A DNA stretch of 64,000 nt from Hyphomicrobium nitrativorans NL23 (GTDB lineage: Bacteria > Pseudomonadota > Alphaproteobacteria > Rhizobiales > Hyphomicrobiaceae). The position numbers were made by a program, and so were the translations under genes. This document shows, in pieces, positions 1 through 64,000 of the stretch. The notes under the pieces were generated by a model that searched no databases, had not been told where the DNA came from, and saw only the letters and a list, made by a program, of their open reading frames with translations. The stretch covers positions 3,165,821-3,229,820 of the forward strand of contig NC_022997.1 in assembly GCF_000503895.1 (NCBI RefSeq), read 5' to 3'. The stretch's first letter is position 1. The number at the start of each line of letters is the position of its first letter.

Positions 1-1884
1 GGGACGACAGTCACCAACCCGAAATTCCGTCCTGACGAATCCGTCTTCGAGGTCGTCACGGCGCTGCGTAAAAAGATCTCTGCCGGCGCCCTCGACGACT
101 ACGAACTCACCAAGCGGCGTCTGCCTCACGTCGTGGATTTTTCATTCCAGGGCGACCGTCCGGTGCTCATCAGCGCCGTTCCGATCGTGCTCGAATCCAA
201 GACCGCCGCACAGGAACGGGGTAGCGAATTCGTCCTCGTCAGCCAGCGCTTTCTCGATGCAAGCTTCCTTTCCGATCTCGCATCGGCCCACTTCCTCAAG
301 GGCATTCGCTTTTCGCGCACCGACGGCATTGCGCCGAACGAGGCCTCGCATCCTCTGACGAATCGAAAGGGGGATACCGTCGGGCATATCGTATGGGTGC
401 CGGAGATGCCCGGCTGGGCCATTCTCACCGACGTGCTTCCCGTGCTGACCGCCGGTCTCGCTGCAATCAGCGTCGCCATCGTTCTCCTGATCGCCGGATT
501 GCGCAGGACCTATCGCGACCTCGTTCGTAGCGAAGCCGTATCCAAACATCGGGCGGTGCACGATTCTCTGACGGGGCTCGCCAACCGCGCCTTTTTCAAC
601 GAACGCGTCGGCGTCCTGCTGAGCGAACGCCGCGTCAGCGGGCAGGCCCTCGCGCTGATGTTTCTCGATCTCGACCGCTTCAAGCAGGTCAACGATACAC
701 TCGGTCATCCGGTCGGCGATGCTCTGATCCAGGAGGTCGCGCGGCGCATAAAGACGCTCGCCAAACCACGCGACGTCGTTGCCCGGATGGGCGGCGACGA
801 ATTCGCCATCATCAAGTGCGACGACGTTGCGCGAGAGGACGTCGAAGCCTTCTGCCGCGACGTCGTCGCCATCGTGTCCGAGCCCTTCGACGTGCTCGGA
901 CAGCGCGCCGCGGTCGGCATCAGCATCGGCGTCGCCATAGCGCCGGAATGCGGCACGGATCGCAGCGAGCTTTCGCGGAAAGCCGACATCGCGCTCTATC
1001 AGGCGAAGAACCGCCGGCTCGGCTTCGCATTCTACACCGAGGAAATGGGGAAGACGCTCAAGGAGCGAGAAGCGCTCGAAGCCGATCTCAGGCGCGCGCT
1101 CGATACCGAAGGCGAACTCGACGTCGCCTACCAGCCACTCATTTCCGCCAAAGATCTCACCGTCAGCGGAGTCGAGGCTCTGGTGCGGTGGAACCACCCG
1201 CGGCTCGGCTCCATCCCGCCGCCCGTGTTCGTTCCCATTGCCGAGGAATGCGGGTTGATCGGACGCCTCGGCGAATACGTCCTGCGCGAAGCGTGCCGGA
1301 CGGCCGGCCCCTTAAATCTCGGGACGATCGCGGTCAATGTCTCGCCGATCCAGTTCCGGAGCGCAGACTTCGCCTCGCGTCTTTTTGCCATCCTCGCGCG
1401 TGCGGGCATGGCCCCGGAGCGGCTCGAACTCGAAATCACGGAAAGCGCGCTGCTCGATAGCTCGGGGACCTCTGCCAAGGCGCTTCGCTTGCTGCGCGCG
1501 CGAGGCGTCCGCATTGCGCTCGACGACTTCGGGACGGGCTACTCTTCGCTCAGCTATCTCATCAAGCTCGAAGTGGATCGCATCAAGCTCGATCGCTCGT
1601 TCGTGCAGGAGCTGGGCACGTGCCCGCGTTCCTCGTCCATCGTCCGCTCCGTCATCGCGATGGCGCACGCGGTGGGCGTCTCGATCACGGCGGAGGGCGT
1701 GGAAAAGCCCGAGCAACGGGATTTCCTCGTCAGCGTCGATTGCGACACGCTCCAGGGCTACCTGTTCTCGCCGCCGGTCTCCGCGCTCAGCTTGATCGAG
1801 AACTTCTCGATCGGCTTCCGCCGATGGCAGCCCGCAACGCATCCGCCCGAGGCGCCTAGGGTCGCCGGCCCACGCGTGGCTTAG
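1..1884 (+). CDS. Membrane GGDEF-EAL protein (c-di-GMP turnover), 5' end missing
   Basis: The frame is open from the first base, so the gene starts upstream; 627 residues are visible. In order there is the end of an extracytoplasmic sensor segment (about residues 1-130, CHASE-like), one membrane helix near 138-165, a GGDEF domain with the motif intact at 264-268, and an EAL domain with EAL at 392-394 followed by the DDFGTGYSSL loop. GGDEF domains make c-di-GMP and EAL domains degrade it; both signatures look intact, so the protein may be bifunctional. The usual RxxD feedback site five residues before GGDEF reads KPRD (255-258), so product inhibition may be weak. The sensed ligand is unknown. 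Confidence 0.9.
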   Translation, partial: GTTVTNPKFRPDESVFEVVTALRKKISAGALDDYELTKRRLPHVVDFSFQGDRPVLISAVPIVLESKTAAQERGSEFVLVSQRFLDASFLSDLASAHFLKGIRFSRTDGIAPNEASHPLTNRKGDTVGHIVWVPEMPGWAILTDVLPVLTAGLAAISVAIVLLIAGLRRTYRDLVRSEAVSKHRAVHDSLTGLANRAFFNERVGVLLSERRVSGQALALMFLDLDRFKQVNDTLGHPVGDALIQEVARRIKTLAKPRDVVARMGGDEFAIIKCDDVAREDVEAFCRDVVAIVSEPFDVLGQRAAVGISIGVAIAPECGTDRSELSRKADIALYQAKNRRLGFAFYTEEMGKTLKEREALEADLRRALDTEGELDVAYQPLISAKDLTVSGVEALVRWNHPRLGSIPPPVFVPIAEECGLIGRLGEYVLREACRTAGPLNLGTIAVNVSPIQFRSADFASRLFAILARAGMAPERLELEITESALLDSSGTSAKALRLLRARGVRIALDDFGTGYSSLSYLIKLEVDRIKLDRSFVQELGTCPRSSSIVRSVIAMAHAVGVSITAEGVEKPEQRDFLVSVDCDTLQGYLFSPPVSALSLIENFSIGFRRWQPATHPPEAPRVAGPRVA

Positions 1885-2007
1885 CGCGCGGTCGTCTCAC
1901 GCTCTGGCGCCTTGCAACGCGGCTCTATCTCTTTCCCCCACTTGCGCGACTGGCACGGCTTGCCCCAATCTGCCCGCGTTCAGGAATAGGCACTTTTGGG
2001 GGACTTG

Positions 2008-2970
2008 ATGAGCGGGCTTCTGGCACTGCTTGACGACGTGGTGGCGCTGACGAAAGTCGCGGCCGCGACACTCGACGATACGGCGGCGCAGGCCGCGAAG
2101 GTGGGGGCCAAGACGGCAGGTGTCGTGATCGACGATGCGGCCGTGACACCACGCTACGTGACGGGCCTTGCAGCCAAACGCGAGTTGCCCATCGTCGGGC
2201 GCATCGCTTGGGGATCGCTCAAGAACAAATTGCTCTATCTCCTGCCGGCGGCGATGTTGCTGACGGTCTTTCTGCCCGCCGCGATCATTCCGATCCTGAT
2301 GCTCGGCGGTCTCTACCTCGCTTTCGAGGGCACCGAGAAGGTGCATCACCTTCTGAGCGGCGAAGGCGAAAAGGATATGTTCGCGGCCGCGGCCGCCGCA
2401 GGGATCGATCCGCAAGCTCTCGAAGATCAGCGGGTTTCGGGCGCCATCCGCACCGACTTCATTCTGTCGGCGGAGATCATGGCCATCGCGCTCGCCAATA
2501 CGACGACGCCCGATCTCCTGACCAAGGCGCTCGTGCTTGCGTTCGTCGGCATCGCGGTGACGGTTGCGGTCTACGGCGCGGTTGCGATCATCGTGAAGGC
2601 GGACGATGTGGGCCTCGCGCTTGCGCAGAGAAACGGTGCGATTTCGGGCCCCGTGGGCCGCGCGCTCGTCTACGGGATGCCGCCCTTTCTTAAAGCGCTC
2701 AGTCTGGTTGGAACCATCGCGATGCTGTGGGTCGGCGGCGGCATTCTGATCCATGGCCTGCACGAATTCGGCATTCACTGGCCGGACGAAACGATCCGCG
2801 CGGTGTCGGAGGCCGTGGGCGCGGCGGTTCCATTTGCCGGCGGCGTATTGGCGTGGATCGCCGGAGCCTTCGGCGCGGCGCTTGTGGGACTTGCGGCCGG
2901 CGCTGCCGTGCTTGCCGTCATTCACATTGTCGGAGCGCGTTTCACCACCGGACAGACGCCCAAGGTTTGA
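2008..2970 (+). CDS. DUF808 (YedI-like) inner-membrane protein
   Basis: A 320-residue protein of the DUF808 family. It begins MSGLLALLDDVVALTK, contains a long Ala-rich stretch and the family segment YLAFEGTEK, then several hydrophobic helices (about residues 75-100, 185-205, 225-255 and 265-305). An in-frame TTG lies 12 bases upstream, but ATG at 2008 has a purine-rich GGGGGA directly before it and matches the usual family start. The biochemical function of the family is unknown. It stands alone on this strand and ends at a strong hairpin shared with the convergent hydrolase gene. Confidence 0.85.
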   Translation: MSGLLALLDDVVALTKVAAATLDDTAAQAAKVGAKTAGVVIDDAAVTPRYVTGLAAKRELPIVGRIAWGSLKNKLLYLLPAAMLLTVFLPAAIIPILMLGGLYLAFEGTEKVHHLLSGEGEKDMFAAAAAAGIDPQALEDQRVSGAIRTDFILSAEIMAIALANTTTPDLLTKALVLAFVGIAVTVAVYGAVAIIVKADDVGLALAQRNGAISGPVGRALVYGMPPFLKALSLVGTIAMLWVGGGILIHGLHEFGIHWPDETIRAVSEAVGAAVPFAGGVLAWIAGAFGAALVGLAAGAAVLAVIHIVGARFTTGQTPKV

Positions 2971-2997
2971 TCGCGCAGCCAGTCGATCTCGAAAAGG

Positions 2998-3027
2998 AAA
3001 CGGCCCGGGCGCTTTGCCGGGCCGTTT
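2998..3027. terminator. Bidirectional hairpin terminator between convergent genes
   Basis: A perfect 11-bp inverted repeat (AAACGGCCCGG at 2998-3008, CCGGGCCGTTT at 3017-3027) with an 8-base loop. A-rich and T-rich ends give short U-tracts in both directions. It sits between the ends of the DUF808 gene and the minus-strand hydrolase. Confidence 0.75.
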
Positions 3028-3052
3028 CAATTCTTAAGCTCTAGCTTGGCCT

Positions 3053-3826
3053 TTACTCGTCGTCGCCATCATCCGCATCGGCGGCGGGGCCGCTCGCGGC
3101 CTCCTCGCGCTCGCGCTGCCGCTCGCGCTCACGCGCCGCCTCGCGCTCCTTCTCGCGCTCTTTCTGGTTCTCGCGGTCCTGAATGGCCTTGGCGAGGCGC
3201 ATGTCGAGGTAGCCGCCGACGACCTTTTCCAGATCCTCCGTCTTGTCCTCGAAGAAGTGGTTGGCGCCGGGGATGACCTCGTGGTCGATCTTGATGCCGC
3301 GCTGCGTCTTGAGCTTTGCGGTCAGCTCCGCGACGGAAGCCGACGGCACGACGCGATCCTTGTCGCCGTTGACCATCAGGCCCGACGAAGGACACGGGGC
3401 GAGGAACGAGAAGTCATAGAGGTTCGACGGCGGCGCCACGCAGATGAAACCGTCGATCTCGGGGCGACGCATCAGAAGCTGCATCGCGATCCAGGTGCCG
3501 AACGAGACGCCCGCGATCCAGCAATACTTGGCATCGGGCTTCACCATCTGCAGCCAGTCGAGGGCCGACGCCGCGTCCGCCAGTTCGCCCGGGCCACCAT
3601 CCCAGAAGCCCTGGGAACGCCCGACGCCGCGGAAGTTGAAGCGGAGCACCGAAAAGCCCCGCTGCGCGAACGTGTAATAGAGGCTGTAGACGACCTGATT
3701 GTTCATCGTCCCCCCGAACTGCGGATGGGGGTGGAGGATGAGGGCGATGGGGCTGTCGTTCGCCGGCTCGTGATGGTAGCGGGCTTCGATGCGGCCCGCA
3801 GGCCCATTGATAATCAGCTCAGGCAT
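3053..3826 (-). CDS. Alpha/beta hydrolase, COG2945-like, with charged C-terminal tail
   Basis: A 257-residue protein starting MPELIINGPAGRIEARY. The N-terminal HPHPQFGGTM segment, nucleophile elbow GVSFG, acidic GDKDRVV and GANHFF give a complete Ser-Asp-His set typical of COG2945-type serine hydrolases. The substrate is unknown. The last 45 residues are an unusual run of alternating Glu, Arg and Lys (an EREKEREAARERERQ-type helix) ending in an acidic tail, probably a charged single helix or coiled coil. ATG at 3826 is preferred over upstream ATG options because it begins the conserved fold and has GAG-rich sequence before it. Confidence 0.8.
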   Translation of the reverse strand: MPELIINGPAGRIEARYHHEPANDSPIALILHPHPQFGGTMNNQVVYSLYYTFAQRGFSVLRFNFRGVGRSQGFWDGGPGELADAASALDWLQMVKPDAKYCWIAGVSFGTWIAMQLLMRRPEIDGFICVAPPSNLYDFSFLAPCPSSGLMVNGDKDRVVPSASVAELTAKLKTQRGIKIDHEVIPGANHFFEDKTEDLEKVVGGYLDMRLAKAIQDRENQKEREKEREAARERERQREREEAASGPAADADDGDDE

Positions 3827-3981
3827 CGGTCTCTGCTCGGTTTGGGGTTCGGGTCGGCCGGGGAAATTGCCTGGGCTCACAACGGGCGACAGGCTGTCGC
3901 AGCCGAAGTTCCGCAATTCACAAAAACGTGCCTCAAAGAATGCTTGATTTCCCCGCTCGGAATTTTCATATTCGGTGCAAG

Positions 3982-3998
3982 TTTAGAACGGTTCGAAA
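3982..3998. promoter_or_regulatory. Candidate Irr (iron-control) box upstream of iscR
   Basis: The sequence TTTAGAACGGTTCGAAA is a near-perfect interrupted palindrome (TTTAGAA, three bases, TTCGAAA). It differs at one base from the alphaproteobacterial Irr consensus TTTAGAA-N3-TTCTAAA. It lies 129 bases before the iscR start in a 300-base leader that otherwise holds no gene. Suf operons are established Irr targets in Rhizobiales; that this site is functional is inferred from motif and position. Confidence 0.6.
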
Positions 3999-4126
3999 GA
4001 GAGGGCCTGTTGGGTCTCTTTTTTGGGCTGCACCCGACGTGTGTGGCGTCTCTTAGCACACGAGGGGTGGTGAAGCGCAAGCGCTATGCGCCGCTAGAAC
4101 AGCGTGCGCGTCAGGAGTGGTGGAGC

Positions 4127-4627
4127 ATGGAGCTCAACACACGCGGCCGTTATGCGGTCATGGCAATGGCCGACCTCGCGAAGCACAGCGACGGGGGGGC
4201 GGTCGCGCTTTCCGCGGTCGCACAGCGTCAGCGGATCTCGCTCGACTATCTCGAACAGCTGTTTTTGAAGCTTCGACGCGCGGGGCTGGTGGAAAGCCAG
4301 CGCGGACGCCACGGCGGTTACAAGCTCATCCGTCCCGCCCGCGAGATCTTCGTTGCGGAGATCATGTCGGCCGTCGACGAGGGCACGCGGATGACGCGCT
4401 GCTTCGGCGACGACACGGGGCCGTGCCTCGGCGATACGCGTTGCCTGACCCACGATCTCTGGACCGCGCTCGGCGCGCAGATCGAGAACTTTCTCTCGCG
4501 CGTCAGTCTGAAAGACGTGCTGGAAGGCATTCCGGCCGCTGCGTCTTCGGAGTGCGCCGTTCGCGAACACCCGCACGAACACGATCACGATCCAGCCGTC
4601 GTCGCCCTGGAGAGGTCGCCGCAGTGA
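4127..4627 (+). CDS. iscR: Rrf2-family Fe-S regulator, IscR-like
   Basis: A 166-residue winged-helix Rrf2 protein opening MELNTRGRYAVMAMADLA, the DNA-binding region typical of IscR. Three cysteines follow in CFGDDTGPC...RCLTH. E. coli IscR ligates a [2Fe-2S] cluster through three Cys with five residues in each gap; here the first gap has seven, but the following CLTHDLW stretch matches well. A His-rich tail (HPHEHDHD) is extra. AGGAG at 4113 supports this start. It is the first gene of the suf operon and its stop overlaps the next start in GTGA. It most likely senses Fe-S status and represses or tunes this operon. Confidence 0.88.
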   Translation: MELNTRGRYAVMAMADLAKHSDGGAVALSAVAQRQRISLDYLEQLFLKLRRAGLVESQRGRHGGYKLIRPAREIFVAEIMSAVDEGTRMTRCFGDDTGPCLGDTRCLTHDLWTALGAQIENFLSRVSLKDVLEGIPAAASSECAVREHPHEHDHDPAVVALERSPQ

Positions 4628-5742
4628 CGCAGCCGCGCACATACCTTGACTATAACGCTTCGGCGCCGCTTCGGCCCGAGGCGCGCGAGGCTATGCTTGC
4701 GGCGCTCGATGCCGCCGGCAACGCGTCGTCGGTTCATGCCGAGGGGCGGCGGGCGCGGGCAATCGTGGATGACGCCCGCGATGCGGTTGCCGCGCTCGTC
4801 AATGCGCGCGCGTCCGAAGTGATATTTACGAGCGGGGCGACCGAGTCCAACACGTGGGCGCTCTCGGCGCCGTGGGAGCGGATCGCGTTCGCGGATGTCG
4901 AACACGATTCGATCCGCGCGCCTCTCGCTCAGCTCGCCGCGAAGCGTGGCGCGGAGATCATCCGCTTGCCGGTTTCGCCAGACGGAGCGGCGGATATCGG
5001 AAGCGTTGCACCTGCGCCCAACACGCTTCTCGTGCTGCAGATGGCCAACAACGAGACCGGCGCGCTGCAGGACGTGGCCGCGGCCGGACGCTGGGCAACC
5101 GAGAACGGCGCGCGGGTGCATACGGACGCCGTACAGGCGCCGGGCCGGATCGCAATCGATTTCGCCCAACTCGGCGCACACACGATGAGCCTTTCGGCGC
5201 ACAAAATCGGCGGGCCGAAGGGCGTCGGCGCGCTTGTGATCGGCGCGGGCGTCGCGCTCGACCCGATTTTTGCGGGCGGCGGGCAGGAACAGCGCCGGCG
5301 GGCGGGGACCGAAAACGTCGCGGCGATTGCAGGCTTCGGCGCTGCGGCCGGCGCCGCCCTCGACGATCTCAAGAATGCGCCGCGCGTGGCGGCACTGCGA
5401 GATTCGCTCGAAGCCGCTGTGATTGCGGTCACTCCGCAAGCGCTCGTGATCGGGCGCGACGCGCCGCGGCTCTGCAATACGTCGATGATCGCGCTTCCGG
5501 GCTCGCCGGCGGAGACGGCCGTGATCAAGCTCGATCTCAAGGGCATTGCGGTCAGCGCGGGATCGGCCTGCTCGTCAGGCAAGGTGGGCGAGAGCCATGT
5601 GCTCAGCGCGATGGGGCTTTCTTCCGAGGTCGCGCGATCCGCAATCCGCGTGAGCCTCGGGGCGGACACGACGGAACAGGACATCGCGGCGTTCGTCGCC
5701 GCATGGCGGGATATTCACGGCGGCGCATCGCTCGCCGCCTAG
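4624..5742 (+). CDS. Cysteine desulfurase, NifS/IscS-like class V aminotransferase
   Basis: A 372-residue PLP enzyme starting at GTG and overlapping the iscR stop. It has the NifS/IscS-type opening YLDYNASAPLRPEA, the PLP lysine in SLSAHKIGGPKG, and the active cysteine in SAGSACSSGKVG. It would take sulfur from cysteine as a persulfide for Fe-S assembly. It belongs to the group I (IscS/NifS) type and is distinct from the SufS-type enzyme encoded 4 kb downstream in the same operon. No IscU-type scaffold is seen here. Confidence 0.9.
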   Translation: MTQPRTYLDYNASAPLRPEAREAMLAALDAAGNASSVHAEGRRARAIVDDARDAVAALVNARASEVIFTSGATESNTWALSAPWERIAFADVEHDSIRAPLAQLAAKRGAEIIRLPVSPDGAADIGSVAPAPNTLLVLQMANNETGALQDVAAAGRWATENGARVHTDAVQAPGRIAIDFAQLGAHTMSLSAHKIGGPKGVGALVIGAGVALDPIFAGGGQEQRRRAGTENVAAIAGFGAAAGAALDDLKNAPRVAALRDSLEAAVIAVTPQALVIGRDAPRLCNTSMIALPGSPAETAVIKLDLKGIAVSAGSACSSGKVGESHVLSAMGLSSEVARSAIRVSLGADTTEQDIAAFVAAWRDIHGGASLAA

Positions 5743-5795
5743 GCAACGAAACGAACGACGCGGCCTCGGCGGGCCGCACACAAGAGGTGGGTTGA

Positions 5796-7265
5796 ATGGC
5801 AGCAGTTCAGGAGACGATCGACACGGTCAAGAAGATCGACGTCGATCAATACAAATACGGTTTCGAGACCAACATCGAGACCGTGAAGGCGCCCAAAGGC
5901 CTCAACGAGGACATCGTCCGCTTCATCTCGGAGAAGAAGGGCGAGCCGCAGTGGATGCTCGACTGGCGTCTCGAAGCCTATGCGCGCTGGCGCAACATGA
6001 CGGAGCCGACCTGGGCGAAGGTCAGCTATCCCAAGATCGATTTCGAGAACCTCTACTATTACGCGGCGCCGAAAGGTGCGGAGGGGCCGAAGAGCCTCGA
6101 CGAGGTCGATCCGGAGTTGCTCGCCACGTACGAAAAGCTCGGCATTCCGCTCAAGGAGCAGGCGGTGCTCGCGGGCGTGCAGGGCGCGCGCGTCGCGGTG
6201 GACGCGGTGTTCGACAGCGTCTCCGTCGTCACGACCTTCAAGGAAGAGCTGGCGAAGGCCGGCGTCATCTTCTGCTCGATGTCTGAAGCGGTGCGCGAGC
6301 ACCCGGAACTCGTGAAGAAGTACCTCGGCTCTGTCGTGCCGCAGGGCGACAACTTCTATGCGGCCCTCAACTCGGCGGTGTTCTCCGACGGCTCGTTCGT
6401 CTACGTGCCCGAAGGCGTGCGCTGCCCGATGGAGCTTTCGACGTACTTCCGCATCAACGAGAAGAACACCGGCCAGTTCGAGCGCACGCTCATCATCGCG
6501 GACAAGGGGTCTTACGTCTCGTACCTCGAAGGCTGCACGGCGCCCTCGCGCGACGAGAACCAGCTGCACGCTGCGGTGGTGGAACTGATCGCGCTCGACG
6601 ACGCCGAGATCAAGTATTCGACGGTGCAGAACTGGTATCCCGGCGACAAGGACGGCAAAGGCGGCGTCTATAACTTCGTGACCAAGCGCGGCGACTGCCG
6701 CGGGCACAGCTCGAAGATCTCGTGGACGCAGGTCGAGACGGGTTCTGCGATCACGTGGAAGTATCCGTCCTGCATCCTGCGCGGCGACAACAGCCGCGGC
6801 GAGTTCTACTCGATCGCGATCTCGAACGGGTATCAGCAGGTCGACAGCGGCACCAAGATGATCCACCTCGGCAAGAACTCGTCGAGCCGCATCATCTCGA
6901 AGGGCATCGCGGCCGGGTTCTCGGAGAACACCTACCGCGGGCTCGTCTCGGCGCATCGCAAGGCGACGGGCGCGCGCAACTTCACCTGCTGCGACTCGCT
7001 TCTTATCGGCGACAAGTGCGGCGCGCACACGGTGCCCTACATCGAGGCGAAGACCTCGTCGGCGCACTTCGAGCACGAGGCGACGACGTCGAAGATCTCG
7101 GACGACACGCTGTTCTATTGCCGCCAGCGCGGGCTTTCCGAGGAAGAGGCGGTGGCGCTTGTCGTCAACGGCTTTGTGCGCGACGTGCTGCAGCAGCTCC
7201 CGATGGAGTTCATGGCCGAGACGCAGAAGCTGATCGGCGTGAGCCTGGAAGGCTCTGTCGGATAA
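5796..7265 (+). CDS. sufB: Fe-S scaffold subunit SufB
   Basis: A 489-residue SufB core protein, full length for the family. Landmarks include [15 protein letters not shown] near residue 50, [52 protein letters not shown] and the C-terminal [20 protein letters not shown]. SufB forms the SufBC2D complex in the cytoplasm, where Fe-S clusters are built. AAGAGGTGGG lies before the ATG. A 110-base gap separates it from sufC, the longest gap within the core operon apart from that before sufA. Confidence 0.97.
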
Positions 7266-7375
7266 ACCGGGCCTTTCACTCGCACGCAACCTCCGGCCCA
7301 CACGGCGGAGACGGATCGAGATCCAGAATCACGGCCGACGGCAGGCCGAACCGAAGACGACTGAGGTAAGACGAC

Positions 7376-8131
7376 ATGCTTGAGATCAAGAACCTTCAGG
7401 TGAAGCTCGAAGACGAGGACAAGGAAATCCTCAAGGGGCTCTCGCTCACCGTGCCGAAGGGCGAAGTGCACGCCATCATGGGCCCGAACGGCTCGGGCAA
7501 GTCCACGCTCGCGCACGTACTCGCAGGCCGCGACGGCTATGAGGTGACGGGCGGCGAGATCCTGTGGAACGGCGAAGACCTTGCGGAACTCGAACCCGAC
7601 GAGCGCGCCGCCAAGGGCGTGTTCCTCGCCTTCCAGTATCCTATGGAGATCCCGGGCGTCGCGGGCCTCACGTTCCTGCGCACGGCGCTCAACTCCGTGC
7701 GCAAGAAGAGGGGCGAGGCCGAGCTTTCCACGCCCGACTTCATGAAGCTCGTGCGCGGCAAAGCCGCCGATCTCAACATCGACATGGAGATGTTGAAGCG
7801 GCCGGTGAACGTCGGCTTCTCGGGCGGCGAGAAGAAGCGCGCCGAGATCCTGCAGATGGCGGTGCTGGAACCCACGCTCTGCGTGCTCGACGAAACCGAC
7901 AGCGGCCTCGACATCGACGCGCTCAAGATCGTGGCGGACGGCGTCAATGCGCTCCGCAGCCCGGATCGCGCGATGCTTGTCATCACGCACTATCAGCGGC
8001 TTCTGAACTACATCGTGCCGGACAAGGTTCACGTGCTGTCGAACGGACAGATCCAGGCGACGGGCGGCAAGGAACTCGCGCTCGAACTCGAAAAGTCCGG
8101 CTATGCGGCTTACCAAGGCAAGGCGGCATAA
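7376..8131 (+). CDS. sufC: Fe-S assembly ATPase SufC
   Basis: A 251-residue ABC-type ATPase with Walker A GPNGSGKST, signature FSGGEKKRAEI, Walker B CVLDETDSGLD and the family stretch VITHYQRLLNYI. It has no membrane segments, as expected for the soluble SufBC2D ATPase. It ends one base before sufD, so the two are translationally linked. Confidence 0.97.
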   Translation: MLEIKNLQVKLEDEDKEILKGLSLTVPKGEVHAIMGPNGSGKSTLAHVLAGRDGYEVTGGEILWNGEDLAELEPDERAAKGVFLAFQYPMEIPGVAGLTFLRTALNSVRKKRGEAELSTPDFMKLVRGKAADLNIDMEMLKRPVNVGFSGGEKKRAEILQMAVLEPTLCVLDETDSGLDIDALKIVADGVNALRSPDRAMLVITHYQRLLNYIVPDKVHVLSNGQIQATGGKELALELEKSGYAAYQGKAA

Positions 8132-8132
8132 T

Positions 8133-9506
8133 ATGAGCATCGCCCAGAAAATCGAAACGGGAGCCACGGGGCGCGGCGGCGCCTCCGTGCAAGCCCTCAA
8201 GACGAAGGCCGAAACGGCCCTCGTCGAAGCATTCACGAACGCAGAACCCTCTCTCCCGGGCGGGACTTGGCTGCGCGCGCTGCGGAAGGACGCTATCGGC
8301 GCCTTTACAGGCCGCGGCCTGCCGCATCGGCGCGTCGAGGAGTGGAAATACACGGACGTGCGCGCGTTCATGCGCGAGGCCTTTCCGCTGACGCCCGACG
8401 TGGTGCCGGATGCCCAGTCGGCCAAGGCGCTCATCGAAGCCGCGCTCCCGGGCGCCGATCTTTCCGGCACGCACGCGCTGTTCTTCGACGGCTCGGCCGT
8501 GTCGGAAGCCGGGATCTCCGCCGTGTCCGAGATCGAGAGCGCGTTCCTTGCCCGCATCATCGATCATCCGCCTGCCTGGCTGCAGGAAGACGTTGCCGAG
8601 GTCAGCGGGCATGTGAACGAGGCGACGCGGGCGCTCAACACGGCGCTGTTCACCGATGGCGCGGTGCTCGACATCGCGGAAGACCGCGAGATCGCGACGC
8701 CGATTGCGCTCATCTTCGCGTCCGGCAGCGACGCCGCAGGCTCGGTCGCGACGCGCAACGTCATCCGCGTCGGCAAGAACGCAAAGGTGACGATTGTCGA
8801 AGTGCATGCCGCACCGGACGCGCCGCGGCAGGTCAACACGCTGACCCAGCTCATCGTCGGCGACGGCGCCGAGGTGGTGCACGTGAAGCTCGTCGCCTCG
8901 CGCGAGGGTTCGATCCATCTCGGCCGCACGATTGCGCGCCTTGGGGCGGACGCGAACTACCGGCCGTTCCAGATGGTGCTGGGCGACGGCGTCGTGCGCA
9001 ACGATCTCGCCATCGCGTTCCGCGGCGAACACACCACGTTCGACCTCGGTTGCGCGCTGCTTGGGAACGCCGGCTCGCACCACGACATCACGATGGTGGT
9101 CGATCACGCCGTGCCGAACTGCACGAGCCGCGAACTCGTGAAGACCGTGCTGCGGGATCGCTCGCGGGCGGTGTTCCAGGGCAAGGTGATCGTGCGCCCC
9201 GACGCGCAAAAGACCGACGGCAAACAGATGGCGCAGGCGCTGATGCTCTCGCCGGACACGGAGTTCAACAGCAAGCCGGAACTCGAAATCTACGCCGACG
9301 ACGTGGTCTGCGGACACGGCAGCACGTCGGCAGAGATCGATCCGGACCTCGTGTTCTATCTTCAGTCGCGCGGCATTCCGCTAGAGGAAGCTCAGGCCAT
9401 GCTGGTCGAAAGCTTCGTCGGCGAAGCCATCGACAAGGCGGAGCCGGAAGCGGTGCAAGACGCGCTTCGCGCGCTTGCGCGCGGGTGGCTTCAGAGCCAA
9501 GCTTGA
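8133..9506 (+). CDS. sufD: Fe-S scaffold subunit SufD
   Basis: A 457-residue SufB/SufD-family protein. The N-terminal region has RRVEEWKYTDVRAF, and the beta-helix core carries GADANYRPFQMVLGDG, KVIVRPDAQKTDGKQMAQALM and VCGHGSTSAEIDPDLVFYLQSRG. ATG at 8133 lies one base after the sufC stop and gives the usual start MSIAQKIE; an upstream in-frame ATG inside sufC is unlikely. It partners SufB and SufC in cluster assembly. Confidence 0.96.
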   Translation: MSIAQKIETGATGRGGASVQALKTKAETALVEAFTNAEPSLPGGTWLRALRKDAIGAFTGRGLPHRRVEEWKYTDVRAFMREAFPLTPDVVPDAQSAKALIEAALPGADLSGTHALFFDGSAVSEAGISAVSEIESAFLARIIDHPPAWLQEDVAEVSGHVNEATRALNTALFTDGAVLDIAEDREIATPIALIFASGSDAAGSVATRNVIRVGKNAKVTIVEVHAAPDAPRQVNTLTQLIVGDGAEVVHVKLVASREGSIHLGRTIARLGADANYRPFQMVLGDGVVRNDLAIAFRGEHTTFDLGCALLGNAGSHHDITMVVDHAVPNCTSRELVKTVLRDRSRAVFQGKVIVRPDAQKTDGKQMAQALMLSPDTEFNSKPELEIYADDVVCGHGSTSAEIDPDLVFYLQSRGIPLEEAQAMLVESFVGEAIDKAEPEAVQDALRALARGWLQSQA

Positions 9507-9513
9507 AAAAATG

Positions 9514-9535
9514 CGGGGCGCTGAGAGGCGCCCCG
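9514..9535 (+). terminator. Intercistronic hairpin after sufD
   Basis: A perfect 8-bp stem (CGGGGCGC, loop TGAGAG, GCGCCCCG) just after the sufD stop. The following ATTTGTCC is not a proper U-tract, so it is more likely a partial attenuator or an RNA-stabilising hairpin than a full terminator. It may lower expression of sufS-sufT-sufA relative to sufBCD. Confidence 0.5.
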
Positions 9536-9584
9536 ATTTGTCCTCAGCGCTGAGACCTCTGCTCGCTCGAACAAGGACGACCCC

Positions 9585-10862
9585 ATGACGGCGGCGACAC
9601 AGAAGACGTCGAAGAAGAAGGCACCGGCCCCGGTGGCGCCCGGCCCCTTCGATGTGGAGCGCATCCGCACCGATTTCCCGATCCTCTACCGGGAGATCTA
9701 CGGCAAGCCGCTCGTCTATCTCGACAACGGGGCCTCGGCGCAGAAGCCGCTGTCCGTGATCGAGGCGATGGACCACGCCTACCGCTTCGAGTACGCGAAC
9801 GTGCACCGCGGGCTGCATTACCTCTCGAACACGGCCACGCAGCGCTTCGAGGAAGCCCGCGAGGTCACGCGCCGCTTCCTCAACGCGCCGAAGACCGATC
9901 AGATCATCTTCACGCGCAACGCGACGGAGGCGATCAATCTCGTGGCGTCCTCGTTCGGCGCGCTCGAAATCGGCGAAGGCGACGAGATCGTGCTCTCCAT
10001 CATGGAGCACCATTCGAACATCGTGCCGTGGCATTTCCATCGCGAGCGCAAAGGTGCCGTGCTCAAGTGGGCACCGATCTCCAACGAGGGCGAGCTGCTG
10101 CTCGACGAACTGGATCAGCTCATCACGCCGCGCACGAAGATCGTCGCCATCACGCACATGTCGAACGTGCTCGGCACGGTCGTCCCCATCAAGGAGGTGA
10201 TCGAGATCGCGCACGCGAAGGGCGTGCCGGTGCTCGTGGACGGCAGCCAGGCGGCCGTGCATCTTCCCGTGGACGTGCAGGATCTCGACGCCGACTTCTA
10301 CGTCTTCACCGGCCACAAGACGTACGGGCCCTCGGGCATCGGCGTGCTTTACGCCAAGCAGAAATATCTCGACATCATGCCGCCCTACCAGGGCGGCGGC
10401 GAGATGATCGAGCTGGTGGAAGTGGACCGCATCACCTACGGAAAAGCTCCGCACCGCTTCGAGGCCGGAACGCCGGCCATCGTGGAGGCCGTTGGTTTGG
10501 GAGCAGCCCTTTCCTACATGATGCAGGTGGGGCGCGACCGGATCGCGGAGCATGAGGCCGAGATCGGCGCCTATGCCTTCGAGCGTCTCCAGGAGGTGCC
10601 GGGGCTCACGATCCACGGCACCGCGCCGGGCAAGGGCGCGATCCACGCGTTCTCGATCGACGGGCTGCATCCGCACGACGTTGCGACCATCATCGACCGG
10701 GGCGGCGTTGCGATCCGCGCAGGCCACCATTGCGCGCAGCCCTTGATGGAGCGGCTTGGCGTGTCGGCCACCTGCCGGGCGTCGTTCGCAATGTACAACA
10801 CCAAGGCGGAAGCGGACGCGCTCGTCGCCGCGCTCATTCGCGCCCGAGACTTCTTTGCTTGA
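9585..10862 (+). CDS. sufS: Cysteine desulfurase SufS
   Basis: A 425-residue group II desulfurase. It has YLDNGASAQKP, EHHSNIVPWH, the PLP lysine in FTGHKTYGPSG, and the active cysteine in RAGHHCAQPLM, the SufS/CsdA type. A Lys/Ala/Pro-rich N-terminal extension of about 20 residues precedes the fold. It supplies persulfide sulfur to SufBCD. No SufE or SufU gene is visible in the window, so the sulfur acceptor must be encoded elsewhere or be SufB itself. Confidence 0.96.
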   Translation: MTAATQKTSKKKAPAPVAPGPFDVERIRTDFPILYREIYGKPLVYLDNGASAQKPLSVIEAMDHAYRFEYANVHRGLHYLSNTATQRFEEAREVTRRFLNAPKTDQIIFTRNATEAINLVASSFGALEIGEGDEIVLSIMEHHSNIVPWHFHRERKGAVLKWAPISNEGELLLDELDQLITPRTKIVAITHMSNVLGTVVPIKEVIEIAHAKGVPVLVDGSQAAVHLPVDVQDLDADFYVFTGHKTYGPSGIGVLYAKQKYLDIMPPYQGGGEMIELVEVDRITYGKAPHRFEAGTPAIVEAVGLGAALSYMMQVGRDRIAEHEAEIGAYAFERLQEVPGLTIHGTAPGKGAIHAFSIDGLHPHDVATIIDRGGVAIRAGHHCAQPLMERLGVSATCRASFAMYNTKAEADALVAALIRARDFFA

Positions 10863-10881
10863 GGAGCCCTAGAGGCTAGCC

Positions 10882-11319
10882 ATGACCGAACACGTCGAGA
10901 CGGAAAAAGAACTCACCGAGAGCGAACGCGCTCTTGAAGCGAAGGCAGCCGAGCCGCAGCCTGCCGCCGCGGACGCGCCGTCCGGCGGGGCGTCGGGCCT
11001 GTCGCAGGACGAACTCGACCAACTCACGGCCGACATCGTCGCCGCGCTCAAAACCGTCTACGATCCCGAGATCCCGGCCGACATCTACGAGCTTGGCCTG
11101 ATCTACAAGATCGACATCAACGACAACCGGGAGATCGCGGTCGAGATGACGCTGACCGCGCCGGGATGTCCTGTGGCCGGCGAGATGCCGGTTTGGGTGG
11201 AGAACGCCGTCAGCGCCGTTCCGGGCGTTTCGGGCGTGACGGTCACACTCACGTTTGATCCACCGTGGGAGCAGAGCCGTATGTCGGACGAGGCGCGGCT
11301 TGCGCTCAACATGTTCTGA
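10882..11319 (+). CDS. sufT: SUF-associated DUF59 (MIP18-like) protein
   Basis: A 145-residue protein. The first 45 residues are Glu/Ala/Pro-rich and probably disordered; the rest is the DUF59 fold with the DPEIPADIYELGLIY motif and TAPGCPVAGEMP, which carries the conserved cysteine. Family members act in Fe-S maturation. It lies 19 bases after sufS and just before sufA, the order expected for the SufT-type accessory protein. Confidence 0.92.
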   Translation: MTEHVETEKELTESERALEAKAAEPQPAAADAPSGGASGLSQDELDQLTADIVAALKTVYDPEIPADIYELGLIYKIDINDNREIAVEMTLTAPGCPVAGEMPVWVENAVSAVPGVSGVTVTLTFDPPWEQSRMSDEARLALNMF

Positions 11320-11463
11320 GGGCTTGCGTCCGCAGGGGTCGATCGCGGAAGCCTGCGAACGGCCAAAGCGTTGCCGCCGCGCATCTCGCAATGAGGGGCC
11401 GCTCGCGCTATATTTTCCTCAAGCTCCGGTGTTTCCGGCCTTGAGACCAGGACAGCAACACTG

Positions 11464-11874
11464 ATGACCGAAAAGACGACCATCGCAACGCCGACCCGCC
11501 GCCCCCGGCCCAAGGTCATGACGCTGACGCCCGCGGCGGCGGCGCGCGTGCGTTCGATCATGGCGTCGAAGGGGCCCGACATCGCGGGCCTCAAGATCGG
11601 CGTCAAGAAGGGCGGGTGCGCGGGCATGGAGTACACCATGACGTGGGCGGAGAGCGTCGACAAATTCGACGAGGTGGTGGAGCAGGACGGCGCGCGCGTG
11701 ATCGTCGATCCGCAGGCCGTGCTTTATCTGCTCGGCACCGAGATGGACTACAAGACGGACAAGCTATCCTCGACGTTCGTGTTCAACAATCCGAACCAGC
11801 AGAGCGCGTGCGGCTGCGGCGAGAGCGTGAACCTCGTGCCGGCCCACGAGGACGCGGGCGAAGCGGCCGAGTAG
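11464..11874 (+). CDS. sufA: A-type Fe-S carrier SufA/IscA
   Basis: A 136-residue HesB/IscA-family protein. The three conserved cysteines are visible: GGCAGMEY near residue 51 and CGCGES near 118-122. The N-terminal 17 residues are basic and Pro-rich. It would carry clusters from SufBCD to target proteins. A 144-base gap upstream contains an AT-rich CTATATTTTCC stretch that could be an internal promoter, though this is only suggestive. It closes the operon; kup converges on it. Confidence 0.95.
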   Translation: MTEKTTIATPTRRPRPKVMTLTPAAAARVRSIMASKGPDIAGLKIGVKKGGCAGMEYTMTWAESVDKFDEVVEQDGARVIVDPQAVLYLLGTEMDYKTDKLSSTFVFNNPNQQSACGCGESVNLVPAHEDAGEAAE

Positions 11875-11899
11875 CACCCCTCCCCATTACACCTGCTCG

Positions 11900-13810
11900 T
11901 CAGATCGCGACCTGCGTACCGACTTCCACCACGCGGTCGGTCGGTATCCGGAAATACGTCGTCGCGTCTTCCGATGTGCGCGCAAGCCAGATGAAGAGAC
12001 GCGTCTGCCAACGCGGCATTTCAGACTTCGAACTGGGCCGCAACGACCGGCGCGACAGGAAGAACGATGTCGCTCCGATATCGATGTTGAGATCCTTGCG
12101 GCGACAGCCTTCCAGGATCTTCGGGATGTTCGGCGATTCCATGAAGCCGTAGGTCGCGACCACGCGCGTGAACATCTCGTTCGAGCGGTCGATGTGCACG
12201 CGCTCGTGACGGGGGACGCGCGGCTTCGACGTGTCCGTGGAAATCGAGAGCACGACGTTGCGCTCATGCAGTACCCGGTTGTGTTTCAGGTTGTGCATCA
12301 GAGCCGTCGGCGCGGCGTTGACATCCGCGGAAAGGAACACGGCGGTGCCGGGCACGCGCGCCGGGGGCTTGGCTTCGAGCCTGCGCACGAGCCAATCGAG
12401 CTCCGTCTCGTCGCGGCGCGTGATGCGCGAGAGAATGCGGTAGCCGCGCATCCAGGTGAACATGATCAAGCTCAAGACGGCGGCCACGAGGACGGGGAAC
12501 CACGCGCCTTCGAAGAACTTCATGGCGTTGGCGGCGAAGAACGTCAGCTCGACGACGAGCAACGGCAACATGAGAGCCGCAACCTTCCACAGCGGCCAGC
12601 GCCAGTACTTCCACAGCACGAAGAAGGCGACGAGCGAGTTGATGACGAGGGTTGCCGTCACCGAGACACCGTAGGCGCTTGCGAGGTTCGACGAAGACTT
12701 GAACGTCACGACCGTGAACACGACACCGATCAGCAGCAGCCAGTTGACGCGCGGCAGGTAGATCTGGCCCGCCATCTCCTCCGATGTGTGCCGGACCGCA
12801 AAGCGCGGCAGCAGACCGAGCTGGATCGCCTGACGTGCAAGAGAGAACGCGCCGGTTATTACGGCCTGGCTCGCGACCACAGTTGCAGCGGTCGCGAGAA
12901 CGACCATCGGCACCAAGGCCCATTCCGGATAGAGGCGGTAAAATGGGTTTTGGATCGTGCTCGCGTCTGCGAGGACCAGCGCGCCCTGCCCCATGTAGTT
13001 CAACATCAGCGCGGGAAACACGAAGCCAACCCAGGCGACCTGGATCGGCTTGCGTCCGAAGTGACCGAGATCGGCGTAAAGCGCCTCCGCACCCGTGACG
13101 GCCAGGAACACGAAGCCGAAAACGGTGAGCCCGAGTAAGCCATGACTGACCAGGAATTGCAGCCCGTACCAGGGATTGAGCGCGGCGAGGACAGACGGAT
13201 TGTCCACGACATGCCAAAGGCCGCCGCCACCGAGCATGAGAAACCAAAAGACGGTGAGCGGGCCGAAGAACTGGGCCACGCGCGCGGTGCCGCGGCTTTG
13301 CACGGCGAACAGCGCAACGATGACGACAAGCGCCAGCGGAACGATCCAGCGCTCGAACACCGGCGACACGAGCGCAAGCCCCTCGACGGCGGACAGAACC
13401 GAGATTGCCGGCGTGAGGACGGCGTCGCCGTAGAAGAACGACGCGCCCGCAACGCCGAGCGCGAGCAAGAGGGGGGAACTGCGTTTCGAGACTGTAAGCC
13501 CCAACGCCATGAGCGCGAACGTGCCGCCCTCGCCTTTGTTGTCGGCGCGCAGCAGCACGATCACGTATTTCAGCGTGACGATGAGCACGAGCGCCCAGAA
13601 GATGAGCGAGAGAACGCCGAATACGGCTTCGGTGTTGGCCGGGCTGCCGCCGCTTGCGGCGCGCACGGCTTCGCGAAACGCGTAAAGAGGACTTGTTCCG
13701 ATGTCGCCGTAGACGACGCCGATTGCGCCAACGACGAGAAGCCAGAACCGCTTGTCCAGCCTCGCGTCTTCGGGGTCCTTTCCGGCCTCGGCGGCCCTGG
13801 GGTGCGCCAC
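11900..13810 (-). CDS. kup: Low-affinity K+ uptake transporter Kup
   Basis: A 636-residue KUP/HAK/KT-family protein. The signature [14 protein letters not shown] lies near residue 35, followed by about 12 hydrophobic helices up to residue 460 and a soluble C-terminal domain of about 170 residues. It imports K+ with protons across the inner membrane. It has its own strand and converges on sufA with a 25-base gap; no clear terminator separates them. Confidence 0.95.
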
Positions 13811-13929
13811 GATGTTATTCCTGCCGCTGCTGCCGCTCGCGCAGCAAAACGCGGCCGCTTATACGCCCGTTCCGTGAGGGCCGCTACCGATCAATTTCGG
13901 GGACAAGGTGCGTTAATGCGTAGCGCTGA

Positions 13930-14316
13930 TCAGTCCGCCGGCCAGTTGTCGCGGATCCAGCGGGCGAGCCCGTCCTCGTCGATCTCGCCTGCGGCGAGGT
14001 CGACAATCGCGACTGTGGCCTCGGCCGGGTCCGGCACAAACGCGATGGCATTCTTCCTCAGAAACGTCATCATCGCCATGAAGGCCGCGCGCTTGTTTCC
14101 GTCCACAAATGGATGATTGCGAGCCAGCCCGAACGCATAAGCGGCCGCAAGAACCGCTAGATCACGCTCTCCAAAAGCCCATTTGTTTCGTGGCCGGCCT
14201 AGCGCCGATTCCAACATGCCTTCGTCGCGGAGGCCATCGGGACCTCCGAAGGTCGCCAATTGCTCCGCGTGAATGCGGACGACCTGTGCCTTAGTGATCC
14301 AGCGGGGCTCGGTCAT
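13930..14316 (-). CDS. doc: Fic/Doc-family toxin (death on curing)
   Basis: A 128-residue Doc-type protein with the catalytic motif HPFVDGNKR (HxFx[D/E]GNxR form) near residues 68-76. Doc proteins phosphorylate EF-Tu and stop translation; that this one does is inferred from the intact motif. The start overlaps the antitoxin stop by four bases (ATGA), which couples the two. Confidence 0.92.
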   Translation of the reverse strand: MTEPRWITKAQVVRIHAEQLATFGGPDGLRDEGMLESALGRPRNKWAFGERDLAVLAAAYAFGLARNHPFVDGNKRAAFMAMMTFLRKNAIAFVPDPAEATVAIVDLAAGEIDEDGLARWIRDNWPAD

Positions 14317-14537
14317 TTGGCGAGCGCTTTAAGCGTGCTCCGATATTCTTTCATCACATCACGCGCTATCCGCATCGTCTCTTCGTCATCGTCGACGTGA
14401 GGGGCGATCGAAATCGTTTTGTCCGGCCCTTCGGTGACGAGAACTTCGTCGCCCTGGGAGAGGCCCATGCGGGCGAGCAGCTCCTTCGGCAGGATCAGGC
14501 CCGTCGAGTTGCCGATCTTCTTGATCTCAAGCTTCAT
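14313..14537 (-). CDS. AbrB/MazE-type antitoxin paired with Doc
   Basis: A 74-residue swapped-hairpin DNA-binding protein. MKLEIKKIGNSTGLILPKEL is the classic AbrB/SpoVT N-terminus, and the acidic C-terminal half (DDDEET...) is the likely toxin-binding tail. It precedes doc in the usual antitoxin-first order. Doc is more often paired with Phd; an AbrB-type partner is the less classic combination. Two near-identical operator palindromes lie directly upstream, as expected for autoregulation. Confidence 0.88.
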   Translation of the reverse strand: MKLEIKKIGNSTGLILPKELLARMGLSQGDEVLVTEGPDKTISIAPHVDDDEETMRIARDVMKEYRSTLKALAK

Positions 14538-14556
14538 AACCGTGGCTCCGTGGCGC

Positions 14557-14607
14557 GTTGTACAGATTGTATAACATCGGCGAGCGATGTTGTACAGAAT
14601 GTATAAC
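14557..14607 (-). promoter_or_regulatory. Duplicated operator upstream of the antitoxin-doc pair
   Basis: Two copies of GTTGTACA-N3-TGTATAAC at 14557-14575 and 14589-14607, 32 bases apart (about three helix turns, same face). The 19-base copies differ only at one base of the central N3. Each copy is an imperfect palindrome, and the spacer is itself a palindrome (ACATCG and CGATGT). The site nearer the gene ends about 20 bases before the antitoxin ATG, overlapping the likely promoter, so bound antitoxin would block transcription. Confidence 0.7.
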
Positions 14608-14622
14608 GCACCAGCGCGCCGA

Positions 14623-16512
14623 TCAGGCCACGGCCTTATCCATCTCTTCCAACTCGTCGATCATGCCCTCGATGACCTTGAGGCCCTTGGACCAGAACGA
14701 GGGGTCGGTGGCGTCGAGGCCGAATGGCGCGAGCAGCTCCGAGTGGTGCTTGGAGCCGCCGGCCTTCAAGAGATCGAAGTACTTCGTAACAAAGCCGGGG
14801 TGGGCCTCCTGGTAGAGGCCGTAGAGCGAATTCACGAGGCAATCGCCGAACGCGTAGGCGTAAACGTAGAACGGCGAGTTGATGAAGTGGGGGATGTAGG
14901 TCCAATAGACCTCGTAGCCCGGCTTCAGGTCGATGGCCGGGCCGAGGCTCTCGCGCTGTACGTCGAGCCAGAACCCATTGAGCTGCTCGCTCGTCAATTC
15001 GCCCTCGCGGCGCGCCTCGTGCACCTTGCGCTCGAACTGGTAGAACGCGATCTGGCGGACCACCGTGTTCAGCATGTCCTCGACCTTGCCGGCCATCATC
15101 GCCTTCCTCTCGCGCGGGCTCTTGGTCCGGTCGAGAAGTGCGCGGAAGGTCAGCATCTCGCCGAAGACGGAGGCCGTCTCGGCGAGCGTCAGCGGCGTGG
15201 GCGCGAGCAACGGGCCCTGGGCGCGGGCGAGCATCTGATGCACGCCGTGGCCCAACTCGTGGGCGAGCGTCATCACATCGCGGGGTTTGCCCTGGAAGTT
15301 CATCAGAACGTAGGGGTGCACGGACGGCACGGTCGCGGCCGAGAACGCGCCCTGCGTCTTGCCCTCGCGCAGTGGCGCATCAATCCAGCGTTTATCGAAG
15401 AATTCCTTGGCGACGCTCGCCATGTCCGGCGCGAAGGCGCCGTAGGCTTCGAGCACGATCCGCTCAGCCTCGGGCCACGTGAAGATCTGCTCAGGCTTAT
15501 CGGGCAGCGGCGCGTTGCGGTCCCAGTGCGAGAGCTTTTCCATGCCGAGCCAGCGGGCCTTCATCGCGTAATAGCGGTGCGAAAGCCGCGGATAGGCGGC
15601 GCGCACGCTTTCGACGAGCGCTTCGACGACGGGCGCTTCCACGCGGTTCGCCAGATGACGGCTGTCGGCGACGTCCTTGAAGCCGCGCCAGCGATCGGAA
15701 ATCTCCTTATCCTTCGCAAGCGTGTTCGTGATCAGCGTGAAGAGCCGAATGTTGGCGCCAAAAACCTTCGACAACGCCTCGGCCGCCGCACGGCGGCGCG
15801 GCTCGGCCGGATCGGACAGGAGGTTCAGTGTCGCTTCGAGCGCCATCGGGCCGGGCTCGCCCTCCACGTCGAAGCGCAAGCCTGTCATGGTTTCGCTGAA
15901 AAGGCGCGTGAAGGCGCCGCGCCCCGTCTGGCCCTTTTCGGTGAAGAGCTGTTCCAGCTTCTCGTCGAGCTGGTACGGCTTTTCCTTCCGCAAATCCTCA
16001 AGCCACGGTTTGAAGCGCTGAAGGGCGGGTACGGTCATCGCGCCTTCGAGGGCCGCTTCGTCGATCTGGTTGAGTTCGAGTTCGGCGAAGATGAGGTCTG
16101 TCGCAATCCGCGTCAGGCGCTCGGAAATATCGCCGTAGAACTTGGCGCGCGTGGGGTCCGCCTGGTTGGCCGCATAGAGCAACCCTGCAAACGACCCCAG
16201 CTTGCCCATGAGGTCGGAGAGTTGCTCATAGGCGGCGATGGCGTCCGCAAGGCCCGCGCCGTCGCTGGCCATAGCGGCTAGCTTGCCCTGATAGCTTTCC
16301 TTGATGCGCCGCGCTTCCGCCGCGGCACGGTCGAGATCCTGTGCGACGGCCGGATCGTCCATGCCGGTATAGAGATCCGACAGATCCCATTCCGGCACGA
16401 TCCCCAGGCTCGCCCCTCCGGCCGGCGCTGTCCCGCCCACACCCGACGCAGCGTGACAAGCCTGAAACACGGCAGAGGCGGCAAAAGCGGGGGCGCGCGA
16501 GATCGGCGACAT
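14623..16512 (-). CDS. M3-family oligoendopeptidase F
   Basis: A 629-residue zinc peptidase of the PepF/M3 type. The active-site motif HELGHGVHQML lies near residue 420 with a second-ligand glutamate region downstream; the rest is helical, as in the family. It should hydrolyse short cytosolic peptides. ATG at 16512 has GGAG seven bases upstream and is preferred over an ATG ten codons earlier. The N-terminal Ala-rich stretch up to about residue 25 is not a convincing signal peptide. Confidence 0.92.
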   Translation of the reverse strand: MSPISRAPAFAASAVFQACHAASGVGGTAPAGGASLGIVPEWDLSDLYTGMDDPAVAQDLDRAAAEARRIKESYQGKLAAMASDGAGLADAIAAYEQLSDLMGKLGSFAGLLYAANQADPTRAKFYGDISERLTRIATDLIFAELELNQIDEAALEGAMTVPALQRFKPWLEDLRKEKPYQLDEKLEQLFTEKGQTGRGAFTRLFSETMTGLRFDVEGEPGPMALEATLNLLSDPAEPRRRAAAEALSKVFGANIRLFTLITNTLAKDKEISDRWRGFKDVADSRHLANRVEAPVVEALVESVRAAYPRLSHRYYAMKARWLGMEKLSHWDRNAPLPDKPEQIFTWPEAERIVLEAYGAFAPDMASVAKEFFDKRWIDAPLREGKTQGAFSAATVPSVHPYVLMNFQGKPRDVMTLAHELGHGVHQMLARAQGPLLAPTPLTLAETASVFGEMLTFRALLDRTKSPRERKAMMAGKVEDMLNTVVRQIAFYQFERKVHEARREGELTSEQLNGFWLDVQRESLGPAIDLKPGYEVYWTYIPHFINSPFYVYAYAFGDCLVNSLYGLYQEAHPGFVTKYFDLLKAGGSKHHSELLAPFGLDATDPSFWSKGLKVIEGMIDELEEMDKAVA

Positions 16513-16660
16513 CGGAAACTCCGGTTTTGAATGGGAATGCACTGCCTAATCTGCGGGCTCGCCCACCGGAGTTCAAGCACCACGGCCCATAAGAAAGCCG
16601 CCATCTGCGTTTCGGCAAATGGCGGCGTCCTCGAAACGAGCCAAACGGCCGCAGGCTTCG

Positions 16661-16981
16661 CTAGTTCGTGCTCGACACTTTCATGAGCACGATGCCGCTC
16701 ACGATCAAAACGGCGGCCAGCATGCGCAACGCGGTCGCCGGTTCACTCAACACCACGATCCCGACAAGAAAAGCGCCGATGGCGCCAATTCCCGTCCATA
16801 CGGTGTAGGCGGTGCCTAGCGGCAGCGAGCGCATCGCCGCGGCCAGCAGGACGATACTTATCGCCATCAGAACAACAGTGATCACGGAGGGCCAAAGACG
16901 CGTGAAGCCGTCCGACTGCTTCATCGAGAACGCCCAGCCAACCTCAAAAACCCCAGCGACGATCAACATTAACCACGCCAC
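16661..16981 (-). CDS. sugE: Small multidrug resistance exporter, SugE/Gdx type
   Basis: A 106-residue SMR protein with four predicted helices, the membrane Glu in GVFEVGWAFS, and GTAYTVWTGIGAIG. The FEVGWAF and YTVWTGIG forms fit the SugE/Gdx clade, whose members export guanidinium, rather than EmrE-type drug pumps. It stands alone, divergent from the response-regulator gene. A hairpin with an ACGG tetraloop lies in the leader. Confidence 0.88.
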   Translation of the reverse strand: MAWLMLIVAGVFEVGWAFSMKQSDGFTRLWPSVITVVLMAISIVLLAAAMRSLPLGTAYTVWTGIGAIGAFLVGIVVLSEPATALRMLAAVLIVSGIVLMKVSSTN

Positions 16982-17318
16982 GACAGCCTCCCTTTAAAGC
17001 GAGCCGCCGGGCCGTCCCGGGCTTGATCCCAGATTTTTTGGGGGAGGACGTGGCCTCGCACCTTCAGATATGACCGATCGCGACGGCCATCAATGCGTGC
17101 TTTTGCCCCCGCGGAGGGAAGCCGCAGCGGATCAGGCCCTCTTTCCTTCGCGGAAGCCGCCGTCTCAAAAAAGTTTCAAGGTGAGTCTCTGCGAAAGAGG
17201 TTGTTTACCGTTGTGGGGCAATCTCTGGTCATGTGAGTTGCCGGTCCTTCGCAATGTCCCGAGCGTAAGCTCTCCGAAAGACCGGCCGCGTTTCAGTTCG
17301 TGTTGAGTACGAGTGACC
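16982..17318. other. Gene-free region between sugE and the response regulator
   Basis: 337 bases without a supported gene. At 17007-17020 there is CCGGG-CCGT-CCCGG (minus strand CCGGG-ACGG-CCCGG), flanked by GGGCTTGATCCC, which resembles palindromic intergenic elements common in alphaproteobacteria. A T6 run follows at about 17034. The rest is GC-rich sequence with no clear promoter that I can identify. Confidence 0.4.
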
Positions 17319-18824
17319 ATGGCCAAGCGTATCCTTATCGTCGACGACGATCCCGCCCAGCGTCGCATTCTCGAAGAGACGGTCAAACGTTTCGGGTTCG
17401 ACACCCGCTCCACCCATTCCGGCGAGCAGGCCGTCGAAATCCTTGAGGGTCCCGACCGCGGCTCCATCTCTCTCGTGCTTCTCGACCTCGTGATGCCCGG
17501 CATGGGCGGCATGGGTGTGCTCGAACGCATGAAGGGCCAGGCAGGCGCACCCATCATCGTGCTCACGGCCAACGGCTCGGTCGATGCAGCCATCGCTGCG
17601 ATCCGGCTCGGCGCCGTCGATTTCGTGATCAAGCCGGCTTCGCCCGAGCGTCTCGAAGTCACGATCCAGAGCGCGCTCAAGATCGAAGCGCTTTCGGACG
17701 AAATCACCCGCATCAAGAAGAAGAGCGAAGGCACACTGACCTTCGACGACCTGATCATTCGCGGCGAAGGGATGCAGCGCGTGATCGGACTTGGAAAGCG
17801 GGCGGCTTCGTCCACTATCCCGGTCTTGATCGAAGGCGAGAGCGGTGTCGGCAAAGAGTTGATCGCGCGCGCCATCCAGGGCGAAAGCGAGCGGGCGGGT
17901 CGGCCGTTCGTCACCGTCAACTGCGGCGCGATCCCGGAAAACCTCGTCGAAAGCATCCTGTTCGGCCATGAGAAGGGTGCGTTCACGGGTGCCGTCGAAA
18001 GGCGCGTCGGCAAGTTCCAGGAGGCCGACGGCGGCACGCTCTTCCTCGACGAGGTGGGCGAGCTTCCGCTCGAAGCGCAGGTGAAGCTCCTGCGCGCGCT
18101 TCAGGAAGGCGAGATCGATCCTGTCGGCGCGAAGAAACCCGTGAAGGTCAACTTCCGGCTCGTCTCGGCGACCAACCGCGACATGATCCAGCTCGTGAAG
18201 GACGGCCGTTTCCGTGAGGATCTTTACTACCGCCTCAACGTGTTCCCAATCTGGGTGCCGCCGCTGCGCAACCGCTCGGAAGATATCGCCGACCTCGCAC
18301 GGCATTTCCTTGCCCGCTTTGCCGCCGAGGAAGGCAAGCGTCTCTCGGGCTTCAGCGAAGACGCCATGAAACTTCTCATGACCTACGACTGGCCCGGCAA
18401 CGTGCGCCAGCTCGAAAACGCCATCTTCCGCGCCGTAGTGCTTGCAGACGGGACCACGCTGTCGGTTGCGGAATTCCCGCAGATTGCGAGCCACGTCGAG
18501 GGGTTCTCTGCCGAAATTCCACCGGCCCCGGCGGGCGTGGAGAAGCCTGCCGCCTATACCGGACCGGCTCTCATCGGCGCGGAAGACACCGTCCCGCAGA
18601 CCGTCGAAGTGCGGCCCGGATCGGGCACTTCCGCGCTCGGCATCCCAGCGGTGACGGAACACGGCGAGATCCGCGCGCTGGAAGATATCGAAGCCGACAT
18701 GATCCGCCTCGCGCTCGGGCGCTATCGCGGGCACATGACGGAAGTCGCTCGCCGGCTCAAGATCGGCCGTTCCACGCTGTATCGGAAGATGCAGGAGTAC
18801 GGCCTCGAAACGCGCGTCAACTGA
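17319..18824 (+). CDS. Sigma54-dependent response regulator (NtrC family)
   Basis: A 501-residue protein. A receiver domain has phospho-acceptor Asp56 (LLDLVMPG). It is followed by an AAA+ domain with Walker A GESGVGKE at 173-180, the sigma54-contact GAFTGA at 220-225 and the FREDLYYRLNVFP stretch. A linker of about 50 Pro/Ala-rich residues and a Fis-type HTH (TEVARRLKIGRSTLYRKM) complete it. It should activate RpoN promoters when phosphorylated. No histidine kinase is adjacent, so it is an orphan here; the regulated process is unknown. Confidence 0.93.
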   Translation: MAKRILIVDDDPAQRRILEETVKRFGFDTRSTHSGEQAVEILEGPDRGSISLVLLDLVMPGMGGMGVLERMKGQAGAPIIVLTANGSVDAAIAAIRLGAVDFVIKPASPERLEVTIQSALKIEALSDEITRIKKKSEGTLTFDDLIIRGEGMQRVIGLGKRAASSTIPVLIEGESGVGKELIARAIQGESERAGRPFVTVNCGAIPENLVESILFGHEKGAFTGAVERRVGKFQEADGGTLFLDEVGELPLEAQVKLLRALQEGEIDPVGAKKPVKVNFRLVSATNRDMIQLVKDGRFREDLYYRLNVFPIWVPPLRNRSEDIADLARHFLARFAAEEGKRLSGFSEDAMKLLMTYDWPGNVRQLENAIFRAVVLADGTTLSVAEFPQIASHVEGFSAEIPPAPAGVEKPAAYTGPALIGAEDTVPQTVEVRPGSGTSALGIPAVTEHGEIRALEDIEADMIRLALGRYRGHMTEVARRLKIGRSTLYRKMQEYGLETRVN

Positions 18825-18875
18825 ATTCCAGCCGTCCTCGACCCTCCGATCGTCCGCGTCCCAATGGGCGATCCC

Positions 18876-18918
18876 GATGCCTCCGTTCGCCCCTGCGAGC
18901 GGGGGCATCTTTACTTTT
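18876..18918 (+). terminator. Strong terminator after the response regulator
   Basis: A 15-bp stem with two G-T wobbles (GATGCCTCCGTTCGC, loop CCCT, GCGAGCGGGGGCATC) followed by TTTACTTTTG, 51 bases after the stop codon. Confidence 0.85.
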
Positions 18919-19125
18919 GTCACAGCTCGGCAAAAGCAGCGGCGGCATTGTTCTGTCTCAGGCCGGACGCGCCGTTAGCCAAAACTTAACCGCGTTTCGC
19001 ATCAAGGCGCCGCTTGCCCCGTTGTTGCCGCAGGCAAGCCCCTTTTGTCGCGCATTCCAGGGTTACCGACCGTTAAGCACGAGTGCGTAAGCCTTAACCT
19101 TAGCAGTCTCGACGGGGGAAAGCGT
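18919..19125. promoter_or_regulatory. Leader of the DUF882 gene with several TTAACC/TTAAG motifs
   Basis: The gap holds CTTAACC near 18985, CGTTAAGC near 19071 and CTTAACC near 19094. TTAACC is the CtrA half-site, and CtrA controls many envelope genes in alphaproteobacteria. None is a full TTAA-N7-TTAA site, so CtrA control is only a suggestion. Confidence 0.3.
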
Positions 19126-20739
19126 TTGAGCGTAGAGGCGGGACAGTCTGCCTGCCGGCACCGAGCCAAAGCCCGGATGCCCGGTCTTCAGGTCCTCGGT
19201 CTGGGCGTGACGGCACTCATTGCCGTCGTGCTGCAAGCCGGGCTCGCGCATGCGCGCGAAGACCGCACGATTTCCTTCTTCCACATCCACACCAAGGAAA
19301 CGATCACCGTCCTCTACAAGAGGAACGGCAGCTACATCCCCGATGCGATGAAAAAGATCGACTGGATCATGCGCGACTGGCGGCGGGACGAGTCCATCAA
19401 GATGGACCCCAAGACCATCGACATTATCTGGGAAATGCACCGCGAGCTCGGTTCGCAGAAGCCCGTCAGCATCATTTCCGGATACCGCTCGCCCGCCACC
19501 AACACCATGCTGCGCAAGACACGCGGCGGACAGGCGCAGCGCAGCCATCACATGACGGGCAAGGCTATCGACATCTCCTTCCCCGACGTCCCCATACGGC
19601 GCATGCGCTATTCGGCGATGATCCGAGAACGCGGCGGCGTCGGCTACTATCCGACATCGGGCATCCCGTTCGTGCATGTCGATTCCGCGCGCGTGCGCCA
19701 TTGGCCGCGCATGGTGCGCGACGAGCTTGCGCTGTTGTTCCCATCCGGCCGCACGCAGCATAGGCCGGCCGACGGCAAACCCATCACACGCGGGGATGCA
19801 ACGGCTGCTCGCGCAAAGCGCAAGGATCTCGCGCAGGAAGTGGCGCAGTACTTCGCCATCCGGGACGGAAAGGTACAGCCGGCGCCGGTGCAGGTGGCCG
19901 AGGCATGGCAGGCTTCCGTCGCGTCCGCCCCGGTTCCGATGCCGGCGCGTGCCGTCCGCCCAACGCCGGCTCCGGATCGCCGCATGGCCGCCGGCGCGCC
20001 AGTGCCGCCGCGCGACGCGACCCGGCCCGAGGCGATGACCTCCCTCGCCTCGCTTTCCGTAGACACGCCGTCTTCGCGCCCATCCGCGCCGAAGCCGAAA
20101 CTCGTCGCTGCGCCGCGTCCCATCGATCGGCCCTCTGAGTTCGTCAACCGGCTTCCCGACGCCGAGCGCTCGCGCCTCGACATGCTGGTCAAGCTGGCCT
20201 CCCTCGAAGAGCCGTCGAGCCTGCCTGCCGAAACTGGGACGTCTTCTCTGATTACGGGAACGGCTCCGCTGCGCACTGCATCGTTGACGCCGTCCTGGCC
20301 GTCGCTGCGTAAGGCGGCCCCCGTCACCGAAGATCTCGCATCCGGCGCGGATCTTGCTCACAATCCGCTCAGCGCGGGCAGTTCCGATTGGCGCAGCGGC
20401 TGGCATGTCGCGCCCGCTTATGACGACGATCATCCAGATGAGCTTGCCTATCGGCCCTTCGCGCTCGGACCGCTGTTGACGGAAACGCCTTCCTTCGACG
20501 ATCCCGCGCTCGTGACCCTCGTGCACCCCGACGCGAACGAAGCCCTCGCGATGCTCGACGACGAAGGCTCCGCGCTGCCGATGCGGTTCGGGCCGGAGAC
20601 GTCGCACACGGCGATGGCCTGGGCGCAGGCGTTCAGCGGGGACGCAGTCAATTTCGATGCATTTGCGACGGCGTCCGAGCCCAGCGCGCCGTCCGGTCCT
20701 CAGCTTCTCGCACGCGCCGTCAAGACTCAGCCGAGGTAG
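19126..20739 (+). CDS. Secreted DUF882 (peptidase M15-like) protein with long C-terminal extension
   Basis: About 537 residues. A basic N-region and hydrophobic stretch ending AGLAHA form a signal peptide. Then comes the DUF882/YcbK-type domain with SGYRSPATN, SHHMTGKAIDI and FVHVDSARVRHWPR, the zinc-ligand pattern of M15-type murein peptidases. The remaining roughly 300 residues are Pro/Ala-rich and probably disordered. The start is uncertain: TTG at 19126 has GGGGGAA at ideal spacing, and ATG at 19177 also gives a signal peptide. Its 3' end overlaps the convergent oxyR end by 20 bases. It probably acts on peptidoglycan in the periplasm. Confidence 0.82.
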   Translation: MSVEAGQSACRHRAKARMPGLQVLGLGVTALIAVVLQAGLAHAREDRTISFFHIHTKETITVLYKRNGSYIPDAMKKIDWIMRDWRRDESIKMDPKTIDIIWEMHRELGSQKPVSIISGYRSPATNTMLRKTRGGQAQRSHHMTGKAIDISFPDVPIRRMRYSAMIRERGGVGYYPTSGIPFVHVDSARVRHWPRMVRDELALLFPSGRTQHRPADGKPITRGDATAARAKRKDLAQEVAQYFAIRDGKVQPAPVQVAEAWQASVASAPVPMPARAVRPTPAPDRRMAAGAPVPPRDATRPEAMTSLASLSVDTPSSRPSAPKPKLVAAPRPIDRPSEFVNRLPDAERSRLDMLVKLASLEEPSSLPAETGTSSLITGTAPLRTASLTPSWPSLRKAAPVTEDLASGADLAHNPLSAGSSDWRSGWHVAPAYDDDHPDELAYRPFALGPLLTETPSFDDPALVTLVHPDANEALAMLDDEGSALPMRFGPETSHTAMAWAQAFSGDAVNFDAFATASEPSAPSGPQLLARAVKTQPR

Positions 20740-21685
20740 CCGCCTTCCTCACACCCGCGCGGCCACCCGCACGCGCGGTCGCCAGCGGACCGTCGTTCCA
20801 CGCCTTCGTCACGAGACGGCCGAGTTCTTCGAAGTCGTTCGTACGCGGCGACGTCGACCGCCACACGAGACCGATGGTGCGAAACGGCTCGGGCTCCACG
20901 AAGCGGACGAGCGTGATGTCGCGGCCGCGTTCTTCGATACCGATCGACATCTCCGGCAAAAGCGTGATGCCGAAGCCGGCGGACACCATCTCGACGATGG
21001 TCGCGAGGCTCGACGCGCCGAACGTGTTCACCGCGTCGACCTGCTTGAGACTGCAATACGTCAGCGCCTGGTCGCGCAGGCAGTGCCCCTCTTCGAGCAG
21101 CAAGAGCCGCTCGTGCTCGATCAATTCCTTCGTTGCGCGCACGCGGCCCGAGAGTTTGCGCTCCTTGGGCAGGGCGAGAAGAAACCTGTCCTCAAACAGC
21201 GGGAGGTTCGTCAGGTCCGGATTCTTGAGCGGCAGCGCGAGCAGCAAGACGTCGAGCTTGCCCTCCAGAAGCTCGTCGGTGAGCGGCTGGGTCTGGGTTT
21301 CGCGTACATGCAGTTCGAGATCGGGGTACGCATCGCGCAACAGCGGCAAGAGAGGCGGCAGCAGATAGGGCGCAACGGACGGGATGACGCCGAGCCGCAA
21401 CGTGCCCGCCAGCAGCCGGTTGGAGTGCTGCGCGTAAGCGACGAGGTCGCGCACGTCGCCCAGGACACGCGCGCAGCGAGCGGCAATCTCGGCCCCTTTG
21501 CCGGTGAGCCGAACGCCTGCGCGGGTCCGCTCCACAAGCACGAGCCCCAGGCTCTGTTCGAGTTCGTGGATCTGCATGGAGAGTGCGGGCTGCGTCACAG
21601 AGCACGCCTCCGCCGCGCGCCCGAAATGGAGCTCGCGTGCCAAGGCGTCGAAGTAGCGGAGCTGCTTGAGCGTGACGTGCGTCAT
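20720..21685 (-). CDS. oxyR: Peroxide-sensing LysR regulator OxyR
   Basis: A 321-residue LysR protein. An N-terminal HTH (LKQLRYFDALARELHFGRAAEA) is followed by an effector domain. The redox pair is clear: EEGHCLRDQALTYC places Cys202 and Cys211 nine apart, as in E. coli Cys199/Cys208. It should activate peroxide defence genes. No catalase or ahpC is adjacent. The upstream region runs toward an orphan plus-strand terminator at 21840. Confidence 0.93.
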   Translation of the reverse strand: MTHVTLKQLRYFDALARELHFGRAAEACSVTQPALSMQIHELEQSLGLVLVERTRAGVRLTGKGAEIAARCARVLGDVRDLVAYAQHSNRLLAGTLRLGVIPSVAPYLLPPLLPLLRDAYPDLELHVRETQTQPLTDELLEGKLDVLLLALPLKNPDLTNLPLFEDRFLLALPKERKLSGRVRATKELIEHERLLLLEEGHCLRDQALTYCSLKQVDAVNTFGASSLATIVEMVSAGFGITLLPEMSIGIEERGRDITLVRFVEPEPFRTIGLVWRSTSPRTNDFEELGRLVTKAWNDGPLATARAGGRAGVRKAATSAES

Positions 21686-21787
21686 AAGGCAGCCTGATCA
21701 GAGGCGAAACAAATAACGATTAGCCCTGATCTTTGGCGCGGTCTATGGTCACAGTGAACAAACCATCGTGATCATCTGGTCAACCTG

Positions 21788-21841
21788 ATGGGACGATTTC
21801 CCGAACACGGCTGGTGGGGCTTCGGTCTAGCCTGTCGTTAA
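21788..21841 (+). other. 17-codon leader-like ORF ending at a terminator stem
   Basis: ATG at 21788 encodes MGRFPEHGWWGFGLACR and stops (TAA, 21839-21841) exactly where the terminator stem begins. Two adjacent Trp codons followed by a terminator recall attenuator leader peptides, but there is no clear ribosome-binding site and no downstream plus-strand biosynthetic gene. It may be chance or part of a small RNA. Confidence 0.25.
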
Positions 21842-21880
21842 CGTCCCGGGCCGTACGCCGAAGCGGCCCGGGACGTTTTT
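21840..21880 (+). terminator. Orphan intrinsic terminator upstream of oxyR
   Basis: A perfect 14-bp stem (ACGTCCCGGGCCG at 21841-21853 with CGGCCCGGGACGT at 21864-21876, plus one A-T pair) and a 10-base loop, followed by TTTTCGTTTT. No annotated plus-strand gene ends nearby: the plus-strand DUF882 gene ends 1.1 kb earlier. It implies a short plus-strand transcript from the oxyR intergenic region. Confidence 0.7.
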
Positions 21881-22070
21881 CGTTTTCGAACACAAGCTGA
21901 GAGAAACTTCGCTCAACGCGCGGCGGGGGAGGGATGGCCGGCGCAGTCCATGCGTAGCATGGCTCCGCCACTCTTTTACTTGCATGGCTCCGCCATGACC
22001 GCCGGGTCGCGTCCAAGCGGAGCTTGACTCCGCCAAGACGCTCGCGTGCCTGCCGCGTCATTATTGTTTT
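21877..22070 (+). repeat. Dispersed repeat, copy A
   Basis: It begins with the family core (T-rich run, CG, ACACAAGCTGAGAG, AAACTTCGCTCAA at 21877-21917). A run of small palindromes follows: CATGCGTAGCATG, ATGGCTCCGCCAT and a GCGTCCAAGCG block. The 29 bases at 21982-22010 are identical to 24824-24852 in copy B, and 22000-22048 closely match 54560-54610. It fills the space between the orphan terminator and the gapR end. Confidence 0.75.
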
Positions 22071-22115
22071 TCGCCGTCGGCCGTGCGGCTCGCGCCACAA
22101 CCGGCGGCGTGCGGC

Positions 22116-22418
22116 CTATTCGGCGGCGATCATGTGATCGACGGCCGCCTCGGCGTCCGCGGACAGGGGGCCGTCCAGCATACCCAAGGCGTGCATGTAG
22201 ACTTCGAGGAGGCTCTCTTCCTCCTGGCGCTCCGTCTGGCTCTTTTTGCGCAGACGGACGATCTGCCGAAGGGTCTTCACATCGAAGCCCAGCCCCTTGG
22301 CTTCGTTGTATTTGTCGCGGATGTCATCCGCGAGGGCCTTCTTCTCTTCTTCCAGCCGCTCGATGCTTTCGATCATCTGGCGAAGCTGCTTCTGCGCCGA
22401 GGCTTGAAGCGTCGTCAT
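22116..22418 (-). CDS. gapR: GapR-like nucleoid protein (DUF2312)
   Basis: A 100-residue, almost wholly helical DUF2312 protein (coiled-coil [42 protein letters not shown]). In Caulobacter, GapR binds overtwisted AT-rich DNA ahead of the replication and transcription machinery. The length and the [13 protein letters not shown] core match. Its neighbours DUF1036 and pyk occur near it in other Rhizobiales. Confidence 0.93.
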
Positions 22419-22788
22419 GGCACCCCCTGCATCCGTTCGTTTACTGCGATGTTCGCGCGCCGGACCCCTTATCCGGCCCCGACCTTGCCCGGACGCTAGG
22501 CTTCGACTTAGCCCCCCGCAAGGAGGGGCTGCGTCTATCCAGAGGTAATTTCCCTGTGGATCATCGGCTTAGGACGCGACATCCGCCCAGTTTGTCGCGG
22601 TTGCGACGCGCCGCGGCCTTGCGCATTCCAATCCCAAGGCTTTCAATGCACCTCATCCCCTGCGGTGCTCCGCTCTCGTCGCACCTCAAAGCTGCCCGCT
22701 TTGCCTGCCAGCCTCGCCATGCTTCCCGCAAAAACCCGGCCGCGTTCAGGTTTCCGTTACGTCAGGCCGTTACACTTCCCGTGCAACC
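22419..22788. other. Gene-free divergent region between gapR and DUF1036 gene
   Basis: 370 bases. I see one GC hairpin (AGCCCC...GGGGCT near 22511-22531) without a U-tract, and no convincing coding frame. It presumably carries the promoters of the two divergent genes; no clear -10/-35 pair stands out. Confidence 0.4.
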
Positions 22789-23226
22789 ATGAGCCCGAAA
22801 TTCCGATTCTTTCCGCTCGGGGCGACCCTCCTTATCGCCCTCGTCCCCGATGCCGCGCTCGCAGATCTCAAGTTCTGCAACGCCACCCAAAGCCGCATCG
22901 GCGTTTCGATCGGCTATCAGGACGCGGACGGATGGGCGACGGAAGGGTGGTGGAACATCGCGTCGCAGACATGCGAAACGCTCTTGAAAGGTGCCGTGCC
23001 GAGCCGGTTTATCTACGTCCACGCGGTCGACTACGATCGCGGCGGCGAATGGGCCGGCACCAACTTCATGTGCACCGACGACAAATCGTTTGCCATCCGC
23101 GGTGTTCTGGATTGCCCCAAACGCGGCTATAAGCGCACGGGTTTTTACGAAGTCGATACGGGCGAGGCGACCGAATGGACGGTTCGCCTCACCGATCCTG
23201 AAGATAAAGGACAAAGCGGGCAATGA
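22789..23226 (+). CDS. Secreted DUF1036 protein
   Basis: A 145-residue protein with a signal peptide (cleavage near PDAALA-DL). The DUF1036 domain includes LKFCNATQSRIGVSIGY, GWWNIASQTCETLL and YDRGGEWAGTNFMCTDD; four cysteines could form two disulphides in the periplasm. Function is unknown. The stop overlaps the pyk start (ATGA), so it is translated with pyruvate kinase, a pairing seen in many Rhizobiales. Confidence 0.88.
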   Translation: MSPKFRFFPLGATLLIALVPDAALADLKFCNATQSRIGVSIGYQDADGWATEGWWNIASQTCETLLKGAVPSRFIYVHAVDYDRGGEWAGTNFMCTDDKSFAIRGVLDCPKRGYKRTGFYEVDTGEATEWTVRLTDPEDKGQSGQ

Positions 23227-24731
23227 GGCGTGATAGGCGGGTCAAAATCGTAGCGACGCTCGGGCCCGCGTCGTCCGCTCCGGACGTGATCGAGCGCCTG
23301 TTCGTTGCGGGCGTGGACGTTTTCCGCGTCAACATGAGCCACACGGGACACGACGCGGCCCGCGGCCTGGTGCGGACCATTCGCGATGTCTCCGACAAGC
23401 ACCGCTGCTCGATCGGCGTCCTCTGCGACCTCCAGGGGCCCAAGTTCCGGCTCGGCGAGTTCGTCGACGGACGCACGCTCGTCAAGGCGGGCGAGCTTTT
23501 CCGTTTCGACCAGAGCGGAGAGCCCGGCACGTCTCAGCGTGTCAGCCTGCCTCACGCGCCGATTTTCGATGCGGTGAAACCGGGCGATGCGCTGCTCATC
23601 GACGACGGCAAGCTCCGGATGCGCGTGATCGAAAGCGGCAAGGGCGACATCGTGGCCGAGGTGGTGACCGGCGGCATCATGTCGAACCGAAAGGGTCTCT
23701 CGCTCCCCGACACCGTTCTCGCCGTGAGCCCGCTCACCGAAAAAGACCGTGAAGACCTCGACCTCGCGCTCAAGGTCGGGGCCGACTGGATCGCGCTTTC
23801 GTTCGTGCAGCGTGCCGAGGACGTCATCGAGGCGAAGCGCATCATCGACGGGCGGGCCGCCGTGCTCGCCAAGATCGAAAAGCCCTCCGCGATCGATGAA
23901 ATCGACGACATCATCGCAGCCGGCGACGGCTTCATGGTGGCGCGCGGCGATCTTGGCGTCGAGATGCCGGTCGAGCGCGTGCCCGGTCTGCAGAAGAAGA
24001 TCACGCGCAAGGCGCGCAGCGCCGGCAAGCCGATCGTCGTCGCGACGCAGATGCTGGAAAGCATGACCACGTCGCCGATGCCGACGCGCGCGGAAGTCTC
24101 GGACGTGGCGACCGCCGTGTTCGACGGCGCGGACGCCATCATGCTTTCGGGCGAATCCGCGGTCGGGCAATACCCGGTCGAGACCATTCAGATGATGAAC
24201 CGCATCGCGCGCGAGGTCGAACACGATCCGAGCTACGACACTCTGGTTCACGCCATCGATCTTCCGCCTGTGCCGACGGGCGCAGACGCAATCGCGGTGG
24301 CCGCGCACGCCATCTCCGACACCGTGAAAGTGGCGGCGATCCTTTGCTACACGGCGACCGGGTCCACGGCGCTGCGCGTTGCACGCGAACGGCCGAACCT
24401 GCCTGTCATCGGGCTCACGCCGATTGCGCGAACGGCGCAGCGGCTGACCCTCGTGTGGGGCATCGAAACCGTGCTGACGGGCGATCCGGAAGACCTTGCC
24501 GACATGGTGCGCAAGGCAACCCGCATCGCTTACGAAGGCAACTTCGTGAAGCCCGGCCAGGGTGTGGTGATCACGTGCGGCGTGCCGCTCGGCTCTCCGG
24601 GTGCCACGAACATGATCCGCCTCGCCTTCGTGGACGAGCACGGTTTGCCGGACGGCCACGTTCCCGAATATGTGCCCGTCGGTGGCAAGGTGCCGGTGGA
24701 CAAGCGTCCGCCGCCGAAGCTCGCGCCGTAA
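23223..24731 (+). CDS. pyk: Pyruvate kinase
   Basis: A 502-residue pyruvate kinase with RRVKIVATLGPAS, FRVNMSH, CDLQGPKFR, the active-site MVARGDLGVEMP and KPIVVATQMLESM, and a C-terminal allosteric domain. It makes pyruvate and ATP from phosphoenolpyruvate and ADP. The DLQGPKFR form is usual in alphaproteobacteria. It is translationally coupled to the DUF1036 gene. A T7 run about 11 bases after the stop starts a repeat copy. Confidence 0.97.
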   Translation: MRRDRRVKIVATLGPASSAPDVIERLFVAGVDVFRVNMSHTGHDAARGLVRTIRDVSDKHRCSIGVLCDLQGPKFRLGEFVDGRTLVKAGELFRFDQSGEPGTSQRVSLPHAPIFDAVKPGDALLIDDGKLRMRVIESGKGDIVAEVVTGGIMSNRKGLSLPDTVLAVSPLTEKDREDLDLALKVGADWIALSFVQRAEDVIEAKRIIDGRAAVLAKIEKPSAIDEIDDIIAAGDGFMVARGDLGVEMPVERVPGLQKKITRKARSAGKPIVVATQMLESMTTSPMPTRAEVSDVATAVFDGADAIMLSGESAVGQYPVETIQMMNRIAREVEHDPSYDTLVHAIDLPPVPTGADAIAVAAHAISDTVKVAAILCYTATGSTALRVARERPNLPVIGLTPIARTAQRLTLVWGIETVLTGDPEDLADMVRKATRIAYEGNFVKPGQGVVITCGVPLGSPGATNMIRLAFVDEHGLPDGHVPEYVPVGGKVPVDKRPPPKLAP

Positions 24732-24741
24732 CGCTCTCCGG

Positions 24742-24920
24742 TTTTTTTGTTTCGTACGCAAGTTGCGAGAAGCTTCGGATAAGGGGCATGGCGCCGGTGG
24801 ATGGCCGGCGCAGTCCATGCGAAGCATGGCTCCGCCATGACCGCCGGGTCGCCTTGCTCCCGGGCGCTCACGCGCCATTTTTGTTTTCGGACACAAGCTG
24901 AGAGAAGCTTCGGATAACGG
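24742..24920 (+). repeat. Dispersed repeat, copy B (two cores)
   Basis: Two family cores (24742-24782 and 24878-24918) flank small palindromes. The second core is preceded by hairpin GGCGC-TCAC-GCGCC and T5. The middle carries CATGCGAAGCATG, ATGGCTCCGCCAT and GACCGCCGGGTCGC, identical to copy A over 29 bases. It lies just after pyk and before the end of the convergent TPR gene, where it may act as a two-way transcription stop. Confidence 0.78.
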
Positions 24921-24964
24921 GCGCCGGTGAGGCGGATGCCCCGTTTCCATAAAAAGGACGGACG

Positions 24965-25708
24965 CTAAATACCGCGCCCCTCGACTTCCACGCGCAGATC
25001 GTCGGCGATCTTTTTCGCGCCGGGCGCCATGGGGTGCACCTTGAGCAGGCTCTCGTAGGCTTCGAGGGCTGCTTTCTTCTCGTCGAGATGATGGAGAATG
25101 TTGGCGAGGCCTTCGATGGCCTTGAAGTGCTGCGGCTCAAGCGCGAGCACGCGGCGGATGTCACCGAGCGCGCGGGTGTAGTCGTTTTCGAGATAGAAGA
25201 GGTACGCGCGGCGGTTCCAGGCCTCGGCGTAATCCGGTTGCAGCTCCACGGCCGCGTTGAGCAGTTTCATCGCCAGATCGCGCCGCTCGGCTTCGGTCGC
25301 GGCGGCGGCGCGGGCCATCAACAAATCCGCTGTCGGGCTGCCGGAATGCTGCCAGAGCTGCTCGATAGCGGTTGAGATCTGCGTACCCGTTTCCTCGTCG
25401 GGAGCGGTGGCGAGCCGTCCGTAGAGTTCTTCGAGGAGTTGCGCGCGCTGCTCGGGCCCTGTCGCGGGGGAAGCTGCGGCCTCCTTCTCCGTCCCGGCTT
25501 GGGGCGCCTTAGACTGGGGATCGGGTGCAGGTGGCACTCTGGGAGGAACCGGCGCTATGCGCGGCTCTGGCGCGCCCGGAAACGCAGGACCGGATTTAGG
25601 ACCCGGCGATCCCGGCAAAGGAAGTTCGACCTGAGCGGCGGCAGGCGCGAATGCGAGGGCCAGGATTGCGGCGCTGAGGACCTTGCGGCCGGGCTTGATC
25701 TGCTTCAT
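24965..25708 (-). CDS. Secreted TPR-repeat protein
   Basis: A 247-residue protein with a signal peptide (ILALAFAPAAAQ), a Pro-rich linker to about residue 75, then three to four tetratricopeptide repeats (for example AVELQPDYAEAWNRRAYLFY and VLALEPQHFKAIEGLANIL). It is probably a periplasmic protein-interaction scaffold; no partner can be named. Confidence 0.85.
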   Translation of the reverse strand: MKQIKPGRKVLSAAILALAFAPAAAQVELPLPGSPGPKSGPAFPGAPEPRIAPVPPRVPPAPDPQSKAPQAGTEKEAAASPATGPEQRAQLLEELYGRLATAPDEETGTQISTAIEQLWQHSGSPTADLLMARAAAATEAERRDLAMKLLNAAVELQPDYAEAWNRRAYLFYLENDYTRALGDIRRVLALEPQHFKAIEGLANILHHLDEKKAALEAYESLLKVHPMAPGAKKIADDLRVEVEGRGI

Positions 25709-25785
25709 CCCGTCAAGATAGGGAGGACGGTGCCTGCCGTCAAAGGGGCGCTCTCATCCTCGAAGGGGCAGGCGCCCAAGCGAAA

Positions 25786-25813
25786 CCGCCCGCACACCAG
25801 GGGTGCCGGGCGG
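25786..25813 (-). terminator. Hairpin downstream of rpmJ
   Basis: Stem CCGCCCG/CGGGCGG with an inner CACC/GGTG, about 50 bases past the rpmJ stop on the minus strand, followed by TTTCG. The weak U-tract makes it a modest terminator candidate. Confidence 0.5.
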
Positions 25814-25860
25814 AAGCATTACTGAACAAAGGGGGCTGCGCACATCGGCGCGCCCACCGA

Positions 25861-25986
25861 TCAACCCTGACGGGCCTTGAAGCGGCGCTGCGTCTTGTTG
25901 ATGATGTAGAGACGCCCCTTGCGCCGAACGAGGCGATTGTCGCGATGGCGCGCGCGCAGGGACTTCAGCGAATTTCTGACCTTCAT
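25861..25986 (-). CDS. rpmJ: 50S ribosomal protein L36 (zinc-free type)
   Basis: 41 residues, [20 protein letters not shown]..., ending [13 protein letters not shown]. It lacks the zinc-binding cysteines, so it is the C-minus (YkgO-like) form standard in alphaproteobacteria. ATG at 25986 is the conserved start; the longer frame reads into the tRNA gene. Confidence 0.95.
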
Positions 25987-26018
25987 CGTACCAAATCCAT
26001 AGAGTCGAGGCCGGCGGA

Positions 26019-26093
26019 TGGTGGGCACTACAGGGATCGAACCTGTGACCCCTACCATGTCAAGGTAGTGCTCTACCGCTGAGCTAAGTGCCC
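26019..26093 (-). tRNA. tRNA-Val (anticodon GAC)
   Basis: 75 bases including an encoded CCA (26019-26021). The acceptor stem GGGCACT pairs with AGTGCCC, the D-arm reads GCTCAGCGGTAGAGC, the anticodon stem CTACC/GGTAG encloses TTGACAT, and the T-arm carries GGTTCGATCC. The anticodon GAC reads Val codon GUC. Confidence 0.96.
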
Positions 26094-26186
26094 ATCCGAG
26101 CCCGGATTGTCATGCGGAAGCGCCTCGTATACTGGCATTGAAGCGGGGTGGCAAGGACGAAGCGCAGGTCCGACCGCCGCATTCTT

Positions 26187-26546
26187 TCACGCCGCTAAAA
26201 GGCGCTCCACCTCGCGCACCAGATCCTTGAGATGGAAGGGCTTCGAGAGGACGCGGGCCTCCTTGGGCGTGGCGTTCTCGCTGTTGAGGATCACGGCCGC
26301 GAAGCCGGTGATGAACATGATCTTGAGATCAGGATCGATCTCTGCCGCGCGGCGGGCCAGCTCGATGCCGTCCATGCGCGGCATGACGATATCGGTCAGC
26401 AGCAGCGTGAAGGGCTCCTCGCGGAGGCGCTCGTAGGCTTCCTCGCCGTTGGCGAACGAGGTGACCTCGTAGCCCGCCTTGCCGAGCGCGCGCTCCAGGA
26501 AGCCGCGCATCGAATCGTCGTCCTCCGCCAGAAGAATTCTACACAT
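26187..26546 (-). CDS. cpdR: Single-domain response regulator CpdR
   Basis: A 119-residue receiver-only protein. It has LLAEDDDSMR, phospho-acceptor Asp52 (LLTDIVMPRMDGIELARRA), the family stretch IKIMFITGFAAV with one substitution, and VLSKPFHLKDLV. CpdR in its unphosphorylated form primes ClpXP to degrade cell-cycle proteins and is controlled by CckA-ChpT. The C-terminus ends in Ala-Ala, as in Caulobacter CpdR. ATG at 26546 gives the conserved N-terminus; the start nine codons earlier is less likely. The amidohydrolase-like gene next to it is a usual neighbour. Confidence 0.9.
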   Translation of the reverse strand: MCRILLAEDDDSMRGFLERALGKAGYEVTSFANGEEAYERLREEPFTLLLTDIVMPRMDGIELARRAAEIDPDLKIMFITGFAAVILNSENATPKEARVLSKPFHLKDLVREVERLLAA

Positions 26547-26963
26547 CGGAACACGCGAGGGATTGACGGTCATGGGGAGTGGCTACCGTGGGTCGATTTA
26601 TCGGGATCGGTCTCAAGAGACACATGAATCTGACGCGAATCTGACGCGAGTTTGGTAAACGGAGCGTGAACCGAATTGGCACGGAGCCCCCCTCGTGGCA
26701 GTTGCACCGATTATGTACAGCAAGCGGCGGGCCGTGCTTGCGGAGATGCGCGAAACGCTTAAATTTTTCTGCGGCTGGCGCGCCTTTCACGGCCTTTGCA
26801 GCGTGGACAGAGTGCTGCGACGTTGGCACACTGTCCCAAACCTACAGTCCAGACGCTGGCGCTTTGCGCCGATGCTGGACACGCAATCCTCGCCTCCGGC
26901 CATAAGCGGGTGCCCTCGCCGGTTGCGACGCGTCAAGCGGACCCTCTTCGTTATCAGGACCCT
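26547..26963. other. Gene-free divergent region between cpdR and the amidohydrolase
   Basis: About 420 bases. It holds a tandem 11-bp direct repeat (GAATCTGACGC twice, 26626-26647) and an AT-rich stretch near 26758-26768 (CTTAAATTTTTC). No frame here looks coding. It should carry both divergent promoters, but I cannot assign them. Confidence 0.4.
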
Positions 26964-27857
26964 ATGACCGCGTATTCCTCCTTCATTACCGATTTCGAGC
27001 CGCCGTTCTCGGTGCTCAAGCCCAAGGTTCAGAGCGCACCGTTCGTCCTCTGCTCGCCGCATTCCGGTCGAATTTACCCGCGCGCGTTCCTCGAACAGTC
27101 ACGGCTCGATCCGATGACGCTCAGGAAGTCCGAGGATTGTTTCGTCGACGAGCTTTTCGAAGGCGCGGCCGCGCTCGGCGTGCCGTTGATTTCGGCACAG
27201 TTTCCGCGCGCCTATCTCGACGTGAACCGGGAACCCTATGAACTCGATCCGGAGCTGTTTGCGGATCCGCTGCCGGATTATGCCAACTCACAATCGGTGC
27301 GGGTGATCGGCGGGCTCGGCACGATCGCGCGCATCGTGGCCGACGGCGAGGAAATCTACGCGTCGCGCCTCAGCGTGGAGCAGGCACTGGCGCGGATCGA
27401 TCACCTCTACTTTCCATTCCACGGCGCACTCGCAGAACTCATCGCCGAAACGAAAGCCCTGTTCGGTTATGCCGTCCTCATCGACTGCCATTCAATGCCG
27501 TCGGCGCAGATGGCCCAAAGCAGTGGGCCGCGCCCGGACTTCGTGATCGGCGACAGGTTTGGCGTTGCGTGCGATCCAAAACTCACGCGCACGCTCAAGG
27601 AGGCGCTCACAGGCAGCGGCTACGACGTGCATCTCAACCGGCCTTACGCCGGCGGCTACATCACCGAACACTACGGACGCCCGTTGGAGGGCGTGCACGC
27701 CGTGCAAATCGAGATTAACCGGGCGCTGTATCTCAACGAAGCGCGTTTCACGCCTGGGCGGGGCTTCCAACGCCTCAAGGCAGACCTGACGCGGATTGCC
27801 GGGACGCTGTTTTCGACGCTTCCCGCCGCCCTCGAACAGCGAGCGGCGGCCGAGTAG
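26964..27857 (+). CDS. N-formylglutamate amidohydrolase family protein
   Basis: A 297-residue member of the FGase/HutG-like family. It has FVLCSPHSGRIYP near the N-terminus, RAYLDVNREPYELD, LIDCHSMPS and the late segment YAGGYITEHYGRP...AVQIEINRALYLNE, the metal- and substrate-site pattern of the family. It hydrolyses N-formylglutamate or a similar amide. No hut genes are adjacent, so a role in histidine breakdown is not supported here. ATG at 26964 was chosen over a long upstream extension that has no family match. Confidence 0.88.
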   Translation: MTAYSSFITDFEPPFSVLKPKVQSAPFVLCSPHSGRIYPRAFLEQSRLDPMTLRKSEDCFVDELFEGAAALGVPLISAQFPRAYLDVNREPYELDPELFADPLPDYANSQSVRVIGGLGTIARIVADGEEIYASRLSVEQALARIDHLYFPFHGALAELIAETKALFGYAVLIDCHSMPSAQMAQSSGPRPDFVIGDRFGVACDPKLTRTLKEALTGSGYDVHLNRPYAGGYITEHYGRPLEGVHAVQIEINRALYLNEARFTPGRGFQRLKADLTRIAGTLFSTLPAALEQRAAAE

Positions 27858-27891
27858 ACGGCGCGGACAAATTCACCTGCGGCCGAGCAAG

Positions 27892-27982
27892 AAAAAAGGG
27901 CCGTCCAGGGTATGGACGGCCCAAGTCTAGGGAGGAAACGCCCAAGGAGGGCAGTGATCACGCGGCAAGCCGCGTTCTCACA
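27892..27982 (-). ncRNA. Candidate small RNA copy 1, cuckoo/CcsR-like
   Basis: About 91 nt on the minus strand. Reading 5' to 3': hairpin CGCGGC-TT-GCCGCG, hairpin GCCC-TCCTT-GGGC, the CU-rich linker TTTCCTCCC, then a perfect 10-bp terminator stem (GGGCCGTCCA with its complement, 5-base loop) and T6. A heat-shock-type promoter lies upstream: CTTG at 28017-28014, 18 bases, then CATAGAT at 27995-27989. The linker is complementary to Shine-Dalgarno sequences, the hallmark of cuckoo-type RNAs. The 5' end is inferred. Confidence 0.7.
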
Positions 27983-28160
27983 TCATCAATCTATGCTGCA
28001 GCGCGGCAATCTACAAGCCCCAGGGGCGACGATCCGTGCTGCGATGCGCCAACCGAGGTTGTCGCGCAACACTGCCCGCCGCGGCAGCATCGAGTGCGGC
28101 CGTTATACCCTATTTTTGCTGATGTTTCCGTGCGCTACAGCGCCGCAACGGGAACCCGAC

Positions 28161-28257
28161 AAAAAAAGGGCCGTCCAGGGTATGGACGGCCCAAGTCTAG
28201 GGAGGAAACGCCCAAGGAGGGCAACGACACGGCGAGCGAAGCTCAACCATGTCGCAC
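28161..28257 (-). ncRNA. Candidate small RNA copy 2, cuckoo/CcsR-like
   Basis: About 97 nt on the minus strand. From the GCCC-TCCTT-GGGC hairpin through TTTCCTCCC and the terminator stem to the T-run (T7 here), about 60 bases are identical to copy 1. The 5' part differs in sequence but keeps a hairpin (GAGC-TTC-GCTC). A -10-like GATATT sits at 28269-28264 with CTTC 19-20 bases upstream. Identity only in the 3' half argues for duplication with selection on the CU-rich module. Confidence 0.68.
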
Positions 28258-28389
28258 TGCAAAAATATCGCGACCTGCGACCCGAAATGGAAGTGCAAAA
28301 AATGCAGAGCTGCCATTACGGCGGCGAGGGGCAGAAGGCGTGAGGTCGGGTGCCGCTGTGCGGCCGGCGCGTGGAACGCGATCCCTGTC

Positions 28390-28483
28390 AAAAAGAGGCC
28401 GTTCGTGCGAGCGAACGGCCCAAGTCCAGGGAGGAAACGCCCGTAATGGGCTGCGGTGGAGAAGCAGTCGCTCCCGAAACCGC
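28390..28483 (-). ncRNA. Candidate small RNA copy 3, diverged cuckoo/CcsR-like
   Basis: About 94 nt on the minus strand with the same order of elements. The hairpin GCCC-ATTAC-GGGC has a changed loop with a kept stem; TTTCCTCCC is conserved. The terminator stem is CGTTCGCT-type (GGCCGTTCG with its complement), covarying fully away from copies 1 and 2, and ends in T5. TTGCCG, 17 bases and CATACA (28518-28490) form a sigma70-like promoter. Compensatory changes in both stems support real RNA structure. Confidence 0.65.
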
Positions 28484-28575
28484 AGAATTTGTATGCCTCT
28501 GTTCGCGACAAGCGGCAACTTACGGCATAGTTACAGGCCGTGTTTATGGTGAATATGGTGCGCGCCCGCAACACA

Positions 28576-28608
28576 ATGCTCAGACCTTTCTTGTTCTACT
28601 CTGAGCAT
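28576..28608. promoter_or_regulatory. Inverted repeat upstream of hisN
   Basis: A perfect 9-bp inverted repeat, ATGCTCAGA (28576-28584) and TCTGAGCAT (28600-28608), with a 15-base spacer, in an AT-rich part of the hisN leader. It could be an operator or an RNA hairpin; no U-tract follows. Confidence 0.4.
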
Positions 28609-28682
28609 ATGTGTTTTGGTGAAGTGTACTTCGTCCTACTTTTGCTCTCGTCCCCGTTCAACTTAAGTCCCGGATAACAATC

Positions 28683-29489
28683 GTGAGTTCGCGCACCAAC
28701 GCCCGCTTCGAAGATCTCCTCGTCCTCGCCCACGATCTGGCGGACCGTTCGCGGGCCGTGATCCGCCCTTACTTCCGCAAACGGCTGGATGTGGCCGACA
28801 AAGGCGGGCCCAAGGGCTTCGATCCCGTCACCAAGGCGGATCAGGCGGCGGAACGGGCCATTACCCGGCTGATCCGCGAGCGGGCGCCCGACCATGGCGT
28901 CATCGGCGAGGAGTACGGGGCGCAGCGTCCGGACGCGGCCTACCAATGGGTGGTCGATCCCATCGACGGGACGCGCTCGTTCATCACCGGCGTTCCGATG
29001 TGGGGCACGCTGATCGGTCTCCTGCACGAGGGCGAGCCGGTGCTCGGCGTGATGGACCAGCCCTTTACCGGAGAGCGGTTCTGGTCGGGCAAGCGGGGCT
29101 CTCATCTCCAGGAGGCCGGCGGGCGGGCGAGGCGGATCCGCACCCGCGCTTGCCCGCGCGTCAAGGATGCCGTGCTGATGACCACGAGCCCCGACCTGCT
29201 GGAGCCGGGCGCCGAGACAGAGGCGTTCCTCCGCGTGAAAAAGGATGCGCGTATGACCCGCTTCGGCGGCGACTGCTACGCCTATTGCATGTTGGCTGCG
29301 GGTTTCGTCGACGTCGTGGTCGAGGCTGGGCTCAAGAGCTACGATATCGCCGCGCTCATTCCCATCGTGGAGCGCGCGGGCGGGCGCATGACGACGTGGG
29401 ACGGGCGGCCCGCCACCGAAGGCGGCCGGATCGTCGCCGTCGGCGACCCGGCGTTACATGAAAAGGTGATGAAGCTGCTCAATCGATAA
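28683..29489 (+). CDS. hisN: Inositol-monophosphatase family histidinol phosphatase HisN
   Basis: A 268-residue IMPase-family enzyme starting at GTG. It has the metal-site motifs PVTKADQAAE, GEEYG, WVVDPIDGTRSFITG and the late GGDCYAYCMLAAGFVDVVVEAGLKSYDIAAL. The SFITGVPMWGTLIGL form is characteristic of HisN, which removes phosphate from histidinol phosphate in histidine synthesis, a role this family fills in many alphaproteobacteria. Action on inositol phosphate remains possible. Confidence 0.88.
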   Translation: MSSRTNARFEDLLVLAHDLADRSRAVIRPYFRKRLDVADKGGPKGFDPVTKADQAAERAITRLIRERAPDHGVIGEEYGAQRPDAAYQWVVDPIDGTRSFITGVPMWGTLIGLLHEGEPVLGVMDQPFTGERFWSGKRGSHLQEAGGRARRIRTRACPRVKDAVLMTTSPDLLEPGAETEAFLRVKKDARMTRFGGDCYAYCMLAAGFVDVVVEAGLKSYDIAALIPIVERAGGRMTTWDGRPATEGGRIVAVGDPALHEKVMKLLNR

Positions 29490-29515
29490 GGGGGCGTGAG
29501 CGAGGCGCGCTCTGG

Positions 29516-30475
29516 TCAGGCAGCCGCTTCGCTGAGACCCATGTAGGCGTCGAAGGCCGCCCAGAAGCGCAGGCGGATGGGGTCGGCCTCCTGCAGGATC
29601 TCGTGGCGCGCCGACGGCAGCAGGACGTGGGTCCCGACCTTGAGCCCCACGGCGAAATCCTCGGCGGCACCGGACGAGACCACTTCGTCCTTGCCCGCGA
29701 CGAACACCATCATCGGCACGCGGACAGAGGCCGCGAAGCCCTCCGCCGAAACAATCCCCATGGAACGGTATGCCGCGCGAAGCCAGCCCACCGTGGGAGA
29801 GCCGAGGGCGAGGGCCGGCTCGGTGTCGAGCACGGCCTTGTTGCGGTACCAACGTTCGCGATCCGAGGTGAGGATGTTGCCTTCGAAGGGCCCCTGCTCG
29901 ATGGCCACATCCGAGCCGCCCCGCACGTAGTTGCGCGAAAGTCCGAGAAGGCAGCCCACTTCGGCATAGGCGCGCGCGACGGACTGCGGATAGCCCACCT
30001 TCTCATCCGCGAGCGCGATCATGGGCGCGGTGAGGATCATGCGGTCGAACCACGAGCCGGGCCGAGCCGCGTTGTGCAAGAGGATGTTGCCCCCCATGGA
30101 ATGCCCGAGCGCGATGAACGGCGGCGGGCAATCGGGCAACACGATCTCGCGCATGAACAGCGTGAGGTCGGCGTCGTACTCGGCGAACGAGCGGATATGA
30201 CCTTTGCGAGGATTGGCGAGTGGGCGCGACGAGCCGCCCTGGCCGCGCCAATCCATCGTGGCCACGGCAAAACCGCGCCGGCGCAAATCTGCCACGACCT
30301 CGAAATATTTCTCGGCAAACTCGCCGCGACCGCCGAGGAGGCACACCGTGCCGCGGCGGGGGCCGCGCGTGGCTTCCCAGCGCACGAACCGCAAACGCGC
30401 GCCGTCCGGCGTTTTCAACTCGCCCGGAACGGCGCCGCCCGGCACCGGATTCTTGGCCAACGCAACGAGCTTCAT
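29516..30475 (-). CDS. Alpha/beta hydrolase, lysophospholipase (PldB) type
   Basis: A 319-residue hydrolase with the Hydrolase_4 pattern: LLGGRGEFAEKYFEVVADLRRRGFAV, MDWRGQGGS, nucleophile elbow GHSMGGN, FVAGKDEVV and SARHEIL. Such proteins act as monoglyceride lipases or lysophospholipases. No signal peptide is seen. ATG at 30475 starts the conserved fold; a start 15 codons earlier would put the leader hairpin inside the gene. Confidence 0.82.
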   Translation of the reverse strand: MKLVALAKNPVPGGAVPGELKTPDGARLRFVRWEATRGPRRGTVCLLGGRGEFAEKYFEVVADLRRRGFAVATMDWRGQGGSSRPLANPRKGHIRSFAEYDADLTLFMREIVLPDCPPPFIALGHSMGGNILLHNAARPGSWFDRMILTAPMIALADEKVGYPQSVARAYAEVGCLLGLSRNYVRGGSDVAIEQGPFEGNILTSDRERWYRNKAVLDTEPALALGSPTVGWLRAAYRSMGIVSAEGFAASVRVPMMVFVAGKDEVVSSGAAEDFAVGLKVGTHVLLPSARHEILQEADPIRLRFWAAFDAYMGLSEAAA

Positions 30476-30500
30476 GGCCGGTCTCACCCCGTGTTTCCTC

Positions 30501-30532
30501 GCGCCGGGTGCAACGTGCAAATCACCCGGCGC
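30501..30532 (-). promoter_or_regulatory. Leader hairpin upstream of the PldB-type gene
   Basis: A perfect 10-bp inverted repeat (GCGCCGGGTG and CACCCGGCGC) around a 12-base loop, 26 bases before the chosen start codon. It has no U-tract. It could affect translation or be a protein-binding site. Confidence 0.35.
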
Positions 30533-30583
30533 GAAAGACTACCACGTCGTGACCTAGAGAACGTAGACCGCCGAGCGCGTCCC

Positions 30584-31147
30584 TCAATAATCGCGGACCC
30601 AGCGGTGATCGCGATAACGCGGGCGATGCTCACCGAACACCTTGTAGCTCGGGCGCGCGGAAATCAGCTCGCCGGAGCAACGGTCCACCCGAAGCGTAAA
30701 CGGACGCCCCGTGTCGTCGCGCCGCGCCTTGATGCGGGTGACGCCGCGGCGCGTGCTCCGGGCGTCGATGTCGGTCCAGCCGTCGTCCCTCAAGCGCTCC
30801 TCAAGCTGCCAGCTTTCGAGACATGCAAAGCGATCGACGCGCTTCGGCGGGAGCGGCGGAGGCGCGGCCTCTCCGTATACGGGCGGCGGCATGGGAACGG
30901 GATAGCCATCCTTGATCGCGCCCTTCACGTCGGCGGGGTCGTCTTTGTAGGACTGGTATTGCGGCGGAGACGTCCGCTCGTAGGTCTCGCTCTCGTAAAC
31001 GTATTCCTCGGCGTAGGGCCGATCGTTGTAGGGCGCGCCTTCGTCGGCGAAGAAGGGGTCGCCCGCGACGGCGCTCCCCGTAACGAGTGGGTTCGCTGCA
31101 AGAACAAGCGCGGCGACGACGCCGGCCGTAACGGTGGACGCTCTCAT
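30584..31147 (-). CDS. Secreted protein of unknown function
   Basis: 187 residues. A signal peptide (AALVLAANPLVTGSAVAG) is followed by a Tyr/Pro/Glu-rich central region and a C-terminal domain of about 80 residues. That domain has CLESWQLEERLRDDGWTDI...FTLRVDRCSGELI, resembling a PepSY-like fold with two cysteines. It is probably periplasmic; I do not recognise the family with certainty. Confidence 0.75.
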   Translation of the reverse strand: MRASTVTAGVVAALVLAANPLVTGSAVAGDPFFADEGAPYNDRPYAEEYVYESETYERTSPPQYQSYKDDPADVKGAIKDGYPVPMPPPVYGEAAPPPLPPKRVDRFACLESWQLEERLRDDGWTDIDARSTRRGVTRIKARRDDTGRPFTLRVDRCSGELISARPSYKVFGEHRPRYRDHRWVRDY

Positions 31148-31342
31148 GGCTTACTCCCGTGTCTTACCCGTTGCTGAGCGCTTAACTCTGGTTGGGCCCG
31201 CAGCGTTCGGTTCAGCGCGCAGTGCCGTTTTCGAACGTCGTTCCAGCAACATGAACGGCACATGAAGGGCGCAGGTTTTGCTCCCGTCCGGTTAAAGCTG
31301 GCAGGATTGCAACACCTCATCCAACTCGCGATCGCCCACCCT

Positions 31343-31370
31343 CTTGAAGCCCGGCGGAGGGCTCCTAAAT
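31343..31370 (+). promoter_or_regulatory. Heat-shock (RpoH-type) promoter of hsp20
   Basis: CTTGAA at 31343-31348 and CTAAAT at 31365-31370, with 18 bases between CTTG and the -10. This matches the alphaproteobacterial RpoH pattern (CTTG, 17-18 bases, CYTATNT-like). Transcription would start near 31377, where the structured leader begins. Confidence 0.6.
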
Positions 31371-31377
31371 CCCTTGG

Positions 31378-31471
31378 TACGCACGCCACACGACGGGTGC
31401 GTATCCATCCCGCGGCCCGGCCTCTTCGAGGCGGGCCCCGATCAGTCGCTTCACATTGGAGGACTATTGTC
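31378..31471 (+). promoter_or_regulatory. ROSE-type RNA thermometer in the hsp20 leader
   Basis: Three hairpins in a row: TACGCAC/GTGCGTA (31378-31403), GGCCC-GCCTC-TTC-GAGGC-GGGCC (31414-31437), and a final weak hairpin 31444-31465. In the last, AGTCGCTTC pairs with GGAGGACT so that the Shine-Dalgarno GGAGGA is masked. The 5' strand contains TCGCT, the ROSE hallmark UYGCU, with G48 bulged opposite AGGA. Melting on warming would free the ribosome site. ROSE elements are established for Hsp20 genes of Rhizobiales. Confidence 0.78.
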
Positions 31472-31936
31472 ATGCGACATTTCGATCTCTCTCCGCTTTA
31501 TCGATCCACCGTCGGCTTCGACCGGCTCGCCCAACTTCTCGACAGCGTGGGCGGCGGCGATTTCGACGCGCCCTACCCGCCCTACAACATCGAGCGTCTC
31601 GGCGAGAACGACTACCGCATTACGATGGCGGTGGCCGGCTTCACGCCCGATGAACTGAAGGTGGACGTGAAGGAGAGCACGCTTCTCGTGCGCGGCGAGA
31701 AGAAGGCCGAAGCGGCCGACGCCGAGACACAGCGCCGTTACCTGCATCGCGGGATTGCGGCGCGCTCTTTCGAGCGCCGGTTTCAGCTTGCCGACCACGT
31801 GGAGGTGAAAGCGGCCGACCTTAAGGACGGCCTGCTGCATGTGGATCTGGTGCGGAACCTCCCCGAGCGGATGCGCCCCCGGTCGATTGCCATCGGTCAC
31901 GCGGACGCGGCCAAACAGCTCGAAGCTCAATCCTAA
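31472..31936 (+). CDS. Small heat-shock protein, Hsp20 family
   Basis: A 154-residue alpha-crystallin protein like IbpA/HspA of Rhizobiales. The N-terminus MRHFDLSPLYRSTVGFDRL is typical; the crystallin domain spans YNIERLGENDYRITMAVAGF to GLLHVDLVRNLPE, and a C-terminal PRSIAI gives the I-x-I-like anchor. It holds unfolded proteins during heat stress. GGAGG ten bases upstream fits, and is the part masked by the leader. It ends at a clear terminator. Confidence 0.95.
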   Translation: MRHFDLSPLYRSTVGFDRLAQLLDSVGGGDFDAPYPPYNIERLGENDYRITMAVAGFTPDELKVDVKESTLLVRGEKKAEAADAETQRRYLHRGIAARSFERRFQLADHVEVKAADLKDGLLHVDLVRNLPERMRPRSIAIGHADAAKQLEAQS

Positions 31937-31972
31937 CCTTTCCCAAGCCTAGCGTTTTCCTTCTCCTCTCCT

Positions 31973-32004
31973 GGCGGCGACAGCAATGTCGCCGCCTCTT
32001 TTTT
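31973..32004 (+). terminator. Terminator of hsp20
   Basis: A perfect 10-bp stem (GGCGGCGACA, GCAA tetraloop, TGTCGCCGCC) followed by TCTTTTTTG. Confidence 0.9.
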
Positions 32005-32155
32005 GTTTGCGGACGCAAGTGGCGGGAGGCTTCGCTCAATAAACGTTGTGGCCGTTGAGAGCCGGCGCACTTGCGCCGGGGGCGCGGTCGCGCCCCGAGC
32101 GCTGCCGCGCTGTTTTTGTGTGCGGACGCAAGTGGCGGGAGGCTTCGGATAAGTC
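31997..32155 (+). repeat. Dispersed repeat, copy C (two cores)
   Basis: Two family cores (31999-32042 and 32112-32152) share GCGGACGCAAGTGGCGGGAGGCTTCG. They end CTCAATAA in the first and GATAA in the second, the same two endings seen in copies A and B. Between them lie palindromes GGCGCACTTGCGCC, GGGGCGCGGTCGCGCCCC and AGCGCTGCCGCGCT. The first core shares its T-run with the hsp20 terminator. Confidence 0.78.
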
Positions 32156-32217
32156 CGCGCTGGCTCTTTTGGGCGCCGCCTATTTTTTGATCACAACTGA
32201 GCCGCTGTTTTTAAGCG

Positions 32218-32287
32218 TTCGAAACATGCTTGTGTTGCAGGATAAAATCTGCAACATTCGAAATGAAAGGTCAGCATTGCTGTCCTT
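32218..32287 (+). other. Structured AT-richer element upstream of gltB
   Basis: A nested inverted repeat: TTCGAA flanks (32218-32223 and 32257-32262) around an 8-bp perfect stem TGTTGCAG/CTGCAACA with loop GATAAAAT. Directly after is AAAGG-T-CAGC-ATT-GCTG-T-CCTTT (32265-32287). Further stems follow (CCGCCC/GGGCGG and GAAGCG/CGCTTC), ending at a terminator near 32466. A frame from ATG 32263 to 32451 (62 codons, with HCCPLCADP) fits the same span but has no ribosome site and weak codon bias. It may be a regulatory RNA, leader or orphan small gene. Confidence 0.4.
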
Positions 32288-32442
32288 TATGTGCAGACCC
32301 GCCCCAGACGGTCACTGTGTGGGCGGCTCTTGATGCGAACGAAGCGTTGCACGAATTGCCGCTTCGCCTGTGTTTTCGGAGATGGACTTCGGTGGTTGGA
32401 AAGCTGTCACGACTCGTGAGCGGTTGCCCCCCGGACGGCGCC

Positions 32443-32466
32443 AAAGCCTGATCAAATCAGGCTTTT
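32443..32466 (+). terminator. Orphan terminator in the gltB leader
   Basis: A perfect 10-bp stem, AAAGCCTGAT and ATCAGGCTTT, with loop CAA and an overlapping T-run (TTTT to 32466). No recognised gene ends here. It either ends a small RNA starting near 32200 or attenuates gltB, whose start is 145 bases on. Confidence 0.65.
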
Positions 32467-32610
32467 GTCCCGTGCCGCCCATTCGGCCGTGACGAAAGAC
32501 AGCACCAATTTCACGACCACGAGCGCACCCACTCCGACCGACGGATCGATGGGATGCCCGCAGACCCGACGCTACCGCCGGTCTGCCTTGACCACCCGAG
32601 GACTACAGTC

Positions 32611-37314
<4,704 letters not shown>

Positions 37315-37413
37315 GAGACCGATCGCGGAAATACAGCCTTAGATACGGGCGAAGCGAAGCAGGAAAAACTCTCTTCCCATTGGCAAGAGGGACGACGGAA
37401 AGAAGAGCTGGGT

Positions 37414-38853
37414 ATGGGAAAGCCAACGGGGTTTCTGGAATTCGAGCGCGCCGACCGCATGTACGAGCCGGTGGAAAAGCGCATCAAGCATTGGCACGAG
37501 TTCGTCGTTCCGCTCGGCGAGCCGAAGGTCAAAACGCAAGCCTCGCGCTGCATGGATTGCGGCATCCCGTTCTGCCATACGGGCTGCCCGGTCAACAACC
37601 AGATTCCCGACTGGAACGATCTCGTCTTTCAGGGCGACTGGAAGACGGCCGCGCTCAATCTGCACTCGACCAACAACTTTCCCGAGGTGACGGGGCGCAT
37701 CTGCCCGGCGCCGTGCGAGGCCGCCTGCACGCTCAACATCGACGACGTGCCGGTGACCATCAAAACCATCGAATGCACGATCGCGGACAAGGCGCTGGAC
37801 GCGGGCTGGATCACGGCGCTGCCGCCCGAGAAGAAGACGGGGAAGAGCGTGGCCATCGTGGGCTCGGGTCCTGCAGGCCTCGCGGCTGCCCAACAGCTCG
37901 CACGCGCGGGTCATGATGTGCACGTCTACGAGAAGAACGCGCGTCCGGGCGGGCTCCTCACCTACGGCATTCCCGACTTCAAGATGGAAAAGCAGATCAT
38001 CGCGCGCCGACAGGCGCAGATGGAAGCGGAAGGCGTGGTCTTCCATCTCAACGTGGCGGTCGGGCGCGATATCTCGGCTGCCGATCTCGATGCCAAATAT
38101 GACGCCGTGCTGCTGGCCATGGGATCGGAGACCCCGTTCGACTTTTTCGCGAACGCCCCGGGGCGCGATCTCGACGGCATCCATTACGCGATGGATTTCC
38201 TCACGCAGCAGAACCGGCGCGTGGCGGGAGAAGCGCAGCTTCCCGGCACCAAGGAGATCTCGGCCAAGGGCAAGAATGTCATCGTCATCGGCGGCGGCGA
38301 CACGGGCTCCGACTGCATCGGCACGTCGATCCGGCAGGGTGCGAAGTCGGTCACGCAGTTCGAGATCATGCCGAAGCCGCCTGTGCGCGAGAACAAGGCG
38401 CTGTCGTGGCCCAACTGGCCGCTCAAGCTCAGGGTCTCGACCTCGCAGGCCGAAGGCGCGGACGTCGAATACTCTGTCTCCACGACCGGCTTCTCCGGCG
38501 AGAACGGCCGCGTGACGGCGATCAACTACGTCCACGTGGACAACAAGCTCCAGCCAGTGCCCGGCACGGAGACGAAGCTCGATGCGGACCTCGTGCTGTT
38601 CGCCATGGGCTTCTCGGGACCGACGGACGGCGGCGTGTTCTCCGCGCTCGGGCTGGAGCCGGTCGCACGTGGGCGCTTCAAGGGCCTTGATGCCAACGAG
38701 CAGGACTATAAGCTGCCAGGCGGCGGCAAGCTGTTCGCGGCCGGCGATGTGCGGCGCGGGCAGTCGCTCGTCGTGTGGGCGATCCGCGAAGGTCGGCAGG
38801 CGGCGAGTGCCATCGACACGTTCCTGATGGGGACGACCACGCTGCCGCGGTGA
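37414..38853 (+). CDS. gltD: Glutamate synthase small subunit
   Basis: A 479-residue FAD- and Fe-S-containing beta subunit. N-terminal cysteine motifs [14 protein letters not shown] and CPAPCEAAC bind [4Fe-4S] clusters; FAD site [18 protein letters not shown] and NAD(P)H site [15 protein letters not shown] follow. It feeds electrons from NADPH to GltB. It lies 99 bases after gltB, in the same operon. Confidence 0.97.
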
Positions 38854-38882
38854 GGCGCGTTCCCAGACGATGAGGTCTGGCA

Positions 38883-39140
38883 ATGACGATGCGCACGATG
38901 GGAGCCGTTCTGATCGCGCTGGCCCTTATGGGCGGGGCGGCGGAGCCGCCGCGCGACACCTCCGAGTGTAAAGCCGACGAAGTTCCTGTCCCGGACGAGC
39001 GGGACGGTGCCAATTCCCTGTGCTTGAGCAAAAGCGAGTGGGAGCGCGCGAAAGAGATTTGCGAAAAACTCGAACCGGGTAGCGATCCGCTCGAATGCAC
39101 ATGCCAGGACGGGGATCAGGTCGGCGCCTGCGGGGATTGA
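38883..39140 (+). CDS. Small secreted Cys-rich protein, unknown
   Basis: 85 residues. A short signal peptide ([16 protein letters not shown]) is followed by about 65 hydrophilic residues with six cysteines (SEC, SLC, EIC, ECTC, GAC), likely disulphide-bonded in the periplasm. GAGG lies nine bases upstream. It follows gltD by 29 bases and may be co-transcribed, without an obvious functional link. Confidence 0.65.
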
Positions 39141-39285
39141 TTTCCTGTGTCCCGGACCTCGCCTAAAGGTCGTATTGACCGTGATCGGACGGTTGTCCGA
39201 CCCTCTATTCTACCCTTGACCCGGGGCGCGGTCATACCCAGCTTGATAAGTGGAGCTTTGTGGACCAACCATCACGGGGAAGCAT

Positions 39286-39669
39286 ATGAACACTCCGCTC
39301 GAAATCTCGTTTAAAGGTTTGGATAAGAGTCCCGTCATCGAAGCCAAGATCGCCGAACGCACGGCCAAGCTCGAAAAGCACTTCGACCGCATGACCCACT
39401 GCCGGGTGGTGGTGGCGGCCCCGAACAAGCATCATCACAAAGGCAAGACGTACGAGATCAAGATCGACATCGGCATTCCCGGAGGCGCGCCACTGATCGT
39501 GACGCACGAGTCGGCCGTCGGGCAGGCGCAGGAGGATCTCAAGATCGCGCTCCGGGACGCTTTCGACGCGGCCGACCGCAGGCTCCACGAGATCGTCGAC
39601 AAGAAGAACACCGCCTCCCGCGCCGAGCGCAACAGACGGCGCCCGCAGAAGCCGACGGATCTGGATTAA
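39286..39669 (+). CDS. hpf: Ribosome hibernation factor (HPF/RaiA, short form)
   Basis: A 127-residue protein of the sigma54-modulation/HPF family. It has PLEISFKGLDKSPVIEAKIAERTAKLEKHFDRM, HKGKTYEIKIDI and DLKIALRDAFDAADRRL. It binds ribosomes in stationary phase and lacks the long-form C-terminal dimerisation domain; a basic tail (RAERNRRRPQK) replaces it. ATG at 39286 follows GGGGAA. It has its own terminator. Confidence 0.88.
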   Translation: MNTPLEISFKGLDKSPVIEAKIAERTAKLEKHFDRMTHCRVVVAAPNKHHHKGKTYEIKIDIGIPGGAPLIVTHESAVGQAQEDLKIALRDAFDAADRRLHEIVDKKNTASRAERNRRRPQKPTDLD

Positions 39670-39688
39670 GTCATTCCAACGAGGCGAC

Positions 39689-39722
39689 GCGTGCAGGGCC
39701 AACGGCTCTGCACGCTTTTTTT
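39689..39722 (+). terminator. Terminator of hpf
   Basis: Stem GCGTGCAG-g-GCC with GGC-t-CTGCACGC, loop AAC, followed by T7. It is a textbook intrinsic terminator. Confidence 0.93.
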
Positions 39723-39740
39723 GTGCCCGACGAGAGCTGT

Positions 39741-41141
39741 CTACCGGCGCCTTGTCGATTTGGCTTTGGCTGCCGGCTCAGCAACCTCCGCCGCGGTCGT
39801 CGCGCCCGTCTCGACAGGATCTTCGTTGAGGTACGCCGCGGCAGGCGGCGGCTCAGGGCGAGGCCAGGACGTATCGTCGGCGCGCCCCGGCTGCGGTGTT
39901 AGACGCTCGCCTTTGAAAAGCACGCGAAAATAGGGGGCCTGGGACGGCGCGAGACGGCGGCGGGCAGCGCCCGGCGTGCCGGGGGCAGCGGCGAGGGCCA
40001 CCGTGCTCATCACCGTGAGACCGCCCGGAATCTGGTCGAGAACCGCTTCTCCGATCTGCGACAGACGGTCGGCGCTTTCACGACGCGTCACCAGCGCGAT
40101 GACGGACGCGGGGATGGCCGGGCGCACCAGTTCGACGGTGACGACCTCCTCCGTGCCCTTCTCCTCGCTTACGATGCGCAGATTGATCCGGCTCGTATCG
40201 GCTTTCTGCTCGCCAGCACCGTCCGCCGCCTGCGCCTGACGCGCCTTGGATGCGTCCGCGGTCTCGTTGCCGTCGCCCGATGCCCCGGACTTCGGATCCT
40301 GGAACTTCACCGCGTCGGGGTTGATCTTGGCTTGCTCGGCCTCGCCGCCGTCGAGGGGAATGGCGCGGTCGGCCTGCGCCTGGGCCAGATCGCGGCGCAC
40401 CTCGCGATCCACGAAGTAGGCGAGCTTGCGATTGCCCTCCCAGGTGAAATAGACGCCGTCTCCCGAGCGCAGGAGGCGGTTTTTGCCGGTGACGTCGGGG
40501 CCATAGGCACTGTACCCGCCGGATTCGGTGGCGAAGGCGGCGTAGACGTCGATGTACTTTGCGCCGTTGAGATAGGCCCGTTCGCGCAGGATGTTGTTCA
40601 TCATCTGCACGTCTTCGTTGAAGTCGTAGCGGCGCGCGGGCGGAAGACCGGCCCAATACACCGCCACGTTGTAGCGGCGAAGCAGTTTGAGCAGCCGGTC
40701 GACACGGGCCGTATATTCGGCGCGCCAGCCATCGGAGCCGACGCGGTGGCGCCTTCCAGAGGCATCGCGGACGGAGACACGGTCCCACGAGCCCATCATC
40801 AGGACCGCGATCTGGGGAGCGGCCGCCTTCAGATCCTCTTCGACCTGCACGATCAGATTGTGATAGCTCGGCCGCATGAGGCCGTTCATCGGCAACGGGG
40901 CTTGGCGGACCGAGACGCGGGCATCGCGCTGAAATACTTCGCGCGCGCCACCCAGCAGTCCGTCCGCAAGGTCGTCGCCCACGATCACAAGGTTGTAGAC
41001 GTCGCCCGGCGGGAAGGGATTGATAAAGCTCGTGCCGGTGGGCTCGTCCTGGGCGGCAGCAGGCGCGGCCACGGCCAGGACCACAGCGCAAAGAGCGACC
41101 AGAACTGGCGCGAGACGAACGGGCCTGAAACGAAAGAGCAT
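39741..41141 (-). CDS. Secreted DUF459 (SGNH-hydrolase-like) protein
   Basis: A 466-residue protein. The signal peptide ends AAPAAAQ. The DUF459 domain includes VIVGDDLADGLLGG (SGNH block I position, with Asp where Ser is usual), VLMMGSWDR, VYWAGLPPAR and the C-terminal GVYFTWEGNRKLAYFVDREV. A long Lys/Asp/Pro-rich tail follows. The missing nucleophile serine suggests it may bind rather than hydrolyse. ATG at 41141 has GGAAAAGG upstream. It follows the transglycosylase gene on the same strand, suggesting a cell-wall role. Confidence 0.82.
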   Translation of the reverse strand: MLFRFRPVRLAPVLVALCAVVLAVAAPAAAQDEPTGTSFINPFPPGDVYNLVIVGDDLADGLLGGAREVFQRDARVSVRQAPLPMNGLMRPSYHNLIVQVEEDLKAAAPQIAVLMMGSWDRVSVRDASGRRHRVGSDGWRAEYTARVDRLLKLLRRYNVAVYWAGLPPARRYDFNEDVQMMNNILRERAYLNGAKYIDVYAAFATESGGYSAYGPDVTGKNRLLRSGDGVYFTWEGNRKLAYFVDREVRRDLAQAQADRAIPLDGGEAEQAKINPDAVKFQDPKSGASGDGNETADASKARQAQAADGAGEQKADTSRINLRIVSEEKGTEEVVTVELVRPAIPASVIALVTRRESADRLSQIGEAVLDQIPGGLTVMSTVALAAAPGTPGAARRRLAPSQAPYFRVLFKGERLTPQPGRADDTSWPRPEPPPAAAYLNEDPVETGATTAAEVAEPAAKAKSTRRR

Positions 41142-41186
41142 AGCCTTTTCCGGCAATCGTTGTGCTCCAGGCGCGCGGATGCGGCC

Positions 41187-42461
41187 TCAGCGCGAAGCAG
41201 ACGAACGCATGTGCTTAAGAACGGCATCGGACGGCCAACAGTCAACCTTCAGATTGTTGGCGCGCTCGTAGAGCCCCACATTCTTGCGGGTGTTGGAGCC
41301 GATCTTGCCGTCGACGATGGAAATCTCGTAGCCCGCCGCCTTGAGGCGGGTCTGAATTTCCTCGATATGCGAGGTTTTCTGGGCCGCGATGCCGCCCCAG
41401 GGGGTCACGAAATCCCCTCCGCCGGCGATGCGGTCCGCCAGATGGCCGACGAACACCGCATAGAGATCCGACATGTTGTAACGGCGGATCACCTGGAAGT
41501 TTTCGAGCGCGAGGAAGGTCGGACCGTATCCGCCGGCCGGGCTCATCACATACGCTTGGAGCGTGAGCTGCTTTTCGGTCCACGGCTTGCCGTTGGCGCG
41601 CTTGAAGCCGAGCTCGTTCCATTCGGCGATGGTGCGCGCCTGCGTCGGGCCTTCATAGGCGCAATCGGCGGCCCCCGTAAGTTTCACCTCATAGCCCCAC
41701 GTCTGGCCGGGCACCCAGCCTTTGCCCTTGAGCTGCATGGCGGCGGAGGCAAGCGCATCCGGCACCGAGTGCCAGATATCTGTCTTTCCGTCGCCGTCGA
41801 GGTCGTAGGCGTGGATGAAATATTCGGTCGGCATGAATTGCGTGAGCCCCACCGCGCCCGCCCACGACGAGCGCATGAGGGAGCGCGGCACGCCGGATTC
41901 CAGCATCCGCAGCGCTGCGATCAGCTCGTCGCGGAACATCTCCTTGCGACGGCCGAGATAGGCTTGCGTCGCGAGCGCGGTGATCGCGTCATGGCCGAGC
42001 TTGTGGCGGCCGAACGACGTTTCGCGGCCCCAGATGGCGAGCACGGAGTAGCGGTCGACGCCGATGTCGCGCTCGATCTTTTCGAGCGTCTTCTCATGCT
42101 GACGAAGCAGCTCCTGACCCTGCTTCGCGAGGCGCATGAGATAGGCGCGATCCAGGTATTCCGAGGGTGCGCGCGTGAATTCCGCCTGGCCGCGTGCGTC
42201 GTTCTTGGGGCGGCCCGGCAGAACGAGATCGGGAAGCTTGAGGTCGGGCTTGAAGCCTTTCATCGCGGCATCGAACGTCGCGCGCGAGACGCCCGCGGCC
42301 TCGGCTTCCGTTCTCAGCGCGGCGAGCCAGGCTTCGAGATTGGCGTCTGCCTTGGCAGCTCTCGGCATCGCGAGCGCGACGACGAGCATCAGCGCGCAAA
42401 CCATGCTCCGTACGATGACAGAGGAACCCGATGGGGCGCGTGCGTCAGACGTCAGGACCAT
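41187..42461 (-). CDS. Lytic murein transglycosylase (MltB-type, SLT_2) with PG-binding domain
   Basis: A 424-residue secreted enzyme. After a signal peptide (ALMLVVALAMPRAAKA) the SLT_2 domain has the catalytic glutamate in IWGRETSFG, then AGAVGLTQFMPTEYF and SPAGGYGPTFLALENF. The last 60 residues are a peptidoglycan-binding domain (IEEIQTRLKAAGYEISIVDGKIGSNT). It cleaves glycan strands to anhydro-muropeptides in the periplasm. It is followed by the DUF459 gene, an order common in Rhizobiales. Confidence 0.92.
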   Translation of the reverse strand: MVLTSDARAPSGSSVIVRSMVCALMLVVALAMPRAAKADANLEAWLAALRTEAEAAGVSRATFDAAMKGFKPDLKLPDLVLPGRPKNDARGQAEFTRAPSEYLDRAYLMRLAKQGQELLRQHEKTLEKIERDIGVDRYSVLAIWGRETSFGRHKLGHDAITALATQAYLGRRKEMFRDELIAALRMLESGVPRSLMRSSWAGAVGLTQFMPTEYFIHAYDLDGDGKTDIWHSVPDALASAAMQLKGKGWVPGQTWGYEVKLTGAADCAYEGPTQARTIAEWNELGFKRANGKPWTEKQLTLQAYVMSPAGGYGPTFLALENFQVIRRYNMSDLYAVFVGHLADRIAGGGDFVTPWGGIAAQKTSHIEEIQTRLKAAGYEISIVDGKIGSNTRKNVGLYERANNLKVDCWPSDAVLKHMRSSASR

Positions 42462-42830
42462 GCCGCGGAAATTGCCTTTCAGATGAGCGTCGCCAGCTTT
42501 CGATGACGCGCGCTGTTGCGACAGCCGAAATCCGTTTCCCCCCTCACGTGGATTCGGGGCTTTTTTACGACCCCGTTCATTACGGAAAAGGCTTTACGGG
42601 ATTGGCGCGCGGCATGGAACCCTTTCTCACGCCCCGGGTTTTGCCCCCGGCCGCGAAAGCGGGAGCCGGGAGCGCCTGCACGCCGATCATCCGGCGTCAA
42701 ATTCGTCCTCATTCACCCATTTCGTCCGAACTCTGCCAAATTCTCAGTATTTCAACCCTTGCCTGCTCTCCTCTCCTTCCTGCGTCGCATCCACATCGCA
42801 AACGTCACTCGAAACGTTCCTGGGGTCTCC
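42462..42830 (+). other. galU leader region with a GNRA-loop hairpin
   Basis: About 370 bases without a credible gene. A stable hairpin lies at 42646-42670 (CCCGGC-CGC-GAAA-GCG-gga-GCCGGG, a GAAA tetraloop). A weaker stem with a T6 run sits near 42545-42570. The last 120 bases are less GC-rich and could carry the promoter. No known riboswitch could be recognised. Confidence 0.35.
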
Positions 42831-43712
42831 ATGTCCAAGCCGAAGCGCATCCGTAAAGCCGTGTTTCCCGTCGCCGGGCTCGGAACCCGCTTTTTGCCCG
42901 CAACGAAGGCGGTGCCGAAGGAGATGCTGACGGTCGTGGACCGGCCCGTCATCCAACACGTCGTCAACGAAGCGCGCGCGGCGGGCATCGAGCACTTCGT
43001 GTTCGTGACGGGACGGGGCAAGAGCGCCATCGAAGATCACTTCGACCACCAGTTCGAACTCGAACGCACGCTCTCCGACAAGAAGAAGACGGAAGCGCTC
43101 GACGAATTGCTCGCCGAGCTTCCGGGCGCCGGGCAAACGAGCTTCACGCGCCAACAGGCGCCGCGCGGCCTCGGTCATGCCGTGTGGTGCGCGCGCGAGA
43201 TCGTGGGCGACGAGCCGTTTGCGGTGCTCCTGCCCGACATGCTGCATCACGGGCCCGTGCCGTGCCTTAAGGAGATGATCGACGCTTACGAGGAAACAGG
43301 CGGAAACCTCGTGGCCGTCTCGCCGGTACCGGATGACCAGACGCATCTCTATGGCATTGTGGGTGTCGAGGACCGCAGCGCGAAAGTGAGCCCGATCACG
43401 GAGATGGTCGAGAAGCCGCCGAAGGGCGCCGCCCCCTCGAACCTGCACGTCACAGGACGCTATGTGCTCGAACCTGAAATTTTCTCGCTGCTCGCCAAAC
43501 AGGAGGCCGGCGCGGGGGGAGAAATTCAGCTCACCGATGCCATGATTGCCCTTCAGCGGGAGAAGCCGGGCGCGTTTCGCGCCGTGCGCTTCGACGGAGC
43601 GATCTACGACTGCGGATCGAAGATCGGTTTTCTGCTCGCGAACGTGGCCTATGCACTCGAACGCGAGGACCTCGGCCCCGAGTTGCGTGCCGCACTCGGC
43701 CGCCTCGTCTGA
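42831..43712 (+). CDS. galU: UTP-glucose-1-phosphate uridylyltransferase
   Basis: A 293-residue GalU/ExoN-type enzyme. It has KAVFPVAGLGTRFLPATKAVPKEMLTVVDRPVIQ, QQAPRGLGHAVWCA, LLPDML and GGEIQLTDAM. It makes UDP-glucose for polysaccharide and lipid sugar synthesis. It starts the plus-strand run that continues into the MotA/MotB-like pair, with a 209-base gap. Confidence 0.95.
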   Translation: MSKPKRIRKAVFPVAGLGTRFLPATKAVPKEMLTVVDRPVIQHVVNEARAAGIEHFVFVTGRGKSAIEDHFDHQFELERTLSDKKKTEALDELLAELPGAGQTSFTRQQAPRGLGHAVWCAREIVGDEPFAVLLPDMLHHGPVPCLKEMIDAYEETGGNLVAVSPVPDDQTHLYGIVGVEDRSAKVSPITEMVEKPPKGAAPSNLHVTGRYVLEPEIFSLLAKQEAGAGGEIQLTDAMIALQREKPGAFRAVRFDGAIYDCGSKIGFLLANVAYALEREDLGPELRAALGRLV

Positions 43713-43921
43713 GTTCTGACGAATACCGCCGGAGCACTTGTCGGGCGCCGCGTCTCCGTGTGCCGCAAATCCGCCCCATTCCAAACGCGCCAAGCACGAT
43801 GTTGCCGGTTTCCGCTGGCATGGGGTTCGGTTATGGTCGGGCGCCCGGCCGCACCTCGCGCATTCGACGACGCTCTCGCGCGAGGACGTGGCCTCATCGA
43901 CCGCACGGCCGGAGACCTGGA

Positions 43922-44965
43922 ATGGCACGCAAGAGACCCGACCCCACGTTGGCCCCAATGCACAAGAAGATGACGGCGCCGGGCATCTTCCTGATCCGTA
44001 TGCTCGTCTTCCTGACGCTCGTCGCCTTCCTCGCCGCCATCCTGCACGAAATGCTCATCGTGGCCGCGATGACGAACCCCGGGCTCAACGGTCTCATCCT
44101 CGGCGTACTCTTTCTCGGCATCATCTATTCGTTCCGGCAGGTGATCCGTCTCTATCCGGAAATCCGCTTCATCAACGCGTTCCGTATTTCCGATCCCGGC
44201 ATATCGGGCGACCATCAGCCGGTGCTGCTCGCGCCGATGGCGACCATGCTGCGCGACAGGACGGGTGCGCTCTCGCTTTCCACGGTCTCGATGCGGACCA
44301 TCATGGACAGCCTCGGCTCGCGCCTCGACGAAGCGCGCGACACCGGCCGCTACATGGTGGGCCTGCTCGTGTTCCTCGGCCTGCTCGGCACGTTCTGGGG
44401 CCTTCTCGACACGATCCAATCGGTGGGGCGCGTGATCGGCTCGCTCGATACCTCGACGGAAACGGTTGCCGTGTTCGACGAACTCAAGGCCGGTTTGGCC
44501 GCGCCGCTGCGCGGCATGGGCACGGCGTTCTCGTCCTCGCTGCTCGGCCTCGCGGGCTCGCTCATTCTCGGTTTCCTGCAGCTTCAGGCGGGACACGCCA
44601 ACAACCGTTTCTACAACGAGCTCGAAGAATGGCTGTCCGGCATGACGGAGCTCACGCCCGGCTCGTCGAGCGCGACGGAGAAAGCCAGCCAGCAGCTCAT
44701 TTCGGCGGTGTACGAGATGCAGCGCGCGGTGGAGGATCTTTCGACGCAGCTCAAGGGAGGTGCTGCGCTTTCAGGCGGCTCGTACTCACCCGAAGGAGAC
44801 GCGCCGGTGCGCGACCTCGCCCGTGGCGTGAACCAGCTCGTCACCCAAATGCGCGCCGAGCAAAAGGTCGTGCGCGAGTGGGTGGACGAGCAGGCCTCTC
44901 AGCAGGCGGAAGTGACGAGCGTGCTGCGCGAACTCGCGACGAACATGCTGAAGCGAGGCAATTAG
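43922..44965 (+). CDS. MotA/TolQ/ExbB-family proton channel subunit
   Basis: A 347-residue membrane protein. Helices lie near residues 22-48 and 55-75; the MotA_ExbB segment follows (VGLLVFLGLLGTFWGLLDTIQSVG and GTAFSSSLLGLAGSLILGFLQL), then a cytoplasmic tail of about 120 residues. GGAG lies upstream of ATG 43922. One base separates it from the OmpA/MotB-like partner, so the two form a five-plus-two type proton-driven complex. No flagellar genes are nearby, and none of the Zorya effectors is present. Confidence 0.85.
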   Translation: MARKRPDPTLAPMHKKMTAPGIFLIRMLVFLTLVAFLAAILHEMLIVAAMTNPGLNGLILGVLFLGIIYSFRQVIRLYPEIRFINAFRISDPGISGDHQPVLLAPMATMLRDRTGALSLSTVSMRTIMDSLGSRLDEARDTGRYMVGLLVFLGLLGTFWGLLDTIQSVGRVIGSLDTSTETVAVFDELKAGLAAPLRGMGTAFSSSLLGLAGSLILGFLQLQAGHANNRFYNELEEWLSGMTELTPGSSSATEKASQQLISAVYEMQRAVEDLSTQLKGGAALSGGSYSPEGDAPVRDLARGVNQLVTQMRAEQKVVREWVDEQASQQAEVTSVLRELATNMLKRGN

Positions 44966-44966
44966 A

Positions 44967-45998
44967 ATGGCGGGCGGGCGTTCGCGGCGGCACAACAGCG
45001 AGTACGGCGAGTTCTGGCCAGCGTATGTGGATGTGCTCTCCACGCTGCTGCTCGTCGTCATGTTCCTCATGTCGATCTTCATGCTGTCGCAGTATTTCGC
45101 CATGCAGGAAGCGAGCGGAAAAGACACCGCGCTTCAGCGCCTCAACCGGCAGATCGCGGAACTGACCAATCTGCTCTCGCTCGAAAAGGGCAAGTCGCGC
45201 TCGGCCGAGGACGAGCTTGCCTCGTTGCAGGCCACGCTCTCGGATCTCAAGGACGAGCATCAAAAGCTATCGGGCTTTGCGCTCTCAGGCGACGAGAAGG
45301 CCAAGACGGCCGAGGGACGCATTCAAACTCTTACCGTCGAACTCGACCAGCAGAAGGAGATCAGCAACGAGGCGCTGGCAAAGGTCGATCTCCTCAATCA
45401 ACAGATGCTGGCACTGAGGCGGCAGATTGCGGCGCTCAACGATGCGCTCGAAGCCTCCGAGAAGAAGGACCAGGACAGTCAGGACCGGATCAAGGACCTC
45501 GGCGCGCGGCTCAACGCGGCACTCGCGCGGCAGGTGCAGGAGTTGCAGCGCTACCGTTCCGACTTCTTCGGGCGGCTGCGCGAACTGTTGCAGGACCGGA
45601 AGGACATCCGCGTCGTCGGCGACCGCTTCGTGTTCGAATCCGAGGTGCTGTTTCCGTCCGGCCAGGCGATGCTGACGGCCGAGGGCTTCGGCGCCATGGA
45701 TCAACTCGCGGCCGCCATTCGCGATCTCGCGAAGACCATTCCGCCCGAGATCAAATGGGCGCTGCAGGTGGACGGCCACACCGACATCCGCCCCATTGCG
45801 AGCGCGCAGTTCCCCTCCAACTGGGAGCTTTCGACCGCGCGCGCCGTCTCCGTCGTCAAGTATCTGGTGCAGCGGGGCGTGCCGGCGGAAAACCTCGTCG
45901 CGGCGGGCCACGGCGAATTCCAGCCGCTCGAATCCGGGGTCGACGAGGACAGCCTGCGCCGCAACCGGCGCATCGAGCTAAAGCTCACCAACAGATAG
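44967..45998 (+). CDS. MotB/OmpA-like peptidoglycan-anchored partner
   Basis: A 343-residue protein. One N-terminal helix carries the proton-path aspartate Asp22 (PAYVDVLSTLLLVVMFL). A coiled coil of about 150 residues follows (rich in Glu/Leu/Lys heptads, to about 190). A C-terminal OmpA domain has VDGHTDIRP, NWELSTARAVSVVKYLV and RRNRRIEL, which binds peptidoglycan. The long periplasmic coiled coil is unlike flagellar MotB. Together with the upstream MotA-like gene it probably turns proton flow into periplasmic force. Confidence 0.88.
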   Translation: MAGGRSRRHNSEYGEFWPAYVDVLSTLLLVVMFLMSIFMLSQYFAMQEASGKDTALQRLNRQIAELTNLLSLEKGKSRSAEDELASLQATLSDLKDEHQKLSGFALSGDEKAKTAEGRIQTLTVELDQQKEISNEALAKVDLLNQQMLALRRQIAALNDALEASEKKDQDSQDRIKDLGARLNAALARQVQELQRYRSDFFGRLRELLQDRKDIRVVGDRFVFESEVLFPSGQAMLTAEGFGAMDQLAAAIRDLAKTIPPEIKWALQVDGHTDIRPIASAQFPSNWELSTARAVSVVKYLVQRGVPAENLVAAGHGEFQPLESGVDEDSLRRNRRIELKLTNR

Positions 45999-46016
45999 GA
46001 CGCGAGGTTCGGGCGC

Positions 46017-46457
46017 TCAGTTCGTGAAGAGCGCTTCGGGCAGATTGAGCTGCTGGCGCCACCAATCCCACGCGACATCCGTGGGGCCGAGGGCATACTC
46101 GACGAGCATCCATTCCCCCGCATCGCTTTTGCGCAGCAGGAATTGGTTTCCTGCTGGATCGAACATGCCTTCCGCATCGGCCTCGGCGTACTTCGTGCGG
46201 CTCCAGTCGATCCGTCCGCCACCCGGCCGTTGCAGCCGGACGTTGCCGTAGGCCCAGGTGTCGAGCACGTTCAAGGTATTGATCACGAACTCCACGGGTC
46301 CGCCGGTTTCGCGCTCGAAGACGGGGCGGGCCGCGTCGAGGATCTCGGCGCGAAGAGCGGACCCGAGCTCGGGTTTCACGATCTGCTGGCTCATGGCGGG
46401 CACCGTCATGCCAACGGCGCCGAGCAAGAAGAAAGTCAGGCAGCAAATGGTGCGCAT
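46017..46457 (-). CDS. Secreted protein of unknown function
   Basis: 146 residues. A signal peptide (FFLLGAVGMTVPAMSQ) precedes a compact domain with ARPVFERETGGPVEFVINTLNVLDTWAYGNVRLQRPGG and WMLVEYALGPTDVAWDWWRQ. The second half resembles small periplasmic beta proteins annotated as hypothetical in Rhizobiales. It converges on the MotB-like gene. Confidence 0.72.
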   Translation of the reverse strand: MRTICCLTFFLLGAVGMTVPAMSQQIVKPELGSALRAEILDAARPVFERETGGPVEFVINTLNVLDTWAYGNVRLQRPGGGRIDWSRTKYAEADAEGMFDPAGNQFLLRKSDAGEWMLVEYALGPTDVAWDWWRQQLNLPEALFTN

Positions 46458-46492
46458 GAAGCAGCCCCCAACCGTAGGAACGAAGGCCGCAG

Positions 46493-46530
46493 TTTAGAGC
46501 GTTTTCCGATCCGATGGAATCGGAGCGAAC
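46493..46530. repeat. AGAGCG-type palindromic intergenic repeat
   Basis: TTTAGAGCGTTTTCCGATC followed by CGATGGAATCGGAGCGAAC; TCCGAT and ATCGGA form the inner inverted repeat. The TAGAGC end matches the terminal repeats of the 172-bp element at 56254. Short repeats of this type are frequent in Rhizobiales genomes. Confidence 0.5.
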
Positions 46531-46603
46531 TCCGCACGGCGTCGGCACGCGAAGAGCACGTCGCGCGGGCACTCTCCCGCTCGACCTTTTCACGCGGATC
46601 GCA

Positions 46604-46810
46604 TCAGATGTTTACGAAACGGCCTGCGGGACGGCACGTCCACTTTTTCGCGTACCACTTCGGGTTCGCTTCATTCCATTTCGAAATTTCGACGGGGCTC
46701 ATCATCATGCATTGGCGCGAACTGGCGCCATCGGCCATGTAGGTGAGAGAAACGTCTTTGCAGCGATTGGGATCGTCCAAAAGACAAACGGAGATGACCA
46801 GCTCCAGCAT
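46604..46810 (-). CDS. Small conserved-looking protein, unknown
   Basis: 68 residues, MLELVISVCLLDDPNRCKDVSLTY..., with four cysteines, ending KKWTCRPAG. The pattern of cysteines and aromatic residues (KWNEANPKWYAKKW) looks conserved and matches a type of short hypothetical protein I have seen in Rhizobiales. No signal peptide or known domain. Confidence 0.6.
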   Translation of the reverse strand: MLELVISVCLLDDPNRCKDVSLTYMADGASSRQCMMMSPVEISKWNEANPKWYAKKWTCRPAGRFVNI

Positions 46811-47100
46811 TGCGAACCCCTGCGATCGAGTACACCGCTTTCGCGGCCGATAAGCCCTGAGGTCGCGTCATCCCATTTTTATTCTTGTAGTTGGTCTAAC
46901 GGTATGCGGCGAATCACGCCGCCGCAAGTTGCGATATTGAGCACGAAACGCCACTATTTTAGCCATCGCCGTTTTTATCGCCGAATGCGAAACGAACGAA
47001 TTTGGACGAAACGAAACAAAAACAAAGCCTCCACGAACTATGTGGGCCAAACGTCCGGGCCCGCGCGTTTTCGATCATGGGACGAGTTGCCTCACAGAAT
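46811..47100. other. AT-richer gene-free region
   Basis: 290 bases of lower GC than the surroundings, with recurrent GAAACG/CGAAAC words (46988-47027). I see no coding frame or terminator in it. Confidence 0.35.
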
Positions 47101-48150
47101 TCACGGGGTCGTGATCGTTTTTTCGCTGGAAAGCGTTCGAAGAAACGCAACGAGGGCGGCTTTCTCGCTCTCCGACAGCGTGAGATCGCGTACGACGGTC
47201 GGCGCGAGCGAGGGGCGAACGATCAAGCGTCCCGTGTAATGCTCTACGACGTCATCCAGCGTCGCGAGCGATCCGTCGTGCATATACGGCGCGGTGTGGA
47301 CGGCTTCTCGCAGCGACGGTGTCTTGAACTGGCGGCGGCCGTCGCGTCCGAGATCGTCGCCCGCAAGGCCGATGTCGTGGAAGCCGTCGTCGGTCAAGCG
47401 CCAGCCGCCGTGGCACGACACGCAACCCGCTTTTCCGACGAAGAGGGCGAAGCCCTGGCGTTCCTCAGCATCGAGCGCGCCGTCGTCGCCTTCGATCCAG
47501 CGGTCGAAGCGGGCGGCGGGCGATGCCAGCGAGCCGACGTAGGTTGCGAGCGCGGCCAGGATCGCCTCTTCCGTGACGCCACCCGAACCTGGGAAGGCCG
47601 CCGCAATGCGCGAGGTCATATCCGCGTCCGCGCCGAGCCGCTGGAGGATGGTCGGGAAATCGCCGGCCATCTCGTCTTCAGCCAGGATCGGAAAACGTGC
47701 CTGGGCGGCCAGTGTCGGCGCGCGGCCATCCCAGAAGAACGACGTCCCCCACGCCAGATCGTAAAGCCCCGGTACGTTTCGCGGCAGCGTGCTGCCGTCC
47801 AGGCCCTGCCCCTTCGGCCGGCCGTCGGTGAAGGCGCGCTCGGGTTGGTGGCAGGTCGCGCAGGACGCCGAACCGTTCCCGGACAGGCGTGGGTCGTGGA
47901 ACAGGTCATGGCCGAGCGCAATCTGCGCTGGCGTGGACGGGGCGGATTGCGGAGCGGATGCCGGCCGCGCAAAGATCGTCCGCCAGACGGCATCGCGGCC
48001 TGGGCTTGCGGCGGGTCCGGCCGTTGCGGTCGCGTCGCGGAAAGACAGCCCCCCTCCGGCCGCCAAGGCCACGACAAGACCGACCGCCAGGGCGGCGGTC
48101 AGACGGCTCATGCGTCCCGCCGAGGGCGGCCGACTGTCGGTGTTGCTCAT
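47101..48150 (-). CDS. Di-haem cytochrome c peroxidase family protein (MauG/CcpA-like)
   Basis: About 349 residues. A signal anchor (LTAALAVGLVVALAAGGGLSF) is followed by two haem c motifs, CATCH and CVSCH, and the peroxidase-family stretches LFHDPRLSGNGSASCATCH, FFWDGRAPTL, FKTPSLREAVHTAPYMHDGS and ALVAFLRTL. It acts in the periplasm, reducing peroxide or oxidising a partner. The start is uncertain: no clear ribosome site, with alternatives at 48159 and 48162. Confidence 0.85.
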   Translation of the reverse strand: MSNTDSRPPSAGRMSRLTAALAVGLVVALAAGGGLSFRDATATAGPAASPGRDAVWRTIFARPASAPQSAPSTPAQIALGHDLFHDPRLSGNGSASCATCHQPERAFTDGRPKGQGLDGSTLPRNVPGLYDLAWGTSFFWDGRAPTLAAQARFPILAEDEMAGDFPTILQRLGADADMTSRIAAAFPGSGGVTEEAILAALATYVGSLASPAARFDRWIEGDDGALDAEERQGFALFVGKAGCVSCHGGWRLTDDGFHDIGLAGDDLGRDGRRQFKTPSLREAVHTAPYMHDGSLATLDDVVEHYTGRLIVRPSLAPTVVRDLTLSESEKAALVAFLRTLSSEKTITTP

Positions 48151-48423
48151 GCGCGCCATCATACGAGAAAGGGGCGCGTGCCGCGCCAGGGCACGTGAAC
48201 GCGGGGCTCGAATGCGCTTCGGATACCCTGACAGTGGCTTCGACAGCACGCCCGGGCGGGTAATGTCGGCAAACCCGAATCGGCCTCTTGACCCAAAGCC
48301 GAACCTCTTCCCATGATGGTAAATATGGGACGGTGGGGACCGGACGGTTCTCCCGCAAGGTTTTTATTGTGTATACCGCGCGTGCCGGGCGATCTCCCCC
48401 GAGCCGCATCCTGGGGGATATTG

Positions 48424-48654
48424 ATGGCAATCGGTGCCGACGACGCACAGCCGGTGCAGCATGATTCTTTGCCGCCGGTCACGCTCGGCTGGTTTCTCAA
48501 GCGCACGCTCGTCGGGATCGCCATTCTGATGGTGGCGATGGGCAGTCTTGCCTGGCTGACCTACGCTTCAATCGACCCCGACCTGGACGCCTCGCCGGCG
48601 ACGGCCAACATGCCGCTGGACGCACCGGCCCGGCTGATCCCCATCGACCTCTGA
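48424..48654 (+). CDS. Small single-helix membrane protein, unknown
   Basis: 76 residues. A 25-residue hydrophilic start, one membrane helix (VGIAILMVAMGSLAWLTYASI), and a short polar tail. GGGGGA lies eight bases upstream of the ATG, good support for translation. No recognised family. Confidence 0.6.
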   Translation: MAIGADDAQPVQHDSLPPVTLGWFLKRTLVGIAILMVAMGSLAWLTYASIDPDLDASPATANMPLDAPARLIPIDL

Positions 48655-48797
48655 CGTTCCGCCGCAGCAAATCGGGGCCGCCGCAGCAGATCGGGGCACG
48701 GTTGCCGAAGACCTATCGGCTGCATTAGGATTCCATCCGTACTTCAACTGCGCGCGGGTGCGGACCAGCCGCCGCGGCCGTCGACAGGATAGCGCCG

Positions 48798-49115
48798 ATG
48801 TCTCTTGTGGATCTCGTTCCCCTCATTCTTATCGGAGCCGCGGCGTTCGCTGCGGGATATTTCATCGGCCGCTTCCAGGCGCTCGCGGAACGCGGCGCGC
48901 CACGCGCGCGCGATTTCGGCTCCCCGCTGCCGGGGCCCGAGGACAGGTATGCGGAAGAGCCATCCGCACCGTCGCGTCCGCGCGGTGCACCTCCGCCTGC
49001 GTCTTCCGGTACGGGCGCGCGCACGCCGCCGCGCCGCTCGACGACGCCGCCTCCCGCCATTGCCGGATTGATGGGACGGGGCTCGGCGGAAAAGCCGGGC
49101 GGCAGCCAAAAATAA
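48798..49115 (+). CDS. Membrane-anchored Pro/Ser-rich protein, unknown
   Basis: 105 residues. An N-terminal helix (LVPLILIGAAAFAAGYFIGRF) anchors a Pro/Arg/Ser-rich, probably disordered tail. It resembles small YtxH-like anchor proteins only in layout. It precedes rimK by 67 bases and may share its transcript. Confidence 0.55.
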   Translation: MSLVDLVPLILIGAAAFAAGYFIGRFQALAERGAPRARDFGSPLPGPEDRYAEEPSAPSRPRGAPPPASSGTGARTPPRRSTTPPPAIAGLMGRGSAEKPGGSQK

Positions 49116-49182
49116 GACCGAATTTCGCCGTCAGCGTTCGCTCGCGCCGTAACGGCGCGAGAGCCATCCGACAGGCCTTTCC

Positions 49183-50091
49183 ATGCGTCTTGCCATGCTG
49201 GCCCGGAATGCGGGCCTCTACTCGCATCAGCGCCTCGTCGAGGCGGCGGAAGCGCGTGGGCATACCTTGGACGTGATCAACACGCTTCACGTCCACATGA
49301 ACATCACCTCCAACCGGCCGGTGCTGCGCTATGGCGGCAAGTCGCTGCCGCTCTATGACGCCGTGATCCCGCGCATCGGGGCTTCGATCACCCATTACGG
49401 CCTGGCCGTGCTCCGGCAGTTCGAGATGCAGGGCGTGTTTCCGCTCAACGAGAGCGTCGCCATCGGGCGGGCTCGCGACAAACTTCGCGCGTTACAGCTC
49501 CTGGCGCGAGCCGGTATCGGGCTTCCGGTGACGGCGTTCGCGCACGGGCCGCGCAAGGCGGAGGATGTCATCAAGGAGGTGGGCGGCACGCCGGTGGTCA
49601 TCAAGCTCGTCGAGGGAACCCAAGGCATGGGCGTGATCCTGGCCGAGACCGAAGCGTCCGCCAAATCGATCGTGGAAGCGTTCAGCGCCGCCAACATCAA
49701 CATCCTGGTGCAGGAATACATCGCCGAAGCGGAGGGCCGCGACGTGCGCGCGCTCGTGGTCGGCGGACGGGTGGTGGCGGCGATGGAGCGCGTCGGCAAG
49801 ACCGGCGAGTTCCGCTCGAACTTGCACCGCGGCGGCATCACGGCGGAGGCCAACATTACGGAGGAGGAGCAATCGACCGCCGTGCATGCGGCGTCCGTCC
49901 TGGGCCTCAACGTGGCTGGCGTCGACATGCTGCGCTCGAACCGCGGGCCGATGGTGGTCGAGGTGAACGCCTCTCCAGGCCTCAAGGGCATCGAACGGGC
50001 GACGAATGTGGACGTGGCCGGCGAGATCATCGCCTTCATCGAAGCCTCCGCCGCTCATGGCGCGACAGAAACCAAGGGTCAGAAGGGCTAA
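49183..50091 (+). CDS. rimK: ATP-grasp amino-acid ligase RimK
   Basis: A 302-residue RimK-type enzyme. It has [47 protein letters not shown], the ATP-grasp [22 protein letters not shown] and [14 protein letters not shown]. RimK adds glutamates to the C-terminus of ribosomal protein S6 or makes poly-glutamate. It is followed by bpt, another protein-end-modifying enzyme. Confidence 0.93.
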
Positions 50092-50288
50092 GGCCCGCCC
50101 TTTACCGTCGTCGGCACCGTGATGACGACCCGGCTGGCGTTGTGCTTGATCGGGATTGGTCCGCTCGACTATCCTGATCGTTCGATTGAGATCGGCCCCC
50201 GCACCCGCCGGGCTCACCGCCGCTCGATCAGCGCAGCACTTTCAGCGCAGCACTGGTGGGCAACTCCGAGCGGCGAGGATGGAATGGA

Positions 50289-51044
50289 ATGACGGAACAG
50301 CAAAAGCACTTTCCGGAGTTCTACGTCACCACTTCGCAGCCGTGCCCCTATTTGCCGGGCAGACTCGAGCGCAAGCTCTTTACCCACCTGACCAACGATA
50401 AACCGCTGGCGCTCATCGACAACCTCCTCAAGGGCGGTTTCCGGCGCAGCCAGAACATCGCCTACATGCCCTATTGCGAGGGCTGCCACGCGTGCGTCTC
50501 CGTGCGGATCGTCGTGGACGAATTCGCGCCGGGCCGCTCCATGCGCCGCACGCTCGAACGCAATCGCGATCTCGTGAGCCGGCGTGTCTCCGCGATCCCG
50601 ACATCAGAACAATTCAGCCTGTTCCGCAATTACATCGACGCGCGCCACTCGGATGGCGGCATGGCCGACATGACGGTGCTCGACTACGCGATGATGGTGG
50701 AGGACAGCGTGGTGCGCACCTTCCTCACCGAATACCGCGCGAAGCCCGATTATGCGCTCGACACGCGCGAGGAGACGTGGCCGCTCACAGCGGTTGCGCT
50801 GTGCGACCGGCTCTCCGACGGCATTTCGATGGTGTACAGCTTCTACGAGCCGTTCGAGGAGGCGCGCAGCCTCGGCACCTACATGATCCTGGAGCACATC
50901 GACTATGCGCGCCGGCTCGGGTTGCCGTACCTCTACCTCGGCTACTGGATCGAGGGCTCGCGCAAGATGAGCTACAAAACGCGCTATCAGCCGCAGGAGC
51001 ATCTCGGCTCCAGCGGGTGGGTGCGCGTGCCGGGCGGGCGGTAG
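50289..51044 (+). CDS. bpt: Aspartate/glutamate leucyltransferase (N-end rule, Bpt/Ate)
   Basis: A 251-residue protein of the bacterial Ate1-like family. It has [31 protein letters not shown] with the conserved CxxC-type cysteines, [35 protein letters not shown]. It transfers leucine from tRNA to proteins with N-terminal Asp or Glu, marking them for ClpS-ClpAP. ATG at 50289 starts the conserved region. Confidence 0.93.
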
Positions 51045-51095
51045 CGGCGTAATCCCCCGCCGCGAAAACGATGGGCGGGAACCCCTGCGGGTCTG

Positions 51096-51314
51096 TCAAC
51101 GTCCCATATCCCATTCCGCTTTTCGCCGCTTTTCCTCGTCGCCCTCGTAAAAGGCCCACAGATCGGCCCTGCGCCAAAGTGAGCGGAGCATCCCGAACAG
51201 CAGCATAGGTGCCGCGGCCAGCATTATCGGAACCGCAGCCAGCAGAAGAATAGCCAAGCCGAGGCCGCGGACCACGGTCATCGTGAGGCGCGTAGCGGAC
51301 TTTGCGAGGGTCAT
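51096..51314 (-). CDS. Small membrane protein next to the RHH gene
   Basis: 72 residues with one long or two short membrane helices (LGLAILLLAAVPIMLAAAPMLLFGML) and a charged C-terminus (FYEGDEEKRRKAEWD). It is transcribed away from the ribbon-helix-helix gene, with the operator palindrome between them. Function unknown. Confidence 0.6.
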   Translation of the reverse strand: MTLAKSATRLTMTVVRGLGLAILLLAAVPIMLAAAPMLLFGMLRSLWRRADLWAFYEGDEEKRRKAEWDMGR

Positions 51315-51326
51315 GGCACAACCATA

Positions 51327-51347
51327 TTGCTTCACAATGTGAAGCAA
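51327..51347. promoter_or_regulatory. Perfect operator palindrome between divergent small genes
   Basis: Two perfect 10-bp arms (TTGCTTCACA and TGTGAAGCAA) around one central A. TTGCTT at its left edge can serve as a -35 element with TGTACT 18 bases on (51351-51356), so a bound repressor would cover the promoter of the ribbon-helix-helix gene. It also lies 13 bases before the start of the leftward gene. Confidence 0.7.
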
Positions 51348-51401
51348 AGTTGTACTTTGTCGAACCTTGTTAGGTCAATCCCGCTGCCGTAGGCGGGATT
51401 T

Positions 51402-51578
51402 ATGAAAAAGGACACCTCGGTAAACGTCCGGCTCACGTCCGAACTGAAGGCCGCGCTGCAGAAACTCGCTAACGCGGATGCGCGGAAGCTCTCGGCGTAT
51501 ATCGAGTTGGTGCTGAGCGCCCACGTCACAGCAGCGAAAGCCTCGGCCTCGCCGGATGAGGCGCGCAAAAAACGCTAA
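51402..51578 (+). CDS. Ribbon-helix-helix DNA-binding protein, 58 residues
   Basis: ATG AAA AAG ... TAA encodes MKKDTSVNVRLTSELKAALQ... A short beta strand (SVNVRL) is followed by two helices (SELKAALQKLANAD and KLSAYIELVLSAHV) and a basic tail, the ribbon-helix-helix fold of CopG/Arc/MetJ-like repressors and antitoxins. GGCGGGATTT precedes the ATG. The perfect palindrome upstream is its likely operator, giving autoregulation. No toxin is adjacent; the leftward membrane protein may be its target gene. Confidence 0.72.
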   Translation: MKKDTSVNVRLTSELKAALQKLANADARKLSAYIELVLSAHVTAAKASASPDEARKKR

Positions 51579-51584
51579 TGTGCG

Positions 51585-52094
51585 CTACTTCGCGAGTTCG
51601 GTGTCGAGCTTTTCGAACATGTAGGCCCACTTCGACGCCTGGGTTTCGATCAGCACGCCCATGAGGCGGCGCAGCTCTTCGAGCATGGCACAGTCCGGCA
51701 CCTTCGCGCTCGCGCCTTCGGTGCCCATGGTGGCAATCGACGCGAGGAGCTTGTTCGATTCCTCCTCGAACTCCGCGATCCGGTCGTCCTGGACCATGGG
51801 AGCGGCTTCCTTCAGGAACTGATCGTCGCTCCAGCCGCGCTTTTCCTTAAGGGCGCCCAGGCGCGTCTGGAACGCGGGCCGATTGCGGTTGTTGAGATCC
51901 CGGAGCGCCATGGCGGCCTCGTCGACCGCATTCTCGAATTCGGCTTTATCGCAGACGGCGGGTTCCTGCGCCCACGATGGCCCGACGGTCGCCGGGCTCG
52001 CGAGCACCGCCGCCATCCCAACCCCCGCCACCACAAGCATGAGCCCGCGCGCTCCCGCCACCGAAGTCCCCGATCGTCTGTCGTCTCGCCCCAT
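51585..52094 (-). CDS. Secreted helical protein, unknown
   Basis: About 169 residues from ATG 52094. A signal peptide (LMLVVAGVGMAAVLASPATVGPSWAQ) precedes a helical domain of about 120 residues with two cysteines (AVCDKAEF and VPDCAMLEEL). Function unknown. It follows the RHH gene convergently with a 6-base gap. Confidence 0.7.
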   Translation of the reverse strand: MGRDDRRSGTSVAGARGLMLVVAGVGMAAVLASPATVGPSWAQEPAVCDKAEFENAVDEAAMALRDLNNRNRPAFQTRLGALKEKRGWSDDQFLKEAAPMVQDDRIAEFEEESNKLLASIATMGTEGASAKVPDCAMLEELRRLMGVLIETQASKWAYMFEKLDTELAK

Positions 52095-52185
52095 GGATCT
52101 GTCGTAGCGGCGTGAAGCCAGCGAGGCAAGACGCGCGCGGATCACACTTAATGACACTCGTGCGTGCGCCGGTGGGACCATGCGA

Positions 52186-54435
52186 TCAGCGGAAGGCCGG
52201 GCCGAACTTGTTCGACCGGGGGAAGCCCTTCGGCACCGTCTTTCCGGCCTGCGCGCGGGCGCCGGCCCATTCGCGCAAGTCCGACCATCCAAGCGTGAAG
52301 GTGCGGCCCGCCGCGTCCAGCCAGGTGAGGCCTTCCTTCTTGTGGAAGACGCGCGCGTCGATCAGCGCGCCGTCCTTGAAGCGCTGCAAGATCGTGCCCT
52401 TGCCGCGCGTCATCTCGTTCACTTCCGACAACGGGAAGACGAGCATCTTGCGGTTTTCTCCGACGGTTGCGACGTGGTCGCCATCGACCGGCACGCAGAC
52501 GCGCGCCTCCTCGTCGGCCGCGACGTTGAGCACCTGCTTGCCCTTGCGCGTGGAGGCTATCACCTCGCTCTCCGGCACGACAAAGCCATAACCGCCCGTG
52601 CTCGCGACAAGCAGACGCCGCTCGGGATCGTGCACGAAGCAGGCCGCGAAGTCTTGGTTCTGCTCCAGGTCGACCATGAGGCGTACCGGCTCGCCGTGGC
52701 CGCGCCCGCCCGGAAGCTGGTTCGCTTCCAGCGTGAAGAAACGGCCGTTGGTCGCGAACAGAATGAGCTTGTCGGTCGTCTGCGCCTTGACGGCATAGCG
52801 CAGGCTGTCGCCCTGCTTGAAGTCGAGACGCGACAGGTCGTCCTGATGGCCTTTGAGCGCGCGCACCCATCCCTTGTCCGACAGGATGATGGTGATCGGC
52901 TCCTTCTCGACGAGCGCGGCATCGAGATCGACGTCGATCTCGGGCGCATCGGCAAAGGTCGTGCGGCGGCGGCCGAGTGCGGTCTTCTTCGAATAGCGCT
53001 CGCGCGTGGCGCGCACTTCTTCGGAGATGCGCTCCCACTGAAGATCGTCCGAGGCCAGAAGCTCCTTCAGGCCGCGACGCTCCTTCGAGAGGCGGTCGTG
53101 CTCGGCCTTGATCTCGACCTCTTCGAGCTTCGACAACGCCTTCAAGCGCAGGTTCAGGATCGCGTCGGCCTGCACTTCGGACAGCTTGAAGCGCTCGATG
53201 AGCTTCGCTTTCGGATCGTCCTCGAAGCGGACGATGCGGATCACCTCGTCGATGTTGAGGTAGGCGATCAAATAGCCGTCGAGCACTTCGAGGCGATGCT
53301 CGATCTTGCGCAGCCGGTATTGGGAACGGCGCACGAGCACCTCGATGCGATGCTCCAGCCACTGGCTCAGCACGTCGCGCAGCGAGAGCACGTTCGGAAT
53401 CTGCCCGGCCGAGAGTACGTTCATGTTGAGGCCGAAGCGCACTTCGAGCTCCGTCAGGCGGAACAGGCTCTCCATGAGGATCAAGGGTTCGACGGTGCGC
53501 GTCTTAGGTTCGAGGATGAGGCGCACTTCGTCGGCCGACTCGTCGCGGATATCGCCGAGCAGGGGCAACTTCTTCTCGATCAGCAGCTCCGCAATTTTTT
53601 CGACAAGCTTCGCCTTCTGCACCTGATAGGGAATCTCGGTGACGACGATCTGATAGCCGCCGCGGCCGGTGTCTTCCTTTTCCCACTTGGCGCGCAAGCG
53701 GAAGCCGCCGCGGCCGGTGCGATAGGCTTCGAGGATCTGCTCGCGCGGCTCGACGAGTACGCCGCCGGTCGGGAAGTCGGGGCCCGGCACCATCTCGACC
53801 AGCTTCTCGATCGACGCGTTCGGATGCTTGATGAGATGGAGGAGTGCCGCGCACAGCTCGTCGACGTTGTGCGGGGGAATGTTGGTCGCCATGCCGACGG
53901 CGATGCCGGCCGAACCGTTGGCGAGAAGGTTCGGGAACGCAGCGGGAAGCACGGACGGTTCCTGCTCGCGACCATCGTAGTTCGGGCGGAACGCAACGGT
54001 GTCCTCGTCGATGCCGTCGAGCAGTTCTGCGGCGACGGTGGTGAGGCGGGCTTCGGTGTAGCGGTCGGCGGCGGGGTTATCGCCGTCGATGTTGCCGAAG
54101 TTGCCCTGCCCGTCCACCAGCGGATAGCGCACGGCGAAATCCTGCGCGAGGCGGGCGAGCGCGTCGTAGATCGCCTGGTTGCCGTGGGGGTGATAGTTGC
54201 CCATCGTCTCGCCGACGATCTTGGCGCACTTGCGATAGCCCTTATCGGGGCCGAGGCCCAGTTCGCGCATGGCGTAGAGGATGCGCCGGTGCACGGGCTT
54301 CAAGCCGTCGCGCACATCGGGCAGCGCGCGGTGCATGATCGTGGACAGCGCATAGGCCAGATAGCGTTCCTCAAGCGCATCCTTGAGGTTCACGGGCACG
54401 GGGTCGGTGGGGGGCAGAATCGATTGCTTGCTCAT
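52186..54435 (-). CDS. parC: DNA topoisomerase IV subunit A
   Basis: 749 residues, the right length for ParC. It has [45 protein letters not shown] and the active tyrosine in [11 protein letters not shown]; the C-terminal beta-pinwheel follows. It cuts and rejoins DNA to separate daughter chromosomes. ATG at 54435 is the conserved start; upstream in-frame sequence is repeat D, not coding. Confidence 0.95.
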
Positions 54436-54479
54436 GACCGCTTCGTACCCCCTCAGGGCGGCCCCTCTCAAGTGCCGGG

Positions 54480-54615
54480 ACGACACAGGTTGCATATGAT
54501 GGCTCACGCGCCTGTTCGCGCGCTTGTCAGCGCGCTGGCGCTCCGCCGGGGCGGCGCTCGCGCCGGGTCGCGTCCAAGCGAAGCGTGGCTCCGCCAAGAC
54601 GCTCCCACGCTGCGC
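54480..54615 (+). repeat. Dispersed repeat, copy D (palindromic part only)
   Basis: 54560-54610 closely matches 22000-22048 of copy A (CGCCGGGTCGCGTCCAAGCG, then TGGCTCCGCCAAGACGCT). Neighbouring palindromes (CGCGCCTGTTCGCGCG, seen twice) resemble the GC hairpins of copies B and C. The T-rich core is absent. It lies between the parC start and the CAP gene, so here it sits upstream of genes. Confidence 0.6.
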
Positions 54616-54778
54616 ACACCGGATTTAGGGGCTCACGCGCCTGTTCGCGCGCCGCTCGAAAGACGCTGGGCACCCGTTTTCCTCAGGTATTTCGTGTTGG
54701 AGGGCCTGCGGGCCGCCTTGTCTTTGCCGCCGTGGGCGGCGACGTTCGGGGGAACGCAACCTCACGCCAGCCGAGCCC

Positions 54779-55459
54779 ATGCCCGCCGTTCTCCCCGACA
54801 TCCCGACCGTCGAAGCCGCCATCATCGAGATGACCAACGTCTACAGAGGGCGCCAGCAGCTCGGCGGGCTGAAACCCAACGACGCGCTGGCCGCCGCGGC
54901 GCGGGCGTACGCGGTGTTCCTCGCCAAGAGCGGGCAGTTCTCGCACACGGCCGACGGGCGAGGCGCGGGCGACCGTATCGCTGCGAGCGGCTACACGTGG
55001 TGCCAGGTGGGCGAGAACCTCGCGATGCACGCCGACAGCCGCGGGTTCGCGGCGCAGTCGCTCGCCGAGAAGGCGGTGGAGGGCTGGATCAATTCGCCCG
55101 GACACCGCGCCAACATCGTGGCCCCGCACATGACGGAGATCGGCGTCGGCGTTGCGAGCGCGCCGGGACGCGATCCGAAATTTATCTCGGTGCAACTGTT
55201 CGCGCGGCCGAAATCGCTCCAATACGCGTTCCAGATTTCGAACACGACGCGGCAGGCCGTCTCCTATTCGTTCGGCGGCGAAACGCATGAGGTGCGGCCC
55301 TCGTCCGCGATCACGCACACGTCGTGCAATCCGGGCGAAATTGCCTTCGAAAGATTTCGTGCGCGCTACGAAGCGCAGGACGGGCTCGTCTACATGCTGA
55401 AGCCGGACGCGGATAAGGCCGTGCGCATCGAGGTCCAGCCGCTGGAACGCATCAGGTAG
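54779..55459 (+). CDS. CAP-domain (SCP/PR-1-like) protein
   Basis: 226 residues. The CAP domain runs from IEMTNVYRGRQQLGGL through FAKSGQFSH-like FSHTADGR, the GENLA motif and GWINSPGHRANIV, the core pattern of the family. A second beta-rich segment follows (residues 150-226). No signal peptide is seen at this start. Many bacterial CAP proteins act at the envelope; this one's role is unknown. The end overlaps recO by eight bases. Confidence 0.85.
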   Translation: MPAVLPDIPTVEAAIIEMTNVYRGRQQLGGLKPNDALAAAARAYAVFLAKSGQFSHTADGRGAGDRIAASGYTWCQVGENLAMHADSRGFAAQSLAEKAVEGWINSPGHRANIVAPHMTEIGVGVASAPGRDPKFISVQLFARPKSLQYAFQISNTTRQAVSYSFGGETHEVRPSSAITHTSCNPGEIAFERFRARYEAQDGLVYMLKPDADKAVRIEVQPLERIR

Positions 55460-56195
55460 TGCGCAGCGGCTCGTCCATGCGGCCCAAGTAGGTGAGCATT
55501 CTTGCGCGCGCCTCCGGCAGTTCCTCGCCACGGGGCTGCAGCACGCGCGTCTCCAGGAAATGGCCGGTCAACGCGAAACCCGCTTCGATATCTCCGGGGG
55601 CGAGCGGCGCCTTGCGGCCCGGCAGAAGGAACGACGGCAGCGACAACAGCCGCTCGCGATAGGGCTCGCCCGCGGAGGCGGAAACGGCGCGGCCGCTCTT
55701 GGGAGACACATAGATGAGACCATCGTTCGCGCCTGTCGACGCGCACTCGGTGAGGTCGAGGCCGAAGCCAAGCTCTCCGATCAGCGCAAGTTCCCAGCGT
55801 ACGAGCAGCGCCGGCCAAACGCTCGCGTCGTCCAGATAGGCGAGGACGAACAGCGTTACCTCATAGAGATTGGGATGCGGGTCGCGTTCGGGCAGCAGCC
55901 GCGCCATGGCTGTCAGCGACGTGAGGCCGGAGAGTGCGGCTGGCTCGTCCATTGCGGTCGCCGCATAGCCGCGGATCAGCTCCACCTGCATGTGGCCCAG
56001 ATGATCGGCGAGGCGCGCTTTCCAGGTGATGGCAACGTGATTGCCGATCTGAAGGACGGGGCGCGCCTTGCGCGAGCGCCCGCCGTGCACGAGCCCGAGG
56101 TGGCGGCCGTGCGCGCGCGTCAGCAGCTCGACCACGGACGCCGTTTCGCCATGCGGACGCACGGACAGGACAATGCCTTCGTCGGACCAGTTCAT
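55452..56195 (-). CDS. recO: DNA repair protein RecO
   Basis: A 247-residue RecO. The OB-fold start MNWSDEGIVLSVRPHGETASVVELLTRAHGRHLGLVHGG is typical, and the C-terminal helical region carries the usual ELALIGELGFGLDL. The zinc-site cysteines of some RecO proteins are not seen; alphaproteobacterial forms often lack them. It helps RecA load on SSB-coated DNA. It follows era upstream on this strand, with a repeat element and a small gene between. Confidence 0.92.
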   Translation of the reverse strand: MNWSDEGIVLSVRPHGETASVVELLTRAHGRHLGLVHGGRSRKARPVLQIGNHVAITWKARLADHLGHMQVELIRGYAATAMDEPAALSGLTSLTAMARLLPERDPHPNLYEVTLFVLAYLDDASVWPALLVRWELALIGELGFGLDLTECASTGANDGLIYVSPKSGRAVSASAGEPYRERLLSLPSFLLPGRKAPLAPGDIEAGFALTGHFLETRVLQPRGEELPEARARMLTYLGRMDEPLRTT

Positions 56196-56253
56196 GGCTG
56201 GAGATTAGAGCGCTTCGGGGGCCGTGGCGACCGCCGCAGGCAGCTCACGACGG

Positions 56254-56425
56254 CTAGAGTACGTTCAAGGTCAGACGGAATCGTTCCGGTCCCCCTCCCC
56301 CTTGTGGGGAGGGGTTAGGGGTGGGGGGAAGCCCAACAGCAGACGGTCTGGAATCCCCCCCTCCTAACCTCCCCCACAAGGGGGGAGGGACAACGTCGAG
56401 TTCGTTTAAAATAAACTTGCTCTAG
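56254..56425. repeat. MITE-like 172-bp palindromic element with TIRs
   Basis: Terminal inverted repeats: CTAGAGTACGTTCA (56254-56267) and, reading inward from the other end, CTAGAGCAAGTTTA (56425-56412), 11 of 14 bases alike. Inside are GC-rich arms (CCCCTCCCCCTTGTGGGGAG at left and its near-complement at right, about 56291-56325 and 56357-56391) that would fold into a long hairpin. The right TIR supplies the TAG stop codon of the neighbouring gene. Confidence 0.7.
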
Positions 56426-56754
56426 ATTTCGGTATTGCCATCGCTATCGCGGATGGTGCAGGGGCGCGCGGTGGTGGCGCATTCGAAGCCGCCATTGCTG
56501 CGGGGCGCGCATTTCGTGACCTTTTCCGCGGCAAGGCCCCAGTCCGCATGGCGTGGACCGTACTTCTTCATGGTTTTCATGCGCCAGGACGTGATGGCAC
56601 CGACGCGGGCATCGGCTTCTGTCGTGCCCACGGATGAGCCGCTCGGCATCGGGGCTTCGCATATGCGCTCGGCCGCGGTGGCCGACACGCCGTGCACCAT
56701 CAGGCCCAACGCAAGAGCGGCCGCCGCAAACGCTCGCTTGAGCGAACCGCCCAT
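56422..56754 (-). CDS. Small secreted protein, unknown
   Basis: 110 residues. A signal peptide (FAAAALALGLMVHGVSATAAE) precedes a domain with three cysteines (RICEAP, KCAPRS, ECATTARPC) and a late CTIRDSD. Function unknown. The stop codon (TAG) is part of the adjacent repeat's terminal inverted repeat, so the repeat may have set the gene's end. It begins three bases before the era stop and runs toward recO. Confidence 0.7.
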   Translation of the reverse strand: MGGSLKRAFAAAALALGLMVHGVSATAAERICEAPMPSGSSVGTTEADARVGAITSWRMKTMKKYGPRHADWGLAAEKVTKCAPRSNGGFECATTARPCTIRDSDGNTEI

Positions 56755-56757
56755 GTC

Positions 56758-57696
56758 TCAATCCTTCGGAAACTCAAGACCCATCTCACGATAGCGGGCC
56801 GGATCGCGCTCCCAGCCTTCGCGCACCTTCACGAACAAGAAGAGATGAATCGGTACGCCGACGATATCCATCAGCTCCTTGCGCGAGTCCTGCGAGATGC
56901 GTTTCACCGTCTGCCCGCCCTTGCCGAGCACCATGGCCTTGTGGCTGTCGCGGGTGACGTAGATCGTCTGCTCGACGCGCACGGATTTGTCCCGCAGCTC
57001 CTTCCAGGATTCGGTCTCGACCGTCATCTGGTAGGGCAGTTCGTCGTGCATCAGGTTGTAGAGCTTCTCGCGCGTCACTTCGGCGGCAAGCTGGCGCAGC
57101 GGGATGTCGGAAAGCTCGTCCTCGGGATAGAGCCACGGGCCTTCGGGCACGCGCTCGGCCAGATAGCGCTTGAGCTCGGCCACGCCGTCGCCGGTCAGCG
57201 CCGAGACCATGAACACGCGCTCCAGCGTCAGACGCTTCGAGAGGATTTCCACGAGCGCCAGAAGGCGGCTCTTGTCCTCGACGCGGTCCACCTTGTTCAG
57301 CACCAGGATGCAATTCTTCACGTGATCGGCGAGGCGCGTGACGAGGCTTTCCACCTCTTCATCGACGCCCTTTGCTGCGTCGACGAGCAGCAGCACGCGG
57401 TCGGCGTCGGTCGCGCCAGCCCACGCGCTCGCCACCATCGCCCTGTCGAGACGGCGCTTCGGCGCGAAGATGCCCGGCGTGTCGATCAGAACGAGCTGGC
57501 TCACACCTTCCATGGCGATGCCGCGGATCTGCACGCGTGTGGTTTGCACCTTGCGCGAGACGATGGTCACCTTGGCGCCAACCAGCGCGTTCACGAGCGT
57601 CGACTTGCCTGCATTGGGCGTGCCGATGATGGCGATGACACCGCAGCGCGTCGCGGATGGCGCGCCCGATGGGCTCTCTTCGTTCGGAGTGTCCAT
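56758..57696 (-). CDS. era: GTPase Era
   Basis: A 312-residue Era with P-loop GTPNAGKST, IDTPG, NKVD and a C-terminal KH domain (TIYVTRDSHKAMVLGKGGQTVKRISQDSRKELMD). It assists 16S rRNA maturation and 30S assembly. Its start overlaps the rnc stop by one base. Confidence 0.97.
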   Translation of the reverse strand: MDTPNEESPSGAPSATRCGVIAIIGTPNAGKSTLVNALVGAKVTIVSRKVQTTRVQIRGIAMEGVSQLVLIDTPGIFAPKRRLDRAMVASAWAGATDADRVLLLVDAAKGVDEEVESLVTRLADHVKNCILVLNKVDRVEDKSRLLALVEILSKRLTLERVFMVSALTGDGVAELKRYLAERVPEGPWLYPEDELSDIPLRQLAAEVTREKLYNLMHDELPYQMTVETESWKELRDKSVRVEQTIYVTRDSHKAMVLGKGGQTVKRISQDSRKELMDIVGVPIHLFLFVKVREGWERDPARYREMGLEFPKD

Positions 57697-58406
57697 CAGA
57701 CCTTGATATCTCCTTTGGCGAACACACCCTCGCGTTCAAGAAGTGCGATGGCGGCTGCCTGCTCGGCGGCACGTTTCGAGGCCCCCTCGCCCTGCGCGGG
57801 CGCTTTGCCGCGAATGCGAACCTCTGCGGTGAAGTGCGGCGCGTGGTCGGGGCCGGTGCGCGCGATCTCCACATAGGACGGCAGGGCGAGGCCACGTCCC
57901 TGGGCCCATTCCTGCAAAGCGGATTTGGGATCGGCAGCCGCCTGGCCCAGCGCGCCCGCGTCACTCTGCCAGAGATGGCGCACCACGTCGCGCGCCTTGT
58001 TGAAACCCGCTTCGAGGAAGATGGCGCCGAGGACGGCTTCCACGGCATCTGCGAGGATCGTGGACTTGAGGCGTCCGCCGCTTCCGGCCTCGCTCTCCGA
58101 GAGCATCAGGTGATCGCCGAGGCCAAGGTCGCGTCCTACTTTCGCACAGGCTTCGCCACGCACGAGGCGATTGAGGTGGCGCGCAAGCTCTCCCTCGGTT
58201 GCGTCGGGATAGATCTGTTCGAGCATCTCTACGACGGCGAGGCCAAGGACACGGTCGCCCACGAATTCGAGCCGCTCGTTGTCCTCGCGCACCTTGCGCG
58301 TGCCCCTGAGGCTCGAATGCGTGAGCGCACGGGCGAGTAGCGCTTCGTTGCGGAAGCGATACCCGAGCTTCTTTTCGAGCTCCTTGTATTTGCGAGCCTT
58401 GAACAT
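57696..58406 (-). CDS. rnc: Ribonuclease III
   Basis: A 236-residue RNase III with the signature NERLEFVGDRVLGLAV, the catalytic DAVEAVLGAIFLE, and a C-terminal double-stranded-RNA-binding domain (KSALQEWAQGRGL...EGASKRAAEQAAAIAL). It processes rRNA and structured RNAs. It is coupled to era as in most alphaproteobacteria. Confidence 0.97.
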   Translation of the reverse strand: MFKARKYKELEKKLGYRFRNEALLARALTHSSLRGTRKVREDNERLEFVGDRVLGLAVVEMLEQIYPDATEGELARHLNRLVRGEACAKVGRDLGLGDHLMLSESEAGSGGRLKSTILADAVEAVLGAIFLEAGFNKARDVVRHLWQSDAGALGQAAADPKSALQEWAQGRGLALPSYVEIARTGPDHAPHFTAEVRIRGKAPAQGEGASKRAAEQAAAIALLEREGVFAKGDIKV

Positions 58407-58451
58407 CGCGCCGATCTTCCAGAAAGCTCCGCGCTTCTCGCCTCTTCGCCC

Positions 58452-59228
58452 TTAGCGGACCAGATTGAAGAAGCGGGTCCAGCGAATGTCGAACGGCCAC
58501 GTCCAGGGCGAGACCCAGCGCATGCCGTCGGGCTCGTCCACGGCAGCGGAGAAGAAAATGATCTCCGCCCGGCCGACCAGGTTCTCATACGGCACGAAGC
58601 CAACGGATGCGCGGCTATCGGAGGAATTGTCCCGGTTGTCGCCCATCATGAAATAGTGCCCCTCAGGCACCTTAAAAATATCGGTGTTGTCGTAGTCGCC
58701 GTTCGGCTCCAGATCGAGCACGGAATAGCTCACGCCGTTCGGCAGCGTTTCGGTGAAGCGCTTGTAGACCACGCGCCGGCAGTGTCGGAAATACGGATCG
58801 CATTCGACATTGGCGAACTCGTCCTTGTATTCGAGCTTCACCGCTTCGCCGTTGATGTGCAGCACGCCGTCGGTCATCTGCACCGTGTCGCCGGGCAGGC
58901 CGACCACACGCTTGATGTAATCGATGGATTCATCCTGCGGCAGGCGGAAGACGGCGACGTCGCCACGCTCGGGCTCGGCACCGAAGATGCGGCCGGAGAA
59001 CAGGTTCGGGCTGAAGGGGAACGAGAAGCGGCTGTAGCCGTAGGACAGCTTCGAGACGAAGAGGTAATCTCCGATCAGCAGCGTCGATTTCATCGAGCCC
59101 GACGGGATATTGAACGGCTGATAGAAGAACACGCGCACCACCATTGCGATGGCCAGCGCCTGGATGACGATCTTCGCGGTTTCGGTCCAACTCGACCCCG
59201 CAGCCTTGGAGTTCGTTTCCAGGCTCAT
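58452..59228 (-). CDS. lepB: Signal peptidase I
   Basis: A 258-residue protein with one membrane helix near 20-37, catalytic Ser45 in IPSGSMKSTLLIGD and general-base Lys106 in IDYIKRVVGLPGD, plus GDNRDNSSDSR. It cleaves signal peptides of exported proteins at the inner membrane. Confidence 0.97.
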   Translation of the reverse strand: MSLETNSKAAGSSWTETAKIVIQALAIAMVVRVFFYQPFNIPSGSMKSTLLIGDYLFVSKLSYGYSRFSFPFSPNLFSGRIFGAEPERGDVAVFRLPQDESIDYIKRVVGLPGDTVQMTDGVLHINGEAVKLEYKDEFANVECDPYFRHCRRVVYKRFTETLPNGVSYSVLDLEPNGDYDNTDIFKVPEGHYFMMGDNRDNSSDSRASVGFVPYENLVGRAEIIFFSAAVDEPDGMRWVSPWTWPFDIRWTRFFNLVR

Positions 59229-59341
59229 TCTCCTGCTCCTTGGGCCCGTCCGGGCCGGCCGGGGGCGTGTTCAACACAGCACGCCCGCTATAGCCATTAA
59301 GCGGGCCGGGTGCAAACCCGTGAAGACCGAAAGCGGGCGGT

Positions 59342-59755
59342 TCAGCTCACCGGACCACCTGCCGGGACAGCCGAGATGATCACCACAGCTTCGGCCAGCG
59401 GATAATCGTCCGTGAGGGTCAGGTCGATGCGGGGCATGTAACCGGCCGGCACGAGGCTTGCCAGATGCTCGGCCGCACCGCCCGTGAGCGCCAGCGTGGG
59501 ACGGCCCGACGGCAGATTGACGACCCCCATGTCCCGCCAGTACACGCCCTGACCGAACCCGGTTCCCAGCGCCTTGGCGCACGCCTCCTTGGCCGCAAAG
59601 CGCTTTGCGTACGAGGCGGCGCGTTGACGGCGGCGGTCCGATTTCGCCCGCTCGACGTCGGTGAAGACGCGGTCCAGGAAGCGATCCCCGAAGCGCAGCA
59701 GCGTCGCCTCGATGCGCCGGATGTCGATGAGGTCGTTCCCGATCCCGATGATCAC
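59342..59755 (-). CDS. acpS: Holo-acyl-carrier-protein synthase
   Basis: A 137-residue AcpS with [19 protein letters not shown] and the [24 protein letters not shown] metal/CoA motif. It transfers phosphopantetheine to acyl carrier protein. The start overlaps the pdxJ stop by four bases. Confidence 0.96.
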
Positions 59756-60531
59756 GCGCTGACCTGACCCGTGACCTTGCGGCGGGCCTCGTCCATCAGC
59801 GCACGCATCCGCCGCACCGCGCCGTGAAGGCCGCCGAAGATGGCCTCGCCGATCAGGAAATGGCCGATGTTGAGCTCGACCACTTCCGGCATGCGGGCGA
59901 GGGGCGCGACCGTGTTGAACGTCAGGCCGTGGCCTGCGTGAACCTCAAGGCCGCGGAGAGCGGCTTCCATCGCCGCCGTGCGCAGGCGCTCCACTTCGGC
60001 GGCGGCACCCTTGGCGTCGTCATCGGCGGCATATTCGCAGTACCGGCCCGTGTGCAGCTCGACGATATCGGCCTGCAAGGCGGCAGCCACATCGATGGCG
60101 GCAAGGTCGGGCTCGATGAAAAGCGACACGCGGATGCCGGCCTGCTTGAGTTCGCCCACGACAGGTTGGAGCGCAGCGCGCTGGCCGACCACGTCGAGAC
60201 CGCCTTCCGTCGTGCGCTCCTCGCGCCGCTCCGGCACAAGACAGCACGCGTTCGGCACGTGACGAAGCGCGATGCGCAGCATCTCATCGGTCGCGGCCAT
60301 TTCGAGATTCAGCGGGCGCGTCAGCTCGCTTTTGAGGCGCGCGATGTCGGTGTCCGAGATGTGGCGGCGATCTTCTCTCAGGTGCGCCGTGATGCCGTCG
60401 GCGCCTGCCTCGACCGCGAGATGCGCTGCACGCAGCGGATCGGGATGGCGGCCGCCGCGTGCGTTGCGGATCGTGGCCACGTGATCGATGTTTACACCGA
60501 GCCGAATGGTGCTTTGAGAGGCCGGCGTCAT
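59752..60531 (-). CDS. pdxJ: Pyridoxine 5'-phosphate synthase
   Basis: A 259-residue PdxJ with [33 protein letters not shown], and [15 protein letters not shown]...[14 protein letters not shown]. It condenses 1-deoxyxylulose phosphate with aminoacetone phosphate to make vitamin B6. ATG at 60531 is preferred to a GTG four codons earlier. Confidence 0.96.
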
Positions 60532-60579
60532 ATCTTCTTTCACCTGTCGTTAGCGGGGCTTCCGGGAGCCTCGGGCCAA

Positions 60580-62874
60580 TTATTCAAACACACGTTCAAC
60601 CTTGGTGACCACCGCTTTCGATTTCAGACCATTAACGATCTGATTGAGGTGCGCCAAGTCCCACACGTCGAGCCCGATCCGCATGTCCATGAAGTCGGAC
60701 GCGCGGCGGATCATCTTGATATTGTTGATATTGCCGGCCGCCTGGCCGATGACGTCGGCGATCTCGGCGAGCGCGCCCGGCCGATTGGGCGTCGTCACGA
60801 CGATGAGGGCGGGGAAGCGTTGCGGGTTGTCAGGGTCCACGTCCCAGGCGACGTCGATCCAGCGCTCGTGCTCGAATTCCTGCAGGCGCGGCGAGTGGAT
60901 CTGGAAAACACGGATGCCCTCGCCCGGAGCCAGAACGCCCACGATGCGGTCGCCCGGCACCGCGCCGCCCTCCTCGAACAGAACGGGCATGTCGTCCTTG
61001 ACGCCACGGATCGGCACGCCACGCACGCGGCCCGTCGTGGTTTCCGGCTGAGGATCGGCACTCTGCGGCAAGGACGACGACGCGCCGCCGATCCTGAGCT
61101 TGTTGCTCGCAGCACGCGTGAGCCGCAACCAGCCCTTCATGGTCTTCGAGGGCTGCTCCTCGACGCGGGCGGGCGGGGCGGCGCGGGCGGCGGCCGCGAC
61201 CTCCGGGGCGACGGCGCGCACCACGTCCTCGACCTTCAGCTCGTTGCGGGCGACAGCGGCGAGCACGTCGTCCACCGATTTCTGCGAGAGGCGCGGCAGG
61301 GCCTTGCGAAGACTTTCGTCCGTGTAGGTTTCGCCAATACGATCGAAGGCCGAGATCAGGAGACGCCGGCCCAGTTCGGCGTACTGGCGGCGGATCGCGT
61401 CGCGTGCCGCACGGCGGATGGCGGAGCGGGCGCGGCCCGTCACCGCCAGGCTTTCCCATGCGGCGGGCGGCGTGTGCGTTTTCGAGGTCTGGATTTCCAC
61501 CTCGTCGCCGTTGCGCAGGCGCGTATCGATCGGAACGTGGCGGCCGTTGACGTAAGCTCCGACGGCGCGGTTGCCGATATCGGTGTGCACGGCGTAGGCG
61601 AAATCGAGCGGCGTCGCACCGCGCGGGAGCGCGATCAAGCGGCCCTTGGGCGAGAAGCAGAACACCTGATCCTGGAACAGCTCAAGCTTGGTGTGCTCCA
61701 GGAACTCCTCGGGGTTGGCGCCTTCCAGCAGAGTTTCGACGAGACGGCGGAGCCACTGATACGGCCCGCTTTCCTTGTCGGAGAAGACGAGGCTTTGCGA
61801 GGCACCATTCATCTTCTGCGCATTCTGCGTCTCGACATGGCGCGCATCCTTGTAGAACGCATGCGCGGCGACGCCGTACTCCGCGACATCGTGCATGGCG
61901 CGCGTGCGGATCTGAAGCTCCACGCGCTGATGGCGCGGTCCCACCACCGTCGTGTGGATCGACTGGTAGTTGTTCTGCTTGGGCGTCGAGATGTAATCCT
62001 TGAAGCGGCCGGGCACGGTGCGCCACGTCGTGTGCGCGACGCCCAGCACGCGATAGCAATCGTCGATGGTGTCGACGATCACCCGGAAGGCATAAATGTC
62101 GGAGAGCTGTTCGAGGCCGATCTGCCGATTGGCCATCTTGCTCCAGATCGAATAGGGCTTCTTCTCGCGCCCGTTGACCTCAGCCTTGATCCCCACGGCC
62201 GCGAGCTTCTGCTCCAGGGCCAAGGCGATGTCGTCGACGAGGCCTTCGTTCTTGGCGCGAAGCTCGTCGAGCTTGTCGGTGACCGTCTGATAGGCTTCGG
62301 GATTGAGCCAGCGGAAAGCGTGCTCCTCCAACTCGTCGCGCAGCGCCTGCATCCCCATGCGGCCGGCAAGCGGAGCATAGATTTCAAGCGTTTCCTCCGA
62401 GACGCGCTTGCGGCTCGCAGGCTTCATGTGCTCAAGCGTGCGCATGTTGTGCAGGCGGTCCGCGAGCTTCACGAGAAGCACGCGGATGTCGCTCGAAATC
62501 GCGATCAGAAGCTTGCGGAAGTTTTCGGCCTGCTCCGCCTTTTTCGTCACCAGATCGAGCTTCTTGATCTTGGTGAGGCCGTCCACCAGGGCGCCGATCT
62601 CGGGCCCGAAGAGTTGATCGATCTCGGCGCGGGTGGCGTCGGTATCCTCGATCACGTCGTGGAGGAGCGCGGTGGCGATGGTGGCGTCGTCGAGCCGAAG
62701 CTCGGTCAGGATCGCGGCGACCTCAAGGGGGTGCGAAAAATAGGGCGCGCCGGACGCACGCTTCTGATTTCCGTGCGCGCGCATCGCGTAAACGTAGGCG
62801 CGGTTCAGAAGCGCCTCGTCCGCCGTGGGGTCGTATTTCTGTACTCGCTCGACGAGCTCGTACTGACGCATCAT
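60580..62874 (-). CDS. rsh: Bifunctional (p)ppGpp synthetase/hydrolase Rsh
   Basis: About 764 residues. Hydrolase HD domain (FSHPLEVAAIL, ALLHDVIEDT), synthetase domain (NYQSIHTTVVGP, EYGVAAHAFY), TGS domain near 400 and a C-terminal ACT domain. It is the single long RelA/SpoT homologue usual in alphaproteobacteria and controls the stringent response. Several Met codons cluster at the start; 62874 gives MMRQYELVERV, the common N-terminus. Confidence 0.95.
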   Translation of the reverse strand: MMRQYELVERVQKYDPTADEALLNRAYVYAMRAHGNQKRASGAPYFSHPLEVAAILTELRLDDATIATALLHDVIEDTDATRAEIDQLFGPEIGALVDGLTKIKKLDLVTKKAEQAENFRKLLIAISSDIRVLLVKLADRLHNMRTLEHMKPASRKRVSEETLEIYAPLAGRMGMQALRDELEEHAFRWLNPEAYQTVTDKLDELRAKNEGLVDDIALALEQKLAAVGIKAEVNGREKKPYSIWSKMANRQIGLEQLSDIYAFRVIVDTIDDCYRVLGVAHTTWRTVPGRFKDYISTPKQNNYQSIHTTVVGPRHQRVELQIRTRAMHDVAEYGVAAHAFYKDARHVETQNAQKMNGASQSLVFSDKESGPYQWLRRLVETLLEGANPEEFLEHTKLELFQDQVFCFSPKGRLIALPRGATPLDFAYAVHTDIGNRAVGAYVNGRHVPIDTRLRNGDEVEIQTSKTHTPPAAWESLAVTGRARSAIRRAARDAIRRQYAELGRRLLISAFDRIGETYTDESLRKALPRLSQKSVDDVLAAVARNELKVEDVVRAVAPEVAAAARAAPPARVEEQPSKTMKGWLRLTRAASNKLRIGGASSSLPQSADPQPETTTGRVRGVPIRGVKDDMPVLFEEGGAVPGDRIVGVLAPGEGIRVFQIHSPRLQEFEHERWIDVAWDVDPDNPQRFPALIVVTTPNRPGALAEIADVIGQAAGNINNIKMIRRASDFMDMRIGLDVWDLAHLNQIVNGLKSKAVVTKVERVFE

Positions 62875-63014
62875 GGGCCGCATTCACTCCGGCGCCGGCA
62901 AAGCCGCACACTCCGCACGGCGCCTTCGGAGCGGCCGATCAGATGGAAGCGCCGTTCGAACCAGATCCCACCGGGAGGTGGCAGGCCAGAGGGCGCCTGC
63001 CTGGAGGCTACGGT

Positions 63015-63440
63015 CTAGCGGCCACGTTCGCGCGGGCCGCCAGCGCCGTTGGAGGACGGCTCCGACGGCGTCATGCTTTCGAGGCCGCGCAGAAGCTGCT
63101 CCTCGGTCAGCACATCGACTTCGGTGTCGGACGACTGGTCGTCGCGGCCCAGCACAGGGCTCCGGCGCTCCTGCGGCAGGGACGGCGCCGCGGCAGCCTC
63201 GGGCTCATCCACCTCGACGTTCTTCTGGATCGAGTGAATCAAGCTCTCGCGCATATCCTCCGGCGGAATGGTCCGCTCGGCGATCTCGCGCAGGGCGACG
63301 ACCGGGTTCTTGTCGTTGTCCGGGTCGATCGTGATCGCACTGCCGTTGGCGATCGACCGCGCGCGATGGGCCGCGAGCAAAACCAGCTCAAAGCGGTTCG
63401 GGACCTTGTCGACGCAATCTTCGACTGTGACGCGTGCCAT
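63015..63440 (-). CDS. rpoZ: RNA polymerase omega subunit
   Basis: A 141-residue protein. The omega core is [33 protein letters not shown]...VVALREIAE; an acidic extension of about 70 residues follows, as in many Rhizobiales. Omega stabilises RNA polymerase and, in proteobacteria, forms part of a ppGpp site, fitting its place upstream of rsh. Confidence 0.95.
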
Positions 63441-63874
63441 TTGCCAGCACCCCTCTCTCGTCTCGATGATGATGCGGAATCATTTTGCCGCCGCAGCCGG
63501 AGCTGGCGCAGCGTGCCGCCTCTTGCCCTCTAAGTGGCATGGATCGGGCTGCCGGGCAAGCGATCCGGCGCGAGGCGGGCCGCCGCAGTTATCAGGCCGT
63601 AAAGACAAAAAAGCCGAGCCAATTGAAAAGACTGCATCTCGTCTTATATGCCGACTGTCGAACACTCGTTATTAAAGTTGGCGCTTTGACGTGGCGATCT
63701 TCTGAGGACGGCCGAACGAATTTTCACACTTCAGCGATTTCAATTTATGAAAATGTGCGCTTATCTAAGGCCCATCGTTAGAAGATATATCCTATATGTA
63801 CCCGGCTTGGGCTTATATTGTTTGCCGGCGGATTGCCTGACGCCTGATCGCCGTTTCGTTTAAGGAACACAAGA
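63441..63874. other. Gene-free, AT-richer divergent region
   Basis: 434 bases between rpoZ and the NYN-domain gene. The right half is clearly less GC-rich; it contains GATATATCCTATATG near 63784-63798 and TTTATGAAAATG near 63744. These are plausible promoter parts for the rightward gene, but I see no small gene or terminator. Confidence 0.35.
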
Positions 63875-64000
63875 ATGCACTTCTACCAAGGCGAGCGCAT
63901 CGCTCTCTTTATTGATGGCGCCAATCTTTACGCCACCTCGAAGGCTCTGGGATTTGATGTTGATTACAAGCGATTACTCGCTTTGTTCCGTCAGAAATCC
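63875..64000 (+). CDS. NYN-domain (LabA/DUF88-type) protein, 3' end missing
   Basis: 42 visible residues, MHFYQGERIALFIDGANLYATSKALGFDVDYK... The FIDGANLY motif is the metal-binding start of NYN/PIN-like ribonuclease domains (LabA/DUF88). The gene runs past the right edge. GGAACACAAGA before the ATG is a reasonable ribosome site. It is common next to rpoZ-rsh in Rhizobiales. Confidence 0.8.
   Translation, partial: MHFYQGERIALFIDGANLYATSKALGFDVDYKRLLALFRQKS

Follow-up and report, generated by a model that had tools for sequence, protein, structure and literature searches.

What kind of RNAs are encoded on the minus strand between 27.89 and 28.48 kb of the 64-kb stretch of Hyphomicrobium nitrativorans NL23 DNA analysed here (the window), and why would a single locus hold three of them? 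The reason why many species keep several copies of αR8 (alphaR8) small RNAs was left as an open question by a 2025 Caulobacter study (PMC12559287). For this region, an earlier note had described three tandem minus-strand units and placed them in the CcsR/cuckoo type. Three small RNA genes indeed lie side by side at this position, and both the terminator scan and the predicted folds agree with the claimed unit order and with a terminator for each unit. The predicted RNAs are 94-99 nt long based on folding, and all three are predicted to be built as a 5' hairpin (SL1), a GCCC-N5-GGGC hairpin (SL2), an open segment GUUUCCUCCCU[A/G]GACUU, a terminator and a T-run.

Based on the Rfam match, the fold and the terminator scan, copy 1 occupies positions 27892..27981, with SL1 at 27981-27954, SL2 at 27952-27940, the 10-mer UUUCCUCCCU at 27938-27929 and the terminator at 27922-27898. 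The same evidence places copy 2 at 28161..28255 (SL1 28255-28224, SL2 28222-28210, 10-mer 28208-28199, terminator 28192-28168) and copy 3 at 28390..28484 (SL1 28484-28452, SL2 28451-28439, 10-mer 28437-28428, terminator 28421-28396). All are on the minus strand, with a T-run after each terminator. From GCCC through the terminator stem, copies 1 and 2 show no differences, in line with the near-identity described before, and copy 3 departs from them at one linker base, in the loop of SL2 and on both sides of the terminator stem. Copy 1 is adjoined by a convergent plus-strand gene for an N-formylglutamate amidohydrolase (FGase; 26961..27857; PF05013, E 1.4e-78), and on the opposite flank lies a plus-strand gene of the inositol-monophosphatase family (suhB-like; 28683..29489; PF00459, E 2.8e-56).

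All three copies match the Rfam family RF00519 (suhB/MmgR) over the full length of the model (1-77), with 78.4 bits for copy 2 (28154-28229), 70.5 for copy 1 (27883-27959) and 54.4 for copy 3 (28382-28458), against a gathering cut-off of 41. Copy 2 resembles the family consensus most closely. The E-values range from 1.5e-14 to 2e-8 in a scan of the 64 kb, and SL1 has folding z-scores of -3.8 to -4.4 in the three copies; together, these values make a chance origin of the units far too unlikely. In a permissive search, no other Rfam model came near its own cut-off for the array units, the scores for SorY (RF02651) being 26.6-29 bits, below its gathering threshold of 111. According to PMC12559287, linkage to an FGase gene and the 10-mer UUUCCUCCCU are hallmarks of the αR8 family, which has been reported throughout the Alphaproteobacteria except the Rickettsiales. 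Both are found here: the FGase gene stands beside copy 1, and in all three copies the 10-mer is predicted to be single-stranded, with a hairpin preceding it and a Rho-independent terminator downstream. The array units therefore belong to the αR8 family and are not CcsR RNAs. The Rfam check proposed in the earlier note thus returned three copies above cut-off, in RF00519 and not in cuckoo. A fourth, weak RF00519 match in the genome (30.5 bits) was rejected; it derives from a BjrC1505 RNA at L004:1509-1648, which scores 73.4 bits with its own model (RF02356).

The array is conserved as a unit. A survey of 60 related genomes yielded an RF00519 match in 55 and a match above the cut-off in 50. Within the genus, all eight genomes (that of the window and seven others) have three copies above the cut-off at one locus. 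The copy number was one in 19, two in 30, three in 10 and zero in one of the 60 FGase-anchored loci that have full flanks; these loci were picked by their FGase gene and hence give no measure of FGase linkage itself. The segment GGGCGTTTCCTCCCT is unvaried across 39 aligned units, and the claim of an anti-Shine-Dalgarno linker common to the three copies is supported.

The terminator stem covaries strongly: across 143 distinct units, two-sided changes number 105, where shuffles give 12.7 and slid controls 2-17, and standard pairs fill 98.1% of the pair cells. The alignment behind these values was fitted to the structure, and an unfitted alignment agrees with it. Compensation in the terminator stem is thus a general trait of the family, beyond copy 3. 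The covariation proposed earlier from the change in both arms of copy 3 holds for this stem and does not extend to the GCCC/GGGC hairpin, since SL2 is kept in sequence, hardly covaries and says little on pairing. SL1 varies in length and sequence, yet most units fold it stably (mean folding z about -3 in every copy class, about 0 in control segments), and each copy has its own 5' hairpin conserved across the eight genomes. The terminators of copies 1 and 2, identical here, are nearly so in the L036 genome. Gene conversion between these copies was rejected as a rule, near-identical terminators being found only in H. nitrativorans NL23 and L036.

The upstream regions are alike across the eight species for each copy and unlike between the copies, which bears out the claim that the copies have different promoters. 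In Sinorhizobium meliloti, the PhaR/AniA operator is YGCRNYGCR in AT-rich arms, and the mmgR promoter is bound by PhaR in vitro in EMSA (PMC12542648). When this degenerate motif was used for prediction, copy 1 was found to have a putative box CGCGCTGCA at 27997..28005, between a -35-like CTTG and a -10-like CATAGAT, and a second one, CGCATCGCA, further upstream at 28040..28048, kept in 8/8 genus genomes. The 'RpoH-like promoter' formerly assigned to copy 1 is not supported: CTTG...CATAGAT can also be read as an ordinary sigma-70-type site whose spacer holds a PhaR-type operator. At copy 2, a predicted box TGCAGTGCG (28253..28261, in 8/8 genomes) covers the predicted start, just past a -10-like GATATT (28269-28264). 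Copy 3 has, by eye, a sigma-70-like promoter on the minus strand (28490..28518), with TTGCCG at 28518-28513, a spacer of 17 nt and CATACA at 28495-28490. A strict promoter scan gave no promoter at the array, and the predicted transcription starts were taken from conservation.

Perfect boxes are present at copy 1 in 8/8 and at copy 2 in 8/8 genus genomes, and upstream of copy 3 in 0/8. Beyond the genus, a box accompanies 66 of the 68 units nearest to FGase, compared with 12.7 in shuffles, and 47 units have two boxes 19-21 bp apart; the boxed upstream regions are related by descent and do not count as independent. The paired boxes comprise 9 and 12 different 9-mers, in all of which the consensus is kept. 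At two-copy loci, a box was predicted at 37 of 38 inner (gene-proximal) copies vs 7 of 39 outer ones, which is why the lack of predicted PhaR boxes at the outer copy can be regarded as a family-wide tendency.

Two further conserved blocks were seen in the alignment. Upstream of copy 2, a 29-bp minus-strand block GTAATGGCAGCTCTGCA-TTTTTGCACTT (28291..28319) is nearly invariant in the eight genomes, with GTAATGGCAGCTCTGCAGTTTTTGCACTT in most relatives. Upstream of copy 3, the block TTGCG...CACCATATTCACC (28548..28571) may be a regulator site; it departs in L039 and reads TTGCG-N4-CGCACCATATTCACC in most of the eight genomes, and its CGCACCA could pass for an NtrC half-site. Elsewhere, the genome encodes PhaR, five phasins and Hfq. 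On the minus strand of L178, two predicted PhaR boxes (TGCGACGCA and TGCAGTGCG) lie 30 bp apart before the best phasin gene, a two-box layout also reported for phaP1 and phaP2 of S. meliloti.

How do other explanations of the locus fare against this evidence? Membership of the CcsR/cuckoo group would mean one common stress-induced precursor, processed into the separate RNAs and linked to a DUF1127 protein. The tandem order and the CU-rich anti-Shine-Dalgarno element speak for such RNAs, as does the faint resemblance to SorY noted above, and the CcsR1-4/cuckoo RNAs of Rhodobacter sphaeroides are likewise clustered and CU-rich. However, the latter arise through RNase E cleavage of a single precursor that also includes a DUF1127 gene and is made from an RpoH promoter (PMC10253847), and none of these features was found at the array. 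All three copies score well above the RF00519 cut-off, and no CcsR/cuckoo model matches. The genome gave no PF06568 match at E 0.001, a result that agrees with the DUF1127 absence noted earlier, although very short proteins can escape such a search. Each unit ends at its own terminator and is preceded by its own conserved upstream region, which argues against a common precursor. The motif differs as well in type and place: in NfeR1/SmelA075-type RNAs it is CCUCCUCCC inside hairpin loops (PMC3927594), and in the predicted folds of the array, which do not show that arrangement, it is UUUCCUCCCU between hairpins. CcsR/cuckoo membership was rejected on these grounds and is considered highly improbable. 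A plus-strand coding region with incidental repeats has a negligible probability: ORFs of 65-152 aa in the ORF list do cover the array, but the three that were compared with Pfam gave no match, and the compensatory changes track the RNA stems.

With an αR8 array as the preferred reading, the question of its control remains to be weighed. The extra copies might be a dosage device only, that is, three RNAs with the same job under the same control; the seed is identical in all copies, and the matching terminators of copies 1 and 2, here and in L036, are what recent homogenisation would leave. Against this, upstream region and 5' hairpin are copy-specific and conserved across the eight genomes, and neither copy 3 nor most outer copies elsewhere have PhaR boxes, so that dosage as the sole explanation appears unlikely. 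It is less probable still that some different regulator uses the YGCRNYGCR boxes in place of PhaR, or that GC-rich promoters generate them as a side effect. This idea can draw on a degenerate consensus, on the shared descent of the upstream sequences and on the fact that the boxes are predicted here from the motif, but the boxes occur far above dinucleotide shuffles, with a fixed spacing of 19-21 bp and many 9-mer variants that keep the consensus. Moreover, the motif recurs before a phasin gene of H. nitrativorans NL23, and the EMSA on mmgR is published (PMC12542648). PhaR regulation of copies 1 and 2 thus seems the better reading of the boxes, judged from their sequence.

As for targets, point and compensatory mutations have proved for SisA that the 10-mer pairs immediately before a start codon (PMC12559287), and by analogy the array RNAs would be expected to act on mRNAs with GGGAGGA-like sites. 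In the genome, GGGAGGA precedes ATG 47 times vs 7 for the reversed pattern, an excess accounted for by ordinary Shine-Dalgarno sequences, many of which contain this motif before the start. The best predicted sites lie at two genes. One is a CBS-domain gene (L185:1581-2012, minus strand), where the ribosome-binding site GGGAGGAAACG could form 11 contiguous pairs with the RNA core; seven of these pairs, the GGGAGGA, are kept in 5/6 close orthologues. The other is a catalase-like gene with 10 predicted pairs, at a site that its orthologues do not keep. GGGAGGA also stands before the start of the genes for acetyl-CoA synthetase, PQQ dehydrogenase and 2-hydroxyacid dehydrogenase (C1/acetate metabolism). 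Phasin mRNAs were rejected as direct targets: nothing convincing was found at their start sites, where at best one of them is preceded by UAGGGAG (seven bases), and no obvious pairing site was seen at the main phasin gene.

Off the array, the exact complement of the 10-mer occurs at two sites only in the genome, one being the ribosome-binding site of the catalase-like gene and the other lying antisense to a further apparent small RNA. No CrfA-like sponge was identified among these exact complements, a search that a mismatched sponge would escape. The apparent small RNA (L114:1457-1575, genome C1 near 2553690) presents the same GTTTCCTCCCT as the loop sequence of a GGAAGTC/GACTTCC hairpin; it also contains another GC-rich hairpin, with TTTT, and its promoter is of the EcfG type (GGAAC-N16-CGTT). 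It has no Rfam match and looks like a general-stress anti-Shine-Dalgarno RNA, GsrN-like by description.

Taken together, it is very probable that the locus is a triple αR8 array in which the 10-mer blocks ribosome-binding sites with the help of Hfq, copies 1 and 2 being tied to PHB through PhaR and copy 3 to some other signal. The genes would give three paralogous trans-acting small RNAs, each probably with its own promoter and its own terminator. As for SisA, the open 10-mer would most likely pair, together with Hfq, with purine-rich ribosome-binding sites and so block translation. The PHB-sensing regulator PhaR/AniA probably represses copies 1 and 2, which would be released when PHB granules titrate PhaR, as proposed for mmgR. 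These two RNAs would then restrain storage or carbon genes, and copy 3, without PhaR boxes, probably reports another signal. More tentatively, and with slightly less than even confidence, αR8 duplicates across the Hyphomicrobiaceae may have split their control, with inner copies under PhaR (often through two operators 20 bp apart around the -10) and outer copies that escaped PhaR and feed another signal into the same seed.

Several known systems resemble this arrangement. MmgR of S. meliloti shares the core sequence, the GCCC/GGGC hairpin, the 10-mer, the terminator and a promoter PhaR box, bound in vitro there (PMC12542648) and predicted here; it is, however, a single 77-nt RNA, whereas the Hyphomicrobium array has three RNAs with a 5' hairpin and a copy 3 without PhaR box. 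The Caulobacter crescentus RNAs SisA-D likewise form a set of αR8 siblings in which the 10-mer is shared and the promoters are unrelated, with SisA linked to FGase, but SisB-D are scattered over the genome and the Hyphomicrobium copies are all adjacent; no counterpart of the Caulobacter sponge CrfA was identified among exact 10-mer complements. AbcR1/AbcR2 (alphar15) of S. meliloti offer another case of tandem anti-Shine-Dalgarno RNAs that bind Hfq and occupy a single intergenic region. They belong to another family, at the locus SMc01226-lsrB (PMC7143759), unlike the array units with their suhB/MmgR scores.

The family, its anti-Shine-Dalgarno 10-mer, adjacent αR8 copies in many genera and the unrelated promoters of the Caulobacter siblings are already published. 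What is new is the genus-wide three-copy array, its copy-specific 5' hairpins and upstream regions, and the predicted PhaR boxes on copies 1 and 2 and not on copy 3. No description of this promoter partition was found in the searchable literature; the 2016 family phylogeny (Lagares et al.), which lay outside the search, may contain part of it. The promoter pattern offers a testable answer to the question of copy number for the Hyphomicrobiaceae, with one seed, separate inputs and the gene-proximal copies tied to a carbon-storage sensor, and it extends the predicted PhaR control of an αR8 RNA from Sinorhizobium to a further bacterial family. If control is indeed split in this way, the array would work as a small built-in device that integrates carbon storage with a second input.
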